A stretch of DNA of 64,000 bases from Chitinophaga sp. MM2321. GTDB taxonomy: Bacteria; Bacteroidota; Bacteroidia; Chitinophagales; Chitinophagaceae. How positions within the stretch are numbered: position 1 is the first letter of the stretch; each line of letters opens with the position of its first letter. This document shows, in pieces, positions 1-64,000 of this stretch. The notes beneath the pieces were generated by a model that saw nothing but the letters and a program-made list of their open reading frames with translations, was not told where the DNA came from and ran no database searches. The DNA is taken from positions 1,612,001 through 1,676,000 of the forward strand of contig NZ_OZ035533.1 of assembly GCF_964033635.1 (NCBI RefSeq), given 5' to 3'. Both the position numbers and the translations under genes were made by a program.

Positions 1-1935
1 ATGAAATTTGGTAAAATATCCAAAGAAGAATTTAACCTGAAAAGTTTTGAGAAAGATACCGGGGCCCACGCCGTGGTAATCGCTGAAATCGGCTCCTCTT
101 CATTTGAATCGGATGGGAGGGAACTACAGCTGGTTTATAAAGTACACCGGCGTATCAAAATCATCGACAAAAATGCCTATGGTCTTGCAACCGTAAGGAT
201 TCAGCTGTATAGAGAAGGGCTTAACGAAGAAAAAGTCCGGAACCTGAAAGCAATTTCCTACAACCTGGAGAACGGAGATATTACAGAGACAAAAATGGAT
301 AGTAAAAGCATCTTCACAGACAAGCAGGACAAGAACTGGACGATGAAGAAATTTACCCTGCCGGCCGTGAAGGAAGGGACTATTTTTGAATATACTTACA
401 CCGTTGTATCCCCTTATTTCCGCTACCTGCGGTCATGGGAGTTCCAGGGGCCCTACCCGATACTGTGGAGTGAATATAGTGCCGCCATACTGGAATATTT
501 TGACTACATGTTGATTCCACAGGGTTATGATACATACGCCGTGAAATCAAAAGAGTCTTCCCGCAGTACCTTTACCTTCCGCGTTGAAAGCCAGGGCGCT
601 ACCGGTCCTTCCCAGACCGCAACAGCTACGCCTGGTGTTACAACTTATAAATGGGCGATGAAAGATGTACCGGCCATTAAGAATGAAGACTATATAACAA
701 CCTTGGATAATTATGTGAACAAGGTGGAATTTCAATTGTCGTCCATCAACTGGCCGGGCAGGGAAAGAAAACCCGTACGCAATACCTGGTCCGGCCTGAT
801 GACCGACCTGCTGAAAGATGAAGACTACGGTGAACAGCTGTCTAATAATAATGGTTTCCTGGGAGACATCGTAGATGAATTGACAAAGGATACTAAAACA
901 AACCGGGAAAAAGCAGAGAAGATCTATTCCTGGGTGCGTGATAATTTCACCAACGAAGATTATTCAGGACTATGGATAAGGAAATCACTCAAATCAATTT
1001 TCAATGCAAGGAAGGGCGGTATAGCAGAAATCAACCTGCTGCTGGTAGCGATGCTGAAACGCGCCAAACTGGAGGCCTATCCTGTTATACTCAGCACCCG
1101 CGATAACGGGTATGTATTTTCGTATTATCCGTTACTGAACCGCTTTAACTATACTATTGCAGGACTGAACCTGGGCGATGAATTTGTGAACCTGGATGCT
1201 ACTGATCCTTTGCTGGGCTTTGGCAAATTGCCGGCAGCATGTTACAATGGTGAAGCCAGGATCGTAAATGATGTAGCTACACCACTGATGCTTTCCGCAG
1301 ACTCATTGAAGGAGCAGAAATTTACAAGTGTGATGATTGGTAAAGTAGAAAACGGTGAGATCACAGGTACTTTCCAGCAAAGACCTACCTACTTTGAATC
1401 TTATGATATCCGTCAACAGGTAAAGGCAAAAAATCAGGATGAATATTTTAAGAAGATACAAAAATCATATACAGGAGATATAACACTGGAAAATACCACC
1501 ATTGATGATCTCAAAAAGTTGGAGTCCTCCGTACTGGTGAAGTATGATTTTAAGATGGGGGTAGATGAGCAGAATTTAATGTATCTGAATCCACTCCTGG
1601 GAGAAGCGAACAAGCGCAACATCTTCAAAGCTGCGGAGCGCAAGTTTCCTGTGGAGATGCCTGCTGTATTTGATGAAGTATATTCCTTTAATATGGATGT
1701 ACCGGAAGGTTATGTTGTAGATGAATTACCCAAATCTTCCATGGCCAAGTATAATGGGGAGGAGGGCTTATTCCAGTACCTGATCCGCCAGGAGGAAAAT
1801 CATATCCAGTTACGTTGCAGGGTGAAACTCTCGAAGGCCGGGTTCACCCCGGAAGAATATCCTTCCCTGCGGGAATTTTTTGATCTTGTTGTGAAGAAAC
1901 AGGCCGAGCAGATTGTGTTTAAAAAGAAAAAATAA
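1..1935 (+). CDS. DUF3857/transglutaminase-like protein, probably 5' truncated by the window edge, catalytic residues lost
   Basis: 644 residues are visible. The product resembles DUF3857 plus transglutaminase-like proteins of Bacteroidetes, with an N-terminal beta-rich domain (about 1-240), a papain-fold region (about 295-420) and a C-terminal beta domain. It opens with ATG at base 1 but has no signal peptide, while the next gene, of similar architecture, has one. The true start is therefore probably upstream of the window. Aligned to that neighbour, the catalytic Cys position is Ile341 (GGIAEINLL instead of GDCKALSN), the His position is Tyr (FNYTIA instead of FNHVIL), and only the Asp of LDATDP remains. 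It is likely a non-catalytic paralogue. It is separated by 3 bases from the next gene, so the two are co-transcribed. Substrate unknown. Confidence 0.75.
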   Translation: MKFGKISKEEFNLKSFEKDTGAHAVVIAEIGSSSFESDGRELQLVYKVHRRIKIIDKNAYGLATVRIQLYREGLNEEKVRNLKAISYNLENGDITETKMDSKSIFTDKQDKNWTMKKFTLPAVKEGTIFEYTYTVVSPYFRYLRSWEFQGPYPILWSEYSAAILEYFDYMLIPQGYDTYAVKSKESSRSTFTFRVESQGATGPSQTATATPGVTTYKWAMKDVPAIKNEDYITTLDNYVNKVEFQLSSINWPGRERKPVRNTWSGLMTDLLKDEDYGEQLSNNNGFLGDIVDELTKDTKTNREKAEKIYSWVRDNFTNEDYSGLWIRKSLKSIFNARKGGIAEINLLLVAMLKRAKLEAYPVILSTRDNGYVFSYYPLLNRFNYTIAGLNLGDEFVNLDATDPLLGFGKLPAACYNGEARIVNDVATPLMLSADSLKEQKFTSVMIGKVENGEITGTFQQRPTYFESYDIRQQVKAKNQDEYFKKIQKSYTGDITLENTTIDDLKKLESSVLVKYDFKMGVDEQNLMYLNPLLGEANKRNIFKAAERKFPVEMPAVFDEVYSFNMDVPEGYVVDELPKSSMAKYNGEEGLFQYLIRQEENHIQLRCRVKLSKAGFTPEEYPSLREFFDLVVKKQAEQIVFKKKK

Positions 1936-1938
1936 GTC

Positions 1939-3858
1939 ATGGTAAAGCTGTTGCAGTTAGTTGCCTGTTTGTTACTGGCAATGTCATGTGCGCCTGTCTT
2001 TGCGGGCGGCCCCGTATACCCCGTAAATACAATTCCCGATTCGTTAAAAAAGGATGCACACCTGGTAAAAAGATTTGAAGAGTTTACACTGAATATTGTT
2101 GACCTGCAAAAGGTGCGTATTAACCACCACTATATATTGACGGTACTGGATGAAGAAGGTGCGAAATATACGCAGCTGCAGGAGAGATATAGTAAACAGA
2201 TAGAAGTCAGATCAATCAGCGGGGCTTTATATGATGCCTCAGGAAAGCTGATGACACGATTAAAACAAAGTAGCATTCAGGATATAGGCCAGCAGAGAGA
2301 TGGTAGCTTGATGACGGATACACGATATAAGGTGCATCAGTTTAGCAACAGCGTATATCCGTATACGGTAGAATACGAAGTGGAACAGCAGTTTAACTAT
2401 TCCTACAGTCTTCCTTTCTGGATAGCGCAGGATTACAGGGATGGTGCCGTGGAGCAGGCACGCTTCATCGTAAATGCGCCTGCGGACTATAAGCTACGGT
2501 ATCATACTTTCAGCAACATCGGAGAACCGGTAATAACAACAGAGAAGGAGCGGAAATTATATAAATGGGAAGTGCATAATATTCCTGTTGGCAGGCGGGA
2601 AGTATTTTCAGAAAGCTGGTACCGCCTTACGCCAGGTGTAGAGCTGGCGCCCAGTAATTTTGAATGGGGCCGCTATAAAGGCAGTATGAACACCTGGGAA
2701 GACTTCGGCCAGTTTGGTTATCAGTTGAATGAAGGGCGCGATGTATTGCCGGATGCCATGAAGCAAAAGGTGAGTGAACTGGTAGCAGGTCTCTCCACAA
2801 AGGAAGAAAAGATCCGGGTACTTTACAGGTACCTGCAACAAAACTATCGTTACATCAGTATTCAGCTGGGCATAGGAGGACTACAGACATTTGATGCTAA
2901 AACAGTGGCAGCAAACGGCTATGGCGATTGTAAAGCATTGTCTAATTATATGATGGCGATGCTGAAGGAGGCAGGCATCAAATCCAATTGTGTGTGGGTG
3001 AAGGCTGGTGAAGGAGATATCCGGTTGGACGAAAGTTTTCCGCACGATGGATTTAACCACGTTATTTTGTGCGTTCCCGGCGTCAAAGATACCACCTGGC
3101 TGGAGTGTACTGATAATACCTTACCTGCGGGTTATCTCAGCGGTTTTACTGCTGGCCGGCCCGTACTTATTTTAGATGAGAAAGGCCCCCAACTGATACA
3201 TACACCTGCCAGCAATATGGACATGAACCAGCAACGCAGGAGCATTCATGCTGTACTGGATGAAAAAGGCAATATGAAGGTGGACGCAGTTACTACGCGA
3301 ACAGGTCTGGAGCAGGATGATCTTCACAGCCGTCTCCATCAACTCAGTAAAGAGCAGCAGCTGGAGCGGTTGCGTAGCAGTCTGAATATAGCCAGCTACG
3401 ATGTGACAGGATATGAATGTACGGAAGCTGAAACAGCAAACCCCTCCATAGAAGAGCATATGCAGCTTGCCTGCAACAACTATGCAACGGTAACGGGCAA
3501 ACGAATATTCCTGACACCCAATATGTTAAACAGGAGCATCCCGAAGCTGGAACCTGATGAAGACCGCATATCTGATATTCAGCTTAATTATGAATACCGC
3601 CATGTGGATTCTGTGAGCATCACCATTCCACAGGGCTACAAGGCGGAGGCACTACCCGCACCGGTTATGATTTCAGGTAAATTCGGCAACTACGTGGCTA
3701 CTACTGCTGTTAATGGTAATACAGTCACCTATATACGCACTATACAGCATAAATCAGGCATCTTCCCTGCTGCTGATTTCCCTGAGTTGGTAACCTTTTA
3801 TAACGGTATTTTCAGGGCAGACAGGAGCAGGGTGGTGCTGGTCAAAGACCAGGATTAA
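1939..3858 (+). CDS. Secreted DUF3857 and transglutaminase-like domain protein
   Basis: 639 residues with an N-terminal signal peptide (hydrophobic stretch about 5-20, cleavage near VFAGG), so exported, probably to the periplasm. It has a DUF3857 domain (about 50-230) followed by a transglutaminase-like core. A complete Cys-His-Asp triad is visible: Cys331 in GYGDCKAL, His374 in DGFNHVIL and Asp392 in ECTDNT. A thiol acyl-transfer or protease-like activity is possible; the substrate is unknown in this family. It follows the degenerate paralogue by 3 bases. The last residues (KDQD) and the stop codon lie inside the left arm of a long inverted repeat. Confidence 0.8.
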   Translation: MVKLLQLVACLLLAMSCAPVFAGGPVYPVNTIPDSLKKDAHLVKRFEEFTLNIVDLQKVRINHHYILTVLDEEGAKYTQLQERYSKQIEVRSISGALYDASGKLMTRLKQSSIQDIGQQRDGSLMTDTRYKVHQFSNSVYPYTVEYEVEQQFNYSYSLPFWIAQDYRDGAVEQARFIVNAPADYKLRYHTFSNIGEPVITTEKERKLYKWEVHNIPVGRREVFSESWYRLTPGVELAPSNFEWGRYKGSMNTWEDFGQFGYQLNEGRDVLPDAMKQKVSELVAGLSTKEEKIRVLYRYLQQNYRYISIQLGIGGLQTFDAKTVAANGYGDCKALSNYMMAMLKEAGIKSNCVWVKAGEGDIRLDESFPHDGFNHVILCVPGVKDTTWLECTDNTLPAGYLSGFTAGRPVLILDEKGPQLIHTPASNMDMNQQRRSIHAVLDEKGNMKVDAVTTRTGLEQDDLHSRLHQLSKEQQLERLRSSLNIASYDVTGYECTEAETANPSIEEHMQLACNNYATVTGKRIFLTPNMLNRSIPKLEPDEDRISDIQLNYEYRHVDSVSITIPQGYKAEALPAPVMISGKFGNYVATTAVNGNTVTYIRTIQHKSGIFPAADFPELVTFYNGIFRADRSRVVLVKDQD

Positions 3859-3995
3859 AGGATTATAGGATTTTACGGATGGGTGTTTTGTTGTTTGTAC
3901 TGATTAATTATAATATCTGCTATAGCAAAATCATATAAACATAATACAAACAACAAAACACCCATCCGTAAAATCCTATAATCCTTTAATCCTGG
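3849..3995. repeat. Long perfect inverted repeat (51-base arms) between convergent genes
   Basis: Bases 3849-3899 are the exact reverse complement of 3945-3995, with a 45-base AT-rich loop between. The left arm includes the last codons and stop of the upstream gene; the right arm ends one base before the stop of the minus-strand gene at 3997. The arm has a period of about 8 (AGGATTAA, AGGATTAT, AGGATTTT, ACGGATGG). It could act as a bidirectional terminator or mRNA 3'-end stabiliser. The same word order recurs after the GH35 gene (from 41705) and a related form occurs at 35397. Confidence 0.9.
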
Positions 3996-3996
3996 T

Positions 3997-5280
3997 TTAT
4001 TTTTCCCTTACACTCACCGAAATATGCCGGTCTTTCTTTCTGTCTGCATCCGGTGCATCTGCGGCTGCTTTGGCAAATTGTGAACCGTATCCTTCGGCGC
4101 CCAGCAGTTGTTGGGCATCTGCATTTAATCTTTTCAGGGCGGAGACTACTGATTCGGCACGGTCCTTCGACAGATTCAGGTTCAGGGTGCTGTCGCCGGT
4201 ACGGTCGGTGTAGCCGCCAATTTTTATTTTTGATTTGGGAAATGCTTTCAGGATGGCGGCAATATTGCTTACCTGTTTCATGCTTTCTTCGGTTAAGTCA
4301 GCACTGCCTGTTTTGAAATTGAGGTTATCAAAATCAAACCATACATCTTTGCCGGCTTTCTGCGCATCGTCTTTCAGGAAGGTGACAAGTTGATCTTCAA
4401 TACCACCTTTGTATGCCTGTAGTACTGTTCCATCGGGCAATGTTACCTGGATGCTTTCACGGGTGACAACCGGACCGCCTTCCGTTACATTCATTACGGC
4501 GGAATCGGCCAGTTGACTGGTGGTGACGCTGTCAGTCACGAGGGTGCTGTCGTGCCTGGTGCCGCCGCAACCTTTCATCAGGTACCATAACAGGATAATG
4601 GCCACCAGAATCAGGAGTAAAGACCACAGCCAACGGCTGCTGCTGCCCTGTTTAACGCTATTGATGGTGGTATTGGCTACCCCGGCAGCTCCGCCACCAA
4701 GACCCGCTGTGAGGTTACCCAGTTTTTTGCCCAGGTCACCAAGACTTGTCAGACCCAGGATACCGGCCAGGTTAAGACCACCAGGTACAGCTCCCAGTAT
4801 TTTATCTTTTTGGGTGTTGAGATAAGTAAGAAAAGAGCTGGGTGTGAGATTGTTTTGAATGGCATGTTGCCCTGCAACGCCCAGTGTTGCAGGAGCCGCA
4901 GTTTGCAATAAGGTGCTGGCTGATGATTCCTTGATACCGGCAAAGGTGGACAGCATGCCGGTGATAGCAGTTATTTTATCTCCAAAAAGACTACGTAATA
5001 AATCACCTCCCTTGGCCACCAGGCCACCACCCCCACCTTGCAGTGCGCTGGTGATCGCAGTAGGACTGGCATCTCCGGCTACACCTTTCAGCATATCCAG
5101 CAAGCCACCTGTATCGCCGGTAGACCCTGCTTTGTTCAACAGCCCCGCCAATACCATCGGTACAATCCCTCCCAAGGCTTTCTGTATGCCGCCCTCACTT
5201 TCTCCCAGCTGAGAGGAAGCCTGGCTAACGACATTGTTGTTAAAAAGACTTTTGGCACTTTCTAGTAAGTCGAATGACAT
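3997..5280 (-). CDS. DUF937 domain protein with C-terminal OmpA-like peptidoglycan-binding domain
   Basis: 427 residues. The N-terminal half (about 1-200) is a Gly/Leu-rich DUF937-type region, followed by one membrane segment (about 218-236, WLWSLLLILVAIILLWYLM) ending in KGCGG. The C-terminal 120 residues form an OmpA_C domain with the motif GGYTDRTGDSTLNLNLSKDR, which in this family binds peptidoglycan diaminopimelate. The segment before the OmpA domain has the FDFDNLNFKTGSADLT strand expected of it. There is no cleavable signal; the cytoplasmic DUF937 part and periplasmic OmpA part would be joined by the helix. Function unknown; probably envelope associated. It is the only minus-strand gene between two intergenic hairpins. 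Confidence 0.8.
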   Translation of the reverse strand: MSFDLLESAKSLFNNNVVSQASSQLGESEGGIQKALGGIVPMVLAGLLNKAGSTGDTGGLLDMLKGVAGDASPTAITSALQGGGGGLVAKGGDLLRSLFGDKITAITGMLSTFAGIKESSASTLLQTAAPATLGVAGQHAIQNNLTPSSFLTYLNTQKDKILGAVPGGLNLAGILGLTSLGDLGKKLGNLTAGLGGGAAGVANTTINSVKQGSSSRWLWSLLLILVAIILLWYLMKGCGGTRHDSTLVTDSVTTSQLADSAVMNVTEGGPVVTRESIQVTLPDGTVLQAYKGGIEDQLVTFLKDDAQKAGKDVWFDFDNLNFKTGSADLTEESMKQVSNIAAILKAFPKSKIKIGGYTDRTGDSTLNLNLSKDRAESVVSALKRLNADAQQLLGAEGYGSQFAKAAADAPDADRKKDRHISVSVREK

Positions 5281-5579
5281 AATTGTAGGGTTTAATGATG
5301 AGAAAAAATGAAGATTTTGGAATTACTTACAGGTACAATCAGGAATCCTATAACAACATTATCCCGGTGGTTGTTTGATCCTGCCGTATTTTTTCACAGC
5401 TGCGCGTCACTTTACGCATTTTCGACTATTAAAATATGTTTTTGTTAACCAGTGGATTAAAGACCATAAAGCGTTGGTGAAAGCGTGGGAATAAGCAGCA
5501 TGATCATCACTTTTGGCATATAAGTAAAGGCCCCTGCAATTTGCAGGGGCCTTTACTTATATGCTGCTATTTTATTTTT
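5281..5579. other. Intergenic region upstream of the DUF937-OmpA gene
   Basis: 299 bases without a convincing gene. It holds the presumed promoter of the minus-strand gene starting at 5280, where I find no clear TAnnTTTG box, and a strong palindrome at 5516-5564 described separately. Nothing else recognised. Confidence 0.5.
5516..5564. terminator. Perfect 24-bp palindromic hairpin, probable terminator of the reductase gene
   Basis: 5516-5539 is the exact reverse complement of 5541-5564, with a GC-rich core (GGCCCCTGCAA). It lies 15 bases beyond the stop codon of the minus-strand reductase at 5580, the right position for its transcription terminator. The T-rich stretch (5565-5580) follows it on the plus strand, not on the minus strand, so it is not a textbook intrinsic terminator in the expected direction. 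Confidence 0.6.
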
Positions 5580-6647
5580 TTAAGCCAAAAAAGGATAGTC
5601 TGTATAACCCGTAGCACCCGCGGTATAGGCGGTGGCAAAATCAGGTGCATTCAGCGCGGCATTTTTGGCGATGCGCTTGTCCAGATCGGGATTGGCCAGA
5701 AATGCCCTTCCAAAGGCAACCAGGTCTGCAAACCCATTTTCCAGCGTCTGTGCTGCTGTTGCAGGGGTAAGCCCGTTGCATATGATAATAGTTCCTTTAA
5801 ATGCGGAACGGATGGCATCAAAAGTTTTTTGAGGGATCTGGGCAGCTACTGCAATGTGCAGATAGGCGATACCTATTTTATCCATCTCTGTAGCAAGATA
5901 CACATAGGTATCATGTACTTCGTCTACTGCATAGGGCTGTAAATCACTGAGTGTGGAATATGGCGAAAAGCGTATGCCCACCTTCTCTTTACCAATCGCG
6001 TCTGAAATCCCCCTGGCCAGTTCTATGGCCAATGCCGCACGTTTTTCAATACTGCCGCCGTATTCGTCTGTGCGGTTATTGATTTGCGGATGTAAGAACT
6101 GTTCTATCAGGTAACCATTGGCGCCATGGAGTTCAATACCATCGAAACCAGCTTCTATGGCATTCCTGGCAGCTGTTATGTGGCCCTGGATAATTGATTT
6201 AACACCTGCTGTGGTGAGTGTTTTGGGTTCTGAATGATCCTGCGGACCTTTCGTATCTGTGTATACCTGACCAGCCGCTTTGATGGACGATGCTCCAACC
6301 AGTTCCGCGCCTTCAGGTAAATTATCCTGGTGACCAATACGCCCTGTATGCATCAACTGCATGAAAAATTTGCTATTTCCTTCATGTACTGCTGTGACAA
6401 TTTTTTTCCATCCTGCTATCTGTGCTTTACTAAAGATGCCAGGTATGCGTGGATAGCCCAGTGCATCGGGTGTTGGGGCAGTTCCTTCCGTAATAATCAG
6501 TCCGGCGCCTGTGCGTTGGCTATAATATTCCTTCATAAGGTCATTCGGTATATTATCGATAGCCCTGCTGCGGGTCATAGGCGCCATCACCAGGTGGTTC
6601 TTTAGCCTTAGTCCGTTCTTATGATAAGGCGTTAAAAGCTTGTTCAT
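5580..6647 (-). CDS. Alkene reductase of the Old Yellow Enzyme family (NemA-like)
   Basis: 355 residues, the usual length for this family of FMN-dependent, NAD(P)H-using reductases that reduce activated C=C bonds (N-ethylmaleimide, enones, nitro-esters). Visible family features are the N-terminal MAPMTRSRA strand, the substrate-binding HGAN motif in ELHGANGYLIEQFL, the NNRTDEYGGS loop, and the C-terminal FMN-phosphate region DLVAFGRAFLANPDL. It is cytosolic, with no signal peptide. It sits 78 bases downstream of an AraC-type regulator on the same strand, which suggests control by that regulator in response to an electrophile. The exact substrate cannot be read from sequence. Confidence 0.9.
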   Translation of the reverse strand: MNKLLTPYHKNGLRLKNHLVMAPMTRSRAIDNIPNDLMKEYYSQRTGAGLIITEGTAPTPDALGYPRIPGIFSKAQIAGWKKIVTAVHEGNSKFFMQLMHTGRIGHQDNLPEGAELVGASSIKAAGQVYTDTKGPQDHSEPKTLTTAGVKSIIQGHITAARNAIEAGFDGIELHGANGYLIEQFLHPQINNRTDEYGGSIEKRAALAIELARGISDAIGKEKVGIRFSPYSTLSDLQPYAVDEVHDTYVYLATEMDKIGIAYLHIAVAAQIPQKTFDAIRSAFKGTIIICNGLTPATAAQTLENGFADLVAFGRAFLANPDLDKRIAKNAALNAPDFATAYTAGATGYTDYPFLA

Positions 6648-6725
6648 ATTTGTGTATTTTAATTATAGCACAAATATCCATCTGCTTTTACAGATAAAAT
6701 AGCCATTAAAGGTTGAAAAATAGTC

Positions 6726-7709
6726 CTATCCGACGGAGGAGAATTTTTTGGGCTTCATTCCATAATGTTTCTCAAATAAGCGGCTGAAATGACTCAGGTT
6801 AGAAAACCCAAGTTGGTAGCCCGCTTCAGATACGGAATAGCCGCCTTGTCTTAGTAAATAGGCTGCTTCTTCCATCCTCGCTTTCTGATAATAATTATAT
6901 AGGGTGTCGCCAAATACCTGTTTGAACAACTCCTTCATTTTTGTTTCACTCATACCAGCCATTTTTGAAATTTCAGGTAGATGTGGAGGCTTGCTCAAAT
7001 CTGTGAGGATGGTCGTTCTTATAACAAACAGTGTGTCTATATCAGCTTTATTGACCGGTTTAAGCGGTGTCGCTTCCCGTTGCAACAGGTTGTTGAACAG
7101 TATATAAAGCAGTTCCTGTACTTTAAACCTGTAATACAACATACGCAGATTCCCCTCTTCATTATAATCCGTTACCTGTTTCAATACTTTTTGTACTTCC
7201 TGGTTCATACTTTCATAAAAAAGGAAGGAAGCTGTCCCACTGGTGATTGTTTGCACCAGGTTGTTGGGATGCTCTATGCCTAGCAGTGTGGCCAATATGG
7301 AAGCCTTAATACCAATTACGGTAAAATAAATCTCCGCTTCCGCCGGGAAATGGGTCACAGAATTGAGGTCGGCAGAAGCTATCTGAATAGCGGAATCGCT
7401 GGTCCTTGAAATTTGAACGCGATCTTTTTCTTCCGCTAACAGGCATATAGGCTCTTCATTACTGTGTAAAATGATTGTTACCAGGTCATTAATATCCGCA
7501 GGACCTTTGCGTTTAAGTATAAATTCTTCTTTGAGCCGGTACCGGTGAATGAGTAACTTAAAACCGGTATCCAGTTCTATTTTTCTGATAGTACCTTCAC
7601 CCATTGAAGCCGGAATCGTTAACCTGTCGCCATCCAAAGGCACATGAAACGTTTCGGCAAAACCGGTTAAAAAATCAAAAGAAGGAGAAGCCTCAAACTC
7701 AAATACCAT
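6726..7709 (-). CDS. AraC family transcriptional regulator
   Basis: 327 residues. The C-terminal about 100 residues form the double helix-turn-helix of the AraC/XylS family: LPEISKMAGMSETKMKELFK is the first HTH, and the second ends in YQLGFSNLSHFSRLFEKHYG followed by MKPKKFSS. The N-terminal about 220 residues are an uncharacterised sensor region typical of Bacteroidetes AraC proteins lacking an obvious cupin. It lies directly upstream of the Old Yellow Enzyme reductase on the same strand and probably regulates it. No ligand can be inferred. Confidence 0.85.
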   Translation of the reverse strand: MVFEFEASPSFDFLTGFAETFHVPLDGDRLTIPASMGEGTIRKIELDTGFKLLIHRYRLKEEFILKRKGPADINDLVTIILHSNEEPICLLAEEKDRVQISRTSDSAIQIASADLNSVTHFPAEAEIYFTVIGIKASILATLLGIEHPNNLVQTITSGTASFLFYESMNQEVQKVLKQVTDYNEEGNLRMLYYRFKVQELLYILFNNLLQREATPLKPVNKADIDTLFVIRTTILTDLSKPPHLPEISKMAGMSETKMKELFKQVFGDTLYNYYQKARMEEAAYLLRQGGYSVSEAGYQLGFSNLSHFSRLFEKHYGMKPKKFSSVG

Positions 7710-7742
7710 AAGTGTTTGATTGAAATAAGCACTTAAGTTAAA

Positions 7743-7782
7743 TAATATCTCCTAAATCCCTAAATATCAAAATCTCTAAATA
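7743..7782. repeat. Half-copy of the AT-rich 3'-end repeat family
   Basis: Directly after the stop of the beta-helix gene (minus strand, ends 7783) lies a run of related words (CTAAATCCCTAAATATC, AAAATCTCTAAATA). It matches the right arms of the long inverted repeats elsewhere in the window. No paired left arm was found nearby, so it should not form the long hairpin. Confidence 0.5.
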
Positions 7783-10134
7783 TTAATCCAGTTTTTTCTG
7801 CTGTTGATTTCTGAATACAATAATGCTGACATGGGTATTTCCCTGCGCTTCAAACGCTTTGATCATCTCCGCTACATTCTTTACTGCTTTATCGCCTACC
7901 TGTAACACTACATCACCGGCTTGTATATCATATCTGAAGTTGGTGGGCACAGCTATAAAGTAAGCCCCGTTGTTATCGGGTAAGCCTGCTGCGGAGCGTT
8001 CTCCCAGCGTTGTTATATTTTTCACTTTTGCGCCCTGCCAGCTGATCACGGCTGATTCCAGGATCGCTTGCTGCTTTAATACCGGCAGCGGTGCTTTTTT
8101 AGCTATTCTTTTCAGTGCAGGTGATACTACGCCAAATTCATTCATCGGGAAGTTCTTAAAGCCTGTTTGTAGGGCAGGTGAAGAAGGACTCACCCGGTAA
8201 TCGCCGGTAGCCGGTTGTATAAACATCGGATTGCCTGAAACAGCATGTACGTCTGTTGGCGGAACGATGGCTGCCTTATCCGGGAAAAAGTTGTAGTCAA
8301 CCTCCTCACCCCAGTAAGTAATGCCAATAGGCTTATAAGCAGCGGTGACGATGTTATGGCGAAAAATATCATGACTGTTGGCAAACCATACATGCGGATG
8401 AAAAGAGTTATTCAGGATGATATTATTTTCAACGGTACGATAAAATCCTTCCCGTAATTTCAGACCGCCGTTTAAGCAAACATTATTGTAAATATGATAA
8501 TTGGAAGAGCCGTCATCCAGATCGATGTCCCAGCCATGATCGCAGCGGAAACGGTTATTACGCAGGGTTGTTGTTTTAATGGCATCAAGCTTCACCAACC
8601 AGGGATGAATGGCTACAATACTATCCATTTCATGACGGGAAGGGCGCCAGTACCTGTCCCGGCCCCAGGAATTGAAAGCGCCATGGTCGCCTGTTTCCAG
8701 CACGGTGTTAAACACGTCGTTGTATTCAATCAAATGACCACCCCAGGTTCCTTCACTAACGTTAATGCCTGCACGTGGTACATCGTAAATAGTATTGTGC
8801 GACACGGTAATATCCATGGCCATTGAAATCTGTACACCGGCTGTTTGTTTTTCTATACGCCCGATGCTGTGTATCAGGTTATTATAGGCGGTGCAGGAAT
8901 CAGGATAGTGGCGGCTTTTAGGCCCCGTTACCGTATCTATGGCTGCCAGCGGTAATGATTTATTGTATTCAAACAAAGGGCTGCGTACAGCCTCCGGGTT
9001 GCCCACAAAACAAATACCACTGCCTCCTGCATCATGAATATGACAACCGCTGATCATGGCGCCGCGATTGTAATTACTTACAAATATGGCGTTGCCGCCA
9101 TTGTGATCAAATTCACAATCTTTTATGCTACAGTTTTCAGTACCATCCAGTACAACGGCGCCGCCGCGGTAAATGGCCCAGTCGCTACGCAACAGCGGTT
9201 CGCGTGTATCCATAAACGTTGGCGCCGTATGCGCAAAGCGGATTCCTTCAAAAGAGATGTTGCGCACGGGGTTATCTGTACTACCTTTCAGGGCAATCAC
9301 CTGTGGCAGCCGGGACACAACTACCGTCGCCTTTTTCAGGTCTGTGTTGTTGCCGGGTTTGTAGTAAAGCGTTTTGGTGCTATTGTTATAATACCATTCT
9401 TTCACGGTATCCAGTTCTTCAAAAATATTTTCTACAAAACGGTATTGGTCGTGCATACCCATCTGCCGGTTGTTCTGATAGCCGCCTTCCAGCTGAAGGG
9501 TATAGTCTGCATTTACACCGGTGATGCGGTAATGGTAGCCGCCCCATTCAGCCTTGTGTAAAGCATGCACATAGCCGCCTTCCGGATGCTGCCAGGTCTT
9601 CACCTTTTCGGGGCTGATGGCATCTGCCGCGGTACCGTTATAATGCCGGGCGCTGCTGTCGTAGTTTGGATAGCGCGCACGGATCTGTTGTTCATCATTT
9701 ATGTATAACTGGTCAAAAGTAAATGGGAGGTCCAGCTGTGCTTTGTAAATACCGTCTTTCCACAGCGTCCAGGTTACTGCCACCTTTTTACCACCGCTGA
9801 TGGTGGCGGGTATATTTTTGTTGCTGCTGCTGAAAGTAATATGTGCATCACCGTTATTATCTTCCGGTGTCAGCACCCAGGTACTATCAGGATAATAAGT
9901 GCCGGGAGCAAACTTCACTACGATGTTTTTATCCGGGTTCATGGCGCGGTAATGCCGTATAACGGTGGGTAGCTGCTTCATTACTACCGTTGTAGGAAGA
10001 CTGTTGAGGTTGCGGGTACGTTCGCCGGGTTGTACCAGTATGAGTTTGTCGTTGTTTTTTTGTTGCGCGGGCACAAGGACGGTCTGCAGCAGCAGCGCCA
10101 CCAGGAAAAGAATAGTTGTATAATACTTTTTCAT
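7783..10134 (-). CDS. Secreted right-handed beta-helix protein with C-terminal PDZ-like domain
   Basis: 783 residues. A signal peptide is clear (hydrophobic 8-22, cleavage after VPAQ). The middle of the protein (about 280-620) has the repeated short strands with N/G turns of right-handed parallel beta-helix proteins (for example NCSIKDCEFDHNGGNAIFVS and DITVSHNTIYDVPRAGINVS). This fold is shared with polysaccharide lyases and glycosidases. The last about 75 residues look like a PDZ domain (GDVVLQVGDKAVKNVAEMIK). A role in polysaccharide breakdown in the periplasm or at the surface is likely but unproven; the catalytic residues are not identifiable by eye. Transcribed away from clpB. Confidence 0.8.
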   Translation of the reverse strand: MKKYYTTILFLVALLLQTVLVPAQQKNNDKLILVQPGERTRNLNSLPTTVVMKQLPTVIRHYRAMNPDKNIVVKFAPGTYYPDSTWVLTPEDNNGDAHITFSSSNKNIPATISGGKKVAVTWTLWKDGIYKAQLDLPFTFDQLYINDEQQIRARYPNYDSSARHYNGTAADAISPEKVKTWQHPEGGYVHALHKAEWGGYHYRITGVNADYTLQLEGGYQNNRQMGMHDQYRFVENIFEELDTVKEWYYNNSTKTLYYKPGNNTDLKKATVVVSRLPQVIALKGSTDNPVRNISFEGIRFAHTAPTFMDTREPLLRSDWAIYRGGAVVLDGTENCSIKDCEFDHNGGNAIFVSNYNRGAMISGCHIHDAGGSGICFVGNPEAVRSPLFEYNKSLPLAAIDTVTGPKSRHYPDSCTAYNNLIHSIGRIEKQTAGVQISMAMDITVSHNTIYDVPRAGINVSEGTWGGHLIEYNDVFNTVLETGDHGAFNSWGRDRYWRPSRHEMDSIVAIHPWLVKLDAIKTTTLRNNRFRCDHGWDIDLDDGSSNYHIYNNVCLNGGLKLREGFYRTVENNIILNNSFHPHVWFANSHDIFRHNIVTAAYKPIGITYWGEEVDYNFFPDKAAIVPPTDVHAVSGNPMFIQPATGDYRVSPSSPALQTGFKNFPMNEFGVVSPALKRIAKKAPLPVLKQQAILESAVISWQGAKVKNITTLGERSAAGLPDNNGAYFIAVPTNFRYDIQAGDVVLQVGDKAVKNVAEMIKAFEAQGNTHVSIIVFRNQQQKKLD

Positions 10135-10313
10135 AACCAGATTGAAGTAGTAAGATAACTACACCATTTATTCATTTGTAATGAAAAATTAGCAGTTCCT
10201 AACGCTTTCTTCTGCTAAAAGTGCAGAGAAAACGATGAACATATGTCAAAATTTCCGAAAGTAGAACATTGGTTCGTCGTTTGTTGTTACTGTAACACGT
10301 TTGAAACATCAAA

Positions 10314-10320
10314 AAAGGAG
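10314..10320 (+). promoter_or_regulatory. Shine-Dalgarno AAAGGAG that fixes the clpB start
   Basis: AAAGGAG lies 3 bases before the ATG at 10324. The reading frame is open back to an ATG at 10243, but that extension adds 27 residues not found in ClpB and has no ribosome binding site. The downstream ATG gives the usual ClpB N-terminus. Confidence 0.8.
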
Positions 10321-10323
10321 AAA

Positions 10324-12924
10324 ATGAATCTGAACAATTTCACTATAAAATCGCAGGAAATACTGCAACAGGCGCAACAACTGGCGTTTAACAACCAGAA
10401 CCAGGCCATTGAAACAGGACATGTCCTGAAGGCTTTGCTGGAGGATAACGACAGTCCTGTAGAATACCTGCTGAAGAAGAACTCGGTCAACACCTCGTTC
10501 CTCAACAGTAAGCTGGATGAACAGTTGCAGAAATACCCCAAAATGGTAGGCGGGGAAGCCGGACAAATGCTGAGCCGTGATGCCAACAATGTAATGCTAC
10601 GCGCCGGCAACACGATCAAAGAATTTAAAGATGAATTTGTAAGTGTAGAACACTTGCTGCTGGCTATATTGAGCGGTAACGATGATACATCAAAACTATT
10701 GAAAGATGCAGGGCTTACTGATAAGGGGCTGAAAGCCGCTATTAAAGAACTGCGCAAAGGCGATACCGTCAATTCACAATCCGGCGGTACACAATACAAT
10801 ACCTTACAGAAGTACGCCAAAAACCTGAATGAGCTGGCCCGTGACGGCAAGCTGGATCCGGTGATAGGACGCGATGAGGAAATACGCAGAACATTGCATA
10901 TCCTCTCCCGCAGATCAAAAAATAATCCTATCCTGGTAGGTGAACCGGGTGTGGGTAAAACCGCTATCGTAGAAGGACTTGCACACCGCATCCTCAATGG
11001 CGATGTGCCGGAAAACCTGAAATCACGGATCATCTATGGCCTGGATATGGGCGCACTCATGGCGGGTGCCAAATACCGCGGTGAGTTTGAAGAAAGATTA
11101 AAAGCCGTTATAAAAGAGGTGACAGACAGCGATGGACAGATCATTCTGTTTATCGATGAAATACATACCCTCATCGGCGCTGGTGCCATGGAAGGCGCTA
11201 TGGACGCCGCTAATATCCTGAAGCCTGCATTGGCCCGTGGAGAATTGCGCGCAATCGGTGCTACTACATTGAATGAATACCAGAAATATTTTGAGAAAGA
11301 TAAAGCACTGGAACGCCGCTTCCAGAAGGTAATGGTGGATGAACCCAGTGTGGAAGATGCCATCTCTATCTTACGCGGACTGAAAGAAAGATATGAAAGT
11401 CATCACCATGTGCTGATCAAAGATGAAGCGATCATCGCTGCGGTAGAGTTATCACACCGTTATATCTCTGATCGTTTTTTACCGGACAAGGCGATTGACC
11501 TGATAGATGAAAGTGCGGCCAAACTAAGGCTGGAAATGAACTCCATGCCGGAAGAACTGGATGAACTGGAAAGAAGGATCCGGCAGCTTGAAATTGAGAG
11601 AGAGGCTATTAAAAGAGAGAATGATGAAGATAAGCTGCGCGAACTGGGTGAAGAAATTGCCCGTTTGAGTGAAGAGCGGAATACGTTCAAAGCCAAGTGG
11701 CAGGCGGAAAAAGAGGTGGTAGATAAAGTGCAGAATGCCAAAGCGGCTATCGAAAACCTGAAACTGGAAGCCGAACAGGCAGAACGTAACGGCGACTTCG
11801 GCCGCGTAGCGGAAATCCGTTATGGTAAGGTAAAAGAACAGGAGAAACTCGTTACTGATCTCACAGCAGAATTAAGTAAAATATCCGAGAACAATAAACG
11901 TCTGCTTAAAGAAGAAGTAGATGCGGAAGATATCGCCGAAAACGTGGCCAGGGCAACCGGCATACCGGTATCTAAAATGATGCAGAGTGAAAAGGATAAG
12001 TTGCTGCACCTGGAAGATGAACTGCATCAACGGGTAGTAGGACAGGACGAAGCCATCATCGCCGTATCTGACGCCATCCGCCGCAGCCGCGCCGGATTAC
12101 AGGATCCGCGCAAACCTATTGGTTCCTTTATCTTTCTCGGTACTACCGGTGTTGGTAAAACGGAACTGGCCAAAGCACTGGCGGAATACCTGTTTGATGA
12201 TGATCAGATGATGACCCGTATTGACATGAGCGAATACCAGGAGAAACACGCTGTGAGCAGACTGGTAGGTGCGCCTCCGGGATATGTAGGCTACGATGAA
12301 GGTGGGCAGCTCACAGAAGCTGTACGCCGCAAACCTTACTCCGTAGTGCTGCTGGATGAAATTGAGAAAGCACACCCGGATACCTTTAACATTTTGTTGC
12401 AGGTATTGGACGATGGCCGCTTAACAGATAACAAAGGTCGGGTGGTGAATTTCAAGAACACCATCATCATCATGACGAGCAATATGGGTAGTAATATTAT
12501 CCAGGATAATTTTGAAAATATCAATGATAGCAACCGTGAAGAGATTGTAGACAGGACGAAAGATGAAGTGATGGCAGTATTGAAACAATCCATCCGTCCG
12601 GAGTTCCTGAACAGGGTGGATGAGGTGATCATGTTCCAGCCATTAATGAGAGCAGAAATTAAGGGAATAATTAACATTCAGTTACAACAACTGAAGGAGA
12701 TGGTAGCAAAAAGTGGCATGATATTGGAATTTTCTGATTATGCATTAGAGTATCTTTCTGTACAGGGTTATGACCCGCAGTTTGGTGCAAGACCACTGAA
12801 AAGACTCATTCAGAAAGAGATCATTAACCTGTTAAGTAAAAAGATCCTGGCAGGTGATATTGATAAAACCAAACCGGTGCTGATTGATGTGTTTGACGGT
12901 GTGGTAGTGATAAGAAACAATTAA
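10324..12924 (+). CDS. clpB: ATP-dependent disaggregase ClpB
   Basis: 866 residues, normal for ClpB, the cytosolic Hsp100 ring that extracts polypeptides from aggregates together with DnaK. In order: Clp N domain (about 1-145), AAA1 with Walker [10 protein letters not shown] (Lys212) and Walker [10 protein letters not shown], the coiled-coil middle domain (about 405-525, rich in E/K/R heptads) that binds DnaK and separates ClpB from ClpA/ClpC, AAA2 with [12 protein letters not shown] and [11 protein letters not shown], then the C-terminal D2-small domain with [14 protein letters not shown]. No ClpP-binding IGF/IGL loop was noticed. Probably monocistronic, ending in the terminator at 12957. 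No CIRCE element was seen upstream. Confidence 0.97.
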
Positions 12925-12956
12925 TTTTCTAAATACGACGATACACAGTTAACGAT

Positions 12957-12987
12957 AAGCCCCTGCGATTCCTCGCGGGGCTTTTTT
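12957..12987 (+). terminator. Intrinsic terminator of clpB
   Basis: AAGCCCCTGCG (12957-12967) pairs with CGCGGGGCTT (12974-12983) with one bulged base, followed by a run of T. It lies 32 bases after the clpB stop. Confidence 0.85.
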
Positions 12988-13004
12988 ATGCCCGCCCTTT
13001 TCGG

Positions 13005-13012
13005 TAAATTTG
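13005..13012 (+). promoter_or_regulatory. Putative promoter -7 box TAAATTTG for the guanine deaminase gene
   Basis: Exact match to the Bacteroidetes -7 consensus TAnnTTTG, 22 bases before the ATG at 13034. The expected -33 TTG is not clear; a T-rich stretch occupies that position and also serves as the clpB terminator tail. Confidence 0.5.
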
Positions 13013-13033
13013 AGAGAATCAATATTCAGTACC

Positions 13034-13513
13034 ATGACAGGTGAAAGAGAAAAAAAATTTATGCAGCATGCCGTGGCTTTATCCCGCAGGGGAATGCAAA
13101 ATGGTGCCGGCGGGCCTTTCGGCGCTATTGTGGTAAGAGGAGAGGAGATCATAGGAGAAGGCTGGAACCAGGTATTATTGAATAACGACCCTACGGCGCA
13201 TGCTGAAGTAATGGCTATCCGGGATGCCTGTAAAAAACTGGGTTCTTTCCAGTTACCTGATTGTGAAATCTATACTTCCTGTGAACCTTGTCCGATGTGT
13301 CTGGGGGCTATTTACTGGGCGCGTCCGTTGCGTGTATATTTTGCTAATACCAAGGAAGATGCGGCGGCCATTGATTTTGATGATTCCTTTATTTACCGCG
13401 AAATGGGGCTTGCCCATGAAGATAAAAAGATCCCGCTCATTCCTTTACCCGACAATGATGCATTGAATGTGTTCCGTCAATGGAAAGAGAAGGGAGATAG
13501 AACCCTTTATTGA
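13034..13513 (+). CDS. guaD: Guanine deaminase (cytidine-deaminase fold, GuaD type)
   Basis: 159 residues from the ATG at 13034. An in-frame TTG at 13010 would add eight residues but overlaps the promoter box. The protein closely resembles the small bacterial guanine deaminase: zinc ligands His56 (PTAHAEV), Cys86 and Cys89 (SCEPCPMCLGAIYWARP), the GGPFGAI substrate strand, and the distinctive FDDSFIYRE segment and C-terminal tail of GuaD rather than tRNA adenosine deaminase TadA. It converts guanine to xanthine in purine salvage or catabolism. Monocistronic between the clpB terminator and a convergent hairpin. Confidence 0.85.
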   Translation: MTGEREKKFMQHAVALSRRGMQNGAGGPFGAIVVRGEEIIGEGWNQVLLNNDPTAHAEVMAIRDACKKLGSFQLPDCEIYTSCEPCPMCLGAIYWARPLRVYFANTKEDAAAIDFDDSFIYREMGLAHEDKKIPLIPLPDNDALNVFRQWKEKGDRTLY

Positions 13514-13531
13514 TGGGGTTAAGGGGGCATC

Positions 13532-13574
13532 AACCTGATTTATTTTTTTTCAGTTATAAAAGATAAATCAGGTT
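13532..13574. terminator. Bidirectional terminator between guaD and the anti-sigma gene
   Basis: AACCTGATTTAT (13532-13543) and ATAAATCAGGTT (13563-13574) are perfect 12-base arms with A/T-rich flanks on both sides. They lie between two convergent genes. Confidence 0.8.
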
Positions 13575-13607
13575 AATTATTTTAAATCAAACTAATCACA
13601 GCATTAT

Positions 13608-13961
13608 TTATTTCCGGGTGGCAAAATGAAATCCCCAAAATAGCGCCAGCAATAAAAACAGGATGCCCAGGATGATAACGGTGAGGTATATATAATTATC
13701 TGTTTTCCTCCGGGAGCGGTAGCGGATATGGAGTTTTTTTAACAGTTGCCATCTCATATCACGGAGCCATACAGGAATTTGTTTTTTATCTTTTATGGCT
13801 GCCAGGCCTTCTATTGCTTCGCTGCATAACTCACAATCGGCCAGGTGCATTTCCACCTCGTGTTGTTCTTCCGCTGTCAGCTTGCCCTGCACATAGTCCA
13901 GTAGCTGCTGTTGCGTAGGACAGCCCGTAGTTACAAAAATATCGTTGAAATGCTCGTTCAT
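13608..13961 (-). CDS. Zinc-finger (zf-HC2-like) anti-sigma membrane protein
   Basis: 117 residues. The N-terminus carries the anti-sigma zinc-binding pattern, Cys14 in TTGCPTQQ and HLADCELC (His-x3-Cys-x2-Cys). A single membrane helix (about 92-110, YLTVIILGILFLLLALFW) lies near the C-terminus, which leaves only a few periplasmic residues, so signal input is not obvious. It starts 17 bases after the stop of the ECF sigma gene and would be its anti-sigma partner, holding the sigma factor at the inner membrane. Confidence 0.8.
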   Translation of the reverse strand: MNEHFNDIFVTTGCPTQQQLLDYVQGKLTAEEQHEVEMHLADCELCSEAIEGLAAIKDKKQIPVWLRDMRWQLLKKLHIRYRSRRKTDNYIYLTVIILGILFLLLALFWGFHFATRK

Positions 13962-13978
13962 ATCACTATTGATGCAAA

Positions 13979-14593
13979 TTAACTATTGTTTGCGCGTTGT
14001 TGTTTTTCCAGTAAAAGTTTGAGGTTACGTTTGCCGTTCTGGATATAACTTTTTACCTGTAATAAGCTGTACCCGGTTTGACTGGCAATTTCCTGGTAGG
14101 ACTTCTTTTGCAGGTAAAACAGTTGTACGCATAATTTTTGTTCCGGATTCAGGAGGTTCATCGCCTGCTCCATATTTTCGAGCAGGATATCCTTTTCCTG
14201 GAACACCCGTTTATCTTCCTGTTCAACAGATAACGCCCCCGCATGTTTGTCGGTAATTTCTTCCTTATACTTCATATGATGCTGCCGCAATTGCATCAGG
14301 CAATAGTTTTTGGTGACCTGGTAGATCCAGGCGCGAAAAAACTGGATCTCATGCTTGTTGATGTCTGATAATACTTTGAGAAATATTTGTTGCACCGCAT
14401 CGCGGGCATCTTCTTCATTTTTCAGGTACTTCATACACATACCCAGCAATAGCAAGGCATACCGGTCAAAGAGCACACCTATCCACTCACCGTTATTATC
14501 AGCTTTGAACCGTTGCAGTAACTCCTGATCTGTTAGTTGTTGTATGTCTGGATTATTCACAGGCTTAAAATAGAATGCAGTATTAAGATGCAT
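13979..14593 (-). CDS. ECF-type RNA polymerase sigma factor
   Basis: 204 residues. Region 2 is intact: FDRYALLLLGMCMKYLKNEEDARDAVQQIF (core RNA polymerase and -10 contact) and FFRAWIYQVTKNYCLMQLR. Region 4 contains LNPEQKLCVQLFYLQKKSYQEIASQTGYSLLQVKSYIQNGKRNLK, the -35 recognition helix-turn-helix. The ATG at 14593 gives about 17 residues before the usual ECF start, so a later start is possible. It is the third gene of a four-gene minus-strand cluster, followed by its probable anti-sigma factor. Target genes unknown. Confidence 0.88.
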   Translation of the reverse strand: MHLNTAFYFKPVNNPDIQQLTDQELLQRFKADNNGEWIGVLFDRYALLLLGMCMKYLKNEEDARDAVQQIFLKVLSDINKHEIQFFRAWIYQVTKNYCLMQLRQHHMKYKEEITDKHAGALSVEQEDKRVFQEKDILLENMEQAMNLLNPEQKLCVQLFYLQKKSYQEIASQTGYSLLQVKSYIQNGKRNLKLLLEKQQRANNS

Positions 14594-14642
14594 TCAGATA
14601 GAAAATCCATAAATATAAATATTACGGATGATGAAGTTGCGG

Positions 14643-15725
14643 TTACATATTATCCAAAGCTTGTTGTGCATTATTCTTTAAGGCGCCATCCATGCGTATT
14701 ACTTCTTTGAACATACGGCGGGCTTTCCCTGCTTGTCCTTTGCTGCGGTAGCAGATAGCGAGTTGATAACGGGCCATCTCCACGTATTTTCCGGAACTGA
14801 TGGATTCTATCCGTTTGTATCGTTCAATGGCTTCATTGATATTACCCTGTTGCTGGTATACCATAGCTGCTTTGTAGAGGTATTCATCGCTGCTTACCGG
14901 TTCCGGGGCGGCTTCTTTTTTAACGGGTTCTGCAGCCGTTTTTTTGGGTGCTGGTTTTGGTTCGGATTTCAGTTCAGGGGTTACAGGGGTGGTCTTCACT
15001 TCTGTATCGGATCTGTTATCGTCTTTTTTAGCCACCTCTTTTTTCAGGGAGTCCTGTAGTTTTTGAAAGGCTACCTGTTTCCGGATGCTGTCTGCCGTTT
15101 TCTTTTGCTGCTGGACTTTTGCCGCTGCCGCTTTTACCCTTGCAGCAGAGTCCATCACAGGGCGGGCGGGAGGTGGCGCTGGTACTGCCGGTTTTGCTGA
15201 TGTAACAGCCGGTGAAGTCTGTGAAGCGGCCGGTGTATGTTCCGGGCCAACAATAGGCTGTTGGGCTGGTATGATGGCCGGAGAATCCGTTTTAGAAGGA
15301 AGGGTAGTGGCTGCCTCTTTATTGGCTACCGGCTGATTACGCATGTGTCCGCGCATTACATATACGCTGCCCACGCCAAGGATGGCAAAAGCGATCAACC
15401 AGAAGTATACCAGCAGGTTTTCTTTAGTTCTTTCCTTACGGGTATATTGCGCTACTTTCTGCACATGTGAAACAGGCTCTATGGTTTGGTGGATATAACG
15501 TTGCAATTTGGTAGTCAGATCCAGGTATTTTTCATTGCCTGTTTCCTTTTCCAAAGCCTGTAGTGCACCAAAGCAAAGATCGCAATCCGTGAGATGTTGT
15601 TCCATGAGGTGTTTCTCCACGTCTGTCAGCCTTCCATCCAGGTAACGGGGAAGCTGATCCTTGTTGAGACAACGGATACCTGAAAAGATTTTTAATAATT
15701 TTTCGTTTGGTTTACTACTAAACAT
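14643..15725 (-). CDS. Anti-sigma-like zinc-finger protein with membrane helix, linker and C-terminal TPR
   Basis: 360 residues. The N-terminus has a zf-HC2-like motif (Cys19, then HLTDCDLC), a membrane helix at about 104-125 (LVYFWLIAFAILGVGSVYVM), a long Pro/Ala/Lys-rich low-complexity linker (about 140-280), and tetratricopeptide repeats at about 280-355 (EYLYKAAMVYQQQGNINEAIERYKRIE). The cytoplasmic zinc finger would bind the sigma-like partner, and the periplasmic TPR could read a protein signal across the cell wall. Its start overlaps the upstream sigma-like gene by 8 bases, so translation is coupled. Confidence 0.8.
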   Translation of the reverse strand: MFSSKPNEKLLKIFSGIRCLNKDQLPRYLDGRLTDVEKHLMEQHLTDCDLCFGALQALEKETGNEKYLDLTTKLQRYIHQTIEPVSHVQKVAQYTRKERTKENLLVYFWLIAFAILGVGSVYVMRGHMRNQPVANKEAATTLPSKTDSPAIIPAQQPIVGPEHTPAASQTSPAVTSAKPAVPAPPPARPVMDSAARVKAAAAKVQQQKKTADSIRKQVAFQKLQDSLKKEVAKKDDNRSDTEVKTTPVTPELKSEPKPAPKKTAAEPVKKEAAPEPVSSDEYLYKAAMVYQQQGNINEAIERYKRIESISSGKYVEMARYQLAICYRSKGQAGKARRMFKEVIRMDGALKNNAQQALDNM

Positions 15726-16290
15726 ATCCCTGGTTCATAAATAACTTGGCAAGTTTCCCTTTGGCAGCTTTCAGCTGGTTTCGTACTATTTCACGTGTCA
15801 ATCCTTTGGCCGCTGAAATGTCAGCAAATGTTTTGCTTTCCAGATAAAAACTGGTGAGAAGATCCCTGTCTTCCGCACTCATACGTTGTAAGGCCTGATC
15901 CAGCCTTACCGCCAGGTCCTGTTGGTCAATAATGTTGGTAGTGGCTTTCTCTACCTTGTTTTCAATATGCAGGAGATCCCTGCCGTCTCTGGATGGATAA
16001 AAGGGAGTACTCTTTTCAGACTGACCTAAGTATCCTTTCTGTATATGTAAGATCCATTCACTTGCTTTGTAAATGGTCTGTGTTTTCAGGCTGGCACTTA
16101 GTCTTTGTAGTACCGTAGGAAAAACTACATTGGGGTCCAGGTTGGGATTATTGTTCAGATAGGGGAGCGTTACAGCTACCAGTAAATGACTGTACCTGTC
16201 CATCAATACACCTTCCGCTTCCCGGTCTTTTTGTTTCCTGGCCCGGGATATCAGCTCTTTATCAGATAAATTGGTTAACTGTTGGTGCAT
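15718..16290 (-). CDS. Degenerate sigma-70-like protein (ECF relative)
   Basis: 190 residues with the same overall layout as ECF sigma factors: KELISRARKQKDREAEGVLMDRYSHLL at the N-terminus and a good region 4 helix-turn-helix (MSAEDRDLLTSFYLESKTFADISAAKGLTREIVRNQLKAAKGKL). The central region 2 helices that normally carry the D-A-E-D-x-x-Q core and -10 contacts are replaced by NNNPNLDPNVVFPTVLQRLS, so core polymerase binding may be altered. It is the first gene of the cluster and overlaps the zinc-finger/TPR gene by 8 bases. It may be a divergent sigma factor or a regulator derived from one. Confidence 0.7.
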   Translation of the reverse strand: MHQQLTNLSDKELISRARKQKDREAEGVLMDRYSHLLVAVTLPYLNNNPNLDPNVVFPTVLQRLSASLKTQTIYKASEWILHIQKGYLGQSEKSTPFYPSRDGRDLLHIENKVEKATTNIIDQQDLAVRLDQALQRMSAEDRDLLTSFYLESKTFADISAAKGLTREIVRNQLKAAKGKLAKLFMNQGYV

Positions 16291-16381
16291 AAACTTATTA
16301 CTATATATTTACGTATAAAAGCAGAAAAAGTTCATTCGGACGCCAGATATTTGAATAATAAATCGGATTTATACAATTTAT

Positions 16382-17155
16382 ATGCCATACGCGATTGTTG
16401 TTGTGCCGGTTGCGCCCATGCGCGCCACTACAGCGCATAAAAGTGAAATGATCTCCCAGCTGTTATGGGGCGAATGTGTGGAAATCACAGATTCCGCTCC
16501 CGGCGGATGGGTACAGGTAAAGAATCAGTACGACGGCTACACCGGCTGGGTTACTGTTGCCCACCTCGAAGAAGTGGAAGCTGAACTGTATACCGCGCCT
16601 GCTACTGGTTATATGCCGGGCTGGATCAACCAGGTGACCATGAACGGGCAGCGGATGGTAGTACCCTTCGGCTGCCTGGTGAAAAGCGACAACACTTCGT
16701 CCGCAAAATGGGGAAGTATACAGGTAGTCTTTGAAGATAAACCACTTATACTGCAACCCGGTCTGCCGGAAACGTTCACACACCTGAAAGATGTTGCCCT
16801 GAAATTTTTGAATACGGCTTATCTATGGGGTGGAAAAAGTGTTTTCGGTGTTGACTGCTCCGGGTTTACACAAAGCGTTTTAAAGCTGATGGGTATTCCC
16901 GTTTTACGCGATGCTTATGAACAGGCCACCCAGGGGACGGTTGTAGACTTTTTACTGGAAGCCAGGCTGGGTGATCTGGCCTTTTTTGACAATGAAGAAG
17001 GACGGATCACACATGTGGGCGTCCTGCTCAATGACCATGAAATCATTCATTCCTCCGGCAAAGTACGTATTGATCCGATCGATAACGAGGGTATCATTCA
17101 TGCTGATACCAGGTTGAGAACGCATAAGTTGGGGATCATAAAGAGATACTTTTAA
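16382..17155 (+). CDS. NlpC/P60 peptidase with N-terminal SH3 domains (C40 family)
   Basis: 257 residues, no signal peptide. The N-terminal about 125 residues contain bacterial SH3-like domains (SQLLWGECVEI, GGWVQVKNQYDGYTGWV). The C-terminal NlpC/P60 domain carries Cys159 in GVDCSGFTQ, His211 in RITHVGVLL and His223 in EIIHSSGKV as the catalytic triad. The architecture resembles gamma-D-glutamyl-diamino-acid endopeptidases that split muropeptides during wall recycling (YkfC type). The missing signal peptide fits a cytosolic recycling role. It is divergent from the sigma-like gene and ends at a terminator. Confidence 0.88.
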   Translation: MPYAIVVVPVAPMRATTAHKSEMISQLLWGECVEITDSAPGGWVQVKNQYDGYTGWVTVAHLEEVEAELYTAPATGYMPGWINQVTMNGQRMVVPFGCLVKSDNTSSAKWGSIQVVFEDKPLILQPGLPETFTHLKDVALKFLNTAYLWGGKSVFGVDCSGFTQSVLKLMGIPVLRDAYEQATQGTVVDFLLEARLGDLAFFDNEEGRITHVGVLLNDHEIIHSSGKVRIDPIDNEGIIHADTRLRTHKLGIIKRYF

Positions 17156-17162
17156 AAAAGTA

Positions 17163-17202
17163 CGGGATACAGGTTACCATGTAATCCGTATCCCGCTCTT
17201 TT
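17163..17202. terminator. Terminator between convergent NlpC/P60 and ppa genes
   Basis: CGGGATAC (17163-17170) pairs with GTATCCCG (17188-17195), then CTCTTTTC on the plus strand. It lies 7 bases after the peptidase stop and 13 bases before the end of ppa. Confidence 0.7.
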
Positions 17203-17208
17203 CCCGCA

Positions 17209-17751
17209 CTAGCTTTGTTTAAAGTTCTTTTTGTAATCTTCAAAGCTCTGCATAATAATGCCTTCTGCTTTTTCCTTATTCTGGAATTCTTCCACCTTTA
17301 CAGATTTCCTTTCCAGCTTTTTGTATTCTTCGAAGAAATGTCTCATTTCATCAATAAAATGAGGCGGCAGTTCGGAAATATCGTTGATATAATTTACGCT
17401 CATGTCGTTGGCAGCAACAGCGATGATCTTGTCATCAGCTTCACCACCGTCTATCATCTGCATCACACCGATTACTTTGGCTTCAACGATGCATAAAGGT
17501 ACGCATTCAATTTGCGACAGCACCAGGATATCCAGTGGATCACGGTCATCGCAGTAAGACTGAGGTATAAAACCGTAGTTGGCTGGATAGTATACAGAAG
17601 AATATAGAACACGGTCCAGCTTCAGCAGGCCGCTTTCTTTATCCAGTTCATATTTGGCGCGGCATCCCTTTGGAATCTCAATAATTGCGTTTACAACATG
17701 TGGCACTTCAGAGCCGGGACTCACACTGTGCCAGGGATTTGTTGTCATCAT
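17209..17751 (-). CDS. ppa: Inorganic pyrophosphatase (family I)
   Basis: 180 residues, the usual size for soluble bacterial family I enzymes. It hydrolyses pyrophosphate to phosphate with Mg2+ and drives biosynthetic reactions. The signature [11 protein letters not shown] holds the metal-binding Asp residues, and [11 protein letters not shown] supplies others. The N-terminus [23 protein letters not shown] is typical. Cytosolic, complete, and probably monocistronic, since a hairpin separates it from the upstream DUF4878 gene. Confidence 0.95.
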
Positions 17752-17797
17752 AAATCTACTTTTACTTTATGGTTTATTGTTCAATATTGGCTTAATG

Positions 17798-17833
17798 TTG
17801 AAAAGTGAATACATGATGCATCTCACTTTTCAA
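17798..17833. repeat. Inverted repeat upstream of ppa
   Basis: TTGAAAAGTGA (17798-17808) and TCACTTTTCAA (17823-17833) form 11-base perfect arms with a 14-base loop, 47 bases upstream of the ppa start. No U-run follows on either strand, so an operator or 5'-UTR hairpin is as likely as a terminator. Confidence 0.5.
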
Positions 17834-17934
17834 TGATAGCTTCGTTATGTTTCCGGTAAGTTATAAACAGGAAATCATCCACATGGGAAATCCATTAATG
17901 CGTGGCAAAATTAAGGGAACTCACGGTTAATAGC

Positions 17935-17978
17935 TAAAAATTATCCCTTTCTCTCCATAAAAAAAGGAAAGAAGGGAT
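17935..17978 (-). terminator. Probable terminator of the DUF4878 lipoprotein gene
   Basis: On the minus strand ATCCCTTCTTTCC (17978-17966) pairs imperfectly with GGAGAGAAAGGGAT (17956-17943), then AATTTTTA follows. It begins 6 bases beyond the stop codon at 17984. Confidence 0.5.
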
Positions 17979-17983
17979 ATTGG

Positions 17984-18472
17984 TTATTTAGCAGCTGGCA
18001 CATTAATATTGCTTCCGGTGGCGGTATCCGGCGACAAAATAGTGGTGGAATCAGTAGCTGAACCGGGGCTGGCTGGTGGAATATAGTTTGGAATAATACT
18101 TTCAAAAGTCAGGGAAATCTTCCATTGGCCGCTTTCTTTCACCAGTTGCAATATTTCTTTCTGGTGTGCGGAGGAATTGAGTATTGTTACAGAAGCGTTG
18201 TCGCCATTTTCTTCCGTTTCCACTACTTCAATCTTGGCATTCTTAATTTTCTCCCGCTCCGCATCGCTGCGGCGGCCATCAAAAATAGAATAGATCTGTA
18301 TTACCTGTTGGGATTCTTTGGTGGCATAATCCCTTGCCTGGTCGAAGTTCGAATCCTGTATAGCATGCATAAACGCTAGCGCAACCTCCTGAGGAGTAGC
18401 CCGTTTCTTACAGCTGGTTAATAGCAGTGTTGCCAGCACTGCCATGGTCAAGATTCGACGAAAATTGGTCAT
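17984..18472 (-). CDS. DUF4878-type lipoprotein
   Basis: 162 residues. A lipoprotein signal is clear (hydrophobic 8-19, lipobox LLTSC with Cys21). The rest matches the compact cystatin-like fold of DUF4878: TPQEVALAFMHAIQDSNFDQARDYATKES, followed by beta strands ending in SGQWKISLTFES. The Ser/Thr/Pro-rich C-terminal tail looks disordered. Function is unknown. It lies between phoH and ppa on the same strand but is bounded on both sides by hairpins, so it is probably its own transcript. Confidence 0.75.
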   Translation of the reverse strand: MTNFRRILTMAVLATLLLTSCKKRATPQEVALAFMHAIQDSNFDQARDYATKESQQVIQIYSIFDGRRSDAEREKIKNAKIEVVETEENGDNASVTILNSSAHQKEILQLVKESGQWKISLTFESIIPNYIPPASPGSATDSTTILSPDTATGSNINVPAAK

Positions 18473-18631
18473 GCGGTCGATGAATTATTATATCACAACA
18501 AAAATAGGGTTAAACAATCAAATCTACAAAGGCACTATTACCGCAATGTTGATTAACTGGCTTCCTGACTGAATTATCCCTCATAAAAACAGGTGAACTT
18601 ACTGCAAAGGCCGTTAACAAAGCGTTAAAAT

Positions 18632-18734
18632 ATTTATGAATTTTTTGATTTTGATATGTAGGAATTTTGTTTCTCAAAGGAAACTCCTACTGGAAACAAA
18701 ATATCTACATATCAAAATCAAAAAATTCATAAAT
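18632..18734. repeat. Long inverted repeat downstream of phoH (30-base arms plus inner 10-bp stem)
   Basis: 18632-18661 is the exact reverse complement of 18705-18734. After a 2x2 internal loop, 18664-18673 pairs with 18693-18702. The right arm ends 6 bases after the phoH stop at 18741. The words (ATTTATGAATTTTTTGATTTTG) resemble the other AT-rich repeats in the window. Confidence 0.9.
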
Positions 18735-18740
18735 GTTTAT

Positions 18741-19694
18741 TTAATCCTTATTGGCCTCATAAGCCCTGATAATGGCTTTTACAAGCTTATGTCTTACCAC
18801 ATCTTCTTCATCCAGTTCTACAGAACCGATTCCTTCTACATTACGCAGGATCCGGGTTGCTTTTTCAAGGCCCGACTTCTGGTTTTTAGGGAGATCGATC
18901 TGCGTAAGATCACCGGTGATGATAGCTTTGGCAGAGGCACCTATACGGGTAAGGAACATTTTGATCTGCAAATCGGTGGCGTTTTGGGCCTCATCCAGGA
19001 TAATAAAGGAATTATCCAGGGTACGGCCGCGCATATACGCTAACGGGGCTATTTCAATAACACGGTTAGTCATATAATAAGTCAGCTTTTCCGCAGGGAT
19101 CATATCATCCAGCGCATCATACAATGGCCGCAGATAGGGATCAATCTTCTCTTTTAAGTCACCCGGAAGGAATCCCAGGCTTTCACCTGCTTCTACCGCC
19201 GGACGGGTAAGAATGATCTTTTTTACTGCTTTGTTTTTGAGTGCACGTACGGCCAGTGCAACGGCTGTATAGGTTTTACCGGTACCGGCAGGACCTATCG
19301 CAAATACAATGTCATTTTTGTCGGCCAACGCTACCATCTTTTTCTGATTGGCAGTGCGTGCCCTCACAGTACGGGCATTTGGACCAAACACCAGGACCTC
19401 ATTGGGATTACGGTCGCTGAAATGATCGATCTTCGTCCCTTCCTCATCTCCCAGGATCTGTTCAAAATAATTTTCAGTAAGATTACCATTGCGCTCCAGG
19501 TACTTAACGATCTGGCTTATCTTTCCTTCTGCTGTAGCCACTTCTTCCGGTGCCCCACTCAATTTTAACTGGGTACCCCTGGACAGGATCTTTAACAAAG
19601 GGAATTTCTTTTTCAGCAAATCCAGCTTTCCGTTGTTCACGCCGAAAAACTCTAAGGGATTAATACTTTCTAAGTTGATAATGGATTCAGTCAA
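18741..19694 (-). CDS. PhoH family ATPase
   Basis: 317 residues, typical length. The C-terminal about 210 residues are a P-loop NTPase with Walker A GPAGTGKTYTA and Walker B FIILDEAQNA, plus the PhoH signatures TRPAVEAGESLGFLPGD and EIAPLAYMRGRTL. The N-terminal about 95 residues include a KH-like segment (FPLLKILSRGTQLKLSGAPEEVATAE), which fits RNA binding. The family is implicated in RNA metabolism and stress, but no firm reaction is established. Its stop is followed at once by a long inverted repeat. Confidence 0.9.
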   Translation of the reverse strand: MTESIINLESINPLEFFGVNNGKLDLLKKKFPLLKILSRGTQLKLSGAPEEVATAEGKISQIVKYLERNGNLTENYFEQILGDEEGTKIDHFSDRNPNEVLVFGPNARTVRARTANQKKMVALADKNDIVFAIGPAGTGKTYTAVALAVRALKNKAVKKIILTRPAVEAGESLGFLPGDLKEKIDPYLRPLYDALDDMIPAEKLTYYMTNRVIEIAPLAYMRGRTLDNSFIILDEAQNATDLQIKMFLTRIGASAKAIITGDLTQIDLPKNQKSGLEKATRILRNVEGIGSVELDEEDVVRHKLVKAIIRAYEANKD

Positions 19695-19793
19695 TGATTC
19701 AACGATTTAATTTTCCAGGAAATGATCGGCATTTTTCAAGCCGAATATATTGAATTATAGGACAACCTGGAGAGCAGTATTGTTAAGCATTCA

Positions 19794-20249
19794 CTAAATT
19801 CTATACCCGTTCTGTTTGAACGCTGCTACTTTTGCCGCGATATCCTTGTTGCCCAGCGCCAGTATCCGCGCAGCCAGTATAGCTGCATTACGGGCACCCG
19901 CTTTTCCTACAGCAAGTGTACCTACGGGTAAGCCCGCCGGCATTTGCACAATAGAATACAGGGCATCAATTCCACCAGGCAAACCGCCATCCAAAGGTAC
20001 TCCCAGAACAGGCAGAGATGTGTATGCTGATACTACTCCAGGTAAGGCTGCTGCCATACCGGCCGCGGCAATAACCACGCCAAAACCTTTCTCTTCTGCT
20101 GTAATACAGATCTCCCGCACTTTGTCGGGATTACGGTGCGCAGAAGCAACCACCATCTCATTTTCAATACCAAAATACTGCAGGTGTTTTTGAGATTCTT
20201 CCATTACTGGCTTGTCACTCTCCGAACCCATGATAATCAAAACCTTCAT
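19794..20249 (-). CDS. purE: N5-carboxyaminoimidazole ribonucleotide mutase (class I PurE)
   Basis: 151 residues. It converts N5-CAIR to CAIR in de novo purine synthesis. Motifs seen are MGSESDKPVM (substrate phosphate site), VASAHRNPDKV (catalytic His), AAAGMAAALPGV, and LPVLGVPLDGGLPGGIDALYSIVQMPAG. All are characteristic of the bacterial mutase rather than the animal carboxylase. purK is not adjacent. It is divergent from the histidine kinase gene. Confidence 0.95.
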   Translation of the reverse strand: MKVLIIMGSESDKPVMEESQKHLQYFGIENEMVVASAHRNPDKVREICITAEEKGFGVVIAAAGMAAALPGVVSAYTSLPVLGVPLDGGLPGGIDALYSIVQMPAGLPVGTLAVGKAGARNAAILAARILALGNKDIAAKVAAFKQNGYRI

Positions 20250-20452
20250 TTGATAATATTTTAATTATTTTTTATTTATTTAGACAGCCCAAAGATATTG
20301 ATCGTTTGACAAATACAGAAAACTGAAAATCCACATCAGGTGGATAAATGGGTAGAATAAATTATTACGTTCATCAATGTAATAACGCTTTTTATAATAT
20401 ATTGAGTATTTTGAGACTTTGCACTCACAACGATATAAGATTCCGCTATCAA

Positions 20453-23101
20453 ATGAATGGAGTTATGCTGGAACAGCATTACCGGCAACTGCAGCACCTG
20501 GAAGCTGCGCTCAATGCCTTAGCACTATCAATAAACCTGGATGCAGCGGGCTGCATCACTGCCATGAATACGCTGATGGAGAAAGCTTTACGGCAGCCAT
20601 CAGCAGCCCTTACCGGTAAGCAGCTGCAGGAAGTGCTGCTTCCTGCCGATCAGGCGCAATGGCAACGGATATGGAACGCCCTTCAGGTTGGTGAAACCGT
20701 GCAGGAACAGATCTGCTTCCTCGTGGACGGTGAAATAAACCTCTGGCTGGAAGCCGGCTGCCACCCCGTTTTCAACGAATCGGGCAGCATGGAACAATGC
20801 CTCCTGATCGGACTCGACATCACGGCCCGCAAAATACCGGAACTGCAAGCCCGGGAAGAAGAACAGTTTTTCAGGCAAATCCTGGAACACCTGCCTGTAG
20901 GCCTCCAGCAGTTTTCTGCGGAAGGCAACAGCATAGACATGAACAGCCGCCAGCGGGAAATATGGGGCGAAGAACATGCTTTCTTTACCAATACCAGCTA
21001 CAACTGGCTACAGGACCCGTTTTACCGGCTCAATGGACTGGCCAAAATGTTTGAAGAGGCCATGCAAACCATGCAAACCAGGAAACGGGAAGTATTGCTC
21101 AGCTACACCGAAAAACACAGCGGGAACCTGACCCGTCTCTACCCGGTTTACTACGAAGCCACCGTTTTCCCCGTCACAGATCAGCAAAACAGGATGCACA
21201 ACTTCTTCCTGATCCTCGATGACATCACAGAGAAAAAGCTGGTGGAACTAAGCCTGCAAAAGAGCGGACGCCTGCTGGATAATATCATTGAAAATCTGCC
21301 CATCGGCTATATCCAATTCGATAACTTCGGCTTTATCCGCCGTATTAATCAAACACAACGCTCCTTTTTCAACTCCCCGTATCCCTCTGCCCGCCGGCAG
21401 TTCAACATTATGAGCGATGAACTGTCTACCGCATTCGGACTCGATAAACTATTCCTACAGGCGCTCCAGGAGAATAAAACCCTGCGCGTGGAAAAGAAAA
21501 TAGACTTCCGGCGCGACAAACGCTGGACTACCGTCAACAAAGAAGTATACCTCGATCTGACCATCTTCCCGGTAGTGGAACCGGTAGATAAAGAAATGAT
21601 CGTAGTCGTGCTGGTGAATGATATCACCGATAAAAAAATGCAGGAACTGGAAAATAAAAAGAACCAGGAATTTCTGCTGCAAACAGGACAGATCGGAAAG
21701 ATAGGAGGCTGGGAGATGAATATCGAAAGCCAGGAGGTACGATGGTCCGCCGAAACATACCATATCTTCAGCTGCCCGCCTGACAAAGAAATAACCCTGG
21801 ACATTGTGCTGGCTTATCATACAGAAGAATTCCGTCACCACCTGGCGGAATTGGTACGCCAGTGTATAGAGGATGGTAAACCCTTTGATGCACAACTGAA
21901 AATTGTGGACGACAACCAGCAGGTGAAAAGGGTCCGTTCCATGGGACAACCCGGTTATATAAACGGTAAGGTGGTGCGTATCTACGGCGTGGTACAGGAT
22001 ATTACCGAACAATCGGAAATCAGGGAAGCACTCACGCGCAATACAGAGCTGATGCGGCTCTTCTTCGATACCATCGACCTGGGATATGCTGCTATGGAAA
22101 AAGATGGCAAGCTGAACTTCCTCAACCAGAAGGCCGAGAAAATGATCGACCACCAGGCACAGATGGGCAGCAATATTTTTGAAGTATTTCCCCGCCTTTC
22201 CGGCACCGTGTTCTACGCCCGCCTGCAGGAATGCATCCTGCGCCAGGCATCCCAGTCGTTCGGCATCTATTTCCCCAAAACAGATAAGTGGTACGACTTC
22301 CTGCTCACCCCCATGCAGGACGGTGGTATTTCTGTATTTATGCGGGATATTACAGAAAGCCGTAAAATGCAGATAGAGCTGCGGAAGGCTAATGATCAGC
22401 TGTCTAAACTCAATAAGAGCCTGGTTAATCAGAACAAACAACTGGAAGACTTTGCCCACATTACTTCCCACAACCTGCGTGCTCCCATTGCCAACCTGCG
22501 GGCGCTGATGCAAATGCATAATGAAGCATCGTCGCAACAGGAGAAAGAACTATACCTGGGGATGTTGCATGAGGTGATCAAGAAAATTGATGAAACCCTG
22601 AATGACCTGGTTGAAGTAGTACAGATCCGGAAAGATGTGAATGTAGAGAAAGAAAAACTGCTGTTTGTGGAAAGATTACAGCGGGTAAAAGATATTTTAC
22701 TGGTAGATATTGAAACCAGTAATATCAGGATCACTTACGATTTTGAGCTGGCGCCGGTAATAGAGTACTCCCGTGTTTACCTCGACAGTATCCTGCAAAA
22801 CTTTATTACCAATGCTATCCGTTACAGATCGCTGGAAGGCACGCCTGAGGTGCATTTGCATACCTGGAAAGAGAACGATAATATTATCCTGACGGTACAG
22901 GATAATGGTGTTGGCATTGATATGGAACGTTTTGGAAACAAGTTATTTGGTTTCCGGAAAACCTTTCACCGCAATAAAGATGCAAAGGGAATTGGGTTGT
23001 TTATCACCAAAACACAGGTAGAAGCAATGGGTGGAAGTATAAAGGCAGAAAGCCAGCCGGGGCAGGGAACCAAATTTATTATTACTTTTAAACCGGAATA
23101 A
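20453..23101 (+). CDS. Cytosolic sensor histidine kinase with five PAS domains
   Basis: 882 residues from the ATG at 20453. The frame is open to 20348, but those 35 residues look non-coding; Met at 20468 is another candidate. Five PAS/PAC units are visible, each ending in a DIT motif (DITARK, DITEKK, DITDKK, DITEQS, DITESR) at about residues 122, 257, 390, 516 and 632. The phospho-acceptor is His673 in HITSHNLRAPIANL. The ATPase domain has NAIRYR (N box), DNGVGID (G1) and KGIGLFITKTQVEAMGG (G2). There is no membrane segment or signal peptide, so it senses a cytosolic signal. A single-domain response regulator follows 9 bases later and is the probable partner. Confidence 0.88.
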   Translation: MNGVMLEQHYRQLQHLEAALNALALSINLDAAGCITAMNTLMEKALRQPSAALTGKQLQEVLLPADQAQWQRIWNALQVGETVQEQICFLVDGEINLWLEAGCHPVFNESGSMEQCLLIGLDITARKIPELQAREEEQFFRQILEHLPVGLQQFSAEGNSIDMNSRQREIWGEEHAFFTNTSYNWLQDPFYRLNGLAKMFEEAMQTMQTRKREVLLSYTEKHSGNLTRLYPVYYEATVFPVTDQQNRMHNFFLILDDITEKKLVELSLQKSGRLLDNIIENLPIGYIQFDNFGFIRRINQTQRSFFNSPYPSARRQFNIMSDELSTAFGLDKLFLQALQENKTLRVEKKIDFRRDKRWTTVNKEVYLDLTIFPVVEPVDKEMIVVVLVNDITDKKMQELENKKNQEFLLQTGQIGKIGGWEMNIESQEVRWSAETYHIFSCPPDKEITLDIVLAYHTEEFRHHLAELVRQCIEDGKPFDAQLKIVDDNQQVKRVRSMGQPGYINGKVVRIYGVVQDITEQSEIREALTRNTELMRLFFDTIDLGYAAMEKDGKLNFLNQKAEKMIDHQAQMGSNIFEVFPRLSGTVFYARLQECILRQASQSFGIYFPKTDKWYDFLLTPMQDGGISVFMRDITESRKMQIELRKANDQLSKLNKSLVNQNKQLEDFAHITSHNLRAPIANLRALMQMHNEASSQQEKELYLGMLHEVIKKIDETLNDLVEVVQIRKDVNVEKEKLLFVERLQRVKDILLVDIETSNIRITYDFELAPVIEYSRVYLDSILQNFITNAIRYRSLEGTPEVHLHTWKENDNIILTVQDNGVGIDMERFGNKLFGFRKTFHRNKDAKGIGLFITKTQVEAMGGSIKAESQPGQGTKFIITFKPE

Positions 23102-23110
23102 TCCCCTTTT

Positions 23111-23500
23111 ATGAGCCTTATTAATATGATTTTTATTGTTGACGACGATCCAATCCACCAGCAGATTGCCCGGATTATGATAGAGCGGCAGGGGATCAGC
23201 ACTAATATTCATGTATTTTCAGATGCGCAGGATGTACTGGATCATATCCGTCATCATGCAGAAAAAGTGGATTCCTTACCTGATCTGATCTTGCTGGATC
23301 TTAATATGCCGGTGATGGACGGGTGGGAATTTCTTGATGAGTATACTGCTTTTTACCAGGACCTCCCCAAACGTATCCGCATTTTTGTGTTAACATCTTC
23401 CATTGATGAGAAAGATAAAGAACGGGTACGTAATTACGGTTTTGTCAGCGGTTATCTCACCAAGCCCCTTTCCAAAGATATTATTGCGCACCTGTCTTAA
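23111..23500 (+). CDS. Single-domain response regulator (receiver only)
   Basis: 129 residues, a CheY-like receiver with no output domain. It has the acidic pocket VDDDP (11-14), phospho-acceptor Asp63 in LLDLNMPVMDGW, the Thr/Ser switch in VLTSS and the conserved Lys in YLTKPLS. Met6 (MIFIVDDD) is an alternative start. It is co-transcribed with the five-PAS kinase 9 bases upstream and probably works by protein contact or as a phosphorelay intermediate. Its 3' end overlaps the convergent rpe gene by 20 bases. Confidence 0.88.
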   Translation: MSLINMIFIVDDDPIHQQIARIMIERQGISTNIHVFSDAQDVLDHIRHHAEKVDSLPDLILLDLNMPVMDGWEFLDEYTAFYQDLPKRIRIFVLTSSIDEKDKERVRNYGFVSGYLTKPLSKDIIAHLS

Positions 23501-24179
23501 GCGATATGATCGTTTTTTCCGGATCTGCGGAGGAGAAGATAGCACTACCGGCTACTAACACATTGGCCCCAGCCTTTACCAGTAATGCGGCGTTTTCCGG
23601 CCCCACACCACCATCTACTTCAATGAGCGCATGTGCGTTGCTGTCGTTGATCAGCTGACGGAGCTGCTTTATTTTATGATAGGTTTGTTCTATAAAGGTT
23701 TGTCCGCCAAAGCCCGGATTTACACTCATGATCAGCACCACATCAATATCACGGATCACATTTTCCAGCCAGCCTACGGGCGTGTGCGGATTTAGGGCTA
23801 CCCCGGCTTTCATGCCAAGTCCCTTTATCTGCTGGATATTACGGTGCAGATGCACACAGGCTTCTATGTGTACTGTGAGGATATCTGCCCCGGCCTTTTT
23901 GAAATCGGCTGCATATTTTTCTGGCTCTTCTATCATTAAATGCACATCACAGGGCTTGCGGGCCTTTTTCTTTATTTGTGCGATAACAGGTAGGCCGTAG
24001 CTGATATTAGGCACAAAGCGGCCATCCATTACGTCGAGGTGAAACCAGTCAGCTTCGCTGCGGTTGACCATCTCTACATCTTTTCCCAATTCAAGGAAGT
24101 TTGCAGCCAGCAAGGAAGGCGCCACTAAAACAGGAGAGTTTTCCAAAAGCAGTTTATTTTGAATGATAAATTTAAGCAA
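23481..24179 (-). CDS. rpe: Ribulose-phosphate 3-epimerase
   Basis: 232 residues; interconverts ribulose-5-phosphate and xylulose-5-phosphate in the pentose phosphate pathway. Motifs are VAPSLLAANF, HLDVMDGRFVPNISYG (metal-binding His and catalytic Asp), HLMIEEP, MSVNPGFGGQTF and EVDGGVG (second catalytic Asp). The N-terminus is about 13 residues longer than usual and lacks internal Met, so a non-ATG start is possible. It is the last gene of the thrABC-TPR cluster (22 bases after the TPR gene). The last 20 bases overlap the convergent response-regulator gene. Confidence 0.93.
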   Translation of the reverse strand: MLKFIIQNKLLLENSPVLVAPSLLAANFLELGKDVEMVNRSEADWFHLDVMDGRFVPNISYGLPVIAQIKKKARKPCDVHLMIEEPEKYAADFKKAGADILTVHIEACVHLHRNIQQIKGLGMKAGVALNPHTPVGWLENVIRDIDVVLIMSVNPGFGGQTFIEQTYHKIKQLRQLINDSNAHALIEVDGGVGPENAALLVKAGANVLVAGSAIFSSADPEKTIISLKTGAQ

Positions 24180-24201
24180 TTTCGGGAGATGCCATCAGCG
24201 G

Positions 24202-25212
24202 TTATTTGCTGAGTCTTTTTATGGCATCTTTGGCTTCGGTAAAATCTTTTTTAAAGGAAGTTGCTTTTATGTAATCAGCGATGGCTTCCTGTTTATTGCC
24301 CAGTTGTTCCTGGCAAAGGCCCCGGTAATAGTAAGCCTGTGCATCAGTAGGGGCGGATTTTGCCGCCAGGTTATAAAAGCTGAATGCTTCTTTCCACTGC
24401 TTTTTACCGCTGTAGATCTTTCCCAGCGCCAGGTAAGCCGGTTCATAACCGGGGTCTGAAATAATACATTGCCGGTATGCGGCAATAGCGGCGGCCTGGT
24501 TGCCCAGTTCCTCCTGGTATTGCGCTGCCTCATATAAGGGAGTGGCATTAAGGGAATCCAGTTGCCAGGCCTGTCTATAAAACTGAATCGCTGCCGGTTG
24601 TTTACGTGCCCGTAACAGATCGCCCAGTTCCATTACGGCTTCATACTCCGGATGGGGGCCTGCTGCGCTGATAGCTGTGGTGAGGTGTTTGATGGCGGTT
24701 GTTGTATCCTGCTGATCTTCTGCTATCCTGGCTTTCAGGTAAAAAGCCTTGTCGCGTGCATCTTTCGTTTGTGCGAGCACGTTAGCCATGCTATCGGCCT
24801 GCGGATATTTTTTGTTTTCAATCATGGCTGTAGCGAGCCTGTATTCCAGGTACGTATAGCCGGGGGCGGTAGTTAGTGCTTTCCTGAAAAATATTTCTGC
24901 ATGCGGGTAGTCATCACTTACCAGTGCCGCTTCACCGGCGCCGGCCCAATAGTCTGCATTGTCTGGTTGCAGGCTGGCAGCCTTTTCAAAATCTGCCTGC
25001 GCCAGCGTAGGATTTGTATTGAACAGTAATAAGGCACGACGGTAATACAACGCAGGTTGATCCGGAAACCGCCTGATAGAATCTGTCACCGGCCGGATAA
25101 TATCGCTGTAAAGCACGCTATCCGGAGCGGGTGACTGGTCTTGCTGATTATTGCCGGTATTGTTACAGGCAACAGCGCCCAGCAACACCAGGAGGATCGA
25201 TAAATACTTCAT
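24202..25212 (-). CDS. TPR-repeat lipoprotein
   Basis: 336 residues. The signal sequence ends in the lipobox LGAVAC (Cys16), so it is lipid-anchored in the envelope. From about residue 50 to the end it consists of consecutive tetratricopeptide repeats (PALYYRRALLLFNTNPTLAQADFEKAASLQ, ADYWAGAGEAALVSDDYPHAEIFFRKALT, AYYYRGLCQEQLGNKQEAIADYIKATS). A scaffold or protein-interaction role is likely; the partner is unknown. It lies 24 bases after thrC and 22 before rpe on the same strand, so it rides in the threonine operon without obvious functional reason. Confidence 0.82.
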   Translation of the reverse strand: MKYLSILLVLLGAVACNNTGNNQQDQSPAPDSVLYSDIIRPVTDSIRRFPDQPALYYRRALLLFNTNPTLAQADFEKAASLQPDNADYWAGAGEAALVSDDYPHAEIFFRKALTTAPGYTYLEYRLATAMIENKKYPQADSMANVLAQTKDARDKAFYLKARIAEDQQDTTTAIKHLTTAISAAGPHPEYEAVMELGDLLRARKQPAAIQFYRQAWQLDSLNATPLYEAAQYQEELGNQAAAIAAYRQCIISDPGYEPAYLALGKIYSGKKQWKEAFSFYNLAAKSAPTDAQAYYYRGLCQEQLGNKQEAIADYIKATSFKKDFTEAKDAIKRLSK

Positions 25213-25236
25213 ACTACCGCCAAAACTAAGAAATCC

Positions 25237-26532
25237 TTAGCGCATTAACCAGTTTTTGAAGGCAGTATAGTCTGCCGGCAACAGGGTGGCCGTCTTTTCT
25301 TTGTTGTACAGCGACATTACCCGTGGGGGGGTATAGATCTCATCACGGATCGATTTTGGCGCAGTGTCTTCAAACTTCACCGGGTGGGCTGTTTCCAGGA
25401 ATACGCCTGTTAGCTCCGGAGCTGTTTCCAGGTATTGCTGCAAGCCCATGAAACCTACGGCGCCGTGTGGGTCCAGCATGTAATGGTTTTCTTTCCATAC
25501 CCGTTCCATGGTGCGGGCAGTATCTTTATCGTTAAAGCTGAGGGCGGTGAACTTTTCCTTCAGGGCGGGTAAACTGTTACCGAATAACTGTAACACCCGT
25601 ACGAAATTGCTGGGGTCGGCCACATCCATGGCATTGGAAAGTGTAGGCAGGGCTTTGCCCGGCTCATATTTGCCGCTTCCCATAAAGCGGGGAACGGTAT
25701 CATTGATATTGGTAGCTGCTACAAAATGTGATACCGGCAATCCCATGGCTGCTGCCATCAAACCGGCGCAGATATTGCCGAAATTGCCGCTGGGCACAGA
25801 GAATACCAGCCTGGGATGGGCTGCTTTCATCTGTTTGTATGCCAGGAAATAATAAAACATCTGCGGTAGCCAGCGGGCTACATTAATAGAATTGGCGGAT
25901 GTCAGCTGCCGGTGTTCCTGCAACTCCTGGTCGAGGAAAGCCGCTTTCACAATAGCCTGACAGTCATCGAAGGTGCCTTCTATTTCCAGTGCGCGGATAT
26001 TGCCGCCGAGGGTGGTCAGCTGTTTTTCCTGCAGGGTACTTACTTTTTTGGAAGGATAGAGGATCACTACTTCTACACCGGGTACATTAAAGAACCCACT
26101 GGCAACAGCCCCGCCGGTATCGCCGGAAGTGGCTACCAGTACAGTTACAGGCTTGGTACTGTTTCTGCGGAAATAACCCAGGCAGCCGGCCATGAAGCGG
26201 GCGCCTACATCTTTAAATGCCAGGGTAGGGCCATGAAATAATTCCAGTGCATAGGTATGACCGGTTACTTTCTGAATCGGAAACGGAAAATGCAAGGTGT
26301 CTTTTACGATCTTCAGGAGCGCCTCTTCTGGAATTTCATCTCCCACAAAAGGACGGATCACTTTATAGCCAATCTCATGGTCCGTATAGTCGTGCAGGTT
26401 AGCAATGAAATCTTTGTCGAGCGTAGGAATCTGTTCTGGAAAATATAGTCCTTTATCCGGCGCTATCCCTTGTACAACGGCTGTTTCGAAGGATACCTGC
26501 TGCTGTTGGTTTTGTAAACTGAAATATTGCAT
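25237..26532 (-). CDS. thrC: Threonine synthase
   Basis: 431 residues, a PLP-dependent fold type II enzyme that converts O-phosphohomoserine to threonine. The PLP lysine is Lys107 in HGPTLAFKDVGARFM. Other family motifs are VATSGDTGGAVASGF (phosphate loop), SANSINVARWLPQ and VPSGNFGNICAG. It is complete. It follows thrB by 18 bases, so the order is thrA-thrB-thrC as in enterobacteria. Confidence 0.96.
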   Translation of the reverse strand: MQYFSLQNQQQQVSFETAVVQGIAPDKGLYFPEQIPTLDKDFIANLHDYTDHEIGYKVIRPFVGDEIPEEALLKIVKDTLHFPFPIQKVTGHTYALELFHGPTLAFKDVGARFMAGCLGYFRRNSTKPVTVLVATSGDTGGAVASGFFNVPGVEVVILYPSKKVSTLQEKQLTTLGGNIRALEIEGTFDDCQAIVKAAFLDQELQEHRQLTSANSINVARWLPQMFYYFLAYKQMKAAHPRLVFSVPSGNFGNICAGLMAAAMGLPVSHFVAATNINDTVPRFMGSGKYEPGKALPTLSNAMDVADPSNFVRVLQLFGNSLPALKEKFTALSFNDKDTARTMERVWKENHYMLDPHGAVGFMGLQQYLETAPELTGVFLETAHPVKFEDTAPKSIRDEIYTPPRVMSLYNKEKTATLLPADYTAFKNWLMR

Positions 26533-26550
26533 GAATCGTTGGTTAAAGGG

Positions 26551-27477
26551 TTAATCAATCACTTTTACGCCGGCTGTATTAATACGGGAAACATAGATTT
26601 TATAATCTACTCCCAGCGGCGCATACACGGTATCCATCATGGCAGCCACATTACGGGCGTTTTCTTCGCCTTTGCTGAGCATGAATACAGAGGGGCCGGA
26701 ACCGGAGATACCGCCTCCCAGTGCACCTGCTTCCTTGCATTTTAATTTGAGTTCATAGAATGCCGGGATGAGGATAGCCCGCACCGGCTCTACGATCACA
26801 TCTTCGAGTGAACGGCTGATCAGGTCATAGTCTTCCTGGTATAAAGCTGCTACCAGTGCGCCTACGTTGCCCCACTGCCGGATGGCGTCCGTCATCAGCA
26901 CTTTCTGCTTCAGGATTTCACGGGCATCTGAGGTCTTTACTTCTATCTGCGGATGGATGACGGTCACCCATAATTCTTCCGGGGTATGTAAAGAGGTAAT
27001 ATCCAATGGGCGATAGCTCCTCACAAGGGTAAAGCCGCCGAGGATGGCCGGCGCCACGTTGTCCGCATGAGCGGAGCCACAGGCCAGTCTTTCTCCTTCC
27101 ATCGCAAAACGCACCAGTTGCTTTTTGGTGAAAGGCTCTCCCAGCAGGTGGTTTACGCCTACTACCGCGCCCGCGCTACTGGCGGCGCTGGAGCCGATAC
27201 CGCTACCGGGATGGATCTTCTTAAAAATTTCTATCTCAATACCAAGATCCGGTTGTTCATATTTCTGTAACAGCGCCTGTACGGCTACGCTGGCCACATT
27301 TTTGGCCGGGTCGGTTGGCAGGTCTGCGCCATGTATAGCTGTGATGCGGATACCCGGTTCACTGCTCCTTCGTAAGATCATTTCATCGCCCGGCGCGTCC
27401 ATAGCCAATCCTATAACATCAAAACCACAGGCAACATTGGCAACGGTGCCGGGAGCAAATACTTTTATACAATCCAT
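26551..27477 (-). CDS. thrB: Homoserine kinase
   Basis: 308 residues, a GHMP-superfamily kinase that phosphorylates homoserine at O with ATP. The GHMP ATP loop is HPGSGIGSSAASSAGAV (about 91-107). The N-terminus VFAPGTVANVACGFDVIG and the C-terminal GGGISGSGPSVFML motif are also diagnostic. It lies between thrA (101-base gap) and thrC (18-base gap). Confidence 0.96.
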   Translation of the reverse strand: MDCIKVFAPGTVANVACGFDVIGLAMDAPGDEMILRRSSEPGIRITAIHGADLPTDPAKNVASVAVQALLQKYEQPDLGIEIEIFKKIHPGSGIGSSAASSAGAVVGVNHLLGEPFTKKQLVRFAMEGERLACGSAHADNVAPAILGGFTLVRSYRPLDITSLHTPEELWVTVIHPQIEVKTSDAREILKQKVLMTDAIRQWGNVGALVAALYQEDYDLISRSLEDVIVEPVRAILIPAFYELKLKCKEAGALGGGISGSGPSVFMLSKGEENARNVAAMMDTVYAPLGVDYKIYVSRINTAGVKVID

Positions 27478-27579
27478 AAGGGTGTTTAAGTACGATTAAT
27501 TTAGCAATTGATTTTTATGTATGCAACCTCCTTCGGAATAATTTAATGTTGATATAACGCTGTTATCCCTTGTGGCTGG

Positions 27580-30024
27580 TTACAGCCGGGCCGACCGGAT
27601 AATATCTGCAAATATGCCGGATGCCGTTACATCTGCACCTGCACCAGCTCCTTTTACGATAAGGGGCTGCTCCTGATAACGGCTGGTGGTGTAAAGTACA
27701 ATATTGTCTTTGCCTTCCAGCTTAAAGAAAGGATGATCAGCAGCCACACTTTGCAACCCTACAGATGCTTTCCCTTCTGCATAGCTGGCTACAAATTTCA
27801 GGCGTTTGCCTTCACTGCTGGCCATTGTATACAGGTCGCGGAAGTGCGTGGCGTGTACGTCCAGTTCATCGTAGAATGCCGCTACAGATGGTGCATCCAG
27901 GCAGGCGGCCGGCAGGAACGAGTGATTCGTGATATCGTCCATTTCAATAGCAGCACCACTTTCACGCGCCAGGATCAGGATCTTGCGCATTACATCTTTA
28001 CCACTGAGGTCAATACGTGGATCCGGTTCCGTGTAACCCTCATCCTGCGCGGCTTTTACTACCTCGCGGAAGCTGGCACCGTTTACAAAATGGTTAAACA
28101 CGAAATTCAGGCTACCGGATAAAACAGCTTCTATACTATGAATCCTGTCGCCACTTCTGATAAGGTCATTCAGGGTATTGATAACCGGCAAACCCGCTCC
28201 TACGTTGGTTTCGAACAGGAAAGAAGCGTTGAACTTACGGGCCAGGTCTTTCAGTTGTTTGTAATAGGCGTAGTCAGAAGAACAGGCTATTTTATTACAG
28301 GTCACCACAGAGATCCCATGTTGTAAGAACTCGTGATAAACGGCGGCTACCTCGCTGCTGGCGGTGTTATCCACAAATACGCTGTTGCGCAGGTTCATCG
28401 ATTTTATCTGTTCTACAAAAGCGGGAATATCCATTTTACCGCCTTGCGCCAGTTGGTTCCGCCAGTCATGCAAACCAATTCCATATTCACTTACCAGGGT
28501 ATTTTTACTGTTGGCCAGTCCGGCCACTCTTATCTGTAATCCCAGTTCTTCCTGGAGGTAATGTTGTTGTTGCTCCAGTTGTTCCAGCAGCTTGCTGCCC
28601 ACGTTGCCTACACCGGCTACGAACAGGTTTACCTGTTTGAGCGGCGTTTCAAAGAAGGCTTCATGGATCAGGTTCAGTGCTTTTTTTACATCTGTTTTAT
28701 TAATCACTGCCGAAATATTTTTTTCTGTAGATCCCTGTGCAATAGCCCTTACATTGACACCGTTCCTGCCCAGGGTGCCGAATAATTTTCCGCTGGTACC
28801 GTGGTGGTTCTTCATTTTATCTCCCACTACGGCTACGATGGCAAGGTCTTTTTCTACCTGCAGGGGAGCGATGCGTTTTTCCTGTATTTCATGGGAGAAT
28901 TCGCTGTCTACCGCTGTTTTAGCCATCAGCATATCTGTATCGTGAATGCCTACGGTAATAGAATGTTCCGAAGAACTCTGAGTAATCAGGATAACGTTGA
29001 TGTGTTCCCGTAAGAGTGATTCAAACAATCTTTTGGAGAAGCCGGGGATGCCTACCATACCACTTCCTTCGAGGGTGAGCAGGGCAATATGTTGTATGCC
29101 GGAGATGCCGGTTACGGGGAAACTGCGTTCCTCGCTGTCCTGTATAAGGGTGCCGTAATCTTCCGGGGCAAAAGTATTTTTTATGCGGATCGGAATCCGT
29201 TTATCCATCACCGGTTGTATGGTAGGCGGGTAAATGACTTTGGCGCCGAAGTGCGACAGCTCCATCGCTTCTGCATAAGAGATGTGGGCAATAGGGAGGG
29301 CCTGTGATACGAGGCGGGGATCGGCGGTCATCATGCCGCTTACATCCGTCCATATATCCAGTGCTTCCGCCTGAACAGCAGCAGCTATGATAGCGGCGGT
29401 ATAGTCGGAGCCGCCACGGCCCAGTGTAGTGGTTTCACCATCAGCACTGTTGGCCACAAAGCCTGGCAGTACTACATAGTCGGCAGTTAACTGGTCAAAA
29501 TATTGTGTGATGTTATGATTGGTCACTTCGAAGTCGACAGCGGCATGACCGAAATTTTTATCGGTAACGATCAGCTCACGGCTATCTTTGCAGACAGCTG
29601 AAAAACCTTGTTGTTTCAGCTTTTCGGCTACGATTACACAGGAGATCAGTTCTCCGTAGCTCATCACTTTATCGAGGGTGCGCAGACTCAGTTCACCTAC
29701 CTGGAAGATGCCGTCACACAGATTTTCGAGGGCATTCAGCTTTTTCTTCAGCTGGCTGATCATACTGCTTTGTGCAGTGATAGGGAACAGTTCACGGATC
29801 GTACCCAGGTGCCTGGTTTCGATTTCCTGTAATAAGGTTTTGTATGCTTCCTGTCCTTCACCTGCGAGTTGTCCGCAGCGTATAAGCTTGTCCGTTGTAC
29901 CGCCAAAGGCAGAGACTACAATGGCATATTTCCCGGCTGGTTTATGATGTCGTAATATTTGGCAAACCTGTTCTATTGCTTTGGCGCTTCCGACAGAAGT
30001 GCCGCCAAATTTTAATACTTGCAT
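27580..30024 (-). CDS. thrA: Bifunctional aspartate kinase / homoserine dehydrogenase
   Basis: 814 residues. It catalyses the first and third steps from aspartate to threonine. The N-terminal aspartokinase (about 1-290) begins LKFGGTSVGSA. Tandem ACT domains (about 305-455, including LTLEGSGMVGIPG and VAVVGDKMKNHHG) usually bind threonine for feedback inhibition. A homoserine dehydrogenase follows, with NAD(P) motif VAGVGNVGSKLLEQL and catalytic region ETNVGAGLPVINTLNDL and SLNFVFNHF. It is the first gene of thrA-thrB-thrC-TPR-rpe and is preceded by a Thr/Ile-rich leader peptide, suggesting attenuation. A second, monofunctional aspartokinase lies at 60243. Confidence 0.96.
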   Translation of the reverse strand: MQVLKFGGTSVGSAKAIEQVCQILRHHKPAGKYAIVVSAFGGTTDKLIRCGQLAGEGQEAYKTLLQEIETRHLGTIRELFPITAQSSMISQLKKKLNALENLCDGIFQVGELSLRTLDKVMSYGELISCVIVAEKLKQQGFSAVCKDSRELIVTDKNFGHAAVDFEVTNHNITQYFDQLTADYVVLPGFVANSADGETTTLGRGGSDYTAAIIAAAVQAEALDIWTDVSGMMTADPRLVSQALPIAHISYAEAMELSHFGAKVIYPPTIQPVMDKRIPIRIKNTFAPEDYGTLIQDSEERSFPVTGISGIQHIALLTLEGSGMVGIPGFSKRLFESLLREHINVILITQSSSEHSITVGIHDTDMLMAKTAVDSEFSHEIQEKRIAPLQVEKDLAIVAVVGDKMKNHHGTSGKLFGTLGRNGVNVRAIAQGSTEKNISAVINKTDVKKALNLIHEAFFETPLKQVNLFVAGVGNVGSKLLEQLEQQQHYLQEELGLQIRVAGLANSKNTLVSEYGIGLHDWRNQLAQGGKMDIPAFVEQIKSMNLRNSVFVDNTASSEVAAVYHEFLQHGISVVTCNKIACSSDYAYYKQLKDLARKFNASFLFETNVGAGLPVINTLNDLIRSGDRIHSIEAVLSGSLNFVFNHFVNGASFREVVKAAQDEGYTEPDPRIDLSGKDVMRKILILARESGAAIEMDDITNHSFLPAACLDAPSVAAFYDELDVHATHFRDLYTMASSEGKRLKFVASYAEGKASVGLQSVAADHPFFKLEGKDNIVLYTTSRYQEQPLIVKGAGAGADVTASGIFADIIRSARL

Positions 30025-30102
30025 ACAAAGTAAAGTTTATACGTAGAAAAGTTCCGGACCTTCCCGGCTGTGTACCACCGTAGTGGTCGTTGGATCATAT
30101 GT

Positions 30103-30126
30103 GAAAACTAACCCCGCAGTGGGGTT
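30103..30126 (-). terminator. Attenuator-like hairpin at the end of the thr leader peptide
   Basis: On the minus strand AACCCC (30126-30121) pairs with GGGGTT (30115-30110) around a 5-base loop and is followed by AGTTTTC. The 5' arm lies in the Thr-Pro codons of the leader peptide, and the stop codon UAG uses the last base of the 3' arm. A ribosome paused on the preceding Thr/Ile codons would mask the 5' arm. Weaker hairpins follow at 30074-30087 and 30054-30067 before thrA. The true alternative folds cannot be resolved by eye. Confidence 0.55.
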
Positions 30127-30155
30127 GTAATTGTGGACGTGATAATAGTGCTCAT
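30108..30155 (-). CDS. Threonine operon leader peptide (thrL-like)
   Basis: A 15-residue frame, MSTIITSTITTPLRG, 83 bases upstream of thrA. Five residues are Thr and three are Ile, as in the enterobacterial ThrL, where charged tRNA-Thr and tRNA-Ile set ribosome progress. AAGGA lies 3 bases before the ATG as a ribosome binding site. The last five codons form the 5' arm and loop of a GC-rich hairpin with a U-rich tail. The composition, position directly ahead of thrABC and overlap with the hairpin together make a leader peptide likely. No alignment to related genomes was possible here. Confidence 0.7.
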   Translation of the reverse strand: MSTIITSTITTPLRG

Positions 30156-30599
30156 GCATCCTTGCTGAGAGGAAGAAGTGGGAGAGAATTGATATGTGAT
30201 TACTGGTAGCACTATTGTTTTATGACGATTATGCAACAAAAGTCTACAATTCCACCGGTAAATAAAAGTAAAAAGACGATATTTTGAAATATTTTAAAAT
30301 TATCAGATTTTATTAGTTATTGATTAATTTTAATCAATATTGTTAGTTAAGGACGTAGCTGTTATTGTTTTTCTTGAATTTAATTTAGAGAGATGATTGA
30401 TGTTGCTATCTAAAGGGTGGTGTTTTAAAGACAAATTAATGACAAATGGACAAAATAGCCAGTAAACATTGCTTCCCACCGGCGTAATATTTTTCGGGGG
30501 TTTGCATGAAATAGCTTTAACTTTAATCGTCTAAAACTACCACTACTTGTTCATTTCCTTGAAATATACAAGCAATAGTCAACGTAACTACTACTTTCT

Positions 30600-30618
30600 C
30601 ATGGCAACACTTGCCATG
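30600..30618. promoter_or_regulatory. Dyad CATGGCAA-CAC-TTGCCATG, candidate operator of the tyrosine-degradation genes
   Basis: Perfect 8-base arms with a 3-base spacer, 65 bases upstream of the putative -7 box of the homogentisate operon. The symmetry and size suit a dimeric regulator. No regulator gene is adjacent, so this is inferred from symmetry only. Confidence 0.4.
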
Positions 30619-30682
30619 GATTCGACTTTCGCATAACCTTCCCAAACAGCCGCTGCCGGCTGCTCTTCCTTTTAATATAGCG

Positions 30683-30690
30683 TAACTTTG
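30683..30690 (+). promoter_or_regulatory. Putative -7 box TAACTTTG for the homogentisate operon
   Basis: Exact match to TAnnTTTG, about 155 bases before the dioxygenase start. No TTG is present at the -33 distance, so it may need an activator or be fortuitous. Confidence 0.4.
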
Positions 30691-30844
30691 TAAGGGTGAT
30701 TTCTTTTAGTTGTTATCCTGCATATGCGTACATCCTTACCGGCATATATTTTCAACAGATGCACGTCGTGCTGTGTTATAATATACAATCATACACTCAT
30801 TCAATCTATCATGATACCAAACAATTTTCCTCAATCAACCCGTC

Positions 30845-32002
30845 ATGCCACACTATCATAAGCTAGGACAGATACCGCACAAGCGCCATACCCAGTTCCG
30901 CAAACCGGATGGCACCCTGTATTCGGAGCAGTTGTTTTCCACAGAAGGATTCTCGTCTCATTCTTCCCTGTTATATCATTGTCACCCGCCTACAGAGATT
31001 GTAAAAGTAGATGAACCCTACAGCGTGGCTCCCCGCATTGCGGAAGAAAAAATGCTGAAACACCGCAGCTTCCAGGGATTTAATATAAAACCGGTAGATG
31101 ATTTCCTGGAAAGCCGCAAAGCTGTGCTGGTCAATAATGACCTGCATATTGTACTGGCCGCCCCCCGCAAAAGCATGGTGGATTATTTCTATAAAAATGC
31201 CGATGCGGATGAAATGATCTTTGTTCATGAAGGCAGTGGCGTGCTTAAAACGCAGTACGGTCAACTGGCATTCGGTTATGGCGATTACCTGGTAATCCCC
31301 CGTGGTACCATTTACCAGGTTAGTTTTGCTACGGAAAACAACCGCCTGTTTATCGTAGAGTCGTTTAGCCCACTCCGTTATCCCAAAAAATACCTGAGCA
31401 AATACGGGCAGCTGCTGGAACATTCCCCTTATTGTGAAAGAGACATCCGACAGCCACAGGACCTCGAAACCATCGACCAGGAAGGCGATTTCCTGATCCG
31501 CATCAAAAAGAAAGGGATCGTGTATCCTATTCATTACAAACATCATCCCTTTGATGTAATCGGATGGGATGGATGCGAATATCCGTTTGCCTTTTCTATC
31601 CACGATTTTGAACCGATCACCGGGCGGGTGCATCAGCCCCCGCCGGTGCATCAGACTTTTGAAGGAACCAACTTCGTGGTTTGCTCCTTCTGCCCGCGTT
31701 TATTTGACTACCATCCGCTGGCGGTACCTGCGCCGTATAATCACAGTAATATTGATAGCGATGAACTTTTATATTATGTAGACGGCGATTTTATGAGCCG
31801 TAAGCATGTTACACGCGGCATGATCACCCTGCATCCGGCCGGTATCCCGCATGGGCCGCATCCCGGTGCAGTAGCGAAAAGCATTGGCGCAAAAGAAACA
31901 AATGAACTGGCCGTGATGGTTGACACTTTTCATCCCCTGCAGATCACAGCAGCTGCATTGGATATTGAAGATGACAACTATGTCATGAGCTGGGCAGAAT
32001 AA
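30845..32002 (+). CDS. hmgA: Homogentisate 1,2-dioxygenase
   Basis: 385 residues, the shorter bacterial form. It is a cupin-like Fe(II) enzyme that opens the ring of homogentisate to maleylacetoacetate in tyrosine and phenylalanine catabolism. Probable iron ligands are His300 and Glu307 (PYNHSNIDSDELLYY) and His336 (GIPHGPHPG). The N-terminus YHKLGQIPHKRHTQFRKPDG is characteristic. It is followed 44 bases later by hydroxyphenylpyruvate dioxygenase, the previous step of the pathway. Fumarylacetoacetase is not in the window. Confidence 0.93.
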   Translation: MPHYHKLGQIPHKRHTQFRKPDGTLYSEQLFSTEGFSSHSSLLYHCHPPTEIVKVDEPYSVAPRIAEEKMLKHRSFQGFNIKPVDDFLESRKAVLVNNDLHIVLAAPRKSMVDYFYKNADADEMIFVHEGSGVLKTQYGQLAFGYGDYLVIPRGTIYQVSFATENNRLFIVESFSPLRYPKKYLSKYGQLLEHSPYCERDIRQPQDLETIDQEGDFLIRIKKKGIVYPIHYKHHPFDVIGWDGCEYPFAFSIHDFEPITGRVHQPPPVHQTFEGTNFVVCSFCPRLFDYHPLAVPAPYNHSNIDSDELLYYVDGDFMSRKHVTRGMITLHPAGIPHGPHPGAVAKSIGAKETNELAVMVDTFHPLQITAAALDIEDDNYVMSWAE

Positions 32003-32046
32003 AGAAAGAGCAACAACCCATCATTCATACCAAAACAATTGAAATC

Positions 32047-33177
32047 ATGGAAACTGCAGTAATAAACAGTGCCAGCTTAAACGATCAGCATGATTTTTTA
32101 CCCCTCAACGGTACCGACTATGTTGAGTTTTATGTAGGCAATGCCAAACAGGCCGCCTATTATTATAAAACCGCTTTCGGCTTTCAGGCAGTGGCCTATG
32201 CCGGGCCGGAGACAGGCGTGAGAGACAGGGTTTCCTATGTCCTGGTGCAAAACAAACTGCGTTTTGTGTTAACCACTTCTTTATTGCCGGATAGTGAAAT
32301 TTCCCGGCACGTTACCCGGCATGGCGATGGTGTGAAGGCGCTGGCGCTCTGGGTAGACGATGCCCGCGCAGCTTATGAAGAAACGGTGAAACGTGGTGCA
32401 GCTCCATACCAGGAGCCACTCATAGAAGAAGATGAATCCGGTGAAGTGATCAGCAGCGGTATCCACACTTACGGCGATACCGTACATCTTTTTATAGAGC
32501 GTAAAAACTACCATGGATTATTCAGACCCGGTTTTAAAGCACTGACCTCCAGCTACAATCCAGCGGAAACAGGATTGCTGTATGTAGATCATTGTGTGGG
32601 CAATGTGGGCTGGCATGAAATGGATACCTGGGTGGAATTTTACGAACGGACGATGGGCTTCCGCAACCTCATCTCTTTTGATGACAGCGATATCTCCACC
32701 GAATACTCCGCCCTCATGAGCAAGGTAATGAGTAACGGCAACGGGCGTGTGAAATTTCCTATTAATGAACCGGCAGAAGGCAAGAAGAAATCACAGATCG
32801 AAGAATACCTGGATTTCTATGGCGGTCCGGGTGTTCAGCACGTGGCCATCGCCACCAACGATATTGTAAAAACGGTAAAAGAACTGCAAAGCAGGGGCGT
32901 TGAATTCCTGAAAGTACCGTCCTCTTATTATGAAACCCTGCTGGACAGGGTAGGTAAGATCGATGAAGCTATTGCGCCGCTGCAGCAGCTGGGCATCCTG
33001 GTAGACCGGGACGACGAAGGATACCTGTTGCAGATCTTTACCAAGCCAATCCAGGACCGGCCAACCGTATTTTTTGAAATCATCCAGCGCAAAGGCGCCC
33101 AGTCGTTTGGCAAAGGCAACTTCAAGGCCCTGTTTGAATCTATAGAAAGAGAACAGGCCCTGCGCGGTAACTTATAG
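32047..33177 (+). CDS. hpd: 4-hydroxyphenylpyruvate dioxygenase
   Basis: 376 residues. It has two vicinal-oxygen-chelate domains, the N-terminal starting NGTDYVEFYVGNAKQAAYYY and the C-terminal with the Fe(II) ligands His in YVDHCVGNV, His in GVQHVAIATND and Glu in FFEIIQRKG. It converts 4-hydroxyphenylpyruvate to homogentisate, feeding the preceding gene product. Cytosolic and complete. The operon ends at the strong terminator at 33222. Confidence 0.96.
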   Translation: METAVINSASLNDQHDFLPLNGTDYVEFYVGNAKQAAYYYKTAFGFQAVAYAGPETGVRDRVSYVLVQNKLRFVLTTSLLPDSEISRHVTRHGDGVKALALWVDDARAAYEETVKRGAAPYQEPLIEEDESGEVISSGIHTYGDTVHLFIERKNYHGLFRPGFKALTSSYNPAETGLLYVDHCVGNVGWHEMDTWVEFYERTMGFRNLISFDDSDISTEYSALMSKVMSNGNGRVKFPINEPAEGKKKSQIEEYLDFYGGPGVQHVAIATNDIVKTVKELQSRGVEFLKVPSSYYETLLDRVGKIDEAIAPLQQLGILVDRDDEGYLLQIFTKPIQDRPTVFFEIIQRKGAQSFGKGNFKALFESIEREQALRGNL

Positions 33178-33221
33178 GTTTGTTACACTTCTACTGAGAA
33201 CCCTGCATATTAACCCGCTGT

Positions 33222-33251
33222 CCGTTCCGGCGAGGGCCGGAACGGAATTTT
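33222..33251 (+). terminator. Intrinsic terminator of the hmgA-hpd operon
   Basis: CCGTTCCGGC (33222-33231) and GCCGGAACGG (33236-33245) form a perfect 10-bp GC-rich stem with a 4-base loop, then AATTTT. Confidence 0.9.
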
Positions 33252-33312
33252 AACCCCGGTATCCGCTTAAATCATTCACATAAATTAATGACGTTGAATC
33301 ATCGTCATTTTT

Positions 33313-33361
33313 ACCCAGGGTTAAAACCCTGGGCTACCAATATACGGTCCCTCCGGGACCG
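33313..33361. repeat. REP-like double palindrome
   Basis: Two small perfect palindromes in tandem: CCCAGGGTT-AA-AACCCTGGG (33314-33333) and CGGTCCC-TCC-GGGACCG (33345-33361), joined by CTACCAATATA. This order resembles extragenic palindromes I recall from many Bacteroidetes and Planctomycetes genomes. It stands in the 371-base gap 33178-33548, which also holds an AATGACG/CGTCATT dyad (33287-33309) and no gene. No transposase or RAYT gene is present in the window. Confidence 0.6.
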
Positions 33362-33548
33362 ATCGGAGCGAGCATCCGGCGAAGAACTCATTTATTACCA
33401 GGCAGTTACCGGTAGTTTCGTTACCAGGTTTATTTTATCTCTCTAAAAAAATATTTTGATATCATAAATATATGTTATTTTTAATATATCTAAGCGTGAC
33501 TGAAAAACCGTTTTTACTGATTACACTTTAACCATCAACACCTATCCT

Positions 33549-34367
33549 ATGTCCAACAAATCAATTGCCCGTGGGGCTACCTATGCTGTATTATTATCGT
33601 CGCTGGCCTTTTTTTCAGCTTTCCGTGCGTACAAAGACAGCCCGCAAAGCACTTATCTTCATAAAATATCTTCGCCTGCGGGTCAAACCACCATGGAGTA
33701 CAATGCTGACAGGACCATCCGGAAAATTGTACAGCTCCATACTTCAGATGACATCAGTTACAGCGATGTTCAACTACCTGTATATGAAAATGGTCGTTTG
33801 GTAAGCACGCTTTCCTCTGACGATGAACAGGCAGTGACCGGAGATATTAATACCACTTATGACTATTATGCTGCAGCCGATAAAATAGCAAAGGTGAGCT
33901 ACTACCGCGACAATGCCGTGTATGCTTATGACTCACTGACCTACGATGAAGCGGGCAAAATGAGTGTACGTTACCAGTTTAACCGGAATGCAGCTGGCAA
34001 TGCCTGGGAAAATACCGGCTACCAGCAATATGCCTGGGATAAAACGGGAGACGTAATACAGATGGATACGTACGCTAAACAGCCTGGCTATTCCAGATTC
34101 AGGGTTGTTTCTTCTATCAGTTACAGCTATGATAATAAACAGAATCCGCAGCAACAGCAGCCGGAACTGGCCTATATACTGGACGCCACCGCTGCCACGC
34201 TGTCTGCCCACAACGTACTGACAGAAAGTATCAGCACACCGCGCTCATCACGCGTGATCACCAATCGTTATACCTATACCTATAACGCCGGTAAATTCCC
34301 GGTACATGCCACGTTCAATGCTGGTCTGGATGGGGAAACCGTGAAACTGGAATGGGTGAAACTGTAA
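33549..34367 (+). CDS. Secreted protein of unknown function with YD-like repeats
   Basis: 272 residues. A signal peptide is probable (hydrophobic about 12-26, ending SAFRAYKDS). The mature part is rich in Tyr, Asp and Thr with short beta strands of the kind found in YD-repeat or DUF4595-like Bacteroidetes proteins (KISSPAGQTTMEYNADRTIRKI, YTYTYNAGKFPVHATF). I recognise no catalytic motif. Probably periplasmic or surface located. Separated by a promoter-like sequence from the small membrane protein that follows. Confidence 0.6.
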   Translation: MSNKSIARGATYAVLLSSLAFFSAFRAYKDSPQSTYLHKISSPAGQTTMEYNADRTIRKIVQLHTSDDISYSDVQLPVYENGRLVSTLSSDDEQAVTGDINTTYDYYAAADKIAKVSYYRDNAVYAYDSLTYDEAGKMSVRYQFNRNAAGNAWENTGYQQYAWDKTGDVIQMDTYAKQPGYSRFRVVSSISYSYDNKQNPQQQQPELAYILDATAATLSAHNVLTESISTPRSSRVITNRYTYTYNAGKFPVHATFNAGLDGETVKLEWVKL

Positions 34368-34370
34368 TAA

Positions 34371-34400
34371 TTGCAATAATGTAATAAACGTTTAACTTTA
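34371..34400 (+). promoter_or_regulatory. Putative Bacteroidetes promoter TTG-N19-TAACTTTA
   Basis: TTG at 34371-34373 and TAACTTTA at 34393-34400 are spaced 19 bases apart, matching the -33/-7 layout except for the final base. It would drive the small membrane protein and L,D-transpeptidase genes. Confidence 0.5.
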
Positions 34401-34432
34401 CAGGCAATATAAAATAAACTGTTCCGTTTTTT

Positions 34433-34621
34433 ATGAGCATGCAAACGCTGTTTGGGGTACTTTTTCTATTAGCTGGAATTTTTCAGGCATTTAGCGCCAT
34501 TCTCATCTATCAGGGCCACAAACATTATATTTTAAAGATCGCCAACAGGAAGGTGGGCATGGTAATATATTTTATTTTTGCCTTGTTATTGTTCTATTTT
34601 GCCTATGAAAACCTGGCTTAA
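34433..34621 (+). CDS. Small two-helix membrane protein of unknown function
   Basis: 62 residues with two membrane segments (about 6-24 and 43-58) joined by a short basic loop (QGHKHYILKIANRKVG). No family recognised. It has a promoter-like sequence upstream and lies 26 bases before the L,D-transpeptidase gene, so it is probably co-transcribed with it and may be a cell-envelope accessory. Confidence 0.6.
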   Translation: MSMQTLFGVLFLLAGIFQAFSAILIYQGHKHYILKIANRKVGMVIYFIFALLLFYFAYENLA

Positions 34622-34647
34622 AAAATTAAAATTTTGTTAAATCAGCT

Positions 34648-35397
34648 ATGAAGCGTCTTATAGTTTTAGTCTTGATGATGTGGTGTGCAGGTCAAACATC
34701 TGCCCAACAGTCTTTCCTCGATAATCAGAAAATGTTTCCCAAAGTGGGAGAAGCTTATCGTGAAAAAGAGGAGCTGCTGAAAAAGGAGTTTGCGAAGAAA
34801 GGACTGGCTTATCCCGCCAGGTATATGTTTGTGCGTTCCTTTAAGCTGGACAGTGAAATGGAGATCTGGGTGAAAAACAATGCAGCTGATACATTCCAGC
34901 TTTTTAAATCCTACCGGGTGTGTACCCTGTCGGGTAAGATGGGGCCCAAAAGGAAAGAAGGCGACCGCCAGGTGCCGGAAGGGTTCTATTATATTAATGA
35001 CTTCAATCCAAATAGTAACTATCACTTATCACTCGGGATCAACTATCCCAATTTCTCCGACCGTATCCTGAGCGATGCCAAAAGGCCAGGGGGTGAAATC
35101 TATATTCACGGCAACTGCATTACAGTAGGATGTATTCCATTGACAGACGAGTTTATCGATGAAGTGTATATCCTGGCCGTAAATGCCAAGAATGCAGGTC
35201 AGGACTTTATCCCGGTGCATGTTTTCCCGGTAAAGTTCGGTAATGTCAGGTCTATGGATTACCTCGGTAATGTTTCGCTGACAGATAATTCATCCCAACA
35301 GTTCTGGGTAGAACTTAAAACGGCATACGACTATTTTGAAAAACACCATCGCCTGCCGGTAGTACTGGTAGACGATAAAGGCAAATACATCATGTGA
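34648..35397 (+). CDS. L,D-transpeptidase family protein (YkuD/YafK-like)
   Basis: 249 residues with a signal peptide (hydrophobic 3-17, cleavage near TSAQQ). The YkuD catalytic motif is IHGNCITVGCIPL with His154 and nucleophile Cys162. The layout (long N-terminal region, KVGEAYREKEELLKKEFAKKG) resembles the YafK/ErfK subgroup. It acts in the periplasm on peptidoglycan: forming or removing 3-3 cross-links or attaching or releasing proteins. The precise reaction cannot be told from sequence. Its stop codon sits at the start of an inverted repeat. Confidence 0.88.
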   Translation: MKRLIVLVLMMWCAGQTSAQQSFLDNQKMFPKVGEAYREKEELLKKEFAKKGLAYPARYMFVRSFKLDSEMEIWVKNNAADTFQLFKSYRVCTLSGKMGPKRKEGDRQVPEGFYYINDFNPNSNYHLSLGINYPNFSDRILSDAKRPGGEIYIHGNCITVGCIPLTDEFIDEVYILAVNAKNAGQDFIPVHVFPVKFGNVRSMDYLGNVSLTDNSSQQFWVELKTAYDYFEKHHRLPVVLVDDKGKYIM

Positions 35398-35505
35398 CCA
35401 GGATTATAGTGATTATAAAGATTTACAGGATTGAACAAGGAGAATAGTGCGGATATCTTCGCCTGCATCTCCAGGTTCAATCCTGTAAATCTTTATAATC
35501 CTGGT
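35397..35505. repeat. Inverted repeat of the CCAGGATTA class
   Basis: The left arm (35397-35408 plus 35418-35436) matches the reverse complement of 35475-35505 (31 bases). The left arm carries an extra 9 bases (35409-35417, GTGATTATA) that look like a local unit duplication. The left arm begins with the last base of the transpeptidase stop. Loop of 38 bases. It starts with CCAGGATTA, as do the elements at 3849 and 41705. Confidence 0.85.
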
Positions 35506-35579
35506 ACAATCTTGTCTTTTATTTGTTTTTTAGATTTTTTTTTTGAAACTTGTTCGAAGGTCAAATCAATTTACTATTT

Positions 35580-36155
35580 ATGCACAGAAGAGACGCAATC
35601 AGGAATGTGGCGATTTTGTTGGGTACTGCCATTTCCGCTTCCACGTTGTCAGCCCTTGAGAGCTGTACAGGGTCCGCTCCCAAAAACTACGAGTTACAAA
35701 AGCCAGCTACCAAAGCACTACTGGCTGAGATCGCGGAAACCATTATACCAACGACTAACACACCTGGCGCTAAAGCCGCAGGGGTGGATGAGTTTATCAT
35801 CGTTATGATGAACGATTGCTACCAGAAGAAGGATCAGGAAGTTTTCCTGGAGGGGTTGAAGAAAATTGACGTCGCCAGTACAGAGAAGTTCAAAAAAAGC
35901 TTCATGGACATCACGCCGGAACAACGCACTGAACTGCTTACGCAGATCGAGCAGGAACGCGTGGATTACAACAAACGGAAAGATAAAAAAGAAGGTGACC
36001 CTACTCACTACTTCCAATACCTGAAAGAGCTGACGCTCCTTGGGTATTTCACTTCCAAACCAGGTGCTACAGAAGCATTGCGTTATGTACCGGTTCCAGG
36101 TAAGTACGAAGGCTGTATCCCTTACAAAAAAGGGGATAAAGCGTGGGCAGTATAA
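35580..36155 (+). CDS. Gluconate 2-dehydrogenase subunit 3 family protein with Tat signal
   Basis: 191 residues from ATG 35580; an upstream in-frame start at 35550 adds ten residues before the signal. The N-terminus MHRRDAIRNVAILLG carries a twin-arginine (RR) motif and hydrophobic stretch, so it is exported folded. The remainder matches the small helical subunit 3 of FAD-linked gluconate/sugar dehydrogenases (ATKALLAEIAETIIPTTNTPGAKAAGV, which marks the family). Such subunits escort the GMC flavoprotein through the Tat pathway. The GMC oxidoreductase gene follows 121 bases later, as expected for a complex. Confidence 0.85.
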   Translation: MHRRDAIRNVAILLGTAISASTLSALESCTGSAPKNYELQKPATKALLAEIAETIIPTTNTPGAKAAGVDEFIIVMMNDCYQKKDQEVFLEGLKKIDVASTEKFKKSFMDITPEQRTELLTQIEQERVDYNKRKDKKEGDPTHYFQYLKELTLLGYFTSKPGATEALRYVPVPGKYEGCIPYKKGDKAWAV

Positions 36156-36276
36156 TGCTGTAACCATCAGCCGCTGGCCGGGGTTTTCCGGCAGGTGTTT
36201 GCAATACCCGCTCTCCGGTATACCGGCAGCTGCCAGGTTTATAGCACAATCCTTTACTTTTTAAATCCAATAATCC

Positions 36277-37974
36277 ATGAACCTGAATATAAAAGCGCAG
36301 GAACAGAACACCTACGATGCGATCGTGATCGGCTCCGGTGTGAGTGGTGGCTGGGCTGCCAAAGAATTGACCGAAAAAGGTCTGAAAGTGTTAATGCTGG
36401 ACCGTGGTAAGCCACTGGAACACGTGAAAGACTATGATACCGCTACCAAAGATCCGTGGGAATTTAAACACCGCGGCCGTATAACCGTAGAACAGCGGGA
36501 AACCCATCCCAAGCTGAGCCGCGACTATCCTTATAGTGAACACAACGAAAAATTCTGGATCAACGATTCAGAAAGTCCATACAACGAGGTAAAACGTTTT
36601 GACTGGTACCGCCCGGATATTGTGGGTGGTAAATCCATTATGTGGGGCCGTCAGTCGTACCGCCTGAGCGACATCGATTTTGAAGCCAACCTGAAAGATG
36701 GTATCGCCGTAGACTGGCCTATCCGTTATAAAGATATTGCTCCCTGGTACGATTATGTAGAGAAATTTGCAGGTATCAGCGGAACAAAGGAAGGCTTGCC
36801 ACAATTACCTGACGGACAGTTTATGCCCGCCATGGAAATGAACTGTGTAGAGAAAGATGTAAAGAAAAGTGTGGAAACCGCCTTCAAGGGCCGTATCATC
36901 ACCATGGGACGTGTAGCGAATATCACGCAGCCGCTTCCCGGCCGTGAGGCGTGCCAGTTCCGTAACCTGTGTAGCCGCGGTTGTCCTTTCGGCGCTTATT
37001 TCAGTACACAATCATCTACGCTGCCAGCAGCAGTAGCTACCGGCAACCTTACGCTCCGCCCTGACTCCATCGTAAATTCAATTATCTATGATGAGAAAGC
37101 AGGAAAAGCGACCGGCGTAAAAGTGATCGATAAGCACACCAAGGAAATGGTGGAATACTATGCTAAAATCATCTTTATCAATGGTTCTACGCTGGGCTCT
37201 ACTTTTGTGATGATGAACTCCACATCTTCCCGCTTCCCTAACGGATTGGGTAATGACAGTGGCGTACTGGGCAAATACCTGATGGATCACCATTTCCGTA
37301 CAGGGGCTTCCGGTACCGCAGATGGTTATGATGATAAATACTTCTTTGGCCGTCGCGCTAACGGGATCTATGTACCCCGTTATCGTAACATCGGCAAAGA
37401 TAAACGTGATTATCTCCGTGGTTTCGGTTACCAGGGTGGCGCCAGCCGCCAGGGTTGGAGCCGTGGTATTGCAGAAATGGGCGTAGGTAAAGACTTCAAA
37501 GAAATGCTGACCGAACCAGGCAAATGGAGCATGGGATTAGGTGGCTTCGGTGAATGCTTACCTTATGAAGATAACAGGGTTACCCTCGATACATCTGTAA
37601 AAGATGCATGGGGACAACCAGTGCTGAAATTTGACGCTGAGTTTAAGGAGAATGAAAAGAAAATGCGTGTAGACATGATGAATGACGCAGCAGAAATGCT
37701 GGAAGCTGCCGGTATCAAGAACGTCAAAACTTATGACAACGGTTCTTATCCTGGTATGGCTATTCATGAAATGGGTACTGCACGTATGGGTCGCGATCCT
37801 AAAACATCCGTACTCAATGGTTACAACCAGATGCACGCCGTAAAGAATGTGTTCGTTACAGATGGTGCCGCCATGACTTCCACTGCATGTGTGAACCCAT
37901 CCCTCACTTACATGGCCCTGACAGCACGTGCCGCTGATTATGCTGTGAAAGAACTGAAGAAAGGCAATATCTAA
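36277..37974 (+). CDS. GMC family oxidoreductase (gluconate/sugar dehydrogenase flavoprotein type), copy 1
   Basis: 565 residues. The FAD-binding Rossmann motif is Gly19-x-Gly21-x-x-Gly24 (VIGSGVSGGWAAKEL). Near the C-terminus, HEMGTARMGRDPKTSVLN and CVNPSLTYMALTARAADYA hold the conserved His and Asn of GMC enzymes. Cys residues in CQFRNLCSRGCPFG match the iron-sulphur-like motif of this subfamily. No signal peptide: it could be exported with the Tat-bearing subunit 3 partner just upstream. Substrate (a sugar or sugar acid) cannot be fixed. A near-identical second copy follows, separated by a long inverted repeat. Confidence 0.88.
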   Translation: MNLNIKAQEQNTYDAIVIGSGVSGGWAAKELTEKGLKVLMLDRGKPLEHVKDYDTATKDPWEFKHRGRITVEQRETHPKLSRDYPYSEHNEKFWINDSESPYNEVKRFDWYRPDIVGGKSIMWGRQSYRLSDIDFEANLKDGIAVDWPIRYKDIAPWYDYVEKFAGISGTKEGLPQLPDGQFMPAMEMNCVEKDVKKSVETAFKGRIITMGRVANITQPLPGREACQFRNLCSRGCPFGAYFSTQSSTLPAAVATGNLTLRPDSIVNSIIYDEKAGKATGVKVIDKHTKEMVEYYAKIIFINGSTLGSTFVMMNSTSSRFPNGLGNDSGVLGKYLMDHHFRTGASGTADGYDDKYFFGRRANGIYVPRYRNIGKDKRDYLRGFGYQGGASRQGWSRGIAEMGVGKDFKEMLTEPGKWSMGLGGFGECLPYEDNRVTLDTSVKDAWGQPVLKFDAEFKENEKKMRVDMMNDAAEMLEAAGIKNVKTYDNGSYPGMAIHEMGTARMGRDPKTSVLNGYNQMHAVKNVFVTDGAAMTSTACVNPSLTYMALTARAADYAVKELKKGNI

Positions 37975-37975
37975 T

Positions 37976-38051
37976 ATTTGGGGATTTTGGAATTTGGAGA
38001 TGTAGATATTTTGTTGAAATACTACATCTCTGAATTCCAAAATCTCTAAAT
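37976..38051. repeat. 30-bp stem with G-U wobbles between the two GMC genes
   Basis: 37976-38005 pairs with 38022-38051 across 30 positions: 25 or more are Watson-Crick and the rest are G-U wobbles in the transcript, with a 16-base loop. The stem starts two bases after the stop codon of copy 1. The wobbles at about 37995-37996 match the DNA mismatches (TG against CA), which suggests pairing is kept at RNA level. Words are of the GATTTTGGAATTT class. Confidence 0.8.
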
Positions 38052-38065
38052 CATAAAATGATTTT

Positions 38066-39763
38066 ATGAATCTTAATATAAAAGCGGATAAGGAAAATAA
38101 ATACGACGCAATCGTTGTAGGTTCCGGTATCAGCGGTGGATGGGCTGCAAAAGAGCTTTGTGAAAAGGGGCTGAAAACACTGGTATTGGAAAGAGGCCGT
38201 AACGTGGAGCACGTAAAGGACTATACCACTGCTATGATGGCGCCCTGGGAGTTCAAACACCACCTGAATACGACCAATGAGATGCGCGAAAATCATCCTA
38301 TTCAGAGCCGCTGCTATGCTTTTGATGAAGCTACGCAACAGTTCTGGGTAAATGATAACGAGAATCCCTACAACGAAGTAAAACCTTTCAACTGGCTGCG
38401 TGGCTACCACGTAGGCGGACGTTCCCTCATGTGGGGACGGCAGGTGTATCGTTGGAGTGACCTGGATTTTGAAGCGAATGGAAAAGACGGGCATGGTGTA
38501 GACTGGCCTATCCGTTATAAAGATATTGCGCCCTGGTACGAATACGTGGAAAGATATATCGGTGTAAGCGGACAGGCAGAAGGTTTGCCGCAACTACCCG
38601 ATGGTGTATTCCTTCCACCTATGGAAATGAACTGCCTGGAAAAACATGTGGCAGCGCGTATCAAAGAAAAGTACAACGACCGCATCATGACGATTGGTCG
38701 TGTAGCACACCTGACCAAAGGGTTGAAAGACCGCGGTCCTTGTCAGTACCGTAACCTTTGTGCACGTGGTTGTCCGTATACCGGCTACTTCAGCAGCAAC
38801 GGTGTAACATTACCTGCAGCAGCTGCAACCGGCAACATGACCCTGCGCCCTGATTCCATTGTACTGGAAGTGCTGTATGACAAAGATAAAAGTAAAGCAA
38901 CCGGTGTAAGGGTGATGGACTCCCATACTTTACAAACGGTAGAATATTATGCAGATGTCATTTTCCTGAACGGTTCCACCTTAGGCACCAGCTGGATCAT
39001 GCTGAACTCTATATCTGACCGTTTCCCGAATGGTTTCGGTAATGATAGCGGACAGTTGGGTCATAACCTGATGGATCACCACTTTGGCGTAGGCGCCGGT
39101 GGCGAATTTGATGGCTTTGAAGACCAGTATTTCAACAGCGGTCGCCGGCCTAACGGCGTGTATATTCCGCGCTTCCGTAACACCAATAGCAAAACCATGC
39201 AAAAAGATTACGTGCGTGGATTTGGTTATCAGGGTGGCGCCGGAAGAGGCAGAGGCGCCAGCAGGGAAGGTATCGGCGTAGAGCTGAAAGAAGCTCAGAC
39301 CATACCTGGAAAATGGGGTATGGGCGTTGGTTCATGGGGTGAGCATCTCCCTTACTTTGAAAATAAAGTAGCGATCAACAAAGACAAAAAAGATAAGTAC
39401 GGCCTGCCTACACTCGACATCGACTGTGAGTTTAAAGAAAACGAACTGGCAATGCGCAAGGATATGCAGGAGAGTGCAAAAGAAATGCTGGAAGCAGCGG
39501 GTCTTAAAAATGTACACGGCTACGATAGCGCACCGCCTCCTGGACATTGTATCCATGAAATGGGTACCGCACGTATGGGTCGTGATCCTAAAACATCTGT
39601 GCTCAACGGTTTCAACCAGGTACATGCTGCAAAGAATGTATTTATTACCGATGGCTCATGTATGACTTCCTCCTCCTGTGTGAATCCTTCTATCACCTAT
39701 ATGGCACTCACCGCCAGAGCATGCGACCATGCGATCAGTGAACGCAAAAAAGGAAACATATAA
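38066..39763 (+). CDS. GMC family oxidoreductase, copy 2
   Basis: 565 residues, the same length as copy 1 and similar throughout. The FAD motif is VVGSGISGGWAAKEL, the cysteine motif CQYRNLCARGCPYTGYF, and the C-terminal HEMGTARMGRDPKTSVLNGF and SCVNPSITYMALTARACDH carry the catalytic His and Asn. Differences cluster in the middle substrate-binding part (for example ENHPIQSRCYAFDEATQQ against ETHPKLSRDYPYSEHNEK), so substrate may differ. It arose by tandem duplication. It lies downstream of the single subunit 3 gene, which may serve both copies. Confidence 0.88.
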   Translation: MNLNIKADKENKYDAIVVGSGISGGWAAKELCEKGLKTLVLERGRNVEHVKDYTTAMMAPWEFKHHLNTTNEMRENHPIQSRCYAFDEATQQFWVNDNENPYNEVKPFNWLRGYHVGGRSLMWGRQVYRWSDLDFEANGKDGHGVDWPIRYKDIAPWYEYVERYIGVSGQAEGLPQLPDGVFLPPMEMNCLEKHVAARIKEKYNDRIMTIGRVAHLTKGLKDRGPCQYRNLCARGCPYTGYFSSNGVTLPAAAATGNMTLRPDSIVLEVLYDKDKSKATGVRVMDSHTLQTVEYYADVIFLNGSTLGTSWIMLNSISDRFPNGFGNDSGQLGHNLMDHHFGVGAGGEFDGFEDQYFNSGRRPNGVYIPRFRNTNSKTMQKDYVRGFGYQGGAGRGRGASREGIGVELKEAQTIPGKWGMGVGSWGEHLPYFENKVAINKDKKDKYGLPTLDIDCEFKENELAMRKDMQESAKEMLEAAGLKNVHGYDSAPPPGHCIHEMGTARMGRDPKTSVLNGFNQVHAAKNVFITDGSCMTSSSCVNPSITYMALTARACDHAISERKKGNI

Positions 39764-39765
39764 TT

Positions 39766-39886
39766 ATTTACGGATTTTGGAATTTTGAAATTTAAGGGGA
39801 GATATAAGCGTAATTATCGCTTATATCTCCCCTTAAATTTTTAAATAACTAAATCTGAAAATTCCAAAACCCCTAAATTCGTAAAT
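39766..39886. repeat. Compound inverted repeat downstream of GMC copy 2
   Basis: The inner stem is perfect: 39788-39810 with 39818-39840 (23 bases, 7-base loop). An outer stem pairs ATTTACG (39766-39772) with CGTAAAT (39880-39886) and TTTTGGAATTTT (39775-39786) with AAAATTCCAAAA (39858-39869), with unpaired bases on the right arm (39841-39857 and 39870-39879). It lies between the GMC copy 2 stop (39763) and the GH35 start (39904). Confidence 0.85.
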
Positions 39887-39903
39887 ATTTAATTTACTGA
39901 ACA

Positions 39904-41721
39904 ATGAAAAAACTCATGCTAAGTGGCATGCTGGCGCTATCCTGTTTAATGGGGCAGGCAGTACATGCACAGGGCAAACACTCCTTTGCGTTAAGCAAAA
40001 CAGCATTTTTGCTGGATGGTAAACCTTTCCAGATGATCAGTGGAGAGATGCATCCGGCGCGCATTCCACACGAATACTGGCGGCACCGCATTCAGATGGC
40101 GAAAGCGATGGGATGTAATACCATTGCTGCCTATGTGTTCTGGAATTACCAGGAGCCGGAAAAAGGACAGTTTGACTTTACCACCGGTAATCATAATATC
40201 GCAGCATTTATTAAGATAGCACAGGAAGAAGGTATGTGGGTGATATTGCGCCCTGGTCCTTATGTATGCGCGGAGTGGGAGTTTGGTGGTTTGCCGCCGT
40301 ACCTGTTGCAAACGCCGGACATCAAAGTGCGGTGTATGGACCCACGGTATATGGAAGCTGTAACCAGGTATATAGAACACCTGGCGGCTGAAGTAAAACC
40401 TTTACTGGTAACTAACGGCGGACCAGTGATTATGACACAGATAGAAAATGAATACGGCAGTTATGGCAACGATAAAAACTACCTGTATGCATTAAAAGAT
40501 TTGTGGTTAAAGAATGGTATCAATGTGCCTTTTTATACAGCGGATGGACCCACTGCTTATATGCTGGAAGCAGGCAGTGTGCCTGGAGCAGCAATAGGGC
40601 TGGATTCCGGTGGATCAGAAGCTGATTTTGCCGCCGCTGCCAAACAGAATCCTGATGTACCTTCTTTCAGCAGCGAGTCTTATCCGGGTTGGTTAACCCA
40701 TTGGGGAGAGGAGTGGCAGCGCCCGGGTACAGCAGGTATTGTGAAAGAGGTGAAATTCCTGATGGATACCAAACGTTCTTTCAACCTGTATGTCATTCAT
40801 GGTGGTACCAACTTCGGGTATAGTGCCGGCGCCAATTCCGGTGGCAAAGGATATCAGCCGGATGTAACCAGTTATGATTATGATGCACCGATCAATGAGC
40901 AGGGGAGTGCTACACCGAAATACGAGGCATTGCGCCAGTTACTGGCTTCCTATCTGCCCAAAGGTAAAAAACTGCCGCCTGTTCCTGCCGCGATCCCAGC
41001 CATCAGTTTTCCAGCAGTTACCTTAACACCGTTTACTTCCGTTTGGGATCATTTGCCGGAGGCGGTTCATTCCGTACAGCCGCAACCGTTTGAGTCCTAT
41101 GGACAGGACTACGGTTTTATGGTGTATAAAACTTCGCTTATTGGTCATAAAAGTGGTAAGCTCACCATCAGGGATCTGCATGATTATGCCACGGTGTTTT
41201 TGAATGGAAAATATATAGGTAAGATAGATCGCCGGTTGGGAGAGAAATCTATTGACCTGCCTAAAAGCGACGTGCAAAACCCGGTATTGGAAATACTGGT
41301 AGAAGGAATGGGGCGCATCAATTTTGCAGAAGCCATGATAGATCGTAAAGGGATCACCGACCGTGTGATCCTGAATGGTATGACACTGATGAACTGGGAA
41401 GTATACGGCTTGCCGATGACAGAAAAATATGTATCGGCGTTAACCCCTTCTGCAGATCATGCCACTAAAGCAGGGCAGTTCTTTAAAGCTGCTTTTACCC
41501 TGGATAAAACCGGAGATACCTATATAGATATGTCTGCTTACAAAAAAGGTATTGTATGGGTGAATGGTCATAACCTGGGCCGTTACTGGGAAATAGGGCC
41601 GCAAAAACGGCTGTATTGCCCTGCTCCCTGGCTGAAGAAAGGGGTGAACGAAATTATTGTTTTCGACCTGCACCAGGATGTAGCAGCAGCGGTAAAAGGG
41701 GACCAGGATTTAGAGGATTAA
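39904..41721 (+). CDS. Secreted GH35 beta-galactosidase
   Basis: 605 residues with a signal peptide (hydrophobic 4-17, cleavage near VHAQG). The GH35 catalytic barrel (about 30-350) shows AAYVFWNYQEPEKGQFDF, GPYVCAEWEFGGLP, the acid/base Glu183 in QIENEYGSYG and the nucleophile Glu258 in FSSESYPGW. C-terminal beta-sandwich domains follow (about 400-590). It hydrolyses terminal beta-D-galactose residues from oligo- or polysaccharides in the periplasm. It is downstream of the two oxidoreductases, though separated by a hairpin. It could release galactose for oxidation by those dehydrogenases, but that link is inference. Confidence 0.9.
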   Translation: MKKLMLSGMLALSCLMGQAVHAQGKHSFALSKTAFLLDGKPFQMISGEMHPARIPHEYWRHRIQMAKAMGCNTIAAYVFWNYQEPEKGQFDFTTGNHNIAAFIKIAQEEGMWVILRPGPYVCAEWEFGGLPPYLLQTPDIKVRCMDPRYMEAVTRYIEHLAAEVKPLLVTNGGPVIMTQIENEYGSYGNDKNYLYALKDLWLKNGINVPFYTADGPTAYMLEAGSVPGAAIGLDSGGSEADFAAAAKQNPDVPSFSSESYPGWLTHWGEEWQRPGTAGIVKEVKFLMDTKRSFNLYVIHGGTNFGYSAGANSGGKGYQPDVTSYDYDAPINEQGSATPKYEALRQLLASYLPKGKKLPPVPAAIPAISFPAVTLTPFTSVWDHLPEAVHSVQPQPFESYGQDYGFMVYKTSLIGHKSGKLTIRDLHDYATVFLNGKYIGKIDRRLGEKSIDLPKSDVQNPVLEILVEGMGRINFAEAMIDRKGITDRVILNGMTLMNWEVYGLPMTEKYVSALTPSADHATKAGQFFKAAFTLDKTGDTYIDMSAYKKGIVWVNGHNLGRYWEIGPQKRLYCPAPWLKKGVNEIIVFDLHQDVAAAVKGDQDLED

Positions 41722-41811
41722 CCCGATTTCCCTGATGGTTGTTTTGTTGTTATATAAAAGCGAAGAAATCGTTTGGTACTATTCCAAACGATTTCTTCGC
41801 TTTTATATAAC
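41705..41811. repeat. CCAGGATT-class left arm plus 28-bp perfect hairpin after GH35
   Basis: 41705-41754 follows the same word order as the left arm at 3849 (CCAGGATT, GAGGATTA, GATTT, GATGGTTGTTTTGTTGTT). It overlaps the GH35 C-terminus, giving DQDLED and the stop. It overlaps a separate perfect stem, 41749-41776 with 41784-41811 (28 bases, 7-base loop). The reverse-complement half of the outer element is absent, so only the inner stem can pair. Confidence 0.75.
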
Positions 41812-41892
41812 TATGTGATGGCCTTTAGGTGTACATATTCAGGTCCACTTATAATGTGTTCTTTTTACGCAAAGTAAATCTTTCTCACGGCC

Positions 41893-41923
41893 TTGATTTT
41901 ACCGGTGAAAAATCTTAACTTAG
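41893..41923 (+). promoter_or_regulatory. Putative Bacteroidetes promoter TTG-N20-TAACTTAG
   Basis: TTG at 41893-41895 and TAACTTAG at 41916-41923 are spaced 20 bases apart. It is 45 bases upstream of the CBS-domain gene start. One base differs from the TAnnTTTG consensus. Confidence 0.45.
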
Positions 41924-41968
41924 AAATATTGGTTTTTCATTTCTTAACTTTCTAAAATCAGGCTTACC

Positions 41969-42412
41969 ATGGGAAAAGTGCGAAACATCCTGGAGGCCAA
42001 GGGTCGTTCAGTTTACTCCATTCATCCGGATAACACGGTATTCGAAGCCCTGCAAATGCTCGTTGAGCGCAATGTTGGGGCGCTGACTGTAGTAGACAAT
42101 AATGATAAATTCCTTGGAATCTTTTCGGAGCGGGATTATGCCCGCAGAGTAATTTTAAAGGGGCGTGCTTCTAAAGAAACCCTTATCCGTGAAATTATGA
42201 CGGAGCGCCCGATTACGGTTACAGAAGAAGATTCAATTGAAGAATGTATGAAACGGATGACAGATAAGCGTATTCGTCACCTGCCGGTTGTAAATGAACA
42301 GAGCAGGCTGATAGGATTGATATCCATCGGTGATGTGGTGAAATTTATTATTGATGACCAGCGTTATATTATTACCAGCCTGGAATGTTATATCAGCGGC
42401 ACACATACCTGA
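41969..42412 (+). CDS. Two-CBS-domain protein
   Basis: 147 residues made of a CBS pair: GRSVYSIHPDNTVFEALQMLVERNVGALTVVD and MTERPITVTEEDSIEECMKRMTDKRIRHLPVV, with the usual LIGLISIGDVVKFII end. CBS pairs bind adenosyl nucleotides and act as energy sensors. No attached catalytic domain. It precedes the nuo operon by 219 bases on the same strand; any regulatory link to complex I is only positional. Likely cytosolic. Confidence 0.85.
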   Translation: MGKVRNILEAKGRSVYSIHPDNTVFEALQMLVERNVGALTVVDNNDKFLGIFSERDYARRVILKGRASKETLIREIMTERPITVTEEDSIEECMKRMTDKRIRHLPVVNEQSRLIGLISIGDVVKFIIDDQRYIITSLECYISGTHT

Positions 42413-42616
42413 TATTGACAATGATTTTTGTTTATTAAAAGGATTCGTTGTATATTCATTTACATATAGCCTATGCCGTTATGAGGGTTCTATTATTATG
42501 AAAATAGATTCATTCTTCCTGCCACAAAACGGTCGTTGATTCAAAGAAACAAATTTAAGGAGCAGAATAAACAGATGCAAAAGATTGGTAGTCACGAACT
42601 TTAAAGTAAATCGCTC

Positions 42617-42623
42617 GGGAGGG
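42617..42623 (+). promoter_or_regulatory. Strong Shine-Dalgarno GGGAGGG before the TTG start of nuoA
   Basis: GGGAGGG ends 8 bases before TTG at 42632. Such a strong site is unusual in this window. It supports the TTG as the real start, since no in-frame ATG lies upstream of the first membrane helix. Confidence 0.75.
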
Positions 42624-42631
42624 CGAACACC

Positions 42632-43123
42632 TTGCAAAGCGTTGCTGATACCACCCCTGTTTGGCCATTTCTTGCATATGGCGGCATCGTATTGATACTC
42701 GTTAGTATCATACTCGGACTCTCCTATGTGCTGGGGCAACGGCATAAAGAACGCGCTACCGGCGAAGCATATGAATCCGGTATTATATCCACCGGATCCG
42801 CCCGGCTCAGGTTCCCTTCCCAATTCTATCTCATCGCCATGCTGTTCGTTATCTTTGATATAGAAACAGTATTAATCATTTCATGGGCCATTGCCTACCA
42901 GGAAGTAGGCTGGGCTGGATTTCTGGGCGTTTCTATCTTCATCTTCATTTTACTGGCCGTACTCATTTACGAATGGCGTAATGGTGCACTGGACTTCGGC
43001 CCCGACGGAAATAAAATACTGCGCGCTTATAAAAAGCGACAGAAAAATACGACCGGTTACGGAAACGACTATACGAATATCACGACACAACAACCAGGCA
43101 GCTATGTAACACCAGAAAGTTGA
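42632..43123 (+). CDS. nuoA: NADH-quinone oxidoreductase subunit A
   Basis: 163 residues starting at TTG. It is a membrane-arm subunit of respiratory complex I with three helices (about 12-33, 66-90 and 96-118) and the conserved loop [32 protein letters not shown] is diagnostic. The C-terminal 35 residues are a hydrophilic, Thr/Gln-rich extension beyond the usual end. It is the first gene of a thirteen-gene nuo operon. No clear promoter was found in the 219 bases before it. Confidence 0.93.
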
Positions 43124-43157
43124 TTTTACATCTCACGATATCAATATCAACATAATT

Positions 43158-43796
43158 ATGAAATGGTGGTTGACAAAAGCAGACGACGCTACGGGCAAAG
43201 TATCCGGCAATACCTCTATGGAAGAAGTGATCCAGCAAAGCGTGATGCTCACCAGCGTAGAACGCCTGCTGGGATGGGGACGACAGAACTCCCTGTGGCC
43301 CTTTCATTTCGGCCTGTCCTGCTGCTTCGTGGAAATGGCAACCGCTATGACGCCTAAATATGATATGGCCCGCTTTGGTGCAGAAGTGATCCGTGGTACA
43401 CCACGTGAAGCGGATGTGATGATCATTGCCGGTACTGTATTTATTAAGATGGCCCCCGTTATTAAACGCTTATATGAACAGATGATGGAACCCCGCTGGG
43501 TTATATCCATGGGCTCCTGCGCCAACTCCGGCGGTATGTACGACATCTACAGTGTGGTACAGGGCGTAGATAAATTTTTACCGGTAGATGTATATGTACC
43601 CGGATGTCCTCCGCGCCCGGATGCATTCCTGCAGGGACTCATCCTGTTGCGCGACAGCGTAGGCAAAGAAAAAAGACCCCTCAGCTGGGTAATAGGGGAG
43701 CAGGGCGTGATCAAACCCGAAAAAATATCACAGAAAGACCTGATGCGGGATCACCGCCAACAAATGACACAGTTTAAAACACCTGATGAAATATAA
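43158..43796 (+). CDS. nuoB: NADH-quinone oxidoreductase subunit B
   Basis: 212 residues. It carries the terminal N2 [4Fe-4S] cluster next to quinone; the cysteine ligands are seen as the adjacent pair in [12 protein letters not shown], in [12 protein letters not shown] and in [10 protein letters not shown]. The C-terminal 40 residues are a charged extension. 34-base gap after nuoA. Confidence 0.97.
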
Positions 43797-43878
43797 ATGT
43801 TACTAACAGCAACGGTTATATGAAAAGATAAAACGACCAGCGAAACAACTTATTTCCACAGTCTAAACTTAATACGCC

Positions 43879-45624
43879 ATGCCAGAGCGCATTGCAGCGG
43901 AATTAAGCTCCCGTTTTGGTGAAGATACCTTCAAAATACAAGCCACACGGGATGAGACGCCCACCTTCTGGACGCCACAGGAGAAGATTGTGGCCGTACT
44001 ACAATACCTTAAATCCGACATAAAACTACCTTATCGCATGCTCTATGACCTCACGGCCATTGACGAGCGTGCGTATAAAAAGGAGCAGAACGGTCACAAG
44101 CCCTATGATTTTACCCTTGTGTATACCCTCTTCTCCTTCGCCAGAAATGAATTCCTCCGTCTCAAAGTTGGCCTGCATGGCGAATACCCTTCCCTGGATA
44201 CGATCACACACATATGGCCCGCTGCCAACTGGTACGAGCGGGAAGTATACGATATGTTCGGCATCAGGTTCAACGGCCACCCGTTACTGAAAAGGATTCT
44301 CATGCCTACCACCTGGGAAGGACATCCCCTGCGGAAGGAACATCCTGCACGCGCTACCGAAATGGGACCTTTTAAGCTCTTTGACGACAAGATGGACAGG
44401 GAGCAGAGCGCCATGCAGTTTGATCCCGAAGAATGGGGCTTAAAACGCCACAGCGAGGATGCGGATTATATGTTCCTGAATATCGGACCGCAACACCCCG
44501 GCACCCATGGGGTACTGCGTATCATCCTGCAACTGGACGGTGAAAATATTGTAGACGCAGTACCAGACATCGGCTTCCACCACCGCGGCGCCGAAAAAAT
44601 GGGAGAGCGGCAATCATGGCATACCTACATTCCCTATACCGACCGCATTGACTATCTCGGCGGCGTAAACAACAACCTCGCCTACCTGCTCAGCGTGGAA
44701 ACGCTGGGGGGCATTGACGTGCCCCTCCGGGCGCAGGTCATCCGCGTCATGCTTTGTGAATTATTCCGTATCGCCAGCCACCTGGTATGGTATGGCACTT
44801 TCGCGCAGGACCTCGGGCAACTGTCGCCGGTGTTTTACATGTTCACCGACAGGGAACGCGTGTTTGAAATTATTGAAGCCATCTGCGGTGGTCGTATGCA
44901 TCCCAACTGGTTCCGCATAGGCGGTGTGGCACAGGACCTGCCCAACGGATGGGATAAGCTCGTGAAAGACTTTGTAGACTATTTCCCCCGGAAGCTGCGC
45001 GAATACGATAAGATGGTCATGAAGAACTATCTGTTCAAAGCACGCACCAAAGGGATTGGTATTTATACACTGGAGGAAGCAATCGAATGGGGTGTCACAG
45101 GGCCCGGACTCCGCGCCTGTGGCCTGGAGTGGGACATGCGCAAGAAACGCCCCTATAGCGGTTACGAAAATTTTGCTTTCGAGATCCCGGTCGCACACAA
45201 TGGAGATTGTTACGACCGCGCGGTTGTAAGGGTGGAAGAAATGCGGCAAAGTCTACGCATCATCCAGCAATGCCTGGAGTTCATGCCTACCGGCGATTTC
45301 AAGTCACACCACCCGCTGGCAACCCCGCCTGTAAAGCAGCATACCATGCAGGATATAGAAACACTCATTCACCATTTCCTGAACGTGAGCTGGGGGCCCG
45401 TTATTCCCGCTGGGGAGGCCATGAGTTGCACAGAAGCCACCAAAGGATGGAATGGGTATCACCTGGTGAGTGACGGCAATACCACCGCGTATCGCACGCG
45501 GATACGCACACCGTCGTTTCCGCACATGCAGATGATCCCACTGATCAGCCATGGCTACACCGTGGCGGATCTCCTGGCCATCCTGGGCGGTATGGACTAT
45601 GTATTGGCAGACATTGACAGATAA
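43879..45624 (+). CDS. nuoCD: NADH-quinone oxidoreductase fused subunits C and D
   Basis: 581 residues, a fusion of NuoC (about 1-190, 30 kDa subunit: [27 protein letters not shown]) and NuoD (about 195-581, 49 kDa subunit, NiFe-hydrogenase-like: [20 protein letters not shown]). The NuoD part forms the quinone cavity, with the conserved end [12 protein letters not shown]. Separate nuoC and nuoD genes are the more common arrangement; a fusion is known from several Bacteroidetes and gamma-proteobacteria. It is separated by 82 bases from nuoB and by 9 bases from nuoE. Confidence 0.97.
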
Positions 45625-45633
45625 TAAATACAT

Positions 45634-46098
45634 ATGCTATCAGCTATCGAAATAGAAAAGATCAGCCACGAGCTACAACAGGTGCCGGTAAAAAAGGCCG
45701 CCTGCATTGAGGCGCTGAAAATTGTACAGGAACAACGCCGGTGGGTATCCGACGAAAGTGTGGCAGACATTGCAACCTTCCTGGACATGAGTACAGCAGA
45801 AGTGGATAGTGTAGCAACGTTTTATAACCTGATCTTCCGCCGCCCCGTAGGCAGACACGTGATCCTGCTCTGTGATAGTATCAGCTGCTACGTGATGGGC
45901 TATACGAAGATCCTGGAACGGCTCACCGACATATTACAGATCAGGTACGGACAAACCACACCGGATGAGCGTTTCACTTTACTACCCAATGCCTGCCTGG
46001 GCACCTGCGATCATGCCCCGGCCCTTATGATTGACGACGATTTATACAGAGATATAAAAGAGGAGGAAGTGGAGACGATACTGAATAAATATTTATGA
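45634..46098 (+). CDS. nuoE: NADH-quinone oxidoreductase subunit E
   Basis: 154 residues, a thioredoxin-like protein with the N1a [2Fe-2S] cluster. The four cysteine ligands lie in LLCDSISCYVMG and NACLGTCDHAPAL (Cys-x4-Cys and Cys-x3-Cys). It belongs to the NADH-oxidising arm with NuoF and NuoG. Nine bases after nuoCD and 134 bases before nuoF; the latter gap contains an AT-rich repeat half-copy. Confidence 0.96.
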   Translation: MLSAIEIEKISHELQQVPVKKAACIEALKIVQEQRRWVSDESVADIATFLDMSTAEVDSVATFYNLIFRRPVGRHVILLCDSISCYVMGYTKILERLTDILQIRYGQTTPDERFTLLPNACLGTCDHAPALMIDDDLYRDIKEEEVETILNKYL

Positions 46099-46105
46099 AT
46101 TTTCG

Positions 46106-46232
46106 ATTTTTCGATGTTGAAATTTTATTGCTAATCATTATCTGTTTCTGTAAAAATAAAAATAGTATAAAAATGATCTTCGCTGCATTTTAAATATCTA
46201 AATTAAAAAATCCGTAAATCAAAAAATATTCC
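46106..46232. repeat. AT-rich repeat half-copies between nuoE and nuoF
   Basis: This 127-base stretch contains words of the repeat family: TTTATGAATTTTCGATTTTT on the left and CTAAATTAAAAAATCCGTAA on the right. Pairing between them is only partial and imperfect by eye. It separates nuoE and nuoF, which should be one transcript. Confidence 0.45.
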
Positions 46233-47513
46233 ATGGAACGTCCGCTCACACAACACATCCCGCTTTCCGGTGCTGCTCTGCATATCCGGGAGTATGAAGC
46301 CGTGGGCGGTTATACCGGTCTGCGGAAGGTGTTGCAGCAGATGGCGCCGGCAGAAGTAACTACGTTGGTGAAAGAGGCAAACCTGAGGGGGCGTGGTGGT
46401 GCAGGTTTCAGTACTGGTATGAAGTGGAGCTTTGTACCAATGGATACACCGGGTCCCAAATACCTGGTAGCGAACGCGGATGAAATGGAGCCGGGTACTT
46501 TCAAAGACAGGTGGCTGCTGGAAGGTAATCCACATCAGCTGTTGGAAGGGATGATCATTGCGGCGTACGCCATTCAGGCTACACAGGCTTTTGTATTCCT
46601 GCGCTGGGCGTACAAGGATGCTGCCCGCGAAATGCGGCAGGCGATTGCAGATGCCTATGCAGCGGGTTATCTCGGTAAAAATATTATGGGTAAAGATTTC
46701 TGCCTGGAGATGCAGTTGCATACCGGCGTAGGCAGATATATGTGTGGCGAAGAAACCGCCCTGCTCAATTCACTGGAAGGCAAAAGGGCGACTCCCCGCG
46801 CCAAACCACCGTTTCCGCAGGTGAGCGGCTTGTTCGGAAGACCCACTATTGTGAACAATGTAGAAACACTTTGCTGGATGCCTCACCTTGTTAATAACGG
46901 AGAGGCGTGGTTTAAATCCCTGAGTCATACCGGCGACGGGGGTACGAAAATATACGGCGTGAGTGGTAAAGTAAATAAACCCGGCGCCTGGGAACTGCCC
47001 ATGGGTGTAACGATGCGTGAGTTGCTGGAAGAACATGCCGGTGGTATGAAGAATGGTTATCGTTTTCGTGGGGCCTTACCCGGTGGTGCTTCCACTGATT
47101 TTTTAACAGATGCCCACCTGGATGTAAAAATGGATTTCAACGGCGTAGCCGCCGCCGGTAGCCGGCTGGGAACCGGTACCATGGTGGTGATGGACGATCA
47201 GACCTGCCCGGTTGGCTTTGTACATAACCTGGAACATTTTTTTGCACAGGAGTCCTGCGGCTTCTGTACCCCTTGCCGGGAAGGGCTGCCGTGGACAGAG
47301 AAGCTGTTGCTGTCGCTCGAAAAAGGAACGGGTACATATGCCGACCTGGAGCTGCTGGAAATGCATACACAACTGCTGGGACCCGGCAATACTTTTTGTG
47401 CACTGGCTCCCGGCGCGATGGAGCCCTTGCAAAGTGCGTTAAAATATTTCAGGGACGATTTTGAACAACACATCAAAGAAAAAAAATGCCCTTATGCCCA
47501 CCATTCACATTGA
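46233..47513 (+). CDS. nuoF: NADH-quinone oxidoreductase subunit F
   Basis: 426 residues. It binds NADH and FMN and carries the N3 [4Fe-4S] cluster. Motifs: FMN/NADH glycine-rich loop RGRGGAGFSTGMKWSF, ANADEMEPGTFKDR, MCGEETALLNSLEGKR, and cluster ligands CGFCTPCREG near residue 344. It begins with ATG after the AT-rich spacer and overlaps nuoG by 20 bases. Confidence 0.97.
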   Translation: MERPLTQHIPLSGAALHIREYEAVGGYTGLRKVLQQMAPAEVTTLVKEANLRGRGGAGFSTGMKWSFVPMDTPGPKYLVANADEMEPGTFKDRWLLEGNPHQLLEGMIIAAYAIQATQAFVFLRWAYKDAAREMRQAIADAYAAGYLGKNIMGKDFCLEMQLHTGVGRYMCGEETALLNSLEGKRATPRAKPPFPQVSGLFGRPTIVNNVETLCWMPHLVNNGEAWFKSLSHTGDGGTKIYGVSGKVNKPGAWELPMGVTMRELLEEHAGGMKNGYRFRGALPGGASTDFLTDAHLDVKMDFNGVAAAGSRLGTGTMVVMDDQTCPVGFVHNLEHFFAQESCGFCTPCREGLPWTEKLLLSLEKGTGTYADLELLEMHTQLLGPGNTFCALAPGAMEPLQSALKYFRDDFEQHIKEKKCPYAHHSH

Positions 47514-50187
47514 CAATATAGCATATGAAGTAAAGGACGGCAAAAACCTCCTGGAGGCTTGCCTGTCGCTGGGCCTGGACCTGCCTTACTTTTGCTGGCA
47601 TCCGGCACTGGGCTCCGTGGGCGCCTGCCGGCAGTGCGCGGTGAAAATGTTTAAGGATGAAGAAGATAAGAAAGGGAAACTGGTGATGGCCTGCATGGAA
47701 CCCGTAAAAGACAATCTGCGTATATCCCTGAACGATAGTGACGCAAAATCTTTCCGGGAACATAACATTGGCTGGCTGATGACCAACCACCCGCACGACT
47801 GCGCCGTATGTGATGAAGGCGGCTCCTGCCATTTGCAGGATATGACAGTGATGACGGGTCACTCTTACCGCGACTATCATTTCACCAAACGTACTTACAA
47901 CAATCAATACCTGGGGCCTTTCCTGAACCATGAAATGAACCGCTGCATCCAGTGTTATCGCTGCGTGCGCTTTTATAAAGATTTTGCAGGCGGAAAAGAC
48001 CTGGATGTTTTTGCAGCACATAATCATGTGTATTTTGGCCGGCAGCAGGATGGTACACTGGAAAGTGAGTTCAGTGGAAACCTGGCGGAGATTTGTCCTA
48101 CCGGTGTGTTCACCGACAAAACACTGAAACAACACTATACCCGTAAGTGGGATCTCACCTCCGCGGCTTCTGTTTGCCAGGGCTGCGGCCTGGGATGTAA
48201 TATTATGGCCAGTGAAAGATATGGGACCATACGGCAAATTACCAACCGTTATAACGGTGCTGTTAACGGCTACTTCCTGTGCGACCGCGGCAGGTACGGA
48301 TATGAATTTGTGAATAGTAAAGAGCGCATCAGGGAGCCGTTGCTGCGTCATTATCCCGGAGATAATACGAATGGCATGCCTATCCTGCAACAGCTGCGCA
48401 GCAGGATGAAACCGGGGAAAGTGATTGGTATCGGATCTCCCAGAGCTTCTGTAGAATCAAATTATATTTTGAAAGAGCTGGTTGGTGCAGATCATTTTTA
48501 CCTGGGCCTCGCCGCTACAGATCATGACCTGGTGTCGCTGATGCTGAAAATATTACAGGAAGGGCCGGTACGTGCTGCATCTATGCAGGCTGCCGCCGCC
48601 GCAGATGCAGTGTTGATCCTCGGCGAAGATCTTACGAATACGGCGCCTATGCTGGCCCTGTCGGTACGGCAGGCAGTCCGTCGCGGCCCCGCTGCGGAAG
48701 CCATCAACAATATCCATATACCTTCCTGGCAGGATGCCGCCGTGCGCGAAGCTGTGCAGGAGGGCAAAGGACCTTTGTATATCCTGAATGTACAGGAAAC
48801 CAAACTGGATGAACTGGCGAAAGGAGCTTATCATACTGCGCCGGATAATATTGCACGTATAGGCTTTGGCGTTAGTCACCTGTTGAGCGACCGTATGCCG
48901 GAAGTAACCGGTATGTCGGAGCAGGGAAAGGCGATCGCCGCAGAAATAGCGGCCGCTTTGAAAGGCGCCAAAAACCCATTGATAGTGGCCGGTTATGGCA
49001 GCGGCAGTGAAGCCGTGATCAAGGCTGCGGCCAATGTAGCCTGGGCTTTGCAGCAACAGGGTATTGATGCCATGCTGGCTTTTACGGTACCGGAATGCAA
49101 TAGCATCGGGTTGGAAATGCTGGGAGGTCATCGCCTGGAATCGGCAGTGGATGAAGTGATGAACGAAGGCGCCGAAACAGTGATCATCCTGGAAAATGAT
49201 CTTTACCGCCGGCTGGATCAACCTACAGCCAATCATTTTCTGGAGCATTGTAAAGATGTGGTGTTGCTGGATCATCTCTTTAACGCTACTGCAGAGAAAG
49301 CAAACATATTGCTGCCGGCCGGTACTTTTGCGGAATCGGATGGCACACTCGTAAATAATGAAGGCCGCGCGCAACGCTTCTTCCAGGTATTCACGCCTGC
49401 GGGCGCTGTACAGGAAAGTTGGCGCTGGCTGTTGCAACTGGCTGCCGCGACAGGGCACGAAGCATTGGGTCGCATGGAACACCTCGATGAGGTGACGAAG
49501 GCGATCTCCCGCAGCTATCCTGTATTTGCAGGCATTGAATCCTTATCGCCCACCGCCGATTTTCGTATAGCCGGTCAGAAAATACCCCGTGAACCACACC
49601 GCTATAGCGGTCGCACGGCCATGCTGGCAGATATAAATGTGAGTGAGCCCAAACCACCGGAAGATGGGGATACCGCCTTGTCCTTTACCATGGAAGGTTA
49701 CCGTGGCGAACCACCGGCCTCCATGACGCCTTTCTACTGGTCGCCAGGCTGGAATTCGGTGCAGTCGGTAAACAAGTACCAGGTGGAAACAGGTGGGGAG
49801 CTGCATGGCGGCAATCCGGGTAAACGGTTGATAGAACCGGATGTAAACAAATCCGTACCCTTTTATACACAAGTGCCGGAGCCGTTCCTGCCATTACCGG
49901 GACATCTGTTGCTGGTACCCTTGTATCATATTTTTGGATCGGAAGAACTGAGCATACATACGGCAGGTGTTGCGGAACGCATGCCTGCACCATATATCAT
50001 GTTACATAGTGAAGATGCGCAACGCTTCCAGGTTACAGCAGGGAACCTGTTGTATTTTATGGATAAGGGGCATCAATATGCGTTGCCGGTAATTATCAAT
50101 GACACCCTACAAAAAGGAGCTGCGGGTATTCCCGTAGGGTTACCTGATATGCAGGTAGCGGAAGCGCCGCAACTGATAAAAATATAA
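47494..50187 (+). CDS. nuoG: NADH-quinone oxidoreductase subunit G
   Basis: 897 residues from ATG 47494; the frame also opens from TTG at 47461, giving eleven extra residues, but MPTIHIDN is the family start. N-terminal [2Fe-2S] ferredoxin (CWHPALGSVGACRQC), the His/Cys-ligated N5 motif HPHDCAVCDEGGSC, then CIQCYRCVRF and CPTG for N4. A further CQGCGLGC...FLC set resembles the N7 cluster found only in some bacteria. A molybdopterin-oxidoreductase-like domain without molybdenum follows. It overlaps nuoF by 20 bases, so translation is coupled. Confidence 0.94.
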   Translation: MPTIHIDNIAYEVKDGKNLLEACLSLGLDLPYFCWHPALGSVGACRQCAVKMFKDEEDKKGKLVMACMEPVKDNLRISLNDSDAKSFREHNIGWLMTNHPHDCAVCDEGGSCHLQDMTVMTGHSYRDYHFTKRTYNNQYLGPFLNHEMNRCIQCYRCVRFYKDFAGGKDLDVFAAHNHVYFGRQQDGTLESEFSGNLAEICPTGVFTDKTLKQHYTRKWDLTSAASVCQGCGLGCNIMASERYGTIRQITNRYNGAVNGYFLCDRGRYGYEFVNSKERIREPLLRHYPGDNTNGMPILQQLRSRMKPGKVIGIGSPRASVESNYILKELVGADHFYLGLAATDHDLVSLMLKILQEGPVRAASMQAAAAADAVLILGEDLTNTAPMLALSVRQAVRRGPAAEAINNIHIPSWQDAAVREAVQEGKGPLYILNVQETKLDELAKGAYHTAPDNIARIGFGVSHLLSDRMPEVTGMSEQGKAIAAEIAAALKGAKNPLIVAGYGSGSEAVIKAAANVAWALQQQGIDAMLAFTVPECNSIGLEMLGGHRLESAVDEVMNEGAETVIILENDLYRRLDQPTANHFLEHCKDVVLLDHLFNATAEKANILLPAGTFAESDGTLVNNEGRAQRFFQVFTPAGAVQESWRWLLQLAAATGHEALGRMEHLDEVTKAISRSYPVFAGIESLSPTADFRIAGQKIPREPHRYSGRTAMLADINVSEPKPPEDGDTALSFTMEGYRGEPPASMTPFYWSPGWNSVQSVNKYQVETGGELHGGNPGKRLIEPDVNKSVPFYTQVPEPFLPLPGHLLLVPLYHIFGSEELSIHTAGVAERMPAPYIMLHSEDAQRFQVTAGNLLYFMDKGHQYALPVIINDTLQKGAAGIPVGLPDMQVAEAPQLIKI

Positions 50188-50193
50188 GCTGCT

Positions 50194-51144
50194 ATGATAA
50201 ACGCCTGGTGGATAATAGGAGGGGTACTGTTCGTACTGTTAAATACAGCAGCCGGATTGATCTGGCTGGAACGCAGGATGCTGGCCCTGTGGCAGGATCG
50301 TTACGGACCAAACAGGGCGGGTCCTTTTGGTATATTGATTGTATTGGCAGATACGTTAAAACTGTTTTTTAAGGAAGACTGGATCCCACCGTTTGCAGAT
50401 AAAGTAGTGTTTGTATTTGCACCGGCTGTGGTAGTAGCCAGTGTGTTGATGAGCTTTGTGATTATTCCTTTTGGCCCCAATATTATTGTGGCGGATCTAA
50501 ACATAGGCATCCTGTTTTTTCTCGCCATGTCGTCACTGGGTGTGTATAGCGTTGTATTGGGAGGGTGGGCTTCCAATAATAAATACGCCTTGCTGGGCGC
50601 TATGAGAGGCGCCTCACAGATGATCAGCTATGAGGTTTTTATGGGACTGTCTTTAATGGGGGTGGTGGTGATGAGTGGTTCATTTAACCTGCGGGAAATA
50701 GTGGAAGCGCAAAGATCGGTATGGTATGTTTTTCCCCAGCTGTTAGGCTTCCTCATTTTCCTGATTGCGGGTATTGCGGAAACGCACCGCCTGCCTTTTG
50801 ATATTCCGGAAGCGGAAAGTGAACTGGTAGCGGGCTTCCACTCGGAATATTCAGGAATGAAATTCGGTATGTTCTTTATTGGTGAATATCTCGGTGTTAC
50901 ACTTATCTCTGCGATGGTGGTGACCTTGTATTTCGGGGGCTGGCTGGGGCCGGGATTCCTGCCACCGGTGATATGGTTTGGTATAAAAACTTTTGCCTTC
51001 ATCTCGCTTTTTATTCTGCTGCGTGCCTCTATGCCACGACCGCGGTATGATCAGCTGATGGAGTATGGATGGAAAGTGTTGTTCCCTTTATCGCTGGCGA
51101 ATCTGCTGATAACAGCCGCTATAAAACTCTGGCTTAAAGGGTAA
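50194..51144 (+). CDS. nuoH: NADH-quinone oxidoreductase subunit H
   Basis: 316 residues with eight or so membrane helices. It links the hydrophilic and membrane arms at the quinone site. Conserved signature loops: AVLYLIWLERR-like [48 protein letters not shown] and [13 protein letters not shown]. Six bases after nuoG. Confidence 0.97.
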
Positions 51145-51145
51145 A

Positions 51146-51178
51146 CATAAAATTATAAAATCACAAAATCCGTACATC
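51146..51178. repeat. Repeat half-copy between nuoH and nuoI
   Basis: The 34-base gap consists almost entirely of right-arm words (AAAATTATAAAATCACAAAATCC). Only one arm is present, so no long hairpin can form here. Confidence 0.55.
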
Positions 51179-51694
51179 ATGTTCAGTCTTTTGCGAAGTA
51201 TGTGGCTTACCTTCCTGCATATGTTTCATAAGCGGGATACCTTCCAGTATCCTGAACAGAAGGCGCCGTTGCCAGCCCGCTGGCGCGGACGTATAGCACT
51301 CACGCGCGACCCTGATGGAGAAGAACGTTGTGTAGGCTGTTACCTGTGCGCTGCCGCATGTCCGGTAGATTGTATCTCCTTACAGGCAACAGAAGACGAA
51401 CACGGACGAAGATACCCTGAGTTTTTCCGGATCAATTTTTCCCGCTGCATCTTTTGTGGATTCTGTGAAGAAGCGTGTCCTACTTACGCCATACAGCTAT
51501 TGCCCGATTTTGAAATGGCGGAATACAACCGGCAAAACCTGGTGTATGAAAAGGAAGATCTGCTTATAAACAGCCAGGGGAAATATCCCGGGTATAACTA
51601 TTATAAAGTAGCCGGTTTAGCGATTAAGGATAAGGACAAAGGAGATGCACAGAACGAGGAACCACCGGTAGATCTGAAAAGTTTGTTGCCATAA
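51179..51694 (+). CDS. nuoI: NADH-quinone oxidoreductase subunit I
   Basis: 171 residues with two [4Fe-4S] clusters (N6a and N6b), ligands in [16 protein letters not shown] and [16 protein letters not shown]. An amphipathic N-terminal helix ([18 protein letters not shown]) anchors it at the membrane. 34 bases after nuoH. Confidence 0.97.
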
Positions 51695-51704
51695 ATAAGG
51701 ACGC

Positions 51705-52232
51705 ATGGATACTGCATTTTATATCGCCGCTGCCATTGCTGTACTGACCACTTTAAGGGTGATCACCTGTTATAATATCATGCATGCATTGTTATACCTG
51801 GTGGTGTCGCTGTTGTCGGTAGCAGTGGTGTTATACATTTACGGTGCGCCATTTATGGCGGTGCTGGAAGTGATTGTATATGCCGGTGCAATTATGGTGC
51901 TGATCATCTTTTTTGTGATGATGCTGAACATTGGTGTAGAAACAGCCGAGCATGAAAAGGCGTGGCTAAAACCACGGATATGGATTATTCCGGGCGTGTT
52001 ATGCCTGGTGTTGCTGGGTGAATTATTGTACCTGGTGATGCAGAACAGGCAACCGGCAACGGAGATCCTGGTGGTAAATCCAAAGGAAGTGGGAATGGCG
52101 CTGTTCGGTCCTTATATGATCGCAGTAGAATTGACCGGTATCTTGTTAATGGCGGGTATTGTCGGCGCTTATCATCTGGGGCGCCAGCATAAGAAAAAGT
52201 TACATCGCTTTCTTGAAAATATTGATGCATGA
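51705..52232 (+). CDS. nuoJ: NADH-quinone oxidoreductase subunit J
   Basis: 175 residues, five membrane helices, including the pi-bulge helix region [21 protein letters not shown], and the early motif [17 protein letters not shown]. It forms part of the E-channel of complex I. Overlaps nuoK by 4 bases. Confidence 0.95.
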
Positions 52233-52537
52233 ACATACATCCCACTACTGCAGGCTTGTTGCTCGCCAGCGTTTTATTTGTGCTGGGGCTGATCAGTGTA
52301 CTCATCAGGCGCAACATCATATTTATGTTGTTGTCTGTAGAAATTATGCTGAATGCCGCCGGACTGGCATTTGTGGTAGCTGCCTCACACTGGGGCACTG
52401 CAGACGGACAGGTGATGTTCATCTTTATACTGGCCATGGCTGCCGCTGAAGTATCGGTAGGACTGGCGCTTATCCTGCAACTTTATCACCAGTTAAAAAC
52501 ACTGGACAGTGATGAGGCGAGCAGAATGAAAGGATAG
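52229..52537 (+). CDS. nuoK: NADH-quinone oxidoreductase subunit K
   Basis: 102 residues, three membrane helices. The conserved Glu residues of the proton path are in [16 protein letters not shown] and [17 protein letters not shown]. Its start overlaps the nuoJ end by 4 bases (ATGA), so translation is coupled. Confidence 0.96.
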
Positions 52538-52544
52538 AAAGAGT

Positions 52545-52590
52545 TACGAATAATTAAAATAACTAAATAACTAAATCTCAAAATCACAAA
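52545..52590. repeat. Repeat half-copy between nuoK and nuoL
   Basis: The gap carries CTAAATAACTAAATCTC and AAAATCACAAAAT, the right-arm words of the repeat family, immediately before the nuoL ATG. No left arm is evident. Confidence 0.5.
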
Positions 52591-54483
52591 ATGGTTACCG
52601 CGCTGATACCGGCTATTCCTTTTTTAAGTGCATGTATCCTCATGCTCTGCTGGAAGCATATTACTCGTATGGCCGTTACCGTTATAGGTTGTGGTAGTAT
52701 TGCCTTGTCTGCTTTACTAGCGGTTGTGGTGGCCATGAATTTTACGCAACAGGGCGGCCACCCGCTGGTAACGCGGGTCTGGAGCTGGATGCAGACGGCT
52801 GGTTTTAGTGCGGGTGTTGATTTCCGGATGGATGCGCTTTCAATTGTTTTTGTGCTGGTGATCACGATCGTGGGTTTCCTGATTCATGTGTACGCCACTG
52901 CTTATATGCGCGACGATCCCGACTATGGCCGTTTCTTCGCCTGCATGAATTTATTCGTAGGGGCAATGCTGGTGCTGGTGATGGCGGATAATTTGTTGTT
53001 GCTGTATTTTGGATGGGAAGGGGTGGGGCTATGTAGCTACCTGTTAATCGGCTTCTGGTACCAGGATCGGGCGAACGGTTATGCTGCCCGCAAAGCTTTT
53101 ATCGTAACGCGTGTGGGCGATACGGCGATGGCAATCGCCTTATTCCTGTTGTTTCAATATACCGGTACATTACAGATCCAGGGCATCCTGGAAAGTGGTG
53201 CGCAGCTTTGGGCAAAGGGAGATCCGGTAGTGACCATGATCGCCTTGTTGTTATTGGGTGGTGCAGTAGGGAAGTCTGCCCAGCTGCCGTTACAAACATG
53301 GCTGCCGGATGCGATGGCGGGGCCTACGCCGGTGAGTGCACTGATCCATGCTGCTACTATGGTAACAGCGGGCGTGTACCTGATAGCACGCATGCATACT
53401 TTATTTGAACTGGCGCCTGCTGCGCAAACCACCACCGCAGTGATAGGCGCTGTGACCCTGGTATTGGCGGGTGTGAGTGCGTTGGTACAACGGGATATAA
53501 AAAGAGTGCTGGCTTATTCCACCATGAGCCAGATCGGTTATATGTTCCTGGCGTTGGGCTGTGGTGCATGGTCTGCCGCTATTTTTCATTTTGTGATCCA
53601 TGCATTTTTCAAGGCATTGCTGTTTATGGGTGCCGGTGCTATCATTGTGGCGCTGCATCATGAGCAGGATATGTTTAAGATGGGTGGACTCAAAAAATTA
53701 TTGCCGGCAGTATTCTGGGTGTTCCTTATCGGCTCAGCGTCATTGGCGGCTATCCCGTTTGTGACCGCCGGCTTTTTTAGTAAGGATCAAATCATTTGGT
53801 TATCGTGGTCTGCTGTCGGCGGACATACCGGCTATTGGCTGGCGGCCTTGCTGGGCGCGTTTTTGACGGGTATGTATACTTTCAGAATGTTTTTCCTGGT
53901 TTTTTATGGAGATGTCAAAACAAAGGTGCATCATATTCCCGGTCCGCGGATGATGGTGCCTTTGTATATACTGGCTGTTCTTTCTACTATAGCGGGGTTC
54001 ATTGAACTACCGCATACGCTGGGGCATGTAACGCTGTTTAGTCATTGGCTGCTGCCGGTATTGCCTGCGGTGGAGATGTTGCAGGAATCGCCTGCACTGG
54101 AATGGGCTTCGCAGGGGATTTCAGCTTTGCTGGCTTTTAGTGGCATTGGCCTCGCTTATGCGTGGGTGATCCGTCGTCCGCAGGGAATGGTTGATTTCCT
54201 GGAAATGCCTGCAATAACGTGGATTCGCGGCTGTTGGGCCAGAGGCTGGGATTTTGATGAAATCTATAATGTGGTGTTGGTACGTCCATACGTGTACCTG
54301 TCCAGGATAAACCGGAAAGATGTGGTAGACAGGCTATACACGGGCCTTGCCGGGCTGATGGAATGGTGTCATCTTATGATGGCGCGTACGCAGAGTGGTA
54401 TACTGCGCTGGTATATTATGGGGGTGGTGTTGGGTGCGGTAGCGATTTTATCGGTCTTAATATGGCGGCTATACGAATTGTAA
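52591..54483 (+). CDS. nuoL: NADH-quinone oxidoreductase subunit L
   Basis: 630 residues, the distal antiporter-like proton-pumping subunit. It contains the Mrp-antiporter core (GWEGVGLCSYLLIGFW, LPDAMAGPTPVSALIHAATMVTAGVYL, LAYSTMSQIGYMFLALG) and the C-terminal lateral helix region that runs along the membrane arm. About 16 membrane segments. 53 bases after nuoK. Confidence 0.97.
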   Translation: MVTALIPAIPFLSACILMLCWKHITRMAVTVIGCGSIALSALLAVVVAMNFTQQGGHPLVTRVWSWMQTAGFSAGVDFRMDALSIVFVLVITIVGFLIHVYATAYMRDDPDYGRFFACMNLFVGAMLVLVMADNLLLLYFGWEGVGLCSYLLIGFWYQDRANGYAARKAFIVTRVGDTAMAIALFLLFQYTGTLQIQGILESGAQLWAKGDPVVTMIALLLLGGAVGKSAQLPLQTWLPDAMAGPTPVSALIHAATMVTAGVYLIARMHTLFELAPAAQTTTAVIGAVTLVLAGVSALVQRDIKRVLAYSTMSQIGYMFLALGCGAWSAAIFHFVIHAFFKALLFMGAGAIIVALHHEQDMFKMGGLKKLLPAVFWVFLIGSASLAAIPFVTAGFFSKDQIIWLSWSAVGGHTGYWLAALLGAFLTGMYTFRMFFLVFYGDVKTKVHHIPGPRMMVPLYILAVLSTIAGFIELPHTLGHVTLFSHWLLPVLPAVEMLQESPALEWASQGISALLAFSGIGLAYAWVIRRPQGMVDFLEMPAITWIRGCWARGWDFDEIYNVVLVRPYVYLSRINRKDVVDRLYTGLAGLMEWCHLMMARTQSGILRWYIMGVVLGAVAILSVLIWRLYEL

Positions 54484-54509
54484 TAACGTAAACGAATAAA
54501 CGATTTTTC

Positions 54510-55961
54510 ATGCTTTTGCTGATCCTTTTATTCATCCTCCTCGGTGGCGCTTTCCTATCCTGGATAGCATCGGCCGGCAGCAAGGAATTGTCGCGCTGGA
54601 TCGCACTCGGCAGCGTACTCCTCAACCTGGTGATTGTGCTGGTGATCTGGGCGCAGCATCCGGCTGCGGGTAGCCAATGGATCTATAACTACCAGGTGGA
54701 ATGGGTGCCTCATTTTGGTATCAGCCTTCACCTGGCCATGGATGGTCTTAGCCTGCTGATGCTGGCGCTTACCTTTTTCCTGGGTACGCTGTCAGTACTT
54801 ATTTCCTGGAAAGAGATCAACACCCGCGTGGGCTTCTTCCATTTCAACCTGCTCTTTGTGCTTTGCGGTATCACCGGTGTTTTTCTCACCATGGATCTTT
54901 TCCTCTTTTATTTTTTCTGGGAGATGATGCTGATCCCGATGTATTTCCTGATCGGCATCTGGGGACATGAAAACAGGGAATATGCCGCCAATAAATTTTT
55001 CCTGTTTACCCAGGGCGGTGGCTTGCTCATGTTGCTGGCTATCCTGGGATTATACTTTACACATGCTGCTAACACCAACGTATATACGTTTGATTACAAC
55101 GACCTGTTACATACACCTATGGCGGAAAGTAGAGCGCGTTGGCTGATGCTGGGTTTCCTTGTTGCATTTCTTGTGAAACTGCCGGCAGTACCGTTTCACA
55201 CCTGGTTGCCGGATGCGCATACAGAAGCGCCTACAGCGGGCAGTGTGGTGCTGGCAGGGTTGCTGCTGAAAACGGGTGCTTATGGTATCCTGCGTTTTGT
55301 ATTGCCCATATTCCCCGAAGCTTCCAGGCACTTTGCACCATTGATGATGTTACTGGGAGTGGTGGGCATCTTATACGGTGGCATGCTGGCCTATGCGCAA
55401 ACAGATTTTAAAAGACTGATCGCCTATACCAGTGTAAGTCATATGGGTTTTGTATTGGTGGGTGCTTTTTCTTTCAATGCAGTAGCTTACCAGGGAGTAG
55501 TGATGCAGATCATTGCCCATGGGGTAAGTACAGGCGCCTTGTTTATCATTGCCGGTGCTTTGTATGAGCGTATTCATACCCGTAACCTCCGGGAGATGGG
55601 TGGTTTGTGGACACGGATACCGGTCATGGGTACTGCCACCATGATCTTTGTAATGGCCTCGCTGGGGCTGCCCGGGTTGGGCAATTTTGTGGCGGAATTC
55701 CTGATCCTGCTGGGGAGCTGGCAGGCCAATCGCTGGTTGACGGTATTTGCTACTATCGGCCTGGTGATCGCTACCATCTACTCGCTGCGTATCATGCAGA
55801 AAGTATTCTTCGGACCGTGCAACCGGCAGTATGAATTGCCGGATCTGAACAAGCGGGAACTGGTGATCATTACAGCACTGGTGATCGCTATTATTTTATT
55901 GGGCGTATATCCGCAACCGGTATTAAATACATCACAAAAAACAGCCTATGTCGTTCACTGA
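54510..55961 (+). CDS. nuoM: NADH-quinone oxidoreductase subunit M
   Basis: 483 residues, an antiporter-like subunit. Signature segments are FFWEMMLIPMYFLIGIWG, LPDAHTEAPTAGSVVLAGLLLKTGAYG and LIAYTSVSHMGFVLVG. The key Lys in the middle-helix region and the Glu in WEMMLIP are present. Its end overlaps nuoN by 14 bases. Confidence 0.97.
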   Translation: MLLLILLFILLGGAFLSWIASAGSKELSRWIALGSVLLNLVIVLVIWAQHPAAGSQWIYNYQVEWVPHFGISLHLAMDGLSLLMLALTFFLGTLSVLISWKEINTRVGFFHFNLLFVLCGITGVFLTMDLFLFYFFWEMMLIPMYFLIGIWGHENREYAANKFFLFTQGGGLLMLLAILGLYFTHAANTNVYTFDYNDLLHTPMAESRARWLMLGFLVAFLVKLPAVPFHTWLPDAHTEAPTAGSVVLAGLLLKTGAYGILRFVLPIFPEASRHFAPLMMLLGVVGILYGGMLAYAQTDFKRLIAYTSVSHMGFVLVGAFSFNAVAYQGVVMQIIAHGVSTGALFIIAGALYERIHTRNLREMGGLWTRIPVMGTATMIFVMASLGLPGLGNFVAEFLILLGSWQANRWLTVFATIGLVIATIYSLRIMQKVFFGPCNRQYELPDLNKRELVIITALVIAIILLGVYPQPVLNTSQKTAYVVH

Positions 55962-57390
55962 TTTTCTAAGTCTGGGGCCGGTGATCACCTTAGCTGCGGC
56001 GGCTGTGATATGCTTGCTGCTGGTCGCGATCAAGCGTAATCACCGGATCATGTATGCCGGTGCCCTGCTGGCATTCGGGATGGCTTTAACAGCCATTGTG
56101 CCGGCGGTGCAGTATATCCCGCATACCATACCTCCGTTGCTGGTAATAGACGAATTCTCCCTTTTTAATACGGGCCTGATCCTGGTATCCGGGTTTATTA
56201 TATTATTACTCTCCTATAATTATTTTGAAGAAAGGGAAGAACGAAAAGAAGAATATTACCTGTTGCTGTTATTCGCTACCACAGGCGCATTGGTATTGGT
56301 GTTGAGCAGGCATTTTATGTCGCTGTTCCTGGGACTGGAAATACTTAGCATCAGTTTATACGGGCTGATTGCGTACCTGCGTGCACGTGAGCGTTCTGAT
56401 GAAGCAGGGATTAAATACCTGATCCTGGCGGCTTTGTCATCCGCTTTTTTATTATTCGGGATGGCGTTGGTATATGCTTTTACTGGGCATATGGATTTTC
56501 CGGGTATCGGCGAAGCACTGCGACAGGCGGGTTACCTGCCGGTGTCTGTCATGGCGGGCTTTGCGATGATGCTGATCGGCATCGGATTCAAACTGGGCAT
56601 CGTACCTTTTCATATGTGGGCGCCCGATATTTATGAAGGAGCACCGTTGCCGGTTGCGGCCTTTATTGCCACCATCTCCAAAGGAGGAATGCTGGTTTTA
56701 CTGATCCGCTTTTATGAAGATATTCACGGAAACGACTACACGATGTTGTGGTGGATCCTGGCCATCGTAGCAGTGGCCTCTATGTTTACGGGCAACTGGC
56801 TGGCACTCCGGCAACAAAATATAAAACGCATCCTTGCTTATTCTTCTATTGCGCACATGGGATATATTCTGGTGGCTTTTTTGTCCGGCGTACAAGCAGG
56901 ACTGGAAGCCATTTCTTTTTACCTGGTAGCTTATTTTATTACCACGATCGGCGCTTTCGGCGTATTGATCGTGATGTCCAGCAGTATACAGGATGCGGAA
57001 ACACTGTCGGATTACAGGAGCATGTTCTGGCGCTATCCGTGGATAGCCACTGTATTTACAGCGATGTTGCTGTCGTTGGCAGGCATACCACTCACTGCTG
57101 GTTTTATCGGAAAATTTTATATCGTCATGGCTGGTGTGAACGGACATCGTTGGTTCCTGCTGTTTATGCTGGTCATAAATAGTGTAATTGGATTATACTA
57201 TTATATCCGCATTATTGCTATCATGTTCAATGCACCGGTTGAAGGAGAAGAAGTATCGCCCATCAAACCGGCACTACCCATGGCAGGCAACGTTACACTG
57301 GTGTTGCTGACGGTGTTGCTGATAGGACTGGGCATCTATCCTACGTCCATGATGCAGCTGATCCAACAGATGATGAAGATGATCGTTTAA
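55948..57390 (+). CDS. nuoN: NADH-quinone oxidoreductase subunit N
   Basis: 480 residues, the third antiporter-like subunit. Motifs: GLEILSISLYGLIAYLR, GFKLGIVPFHMWAPDIYEGAPLPVAAFIATISKG and RILAYSSIAHMGYILVAF. It overlaps nuoM by 14 bases and is the last gene of the operon. Its stop codon shares bases with the stop of the convergent TonB-type gene, so there is no terminator space between the two. Confidence 0.97.
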   Translation: MSFTDFLSLGPVITLAAAAVICLLLVAIKRNHRIMYAGALLAFGMALTAIVPAVQYIPHTIPPLLVIDEFSLFNTGLILVSGFIILLLSYNYFEEREERKEEYYLLLLFATTGALVLVLSRHFMSLFLGLEILSISLYGLIAYLRARERSDEAGIKYLILAALSSAFLLFGMALVYAFTGHMDFPGIGEALRQAGYLPVSVMAGFAMMLIGIGFKLGIVPFHMWAPDIYEGAPLPVAAFIATISKGGMLVLLIRFYEDIHGNDYTMLWWILAIVAVASMFTGNWLALRQQNIKRILAYSSIAHMGYILVAFLSGVQAGLEAISFYLVAYFITTIGAFGVLIVMSSSIQDAETLSDYRSMFWRYPWIATVFTAMLLSLAGIPLTAGFIGKFYIVMAGVNGHRWFLLFMLVINSVIGLYYYIRIIAIMFNAPVEGEEVSPIKPALPMAGNVTLVLLTVLLIGLGIYPTSMMQLIQQMMKMIV

Positions 57391-59825
57391 CCCGCTCTTT
57401 TGAGCTCTTCAGCTGTACCGGTCTTTCTTTCCCTGGCTGCTTTAATACTGCTGTTGCCAAAGCGATAGCTGAGATAAATGCTGATCGTTCTGAACTGCCA
57501 GGTATTGAAGATCTTCATATACAGGTTGGAATTCTCAGCCACCCCGCGGTAAGATTCGTTTCGCAGAATGTTATTGTAACTGAGTTTTACGGTAGCCGTT
57601 TTCTTTAAGAAAGTTTTCTGTATACCGGTATTCAGGTTATACTGGCTATATCCCTTGAAAATACCGTAGATAAAAGGAGAGTTGTAATAACCCATCACTT
57701 CCAGTTTGAAATCATGCGGCAGCGTAATGGTGTTGGTGGTATTGAAATTATAAGTGAAACTGCTGGTATATTTATGTTGACCAAAATTATCTTCAAAAGA
57801 ATAATCATTAAAAGATAAGTTGACATTATTATCACTATTCCACCACTTTGTTACCTGGAAAGGCAGCGTTACCGCAAGGCTATACACATTACTGTGGTCA
57901 AAATTTTTGAGGGTGGCCATGGTTACTTTTGTACTGTCATTCTGCGTGATAAATTCATCCATCACGTCTTTCGTTCTGCTGTAGCCCAGTGTAGCGATAT
58001 ACTTATCCTTGAAGGTATACGCAAACTCAATATTATTGGTATACTGCGGATTCAGGTATGGATTCCCCCTGAAGTAAGTATATCTGTCAAGATAAAACAT
58101 AAAAGGATTTAGCTGACCATACTCTGGACGTTCTATTCTGCGGGAATAGGCCAGGCTTAATTTATTTTTATCGTTTAATTTCTGATCTATGGTCAGGTTC
58201 GGGAAGAAGTCGAGATAGCTGCGTTTTACCTGCGTCTTTGTGCCCAGAGAGCGGCCGTCTGATTTTGTATTCTCCAGTCGTAACCCCACCTGTACGCCGG
58301 TTTTATGCAGTTGTTTTTTGTAACTGGCATAAGCGGCATATACATCTTCCTGATAATTAAACTCATCACTCTGAGAAGGAGACGGTATATACTGACCATT
58401 TTTTAAAGAGTCGTACAGGAGCCGGTTGGTAGTAGTTACCAGGCTGGCTTTTACACCTGCTTCCAGTTTACCGTCTTTACCGAGCGGCCACGCCGCATCT
58501 GCTTTAATACTTTTGATGGTGATCTGTGTGCCGCCACCATTCTGAATACCATTAGGGTCCTTATTGTTTTTAGTGGCGATCACATACATGCTGTCATTCA
58601 ACAACAGGTGACGGTTATTGTTGAACCGGGCGTAATCCACATCCATACTGAATTCCCGGCCATTGGTGTCCAGCACGGCTTTGTAGTTGAGATTAACGGC
58701 TATATTATTAAAGCGGTTATTATTCCGGGTAAAAGAATTCAGGATGGAGTCCGGTTGCTGCGCTGGTTGTCCCAGCCTGGTGCCGCTATAGATCTGATTA
58801 CTAAAACTACTGGCGTAACCATTTACCAGTACACCGATGGTTTGTTTATCGTTGATGAAATAATCGTAACCGGCTTTATAGGCATTCCGCTGGAAACGGT
58901 TCCGCTGAAAAATGCTTTGTTCTATCAGCGTTTCCTGGCCTTTATCGTTAATATTCCGGCTGTATTCGCGGGTAACCTGGAAAGGGCGGTCGCCTTTGGT
59001 GAAGTCACCATACAAATTGAATTTATGCGTTCTCCAGTTAAAGCTGCCGTTAGCATTATAGTACCCGTAACGCGCCTGCGACAGGGTCGCGTTTATGGTG
59101 CCATTGATGCCTGTCAGCTTGCCTTTTTTTGTTTTTATGTTGATAATACCGCCGTTGCCGGAAGCATCATATTTTGCAGAAGGGCTGGTGAGAATTTCTA
59201 TTTGTGAGATAGATTCACCGGGTGTGTTTTTTAACATGTTGGTGAGTTCTTCTCCGCTGAGATAGGTTAGTTTTCCATCTATCATCACGGTAACGCTCTG
59301 TCCTTTCATCTTCACATTTTCGCTGTTATCTACCTGTACGCCTGGTGCTCTTTTTAAGATATCCAGCGCGGTATTGCCCGCAGCTGTTACACTGTTTTCC
59401 ACGTTGAGCACTGTTTTACCGGCGCTCTTTTCTATATAGGGTTTGGCGGCCGTAACATTTACGGCCTGCAAATTTTTAGAGAGTGTTTCCAGGGCAATTG
59501 TTTTCAGGGAGATGCCTGGCTGGGCTGCATCCAGTGTAAAAGCCGGTATGTATTGGGTATTGTATCCCATCTGCGAAGCCTGGATGATATAATGACCGGC
59601 GGGGATCTTTTCAAAACGACAATCGCCGGTTTCTGTAGTTAGTTCTCCTTTCACCAGGGAAGAGTCTTTTACCTGGAGTAAAAGCACACTGGCGAAGGGT
59701 AGGGGTTTACCGCTGTGGTCCGTGATTTTCAGGGTAATGATTCCGGGGGAAGGACTGTTTTTTTGTGCAAAAGTGGTTGGCACAAAACATATCAGCATTC
59801 CCATTAAGACAATGAAATTTCTCAT
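57387..59825 (-). CDS. TonB-dependent-receptor-like outer membrane beta-barrel protein
   Basis: 812 residues with a signal peptide (hydrophobic about 5-19, cleavage near TFAQK). In order: a carboxypeptidase-regulatory-like beta domain (about 25-110, GKPLPFASVLLLQVKDSS), a plug domain (about 125-230, ALDILKRAPGVQVDNSENVKMKG and GNGGIINIKTKKG) and a C-terminal barrel with many aromatic strands. The hydrophilic C-terminal tail after RFGNSSIKA is common in this subfamily. It is not paired with a SusD gene, so it is unlikely to be a classic glycan importer; ligand unknown. It overlaps nuoN convergently. Confidence 0.87.
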   Translation of the reverse strand: MRNFIVLMGMLICFVPTTFAQKNSPSPGIITLKITDHSGKPLPFASVLLLQVKDSSLVKGELTTETGDCRFEKIPAGHYIIQASQMGYNTQYIPAFTLDAAQPGISLKTIALETLSKNLQAVNVTAAKPYIEKSAGKTVLNVENSVTAAGNTALDILKRAPGVQVDNSENVKMKGQSVTVMIDGKLTYLSGEELTNMLKNTPGESISQIEILTSPSAKYDASGNGGIINIKTKKGKLTGINGTINATLSQARYGYYNANGSFNWRTHKFNLYGDFTKGDRPFQVTREYSRNINDKGQETLIEQSIFQRNRFQRNAYKAGYDYFINDKQTIGVLVNGYASSFSNQIYSGTRLGQPAQQPDSILNSFTRNNNRFNNIAVNLNYKAVLDTNGREFSMDVDYARFNNNRHLLLNDSMYVIATKNNKDPNGIQNGGGTQITIKSIKADAAWPLGKDGKLEAGVKASLVTTTNRLLYDSLKNGQYIPSPSQSDEFNYQEDVYAAYASYKKQLHKTGVQVGLRLENTKSDGRSLGTKTQVKRSYLDFFPNLTIDQKLNDKNKLSLAYSRRIERPEYGQLNPFMFYLDRYTYFRGNPYLNPQYTNNIEFAYTFKDKYIATLGYSRTKDVMDEFITQNDSTKVTMATLKNFDHSNVYSLAVTLPFQVTKWWNSDNNVNLSFNDYSFEDNFGQHKYTSSFTYNFNTTNTITLPHDFKLEVMGYYNSPFIYGIFKGYSQYNLNTGIQKTFLKKTATVKLSYNNILRNESYRGVAENSNLYMKIFNTWQFRTISIYLSYRFGNSSIKAARERKTGTAEELKRAG

Positions 59826-59851
59826 ACAATCTAACTCATTAAATAAATTCT

Positions 59852-59873
59852 CAAAAGCGGTTCCTGCTAACCG
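59852..59873 (-). terminator. Probable terminator of the small lipoprotein gene
   Basis: On the minus strand CGGTT (59873-59869) pairs with AACCG (59862-59858), followed by CTTTTG. It lies 18 bases past the stop codon at 59892. The stem is only 5 bp. Confidence 0.4.
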
Positions 59874-59891
59874 GGCGGGGAGCCCTGTTCC

Positions 59892-60155
59892 TTACTGTCT
59901 GTTGTACAGTCTGTATATTGCTATCAGTGCATCTTTTACTTTTTCCACACGTACCTGCTCCCTTTCAAGGGCTACAGTGGTTTGGGCCACTGGTGGCTCC
60001 GAAGCATCCTGGCAGTTTCCAAGGGTGATAAGATACAATGGTAGCATATCAGGGGTGCTGACAGGTATGGAGGCGGTGGAGTTCATCTTCCCCCTGCATG
60101 CTATGAATAGCATAAAGGAGGAAGACAAGAGTATCATAAGGGCAACCTTTTTCAT
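59892..60155 (-). CDS. Small lipoprotein of unknown function
   Basis: 87 residues. Lipoprotein signal with lipobox LFIAC (Cys20) after the hydrophobic stretch. The mature part is 67 residues with a conserved-looking C-terminal helix (VALEREQVRVEKVKDALIAIYRLYN). No family recognised. It lies between lysC and the TonB-type gene on the same strand. A possible hairpin (AGTGTGC 60156-60162 with GCACACT 60196-60202) stands directly before its start. Confidence 0.65.
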   Translation of the reverse strand: MKKVALMILLSSSFMLFIACRGKMNSTASIPVSTPDMLPLYLITLGNCQDASEPPVAQTTVALEREQVRVEKVKDALIAIYRLYNRQ

Positions 60156-60242
60156 AGTGTGCTTTTCTTAAAGACGAACGACCTTAGAAAAAGTTGCACA
60201 CTGGATAAGAATTATTTTTCAAGATAAGACCGGATTGGGATA

Positions 60243-61511
60243 TTATTTCTGCAGCAACCGCTGTATGGTTATGGGAGAACGTTGCTCCAGCAGGATATTA
60301 TGCCCGTTACTCAGCTCTTCCAGGAGCCCGTCATGGTAATAGCGTACCGTGAGGAGTTCCAGGCCTTCATTGTAGGCTATTTTGAATTGCTCATGCAGGG
60401 TTTTGATGAGCAGTTCTATCTTCTCCGGGTTATTGTCTATACAGCAGGAGAAGCTGATAGCGCCATTCTGCATCAGGTTGATCTTCACTTTTAACTTGTG
60501 GAAGATTTCGTAAATATCACTGATCTTATCTTCCGTAATGAAAGAATAGTCTTTTGAAGTGATCTTCAGCAATACCTGGTTTTTTTTCAGTACGATGATG
60601 GGTGGTAGCTGCTTTGCATCTGCTTCTTCCTGGATAATGGTACCCGGCAGATTCTTATCCAGGAAACATTTTACCAGCAGCGGGATTTGTTTGTTCTGTA
60701 ATGGCTTAATGGTTTTTGGGTGGATCACCTGGGCGCCATAGTAGGCCATTTCAATGACTTCTCCATAACTGATCTCCGGAATATTGACGGTGTTGGGAAA
60801 CAGCTTGGGATCGGCGTTTTTGAGTCCTTCCACATCTTTCCAGATGGTCTGGCTTTCCGCATCCAGCATATTGGCGAATACCGCAGCGGAATAATCGCTG
60901 CCTTCCCGGCCCAGTGTAACGCTTTCGTTTTGATCGGTACTCCCGATAAAGCCCTGCGCGATGACGATATTGGTATTGTTGAACAGGGGAACCACTTTTT
61001 CGGTGACCTGTTTCTGCGTATAGGCCCAGTCTATATTTGCGTCGCGGAAGTTATCATCCGTGCGGAAGACATCTCTTACATCCAGCCAGGTATTTTTCAG
61101 GCCGGCTGTATTAAAGTAGGCGCTCACGATGGCGGTGCTGAGCAGCTCACCGAGTCCTACCAGTTGATCATAGTAATAGTCGTAGGTACGCATCGGCTTT
61201 TCGCCCAGCGTCCATTCTGCTTCGGTAAAGAATTGCTGTAGTTGGGTAAACAGGGGATGATCCCTGCCTCCCAGCAAGATTTCAGCTATGCTAAGATGTT
61301 GTTGCTCCACATTATAAAGCAGGCGGGCGGCAATTTCCCGCTTACGCAGGAAATAGTTCTGCGCTATCTTTTCCAGCTCATTGGTGGTTTTGCCCATGGC
61401 GGAAATAACGATCAGCAGTTTTTCGTCCGGAAACGATTGTACTATTTGCGCCACTTGCCGTATGCGATCAACACTTTCTAAACTTGCGCCACCAAACTTG
61501 AAAACCTTCAT
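60243..61511 (-). CDS. lysC: Monofunctional aspartate kinase
   Basis: 422 residues. It opens FKFGGASLESVD, the aspartokinase nucleotide motif, then has GSDYSAAVFANMLDAESQTIWKDVEGL and the PKTIKPLQ segment. The C-terminal about 130 residues hold ACT-type domains (LLKITSKDYSFITEDKIS, LMQNGAISFSCCIDN), likely lysine or other end-product sensing. It phosphorylates aspartate for the lysine/methionine/threonine branch. It is the second aspartokinase of the window and lacks a homoserine dehydrogenase domain; ThrA at 27580 has one. Divergent from fbp. Confidence 0.9.
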   Translation of the reverse strand: MKVFKFGGASLESVDRIRQVAQIVQSFPDEKLLIVISAMGKTTNELEKIAQNYFLRKREIAARLLYNVEQQHLSIAEILLGGRDHPLFTQLQQFFTEAEWTLGEKPMRTYDYYYDQLVGLGELLSTAIVSAYFNTAGLKNTWLDVRDVFRTDDNFRDANIDWAYTQKQVTEKVVPLFNNTNIVIAQGFIGSTDQNESVTLGREGSDYSAAVFANMLDAESQTIWKDVEGLKNADPKLFPNTVNIPEISYGEVIEMAYYGAQVIHPKTIKPLQNKQIPLLVKCFLDKNLPGTIIQEEADAKQLPPIIVLKKNQVLLKITSKDYSFITEDKISDIYEIFHKLKVKINLMQNGAISFSCCIDNNPEKIELLIKTLHEQFKIAYNEGLELLTVRYYHDGLLEELSNGHNILLEQRSPITIQRLLQK

Positions 61512-61668
61512 ATAATAGATGTCTTATCTGAAAAATTATTTGGCAAAGTAAGGTAAGTTTAGAATTGTTTTAAAATATGTTTACAGATTGATGACAATTT
61601 CTGCTAAAATAGTGCTAAAATAAAGTCAATTCCTGTAATTTCGTCTGATAAACTGATCAATCAACGTT

Positions 61669-62679
61669 ATGAACCTCAAACAAAAAGTAATGACCCTGGA
61701 TGAATTTACTATCCAGGAGTTACGCAATTATCCGGGTGCAACAGGGCAGTTGTCGGGCTTACTGCGTGACATTGGCCTGGCATCGAAAAGAGTTAATGTG
61801 GAAGTGAATAAGGCCGGCATTGCAGATATTTTAGGAGAAGTCGGCAAAACCAACGTACAGGGAGAATCCGTAAAGAAGCTGGACGAATTTGCGAATGACC
61901 AGTTCATTAGTTCCCTGCAAAGCAGCATCTATTGCTGTGGGGTAGCTTCGGAGGAAAACGAACATTTCATTCCGTTTACCGACGAACTTTCCAAGAAATC
62001 AAAGTATGTGGTACTGCTCGATCCTCTGGACGGTTCCGGTAACATCGATGTCAATGTATCTATCGGTACTATCTTTTCCGTGTACCGCCGGCTTTCTCCG
62101 GAAGGAACGGAGTGTGTGCTGGAGGATTTCCTGCAACCGGGTACCCAGCAGATTGCAGCCGGATACATTATCTATGGTTCTTCTACCATGATGGTATACG
62201 CCACCCGTCGCAGTGTACAGGGCTTCACCCTGGACCCTTCTATCGGCGAGTTCTGTTTATCGCACCCCAACCTGAAATGCCCGCCGGACAGTGATATTTT
62301 CTCTGTAAACGTAGGCTACTACCATCTGTACGAAGAAAAGGTCCGTCATGCCATCGATCATTTTATGGCCAGAAATGAAAAAGACCGTATCTACCGCCAT
62401 CGCTTTATCGGCTGTATGGTGGCTGAAATACACCGTACTTTAATCCAGGGAGGGATCTTTATGTATCCTGCCTATGGTAATTATCCTGCGGGGCGTTTAC
62501 GCATCTGCTATGAATGCAATCCCATGTCGTTTATCATGGAAAAAGCCGGGGGCTCCTCTATGGCCAACGGCAAACAACGACTCCTGGAACTTAAACCGGT
62601 ACAGCTGCACCAGCGTATCCCTATTTTCATCGGCTCCAAAACGATGATGGATACCTGGAAACAGATCGTCAATAAATAA
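61669..62679 (+). CDS. fbp: Fructose-1,6-bisphosphatase class 1
   Basis: 336 residues. It hydrolyses fructose-1,6-bisphosphate in gluconeogenesis with Mg2+. The metal site LLDPLDGSGNIDVNVSIGTIFSVYR is canonical, and CMVAEIHRTLIQGGIFMYPAY and NYPAGRLRICYECNPMSFIMEKAGG are also typical. It is followed by a strong terminator, so probably monocistronic. Divergent from lysC across a 157-base promoter region in which I find only a weak TAATTTCG box. Confidence 0.96.
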   Translation: MNLKQKVMTLDEFTIQELRNYPGATGQLSGLLRDIGLASKRVNVEVNKAGIADILGEVGKTNVQGESVKKLDEFANDQFISSLQSSIYCCGVASEENEHFIPFTDELSKKSKYVVLLDPLDGSGNIDVNVSIGTIFSVYRRLSPEGTECVLEDFLQPGTQQIAAGYIIYGSSTMMVYATRRSVQGFTLDPSIGEFCLSHPNLKCPPDSDIFSVNVGYYHLYEEKVRHAIDHFMARNEKDRIYRHRFIGCMVAEIHRTLIQGGIFMYPAYGNYPAGRLRICYECNPMSFIMEKAGGSSMANGKQRLLELKPVQLHQRIPIFIGSKTMMDTWKQIVNK

Positions 62680-62685
62680 AAAAGG

Positions 62686-62723
62686 AATCAGGAATTACGC
62701 ACTTCGTAATTCCTGATTTTTTT
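62686..62723 (+). terminator. Intrinsic terminator of fbp
   Basis: AATCAGGAATTACG (62686-62699) and CGTAATTCCTGATT (62705-62718) are perfect 14-base arms with a 5-base loop, ending in a run of seven T. It lies 6 bases after the fbp stop. Confidence 0.92.
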
Positions 62724-62786
62724 GGTACAACACTTGCTTACGCTATATCCTATCAATCGTTTTATTTTTTAACCAGTTTTATTGCT

Positions 62787-63275
62787 ATGTCAATTTTGAA
62801 AAGCCGCAGGGTCCTGGCATTCCTGCTTGTGGTGTTTGCAGCATTCCAGGTAAGCGCATGTTCACGTGCCACCAGTCGTGTAGACAGCACCAACGGCGGG
62901 AAAAGCATGGATGAACAGATCCTCTACTACACCAACAAATTCCGTCACTCCAAAGGTTTGAAACCATTACAACTGGATGAAACCATCAGCCAGCAGGCGC
63001 GCCGCCATAGCCGCGATATGGCCAGTGGCCGCACAGGATTCGGGCATGAAGGATTCGAAGACCGCGTAGCCGTTGTTACCAAAAAAATGGGACGTGTAGG
63101 TGCCGCCGCCGAAAACGTGGCCTATGGTACCCTCGACGCAGAAGCCGTGGTAAACGGATGGATCAAGAGCCCCGGTCACCGCCGGAATATGCTGGGAGAC
63201 TATACCCTCATCGGTATTGGAACTGCCGATAAAGGAAGGATCACTTTCTTTACGCAGGTGTTTATAAAGCAGTAG
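62787..63275 (+). CDS. CAP-domain (SCP/PR-1-like) lipoprotein
   Basis: 162 residues with lipobox QVSAC (Cys25). The CAP domain spans about 45-160: LYYTNKFRHSKGLKPLQLDETISQQARRHS, FGHEGFEDRV (His), AENVAYGTLDAEAVVNGWIKSPGHRRNML (Glu and His). The four conserved CAP-pocket residues (two His, two Glu) are present. Bacterial CAP proteins are exported; their activity is not settled. The next gene is an ABC ATPase behind an inverted repeat. Confidence 0.88.
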   Translation: MSILKSRRVLAFLLVVFAAFQVSACSRATSRVDSTNGGKSMDEQILYYTNKFRHSKGLKPLQLDETISQQARRHSRDMASGRTGFGHEGFEDRVAVVTKKMGRVGAAAENVAYGTLDAEAVVNGWIKSPGHRRNMLGDYTLIGIGTADKGRITFFTQVFIKQ

Positions 63276-63293
63276 CCATTTATAGACTTGGAT

Positions 63294-63411
63294 ATTTAGG
63301 AATTTTGTGATTTTGGAATTTTGCGATTTTGTTTTTAGAGCGGGCTTATTACTGAACCTACATAATCAAACCACAAAATCACAAAATTCCAAAATCACAA
63401 AATCCCTAAAT
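63294..63411. repeat. Long inverted repeat of the GATTTTGGAATTTTG class
   Basis: 63294-63337 pairs with 63368-63411 over about 44 positions with a few mismatches (for example at 63302 and 63324) and a 30-base loop. Both arms are a head-to-tail series of GATTTTG and GAATTTTG words. It lies between the CAP-domain gene and the ABC ATPase; the -7 box of the latter begins 6 bases after the right arm. Confidence 0.88.
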
Positions 63412-63416
63412 GTTGT

Positions 63417-63424
63417 TACTTTTG
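63417..63424 (+). promoter_or_regulatory. Exact -7 box TACTTTTG close to the ABC ATPase start
   Basis: Exact match to TAnnTTTG, ending 5 bases before the ATG at 63430. If used, transcription would begin at or very near the start codon, giving a leaderless or near-leaderless mRNA. Confidence 0.5.
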
Positions 63425-63429
63425 GTGTC

Positions 63430-64000
63430 ATGGAAAAGATTAAGATCATTGAGGTAACTGACCTGGTGAAAAAATACGGGGAGTTTACCGCTGTAAAGGG
63501 GATTAGCTTTGAGGTATATGAAAATGAGATCTTTGGCCTGCTGGGCCCCAATGGCGCCGGTAAATCCACTACGCTGGAGATCATAGAAACACTGCGGGAA
63601 AAGACGAGCGGACAGGTAAATGTAGGTGGATTTGATCTCGACAAAGACCCCAACAATATAAAAAAGATCATCGGTGTACAGTTGCAGAGTTCCGGTTATT
63701 ACCCCGGCCTCAACCTGGTAGAGCTGATAGAAATGTTTGGCGGCCTGTACAACCAGCCTGTGAAACCGCTGGAATTACTGGCACTCTTCAACCTGGAAGA
63801 TAAGGCCAAAGCTAAATTCAAAGAGCTTTCCGGCGGACAAAAACAACGCTTTTCCATTGCTACCACACTGATCAACAAGCCCAGGATCATCTTCCTGGAT
63901 GAACCTACAACGGGCCTCGATCCACAGGCACGACGCAACCTCTGGGACCTGATCCAGCAAGTGCGGGCACAGGGTACCACCGTTGTCATCACCACGCATT
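63430..64000 (+). CDS. ABC transporter ATP-binding protein (truncated by the window end)
   Basis: 190 residues visible, with the 3' end outside the window. All ATPase motifs are present: Walker A GPNGAGKST (39-47), Q-loop Gln86, signature LSGGQKQR (133-140), Walker B IIFLDEPTTGLDP (153-165) and the H-loop His190 in VITTH at the edge. The layout fits the DrrA/CcmA-like ATPases of multidrug or lipid exporters, usually followed by a permease gene, which would lie beyond base 64000. Confidence 0.9.
   Translation, partial: MEKIKIIEVTDLVKKYGEFTAVKGISFEVYENEIFGLLGPNGAGKSTTLEIIETLREKTSGQVNVGGFDLDKDPNNIKKIIGVQLQSSGYYPGLNLVELIEMFGGLYNQPVKPLELLALFNLEDKAKAKFKELSGGQKQRFSIATTLINKPRIIFLDEPTTGLDPQARRNLWDLIQQVRAQGTTVVITTH

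Follow-up and report, generated by a model that had tools for sequence, protein, structure and literature searches.

Stop-codon-anchored palindromes built of short words at gene 3′ ends in Chitinophaga

The closest described system to the elements reported here, in copy number, placement and species-specificity, is that of the REPINs. REP/REPIN sequences are extragenic palindromes found in hundreds of species-specific copies alongside a RAYT transposase (PMC3116915, PMC3733652). GTAG REPs are reported to give flanking open reading frames (ORFs) a TAG stop codon in many cases, in a paper that also mentions Rickettsia palindromic elements (PMC3733652), and in Escherichia coli a link to translation has been described for REPs lying no more than 15 nt from a stop codon (PMC12306157). 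TAACTGA heptamer repeats of Beggiatoaceae, Cyanobacteria and some Bacteroidetes are direct repeats that lie mostly upstream of start codons (PMC4679880). In Neisseriaceae, DNA uptake sequences (DUS) form dialects, and inverted DUS pairs occur at terminators (PMC3630211). Inverted repeats in general peak after stop codons across bacteria, although that survey, limited to perfect repeats with spacers of up to 8 bp, would miss most elements described here (PMC13155455). Conversion of imperfect into perfect palindromes by template switching is cited in PMC4060949. The part covered of a study of Bacteroides transcript ends (PMC7366714) is silent on this structure, and we recognized no paper on word-built stop-codon palindromes in the open-licence PMC literature.

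Here we describe palindromes first noticed in a 64,000-nt stretch of the Chitinophaga sp. MM2321 genome (the window; NZ_OZ035533.1, positions 1,612,001 to 1,676,000). The elements are dispersed and positioned at stop codons, their arms are built of words and match within a copy, and the original spacer has been lost where they stand. A typical element is a palindrome of about 85–150 bp that occupies the space between one gene's stop codon and either the stop codon or the 5′ leader of its neighbour. On balance we think that they are probably lineage-amplified, stop-codon-anchored and concertedly evolving 3′-end hairpins that stand in place of intrinsic terminators, and we judge them to be dispersed palindromic repeats of a new subtype whose placement resembles that of terminators.

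Like REPs and REPINs, the elements are extragenic palindromes of high copy number and species-specific, with inverted pairs that make hairpins and, as with GTAG REPs, a supply of stop codons. They differ in that no Y1 transposase was found in the window's genome, in that their arms are about 50 nt long, composed of 7–9-nt words and copy-specific whereas REPINs have invariant 16-bp ends (PMC3116915), and in that they end in ACCAGG where REPs carry GTAG or CGTC tags; neither such a tag nor ends invariant across copies were seen. At one locus, moreover, a close relative has an ordinary terminator in the equivalent gap. Intrinsic (Rho-independent) terminators likewise place a hairpin just past the stop codon, often between convergent genes and with co-varying arms, but the arms here are AT-rich, about 50 nt long and without a U-tract by the rule used, and their edge lies at the stop codon (median 0) rather than a median of 27 nt after it. 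Rickettsia palindromic elements also add codons to genes, in-frame and inside ORFs, whereas the elements here end the ORF. TAACTGA repeats share the dispersed intergenic arrays of a 7-nt word, the patchy distribution and some positions over stop codons, but they are direct repeats, most often just upstream of start codons, and not mirrored palindromes (PMC4679880). DUS share species-specific words and inverted pairs tied to terminators; they are, however, single short words that also occur within genes and mediate uptake (PMC3630211), whereas here arrays of words form palindromes at gene ends.

Palindromes in the window

A sequence-only reading had claimed related inverted arms at three gene ends of the window, and all three sites are real (Table 1). 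The perfect arms described at site 1 are 52 nt each, 100% complementary and spaced by 45 nt. The 9-base insertion reported at site 2 sits in the left arm and makes a bulge when folded; here the A that opens ACCAGG is also the last base of the TGA of ORF 34648–35397. Site 3, said to be a left half only, is indeed a solitary left arm, overlapping the start of a hairpin that looks like an ordinary terminator. At sites 1 and 3 the arm codes the last codons and the stop, as had been stated (KDQD and DQDLED, each followed by TAA). RNA-fold z-scores are −19.6 at site 1, −11.3 at site 2 and −9.8 at site 3, the last due to the separate hairpin and not to the solitary arm. The core of that hairpin, AAGCGAAGA, is similar to inner cores of palindromes in other copies.

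The list of three was nevertheless incomplete: a second family, class B, built of ATTTAGG/GATTTACG words, lies at four more gene ends of the window. No Rfam family reached its gathering score within the window, nor did any of 30 matches up to E = 1 at four other loci; the sub-threshold matches are mostly to microRNA models, which reward long hairpins.

Table 1. Coordinates of palindromes and associated genes in the window
Feature	Position	Strand	Remarks
Site 1 gene (DUF3857/transglutaminase-like), element at its 3′ end	1939..3858	+	C-terminus VLVKDQD
Site 1 left arm (class A, CCAGGATTA words)	3848..3899	+	holds TAA of ORF 1939–3858
Site 1 loop, 45 nt	3900..3944	.	
Site 1 right arm	3945..3996	−	exact reverse complement of left arm; touches stop of ORF 3997–5280 (−)
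Convergent gene, DUF937 + OmpA domains	3997..5280	−	stop adjoins site 1
Class B palindrome (ATTT/GATTT words)	18628..18738	.	2 nt from stop of ORF 18741–19694 (−)
Site 2 left arm, one extra 9-nt word	35397..35443	+	
Site 2 right arm	35468..35505	−	
Class B palindrome, imperfect	37976..38051	.	immediately 3′ of stop of ORF 36277–37974
Class B palindrome, two overlapping pairings	39749..39895	.	covers end of ORF 38066–39763
Site 3 solitary left arm	about 41702 to 41754	+	codes DQDLED + TAA of GH35 gene 39904–41721
Separate perfect 28-bp hairpin beside site 3 arm	41749..41811	.	T-rich sequence after it
Class B palindrome	63294..63411	.	18 nt past stop of ORF 62787–63275

Copies across the genome

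The proposal of a dispersed element at gene 3′ ends is borne out by a search of the 6.78-Mb genome with the arm words. CCAGGATTA has 268 matches (130 + 138) as compared with 18 (14 + 4) for the reversed word, and ACCAGGATTA has 213 as compared with 3 for its reversed control, so that copies are not confined to the window. Many CCAGGATTA matches are facing pairs that form palindromes, mostly of 105–150 bp, at gene 3′ ends; across 0.876 Mb, CCAGGATT...AATCCTGG occurrences within 300 bp of each other make 28 facing, 5 same-orientation and 1 back-to-back pairs. In 864 kb, half of which was picked around CCAGGATTA matches, 69 long inverted repeats were detected, and one block-shuffled control gave 0. 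By our own hexamer-based gene calls, these occupy 30 of 127 convergent, 35 of 494 tandem and 4 of 115 divergent gene pairs. We reject a chance origin on these contrasts: 69 repeats against 0 in the shuffled control, 268 CCAGGATTA matches against 18 and 213 ACCAGGATTA matches against 3. Unrelated gene ends have 40–50 bp of arm in common, contrary to what terminators with unrelated arms would give. L058 contains a pair of similar class A arms (G000:C1 1080115 and 1080261), 146 bp apart and pointing the same way, neither with a facing partner in the arm list.

Position at stop codons and relation to terminators

The association with stop codons suggested by the window sites holds in contiguous stretches of seven species, to which the edge-to-stop statistics were restricted. 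The 63 inverted repeats counted there, all with arms of 29 nt or more, separate convergent genes in 25 cases, tandem genes in 35 and divergent genes in 3. Among the 85 edges facing gene 3′ ends, the distance to the stop codon is at most 5 nt for 45 and at most 15 nt for 70 (median 0); ordinary terminators of the window's genome start a median of 27 nt past it (n = 58). At convergent pairs the leftover spacer has a median of 0 with an element (n = 25) versus 45 bp without one (n = 182; p = 5e-5). The earlier idea that elements land on, or are copied into, gene 3′ ends thus stands as to the tie to 3′ ends, but they are not simply added to an existing spacer, because that spacer is gone and because, at one locus, a close relative's gap holds an ordinary terminator.

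A regular expression for CCAGGATTA picked 74 candidate arms, at least 4 of which look like coding sequence, and 47 of the 74 face a gene end. Of these 47 stop codons, 11 are flush with the CCAGG boundary, 8 end one base before it, 16 end 10–28 nt inside the element and 12 end 2–18 nt before the boundary; the stop is thus often completed, or provided outright, by the element. The outer end is conserved, with A at −1 in 69/74 and G at −2 in 55/74. Flanks outside the GACC boundary are usually unlike between the two sides of one copy, on which ground we reject an origin of the palindromes from copying of host flanks alone, with genome position 2013235 as the exception. There (G000:C1 2013235–2013376, L064) the mirror runs 7 bases further, TGAAATA, and the convergent genes have common last bases and TAG; this extended mirror is possibly a product of arm copying.

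Ordinary terminators were defined as a GC-rich stem plus U-tract. At convergent ends with a gap above 40 bp, 46 had an element only, 34 a terminator only, 78 neither and 0 both (p = 2e-6, a value that treats the two ends of one gap as separate when they are not independent). The elements thus occupy the places of terminators. At tandem ends there is no exclusion (element only 24, terminator only 22, both 2, neither 212; p = 1). In the stretch scanned, 0/46 convergent and 2/26 tandem element ends conform to the GC-stem and U-tract rule; with 0/46, the elements are not ordinary intrinsic terminators. Two class A palindromes (G000:C1 289027–289258, L045, and 450580–450765, L051) have related, ordinary-looking terminators (AAGAAGTCCTGC...GCAGGACTTCTT) in their loops, an arrangement consistent with arms that either grow around a terminator or travel with it.

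Arm structure and within-copy matching

The arms are arrays of short words of 7–9 bp. Arm autocorrelation (lags 4–14) peaks at 9 and then 8 in class A, at 8 in class B and G053 and at 7 in G051, G072 and G056. In class A the ends read (G)ACCAGG; the outer word alone is near-constant, and inner arms average 65% identity between copies. Alignment of copies revealed that the arms of one copy match each other far better than those of different copies: left and own right arm are 98.6% identical in class A (n = 22) and 97.5% in class B (n = 24), between-copy identity is 65% and 68%, respectively, and no arm of another copy matches as well as the own partner in 22/22 and 24/24 cases, in 46 copies that were found by arm match and are biased accordingly. 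Pairs picked by the outer 8 bp only show the same tendency, with 15/28 at least 90% identical as compared with 1.3% of between-copy comparisons, two sets of two among the 28 having one partner arm in common; the remaining 13/28 include word-shifted arms and truly unlike arms. In G051, comparison of the free 2-nt slots in ten facing AAAGCNN arrays gives agreement in 20/27 cases within a copy and in 66/247 between copies.

Matching arms in a terminator-like position might come about by ordinary convergent evolution, in which selection for stable RNA hairpins and compensatory changes would suffice with no copying between sites. The position, the pairing and the general peak of bacterial inverted repeats after stop codons (PMC13155455) would fit this account. 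It is nonetheless highly improbable: unrelated gene ends have 40–50 bp in common, as well as inner cores, which leads us to reject independent convergence, and wobble pairs do not dominate the mismatches within arms (G–T 4 and A–C 10 of 25 in class A; G–T 12 and A–C 8 of 30 in class B). A mirrored indel speaks against it too. The close relatives G018 and G019 have 92.6% identity across the locus, and two substitutions plus an indel distinguish their hairpins at the site-1 gap, all mirrored, such that the arms stay perfect at 23 and 26 bp; this is an ordinary hairpin, not a word-built element.

Word families among congeners

Congeners carry palindromes placed alike whose arms consist of other 7–9-bp words (such as AATTACG, AAAGCNN, GAATTAA and GATTTACG), and the genus has at least five word families of a common architecture, that of CCAGGATTA among them. 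Counts of CCAGGATTANNNGGATT are 31 in the window's genome and 30 in G053; of the 77 remaining congeners, 68 lack it and 9 have one or two matches. AATTACGAATTACGAATT has 583 matches in G068, 450 in G056 and 259 in G059, with zero in 52/79 genomes; AAAGCNNAAAGCNNAAAGC has 1232 in G051, 522 in G024 and 428 in G089, with zero in 44/79. These counts include overlapping matches in one array and so exceed the numbers of elements; the reversed controls of all three words never gave more than one match per strand. Close relatives differ seven- to elevenfold: AATTACGAATTACGAATT has 64 matches in G044 versus 450 in its sister G056 (support 100/96), and 23 in G058 versus 259 in G059, which fall inside an unresolved group of the tree and are therefore called close relatives, not sisters. 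The G008 row of that tree is in the wrong reading frame, and G034, G035 and G025, represented by small contigs only, were left out of the analysis. An inner core, AAATGCAGCGRAGAT, is found in 26/79 genomes at up to 149 copies (reversed control 0); in G000, G051 and G072 it sits in elements whose outer words differ.

Outside the genus the AATTACG words are scarce. AATTACGAATTACGAATT appears in 11/295 other genomes of the phylum sample, with at most 6 matches each, and the 11 loci scanned there yielded one word-built and one unrelated inverted repeat. A family 18-mer hit 15 stretches of GTDB contigs, a set that may omit the window's own genome, in scattered taxa, where our own estimate by chance is 7–8; two are from Bacteroidota (Chryseobacterium and Muribaculaceae). 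A 100-kb scan of G026, from another family of the order, gave 0 inverted repeats at score ≥20.

Such dialects could also reflect protein specificity, the words being putative targets of a protein that binds DNA or RNA, or uptake signals of the Neisseriaceae type, set in inverted arrays at gene ends. A constant word with a free spacer, such as AAAGC + NN, has the look of a binding site, and DUS dialects with inverted pairs at terminators offer a parallel (PMC3630211). Each word is, however, limited to a few congeners, inner cores can be common while outer words differ, and binding does not need mirrored free spacers; we consider this explanation quite unlikely.

Orthologous gene ends in relatives

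The gap occupied by site 1 is filled differently from relative to relative: by arms of AATTACG (L082, L088), AAAGC (L098), GATTAGGCT (L091) or AGGATT (L096), by a GC-rich hairpin enclosed in long AT-rich arms (L086), or by an ordinary GC-rich hairpin (for example, L090, L095, L101 and L110); L089 and L092 lack a conserved site-1 gene pair. The protein ends change as well, the site-1 gene product ending in VLVKE in several relatives and VLVKDQD in the window, and the GH35 product in VKGLETLD in L120, for example, versus VKGDQDLED. In this comparison L106 of the first 30 loci and 9 of the second 30 show a neighbouring gene or none, because minus-strand loci kept their original orientation.

Comparison of eight G059 element loci with G058 (flanks 86–94% identical) found elements absent, decayed, common to both or opposite an ordinary terminator. 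Two G059 elements are missing from G058, with about 1.5 words left (L251, 85 bp; L257, 139 bp). G058 has degenerate words only at L240 and has diverged at L256; at L263 the element is common to both with a different number of words; the L246 element lies in a 0.8-kb block absent from G058, and L267 had no match in the G058 stretch fetched. At one locus only, between the same two genes, an element of G059 (L259) stands opposite an ordinary intrinsic terminator of G058 (L274).

Presence and absence at two loci between close relatives is also what a MITE- or REPIN-like mobile palindrome, moved by some transposase, would leave behind, were it to insert at or next to stop codons with the bias arising from target choice and selection for a kept stop. 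Bursts in single lineages, the 40–50 bp common to unrelated sites and the conserved outer end (A at −1 in 69/74, G at −2 in 55/74) point the same way, and the defined outer ends, GACCAGG, fit insertion at least as well as they fit terminator-replacing hairpins. Against insertion, the Y1 (RAYT-type) transposase model PF01797 has 0 matches in the whole genome while 5/14 control genomes score, the spacer is gone rather than interrupted, no target duplication is evident by eye at the candidate-arm flanks or the two absent sites, and the match between arms of a copy exceeds what a family consensus requires. We regard a mobile palindrome as rather unlikely.

The reading as 3′-end hairpins in place of terminators is supported by the dispersal, stop position, word-built and matching arms and lost spacer, together with the mutual exclusion of elements and ordinary terminators at convergent ends, the L259/L274 contrast, the mirrored changes in the G018/G019 hairpin and the variable word number at L263. 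Weighing against it are the 0/46 convergent element ends with a GC stem and U-tract, the lack of exclusion at tandem ends, the 13/28 outer-word pairs below 90% identity and the fact that the mirrored change belongs to an ordinary hairpin. A stronger version, in which an undescribed class of palindromes with rapidly changing 7–9-bp words of each species' own, word-built arms and inter-arm copying overwrites the inter-stop stretch and displaces the terminator, is put forward tentatively, as somewhat doubtful.

If the hairpin reading is right, words would be gained and lost through slippage of 7–9-nt units, the two arms would be held alike by hairpin-templated (template-switch) copying, and copies would move between gene ends by some copying process. 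The elements may end or protect transcripts, the transcribed hairpin acting at mRNA 3′ ends and, at convergent genes, in both directions. The gene-end slot, occupied here by an ordinary terminator and there by one or another kind of word-built palindrome, forms a natural series in which concerted arm evolution through template switching and terminator turnover become directly testable in close relatives. Repeat elements of this kind can supply stops and rewrite protein C-termini at many loci, VLVKE in several relatives versus VLVKDQD here being an example, and predictors keyed to a GC stem and U-tract would overlook such 3′ ends.

Palindromes of another kind also occur in the genus. Contig C2 of G053 carries GC-rich intergenic palindromic repeats at 24895–25098, 74964–75104 and 194672–194822 (L142, L144 and L150), of CCCCTACGGGG and also CCCGGG...CCCGGG types, and a GGGGTTTTAACCCC repeat at G000:C1 144746–145035 resembles them.
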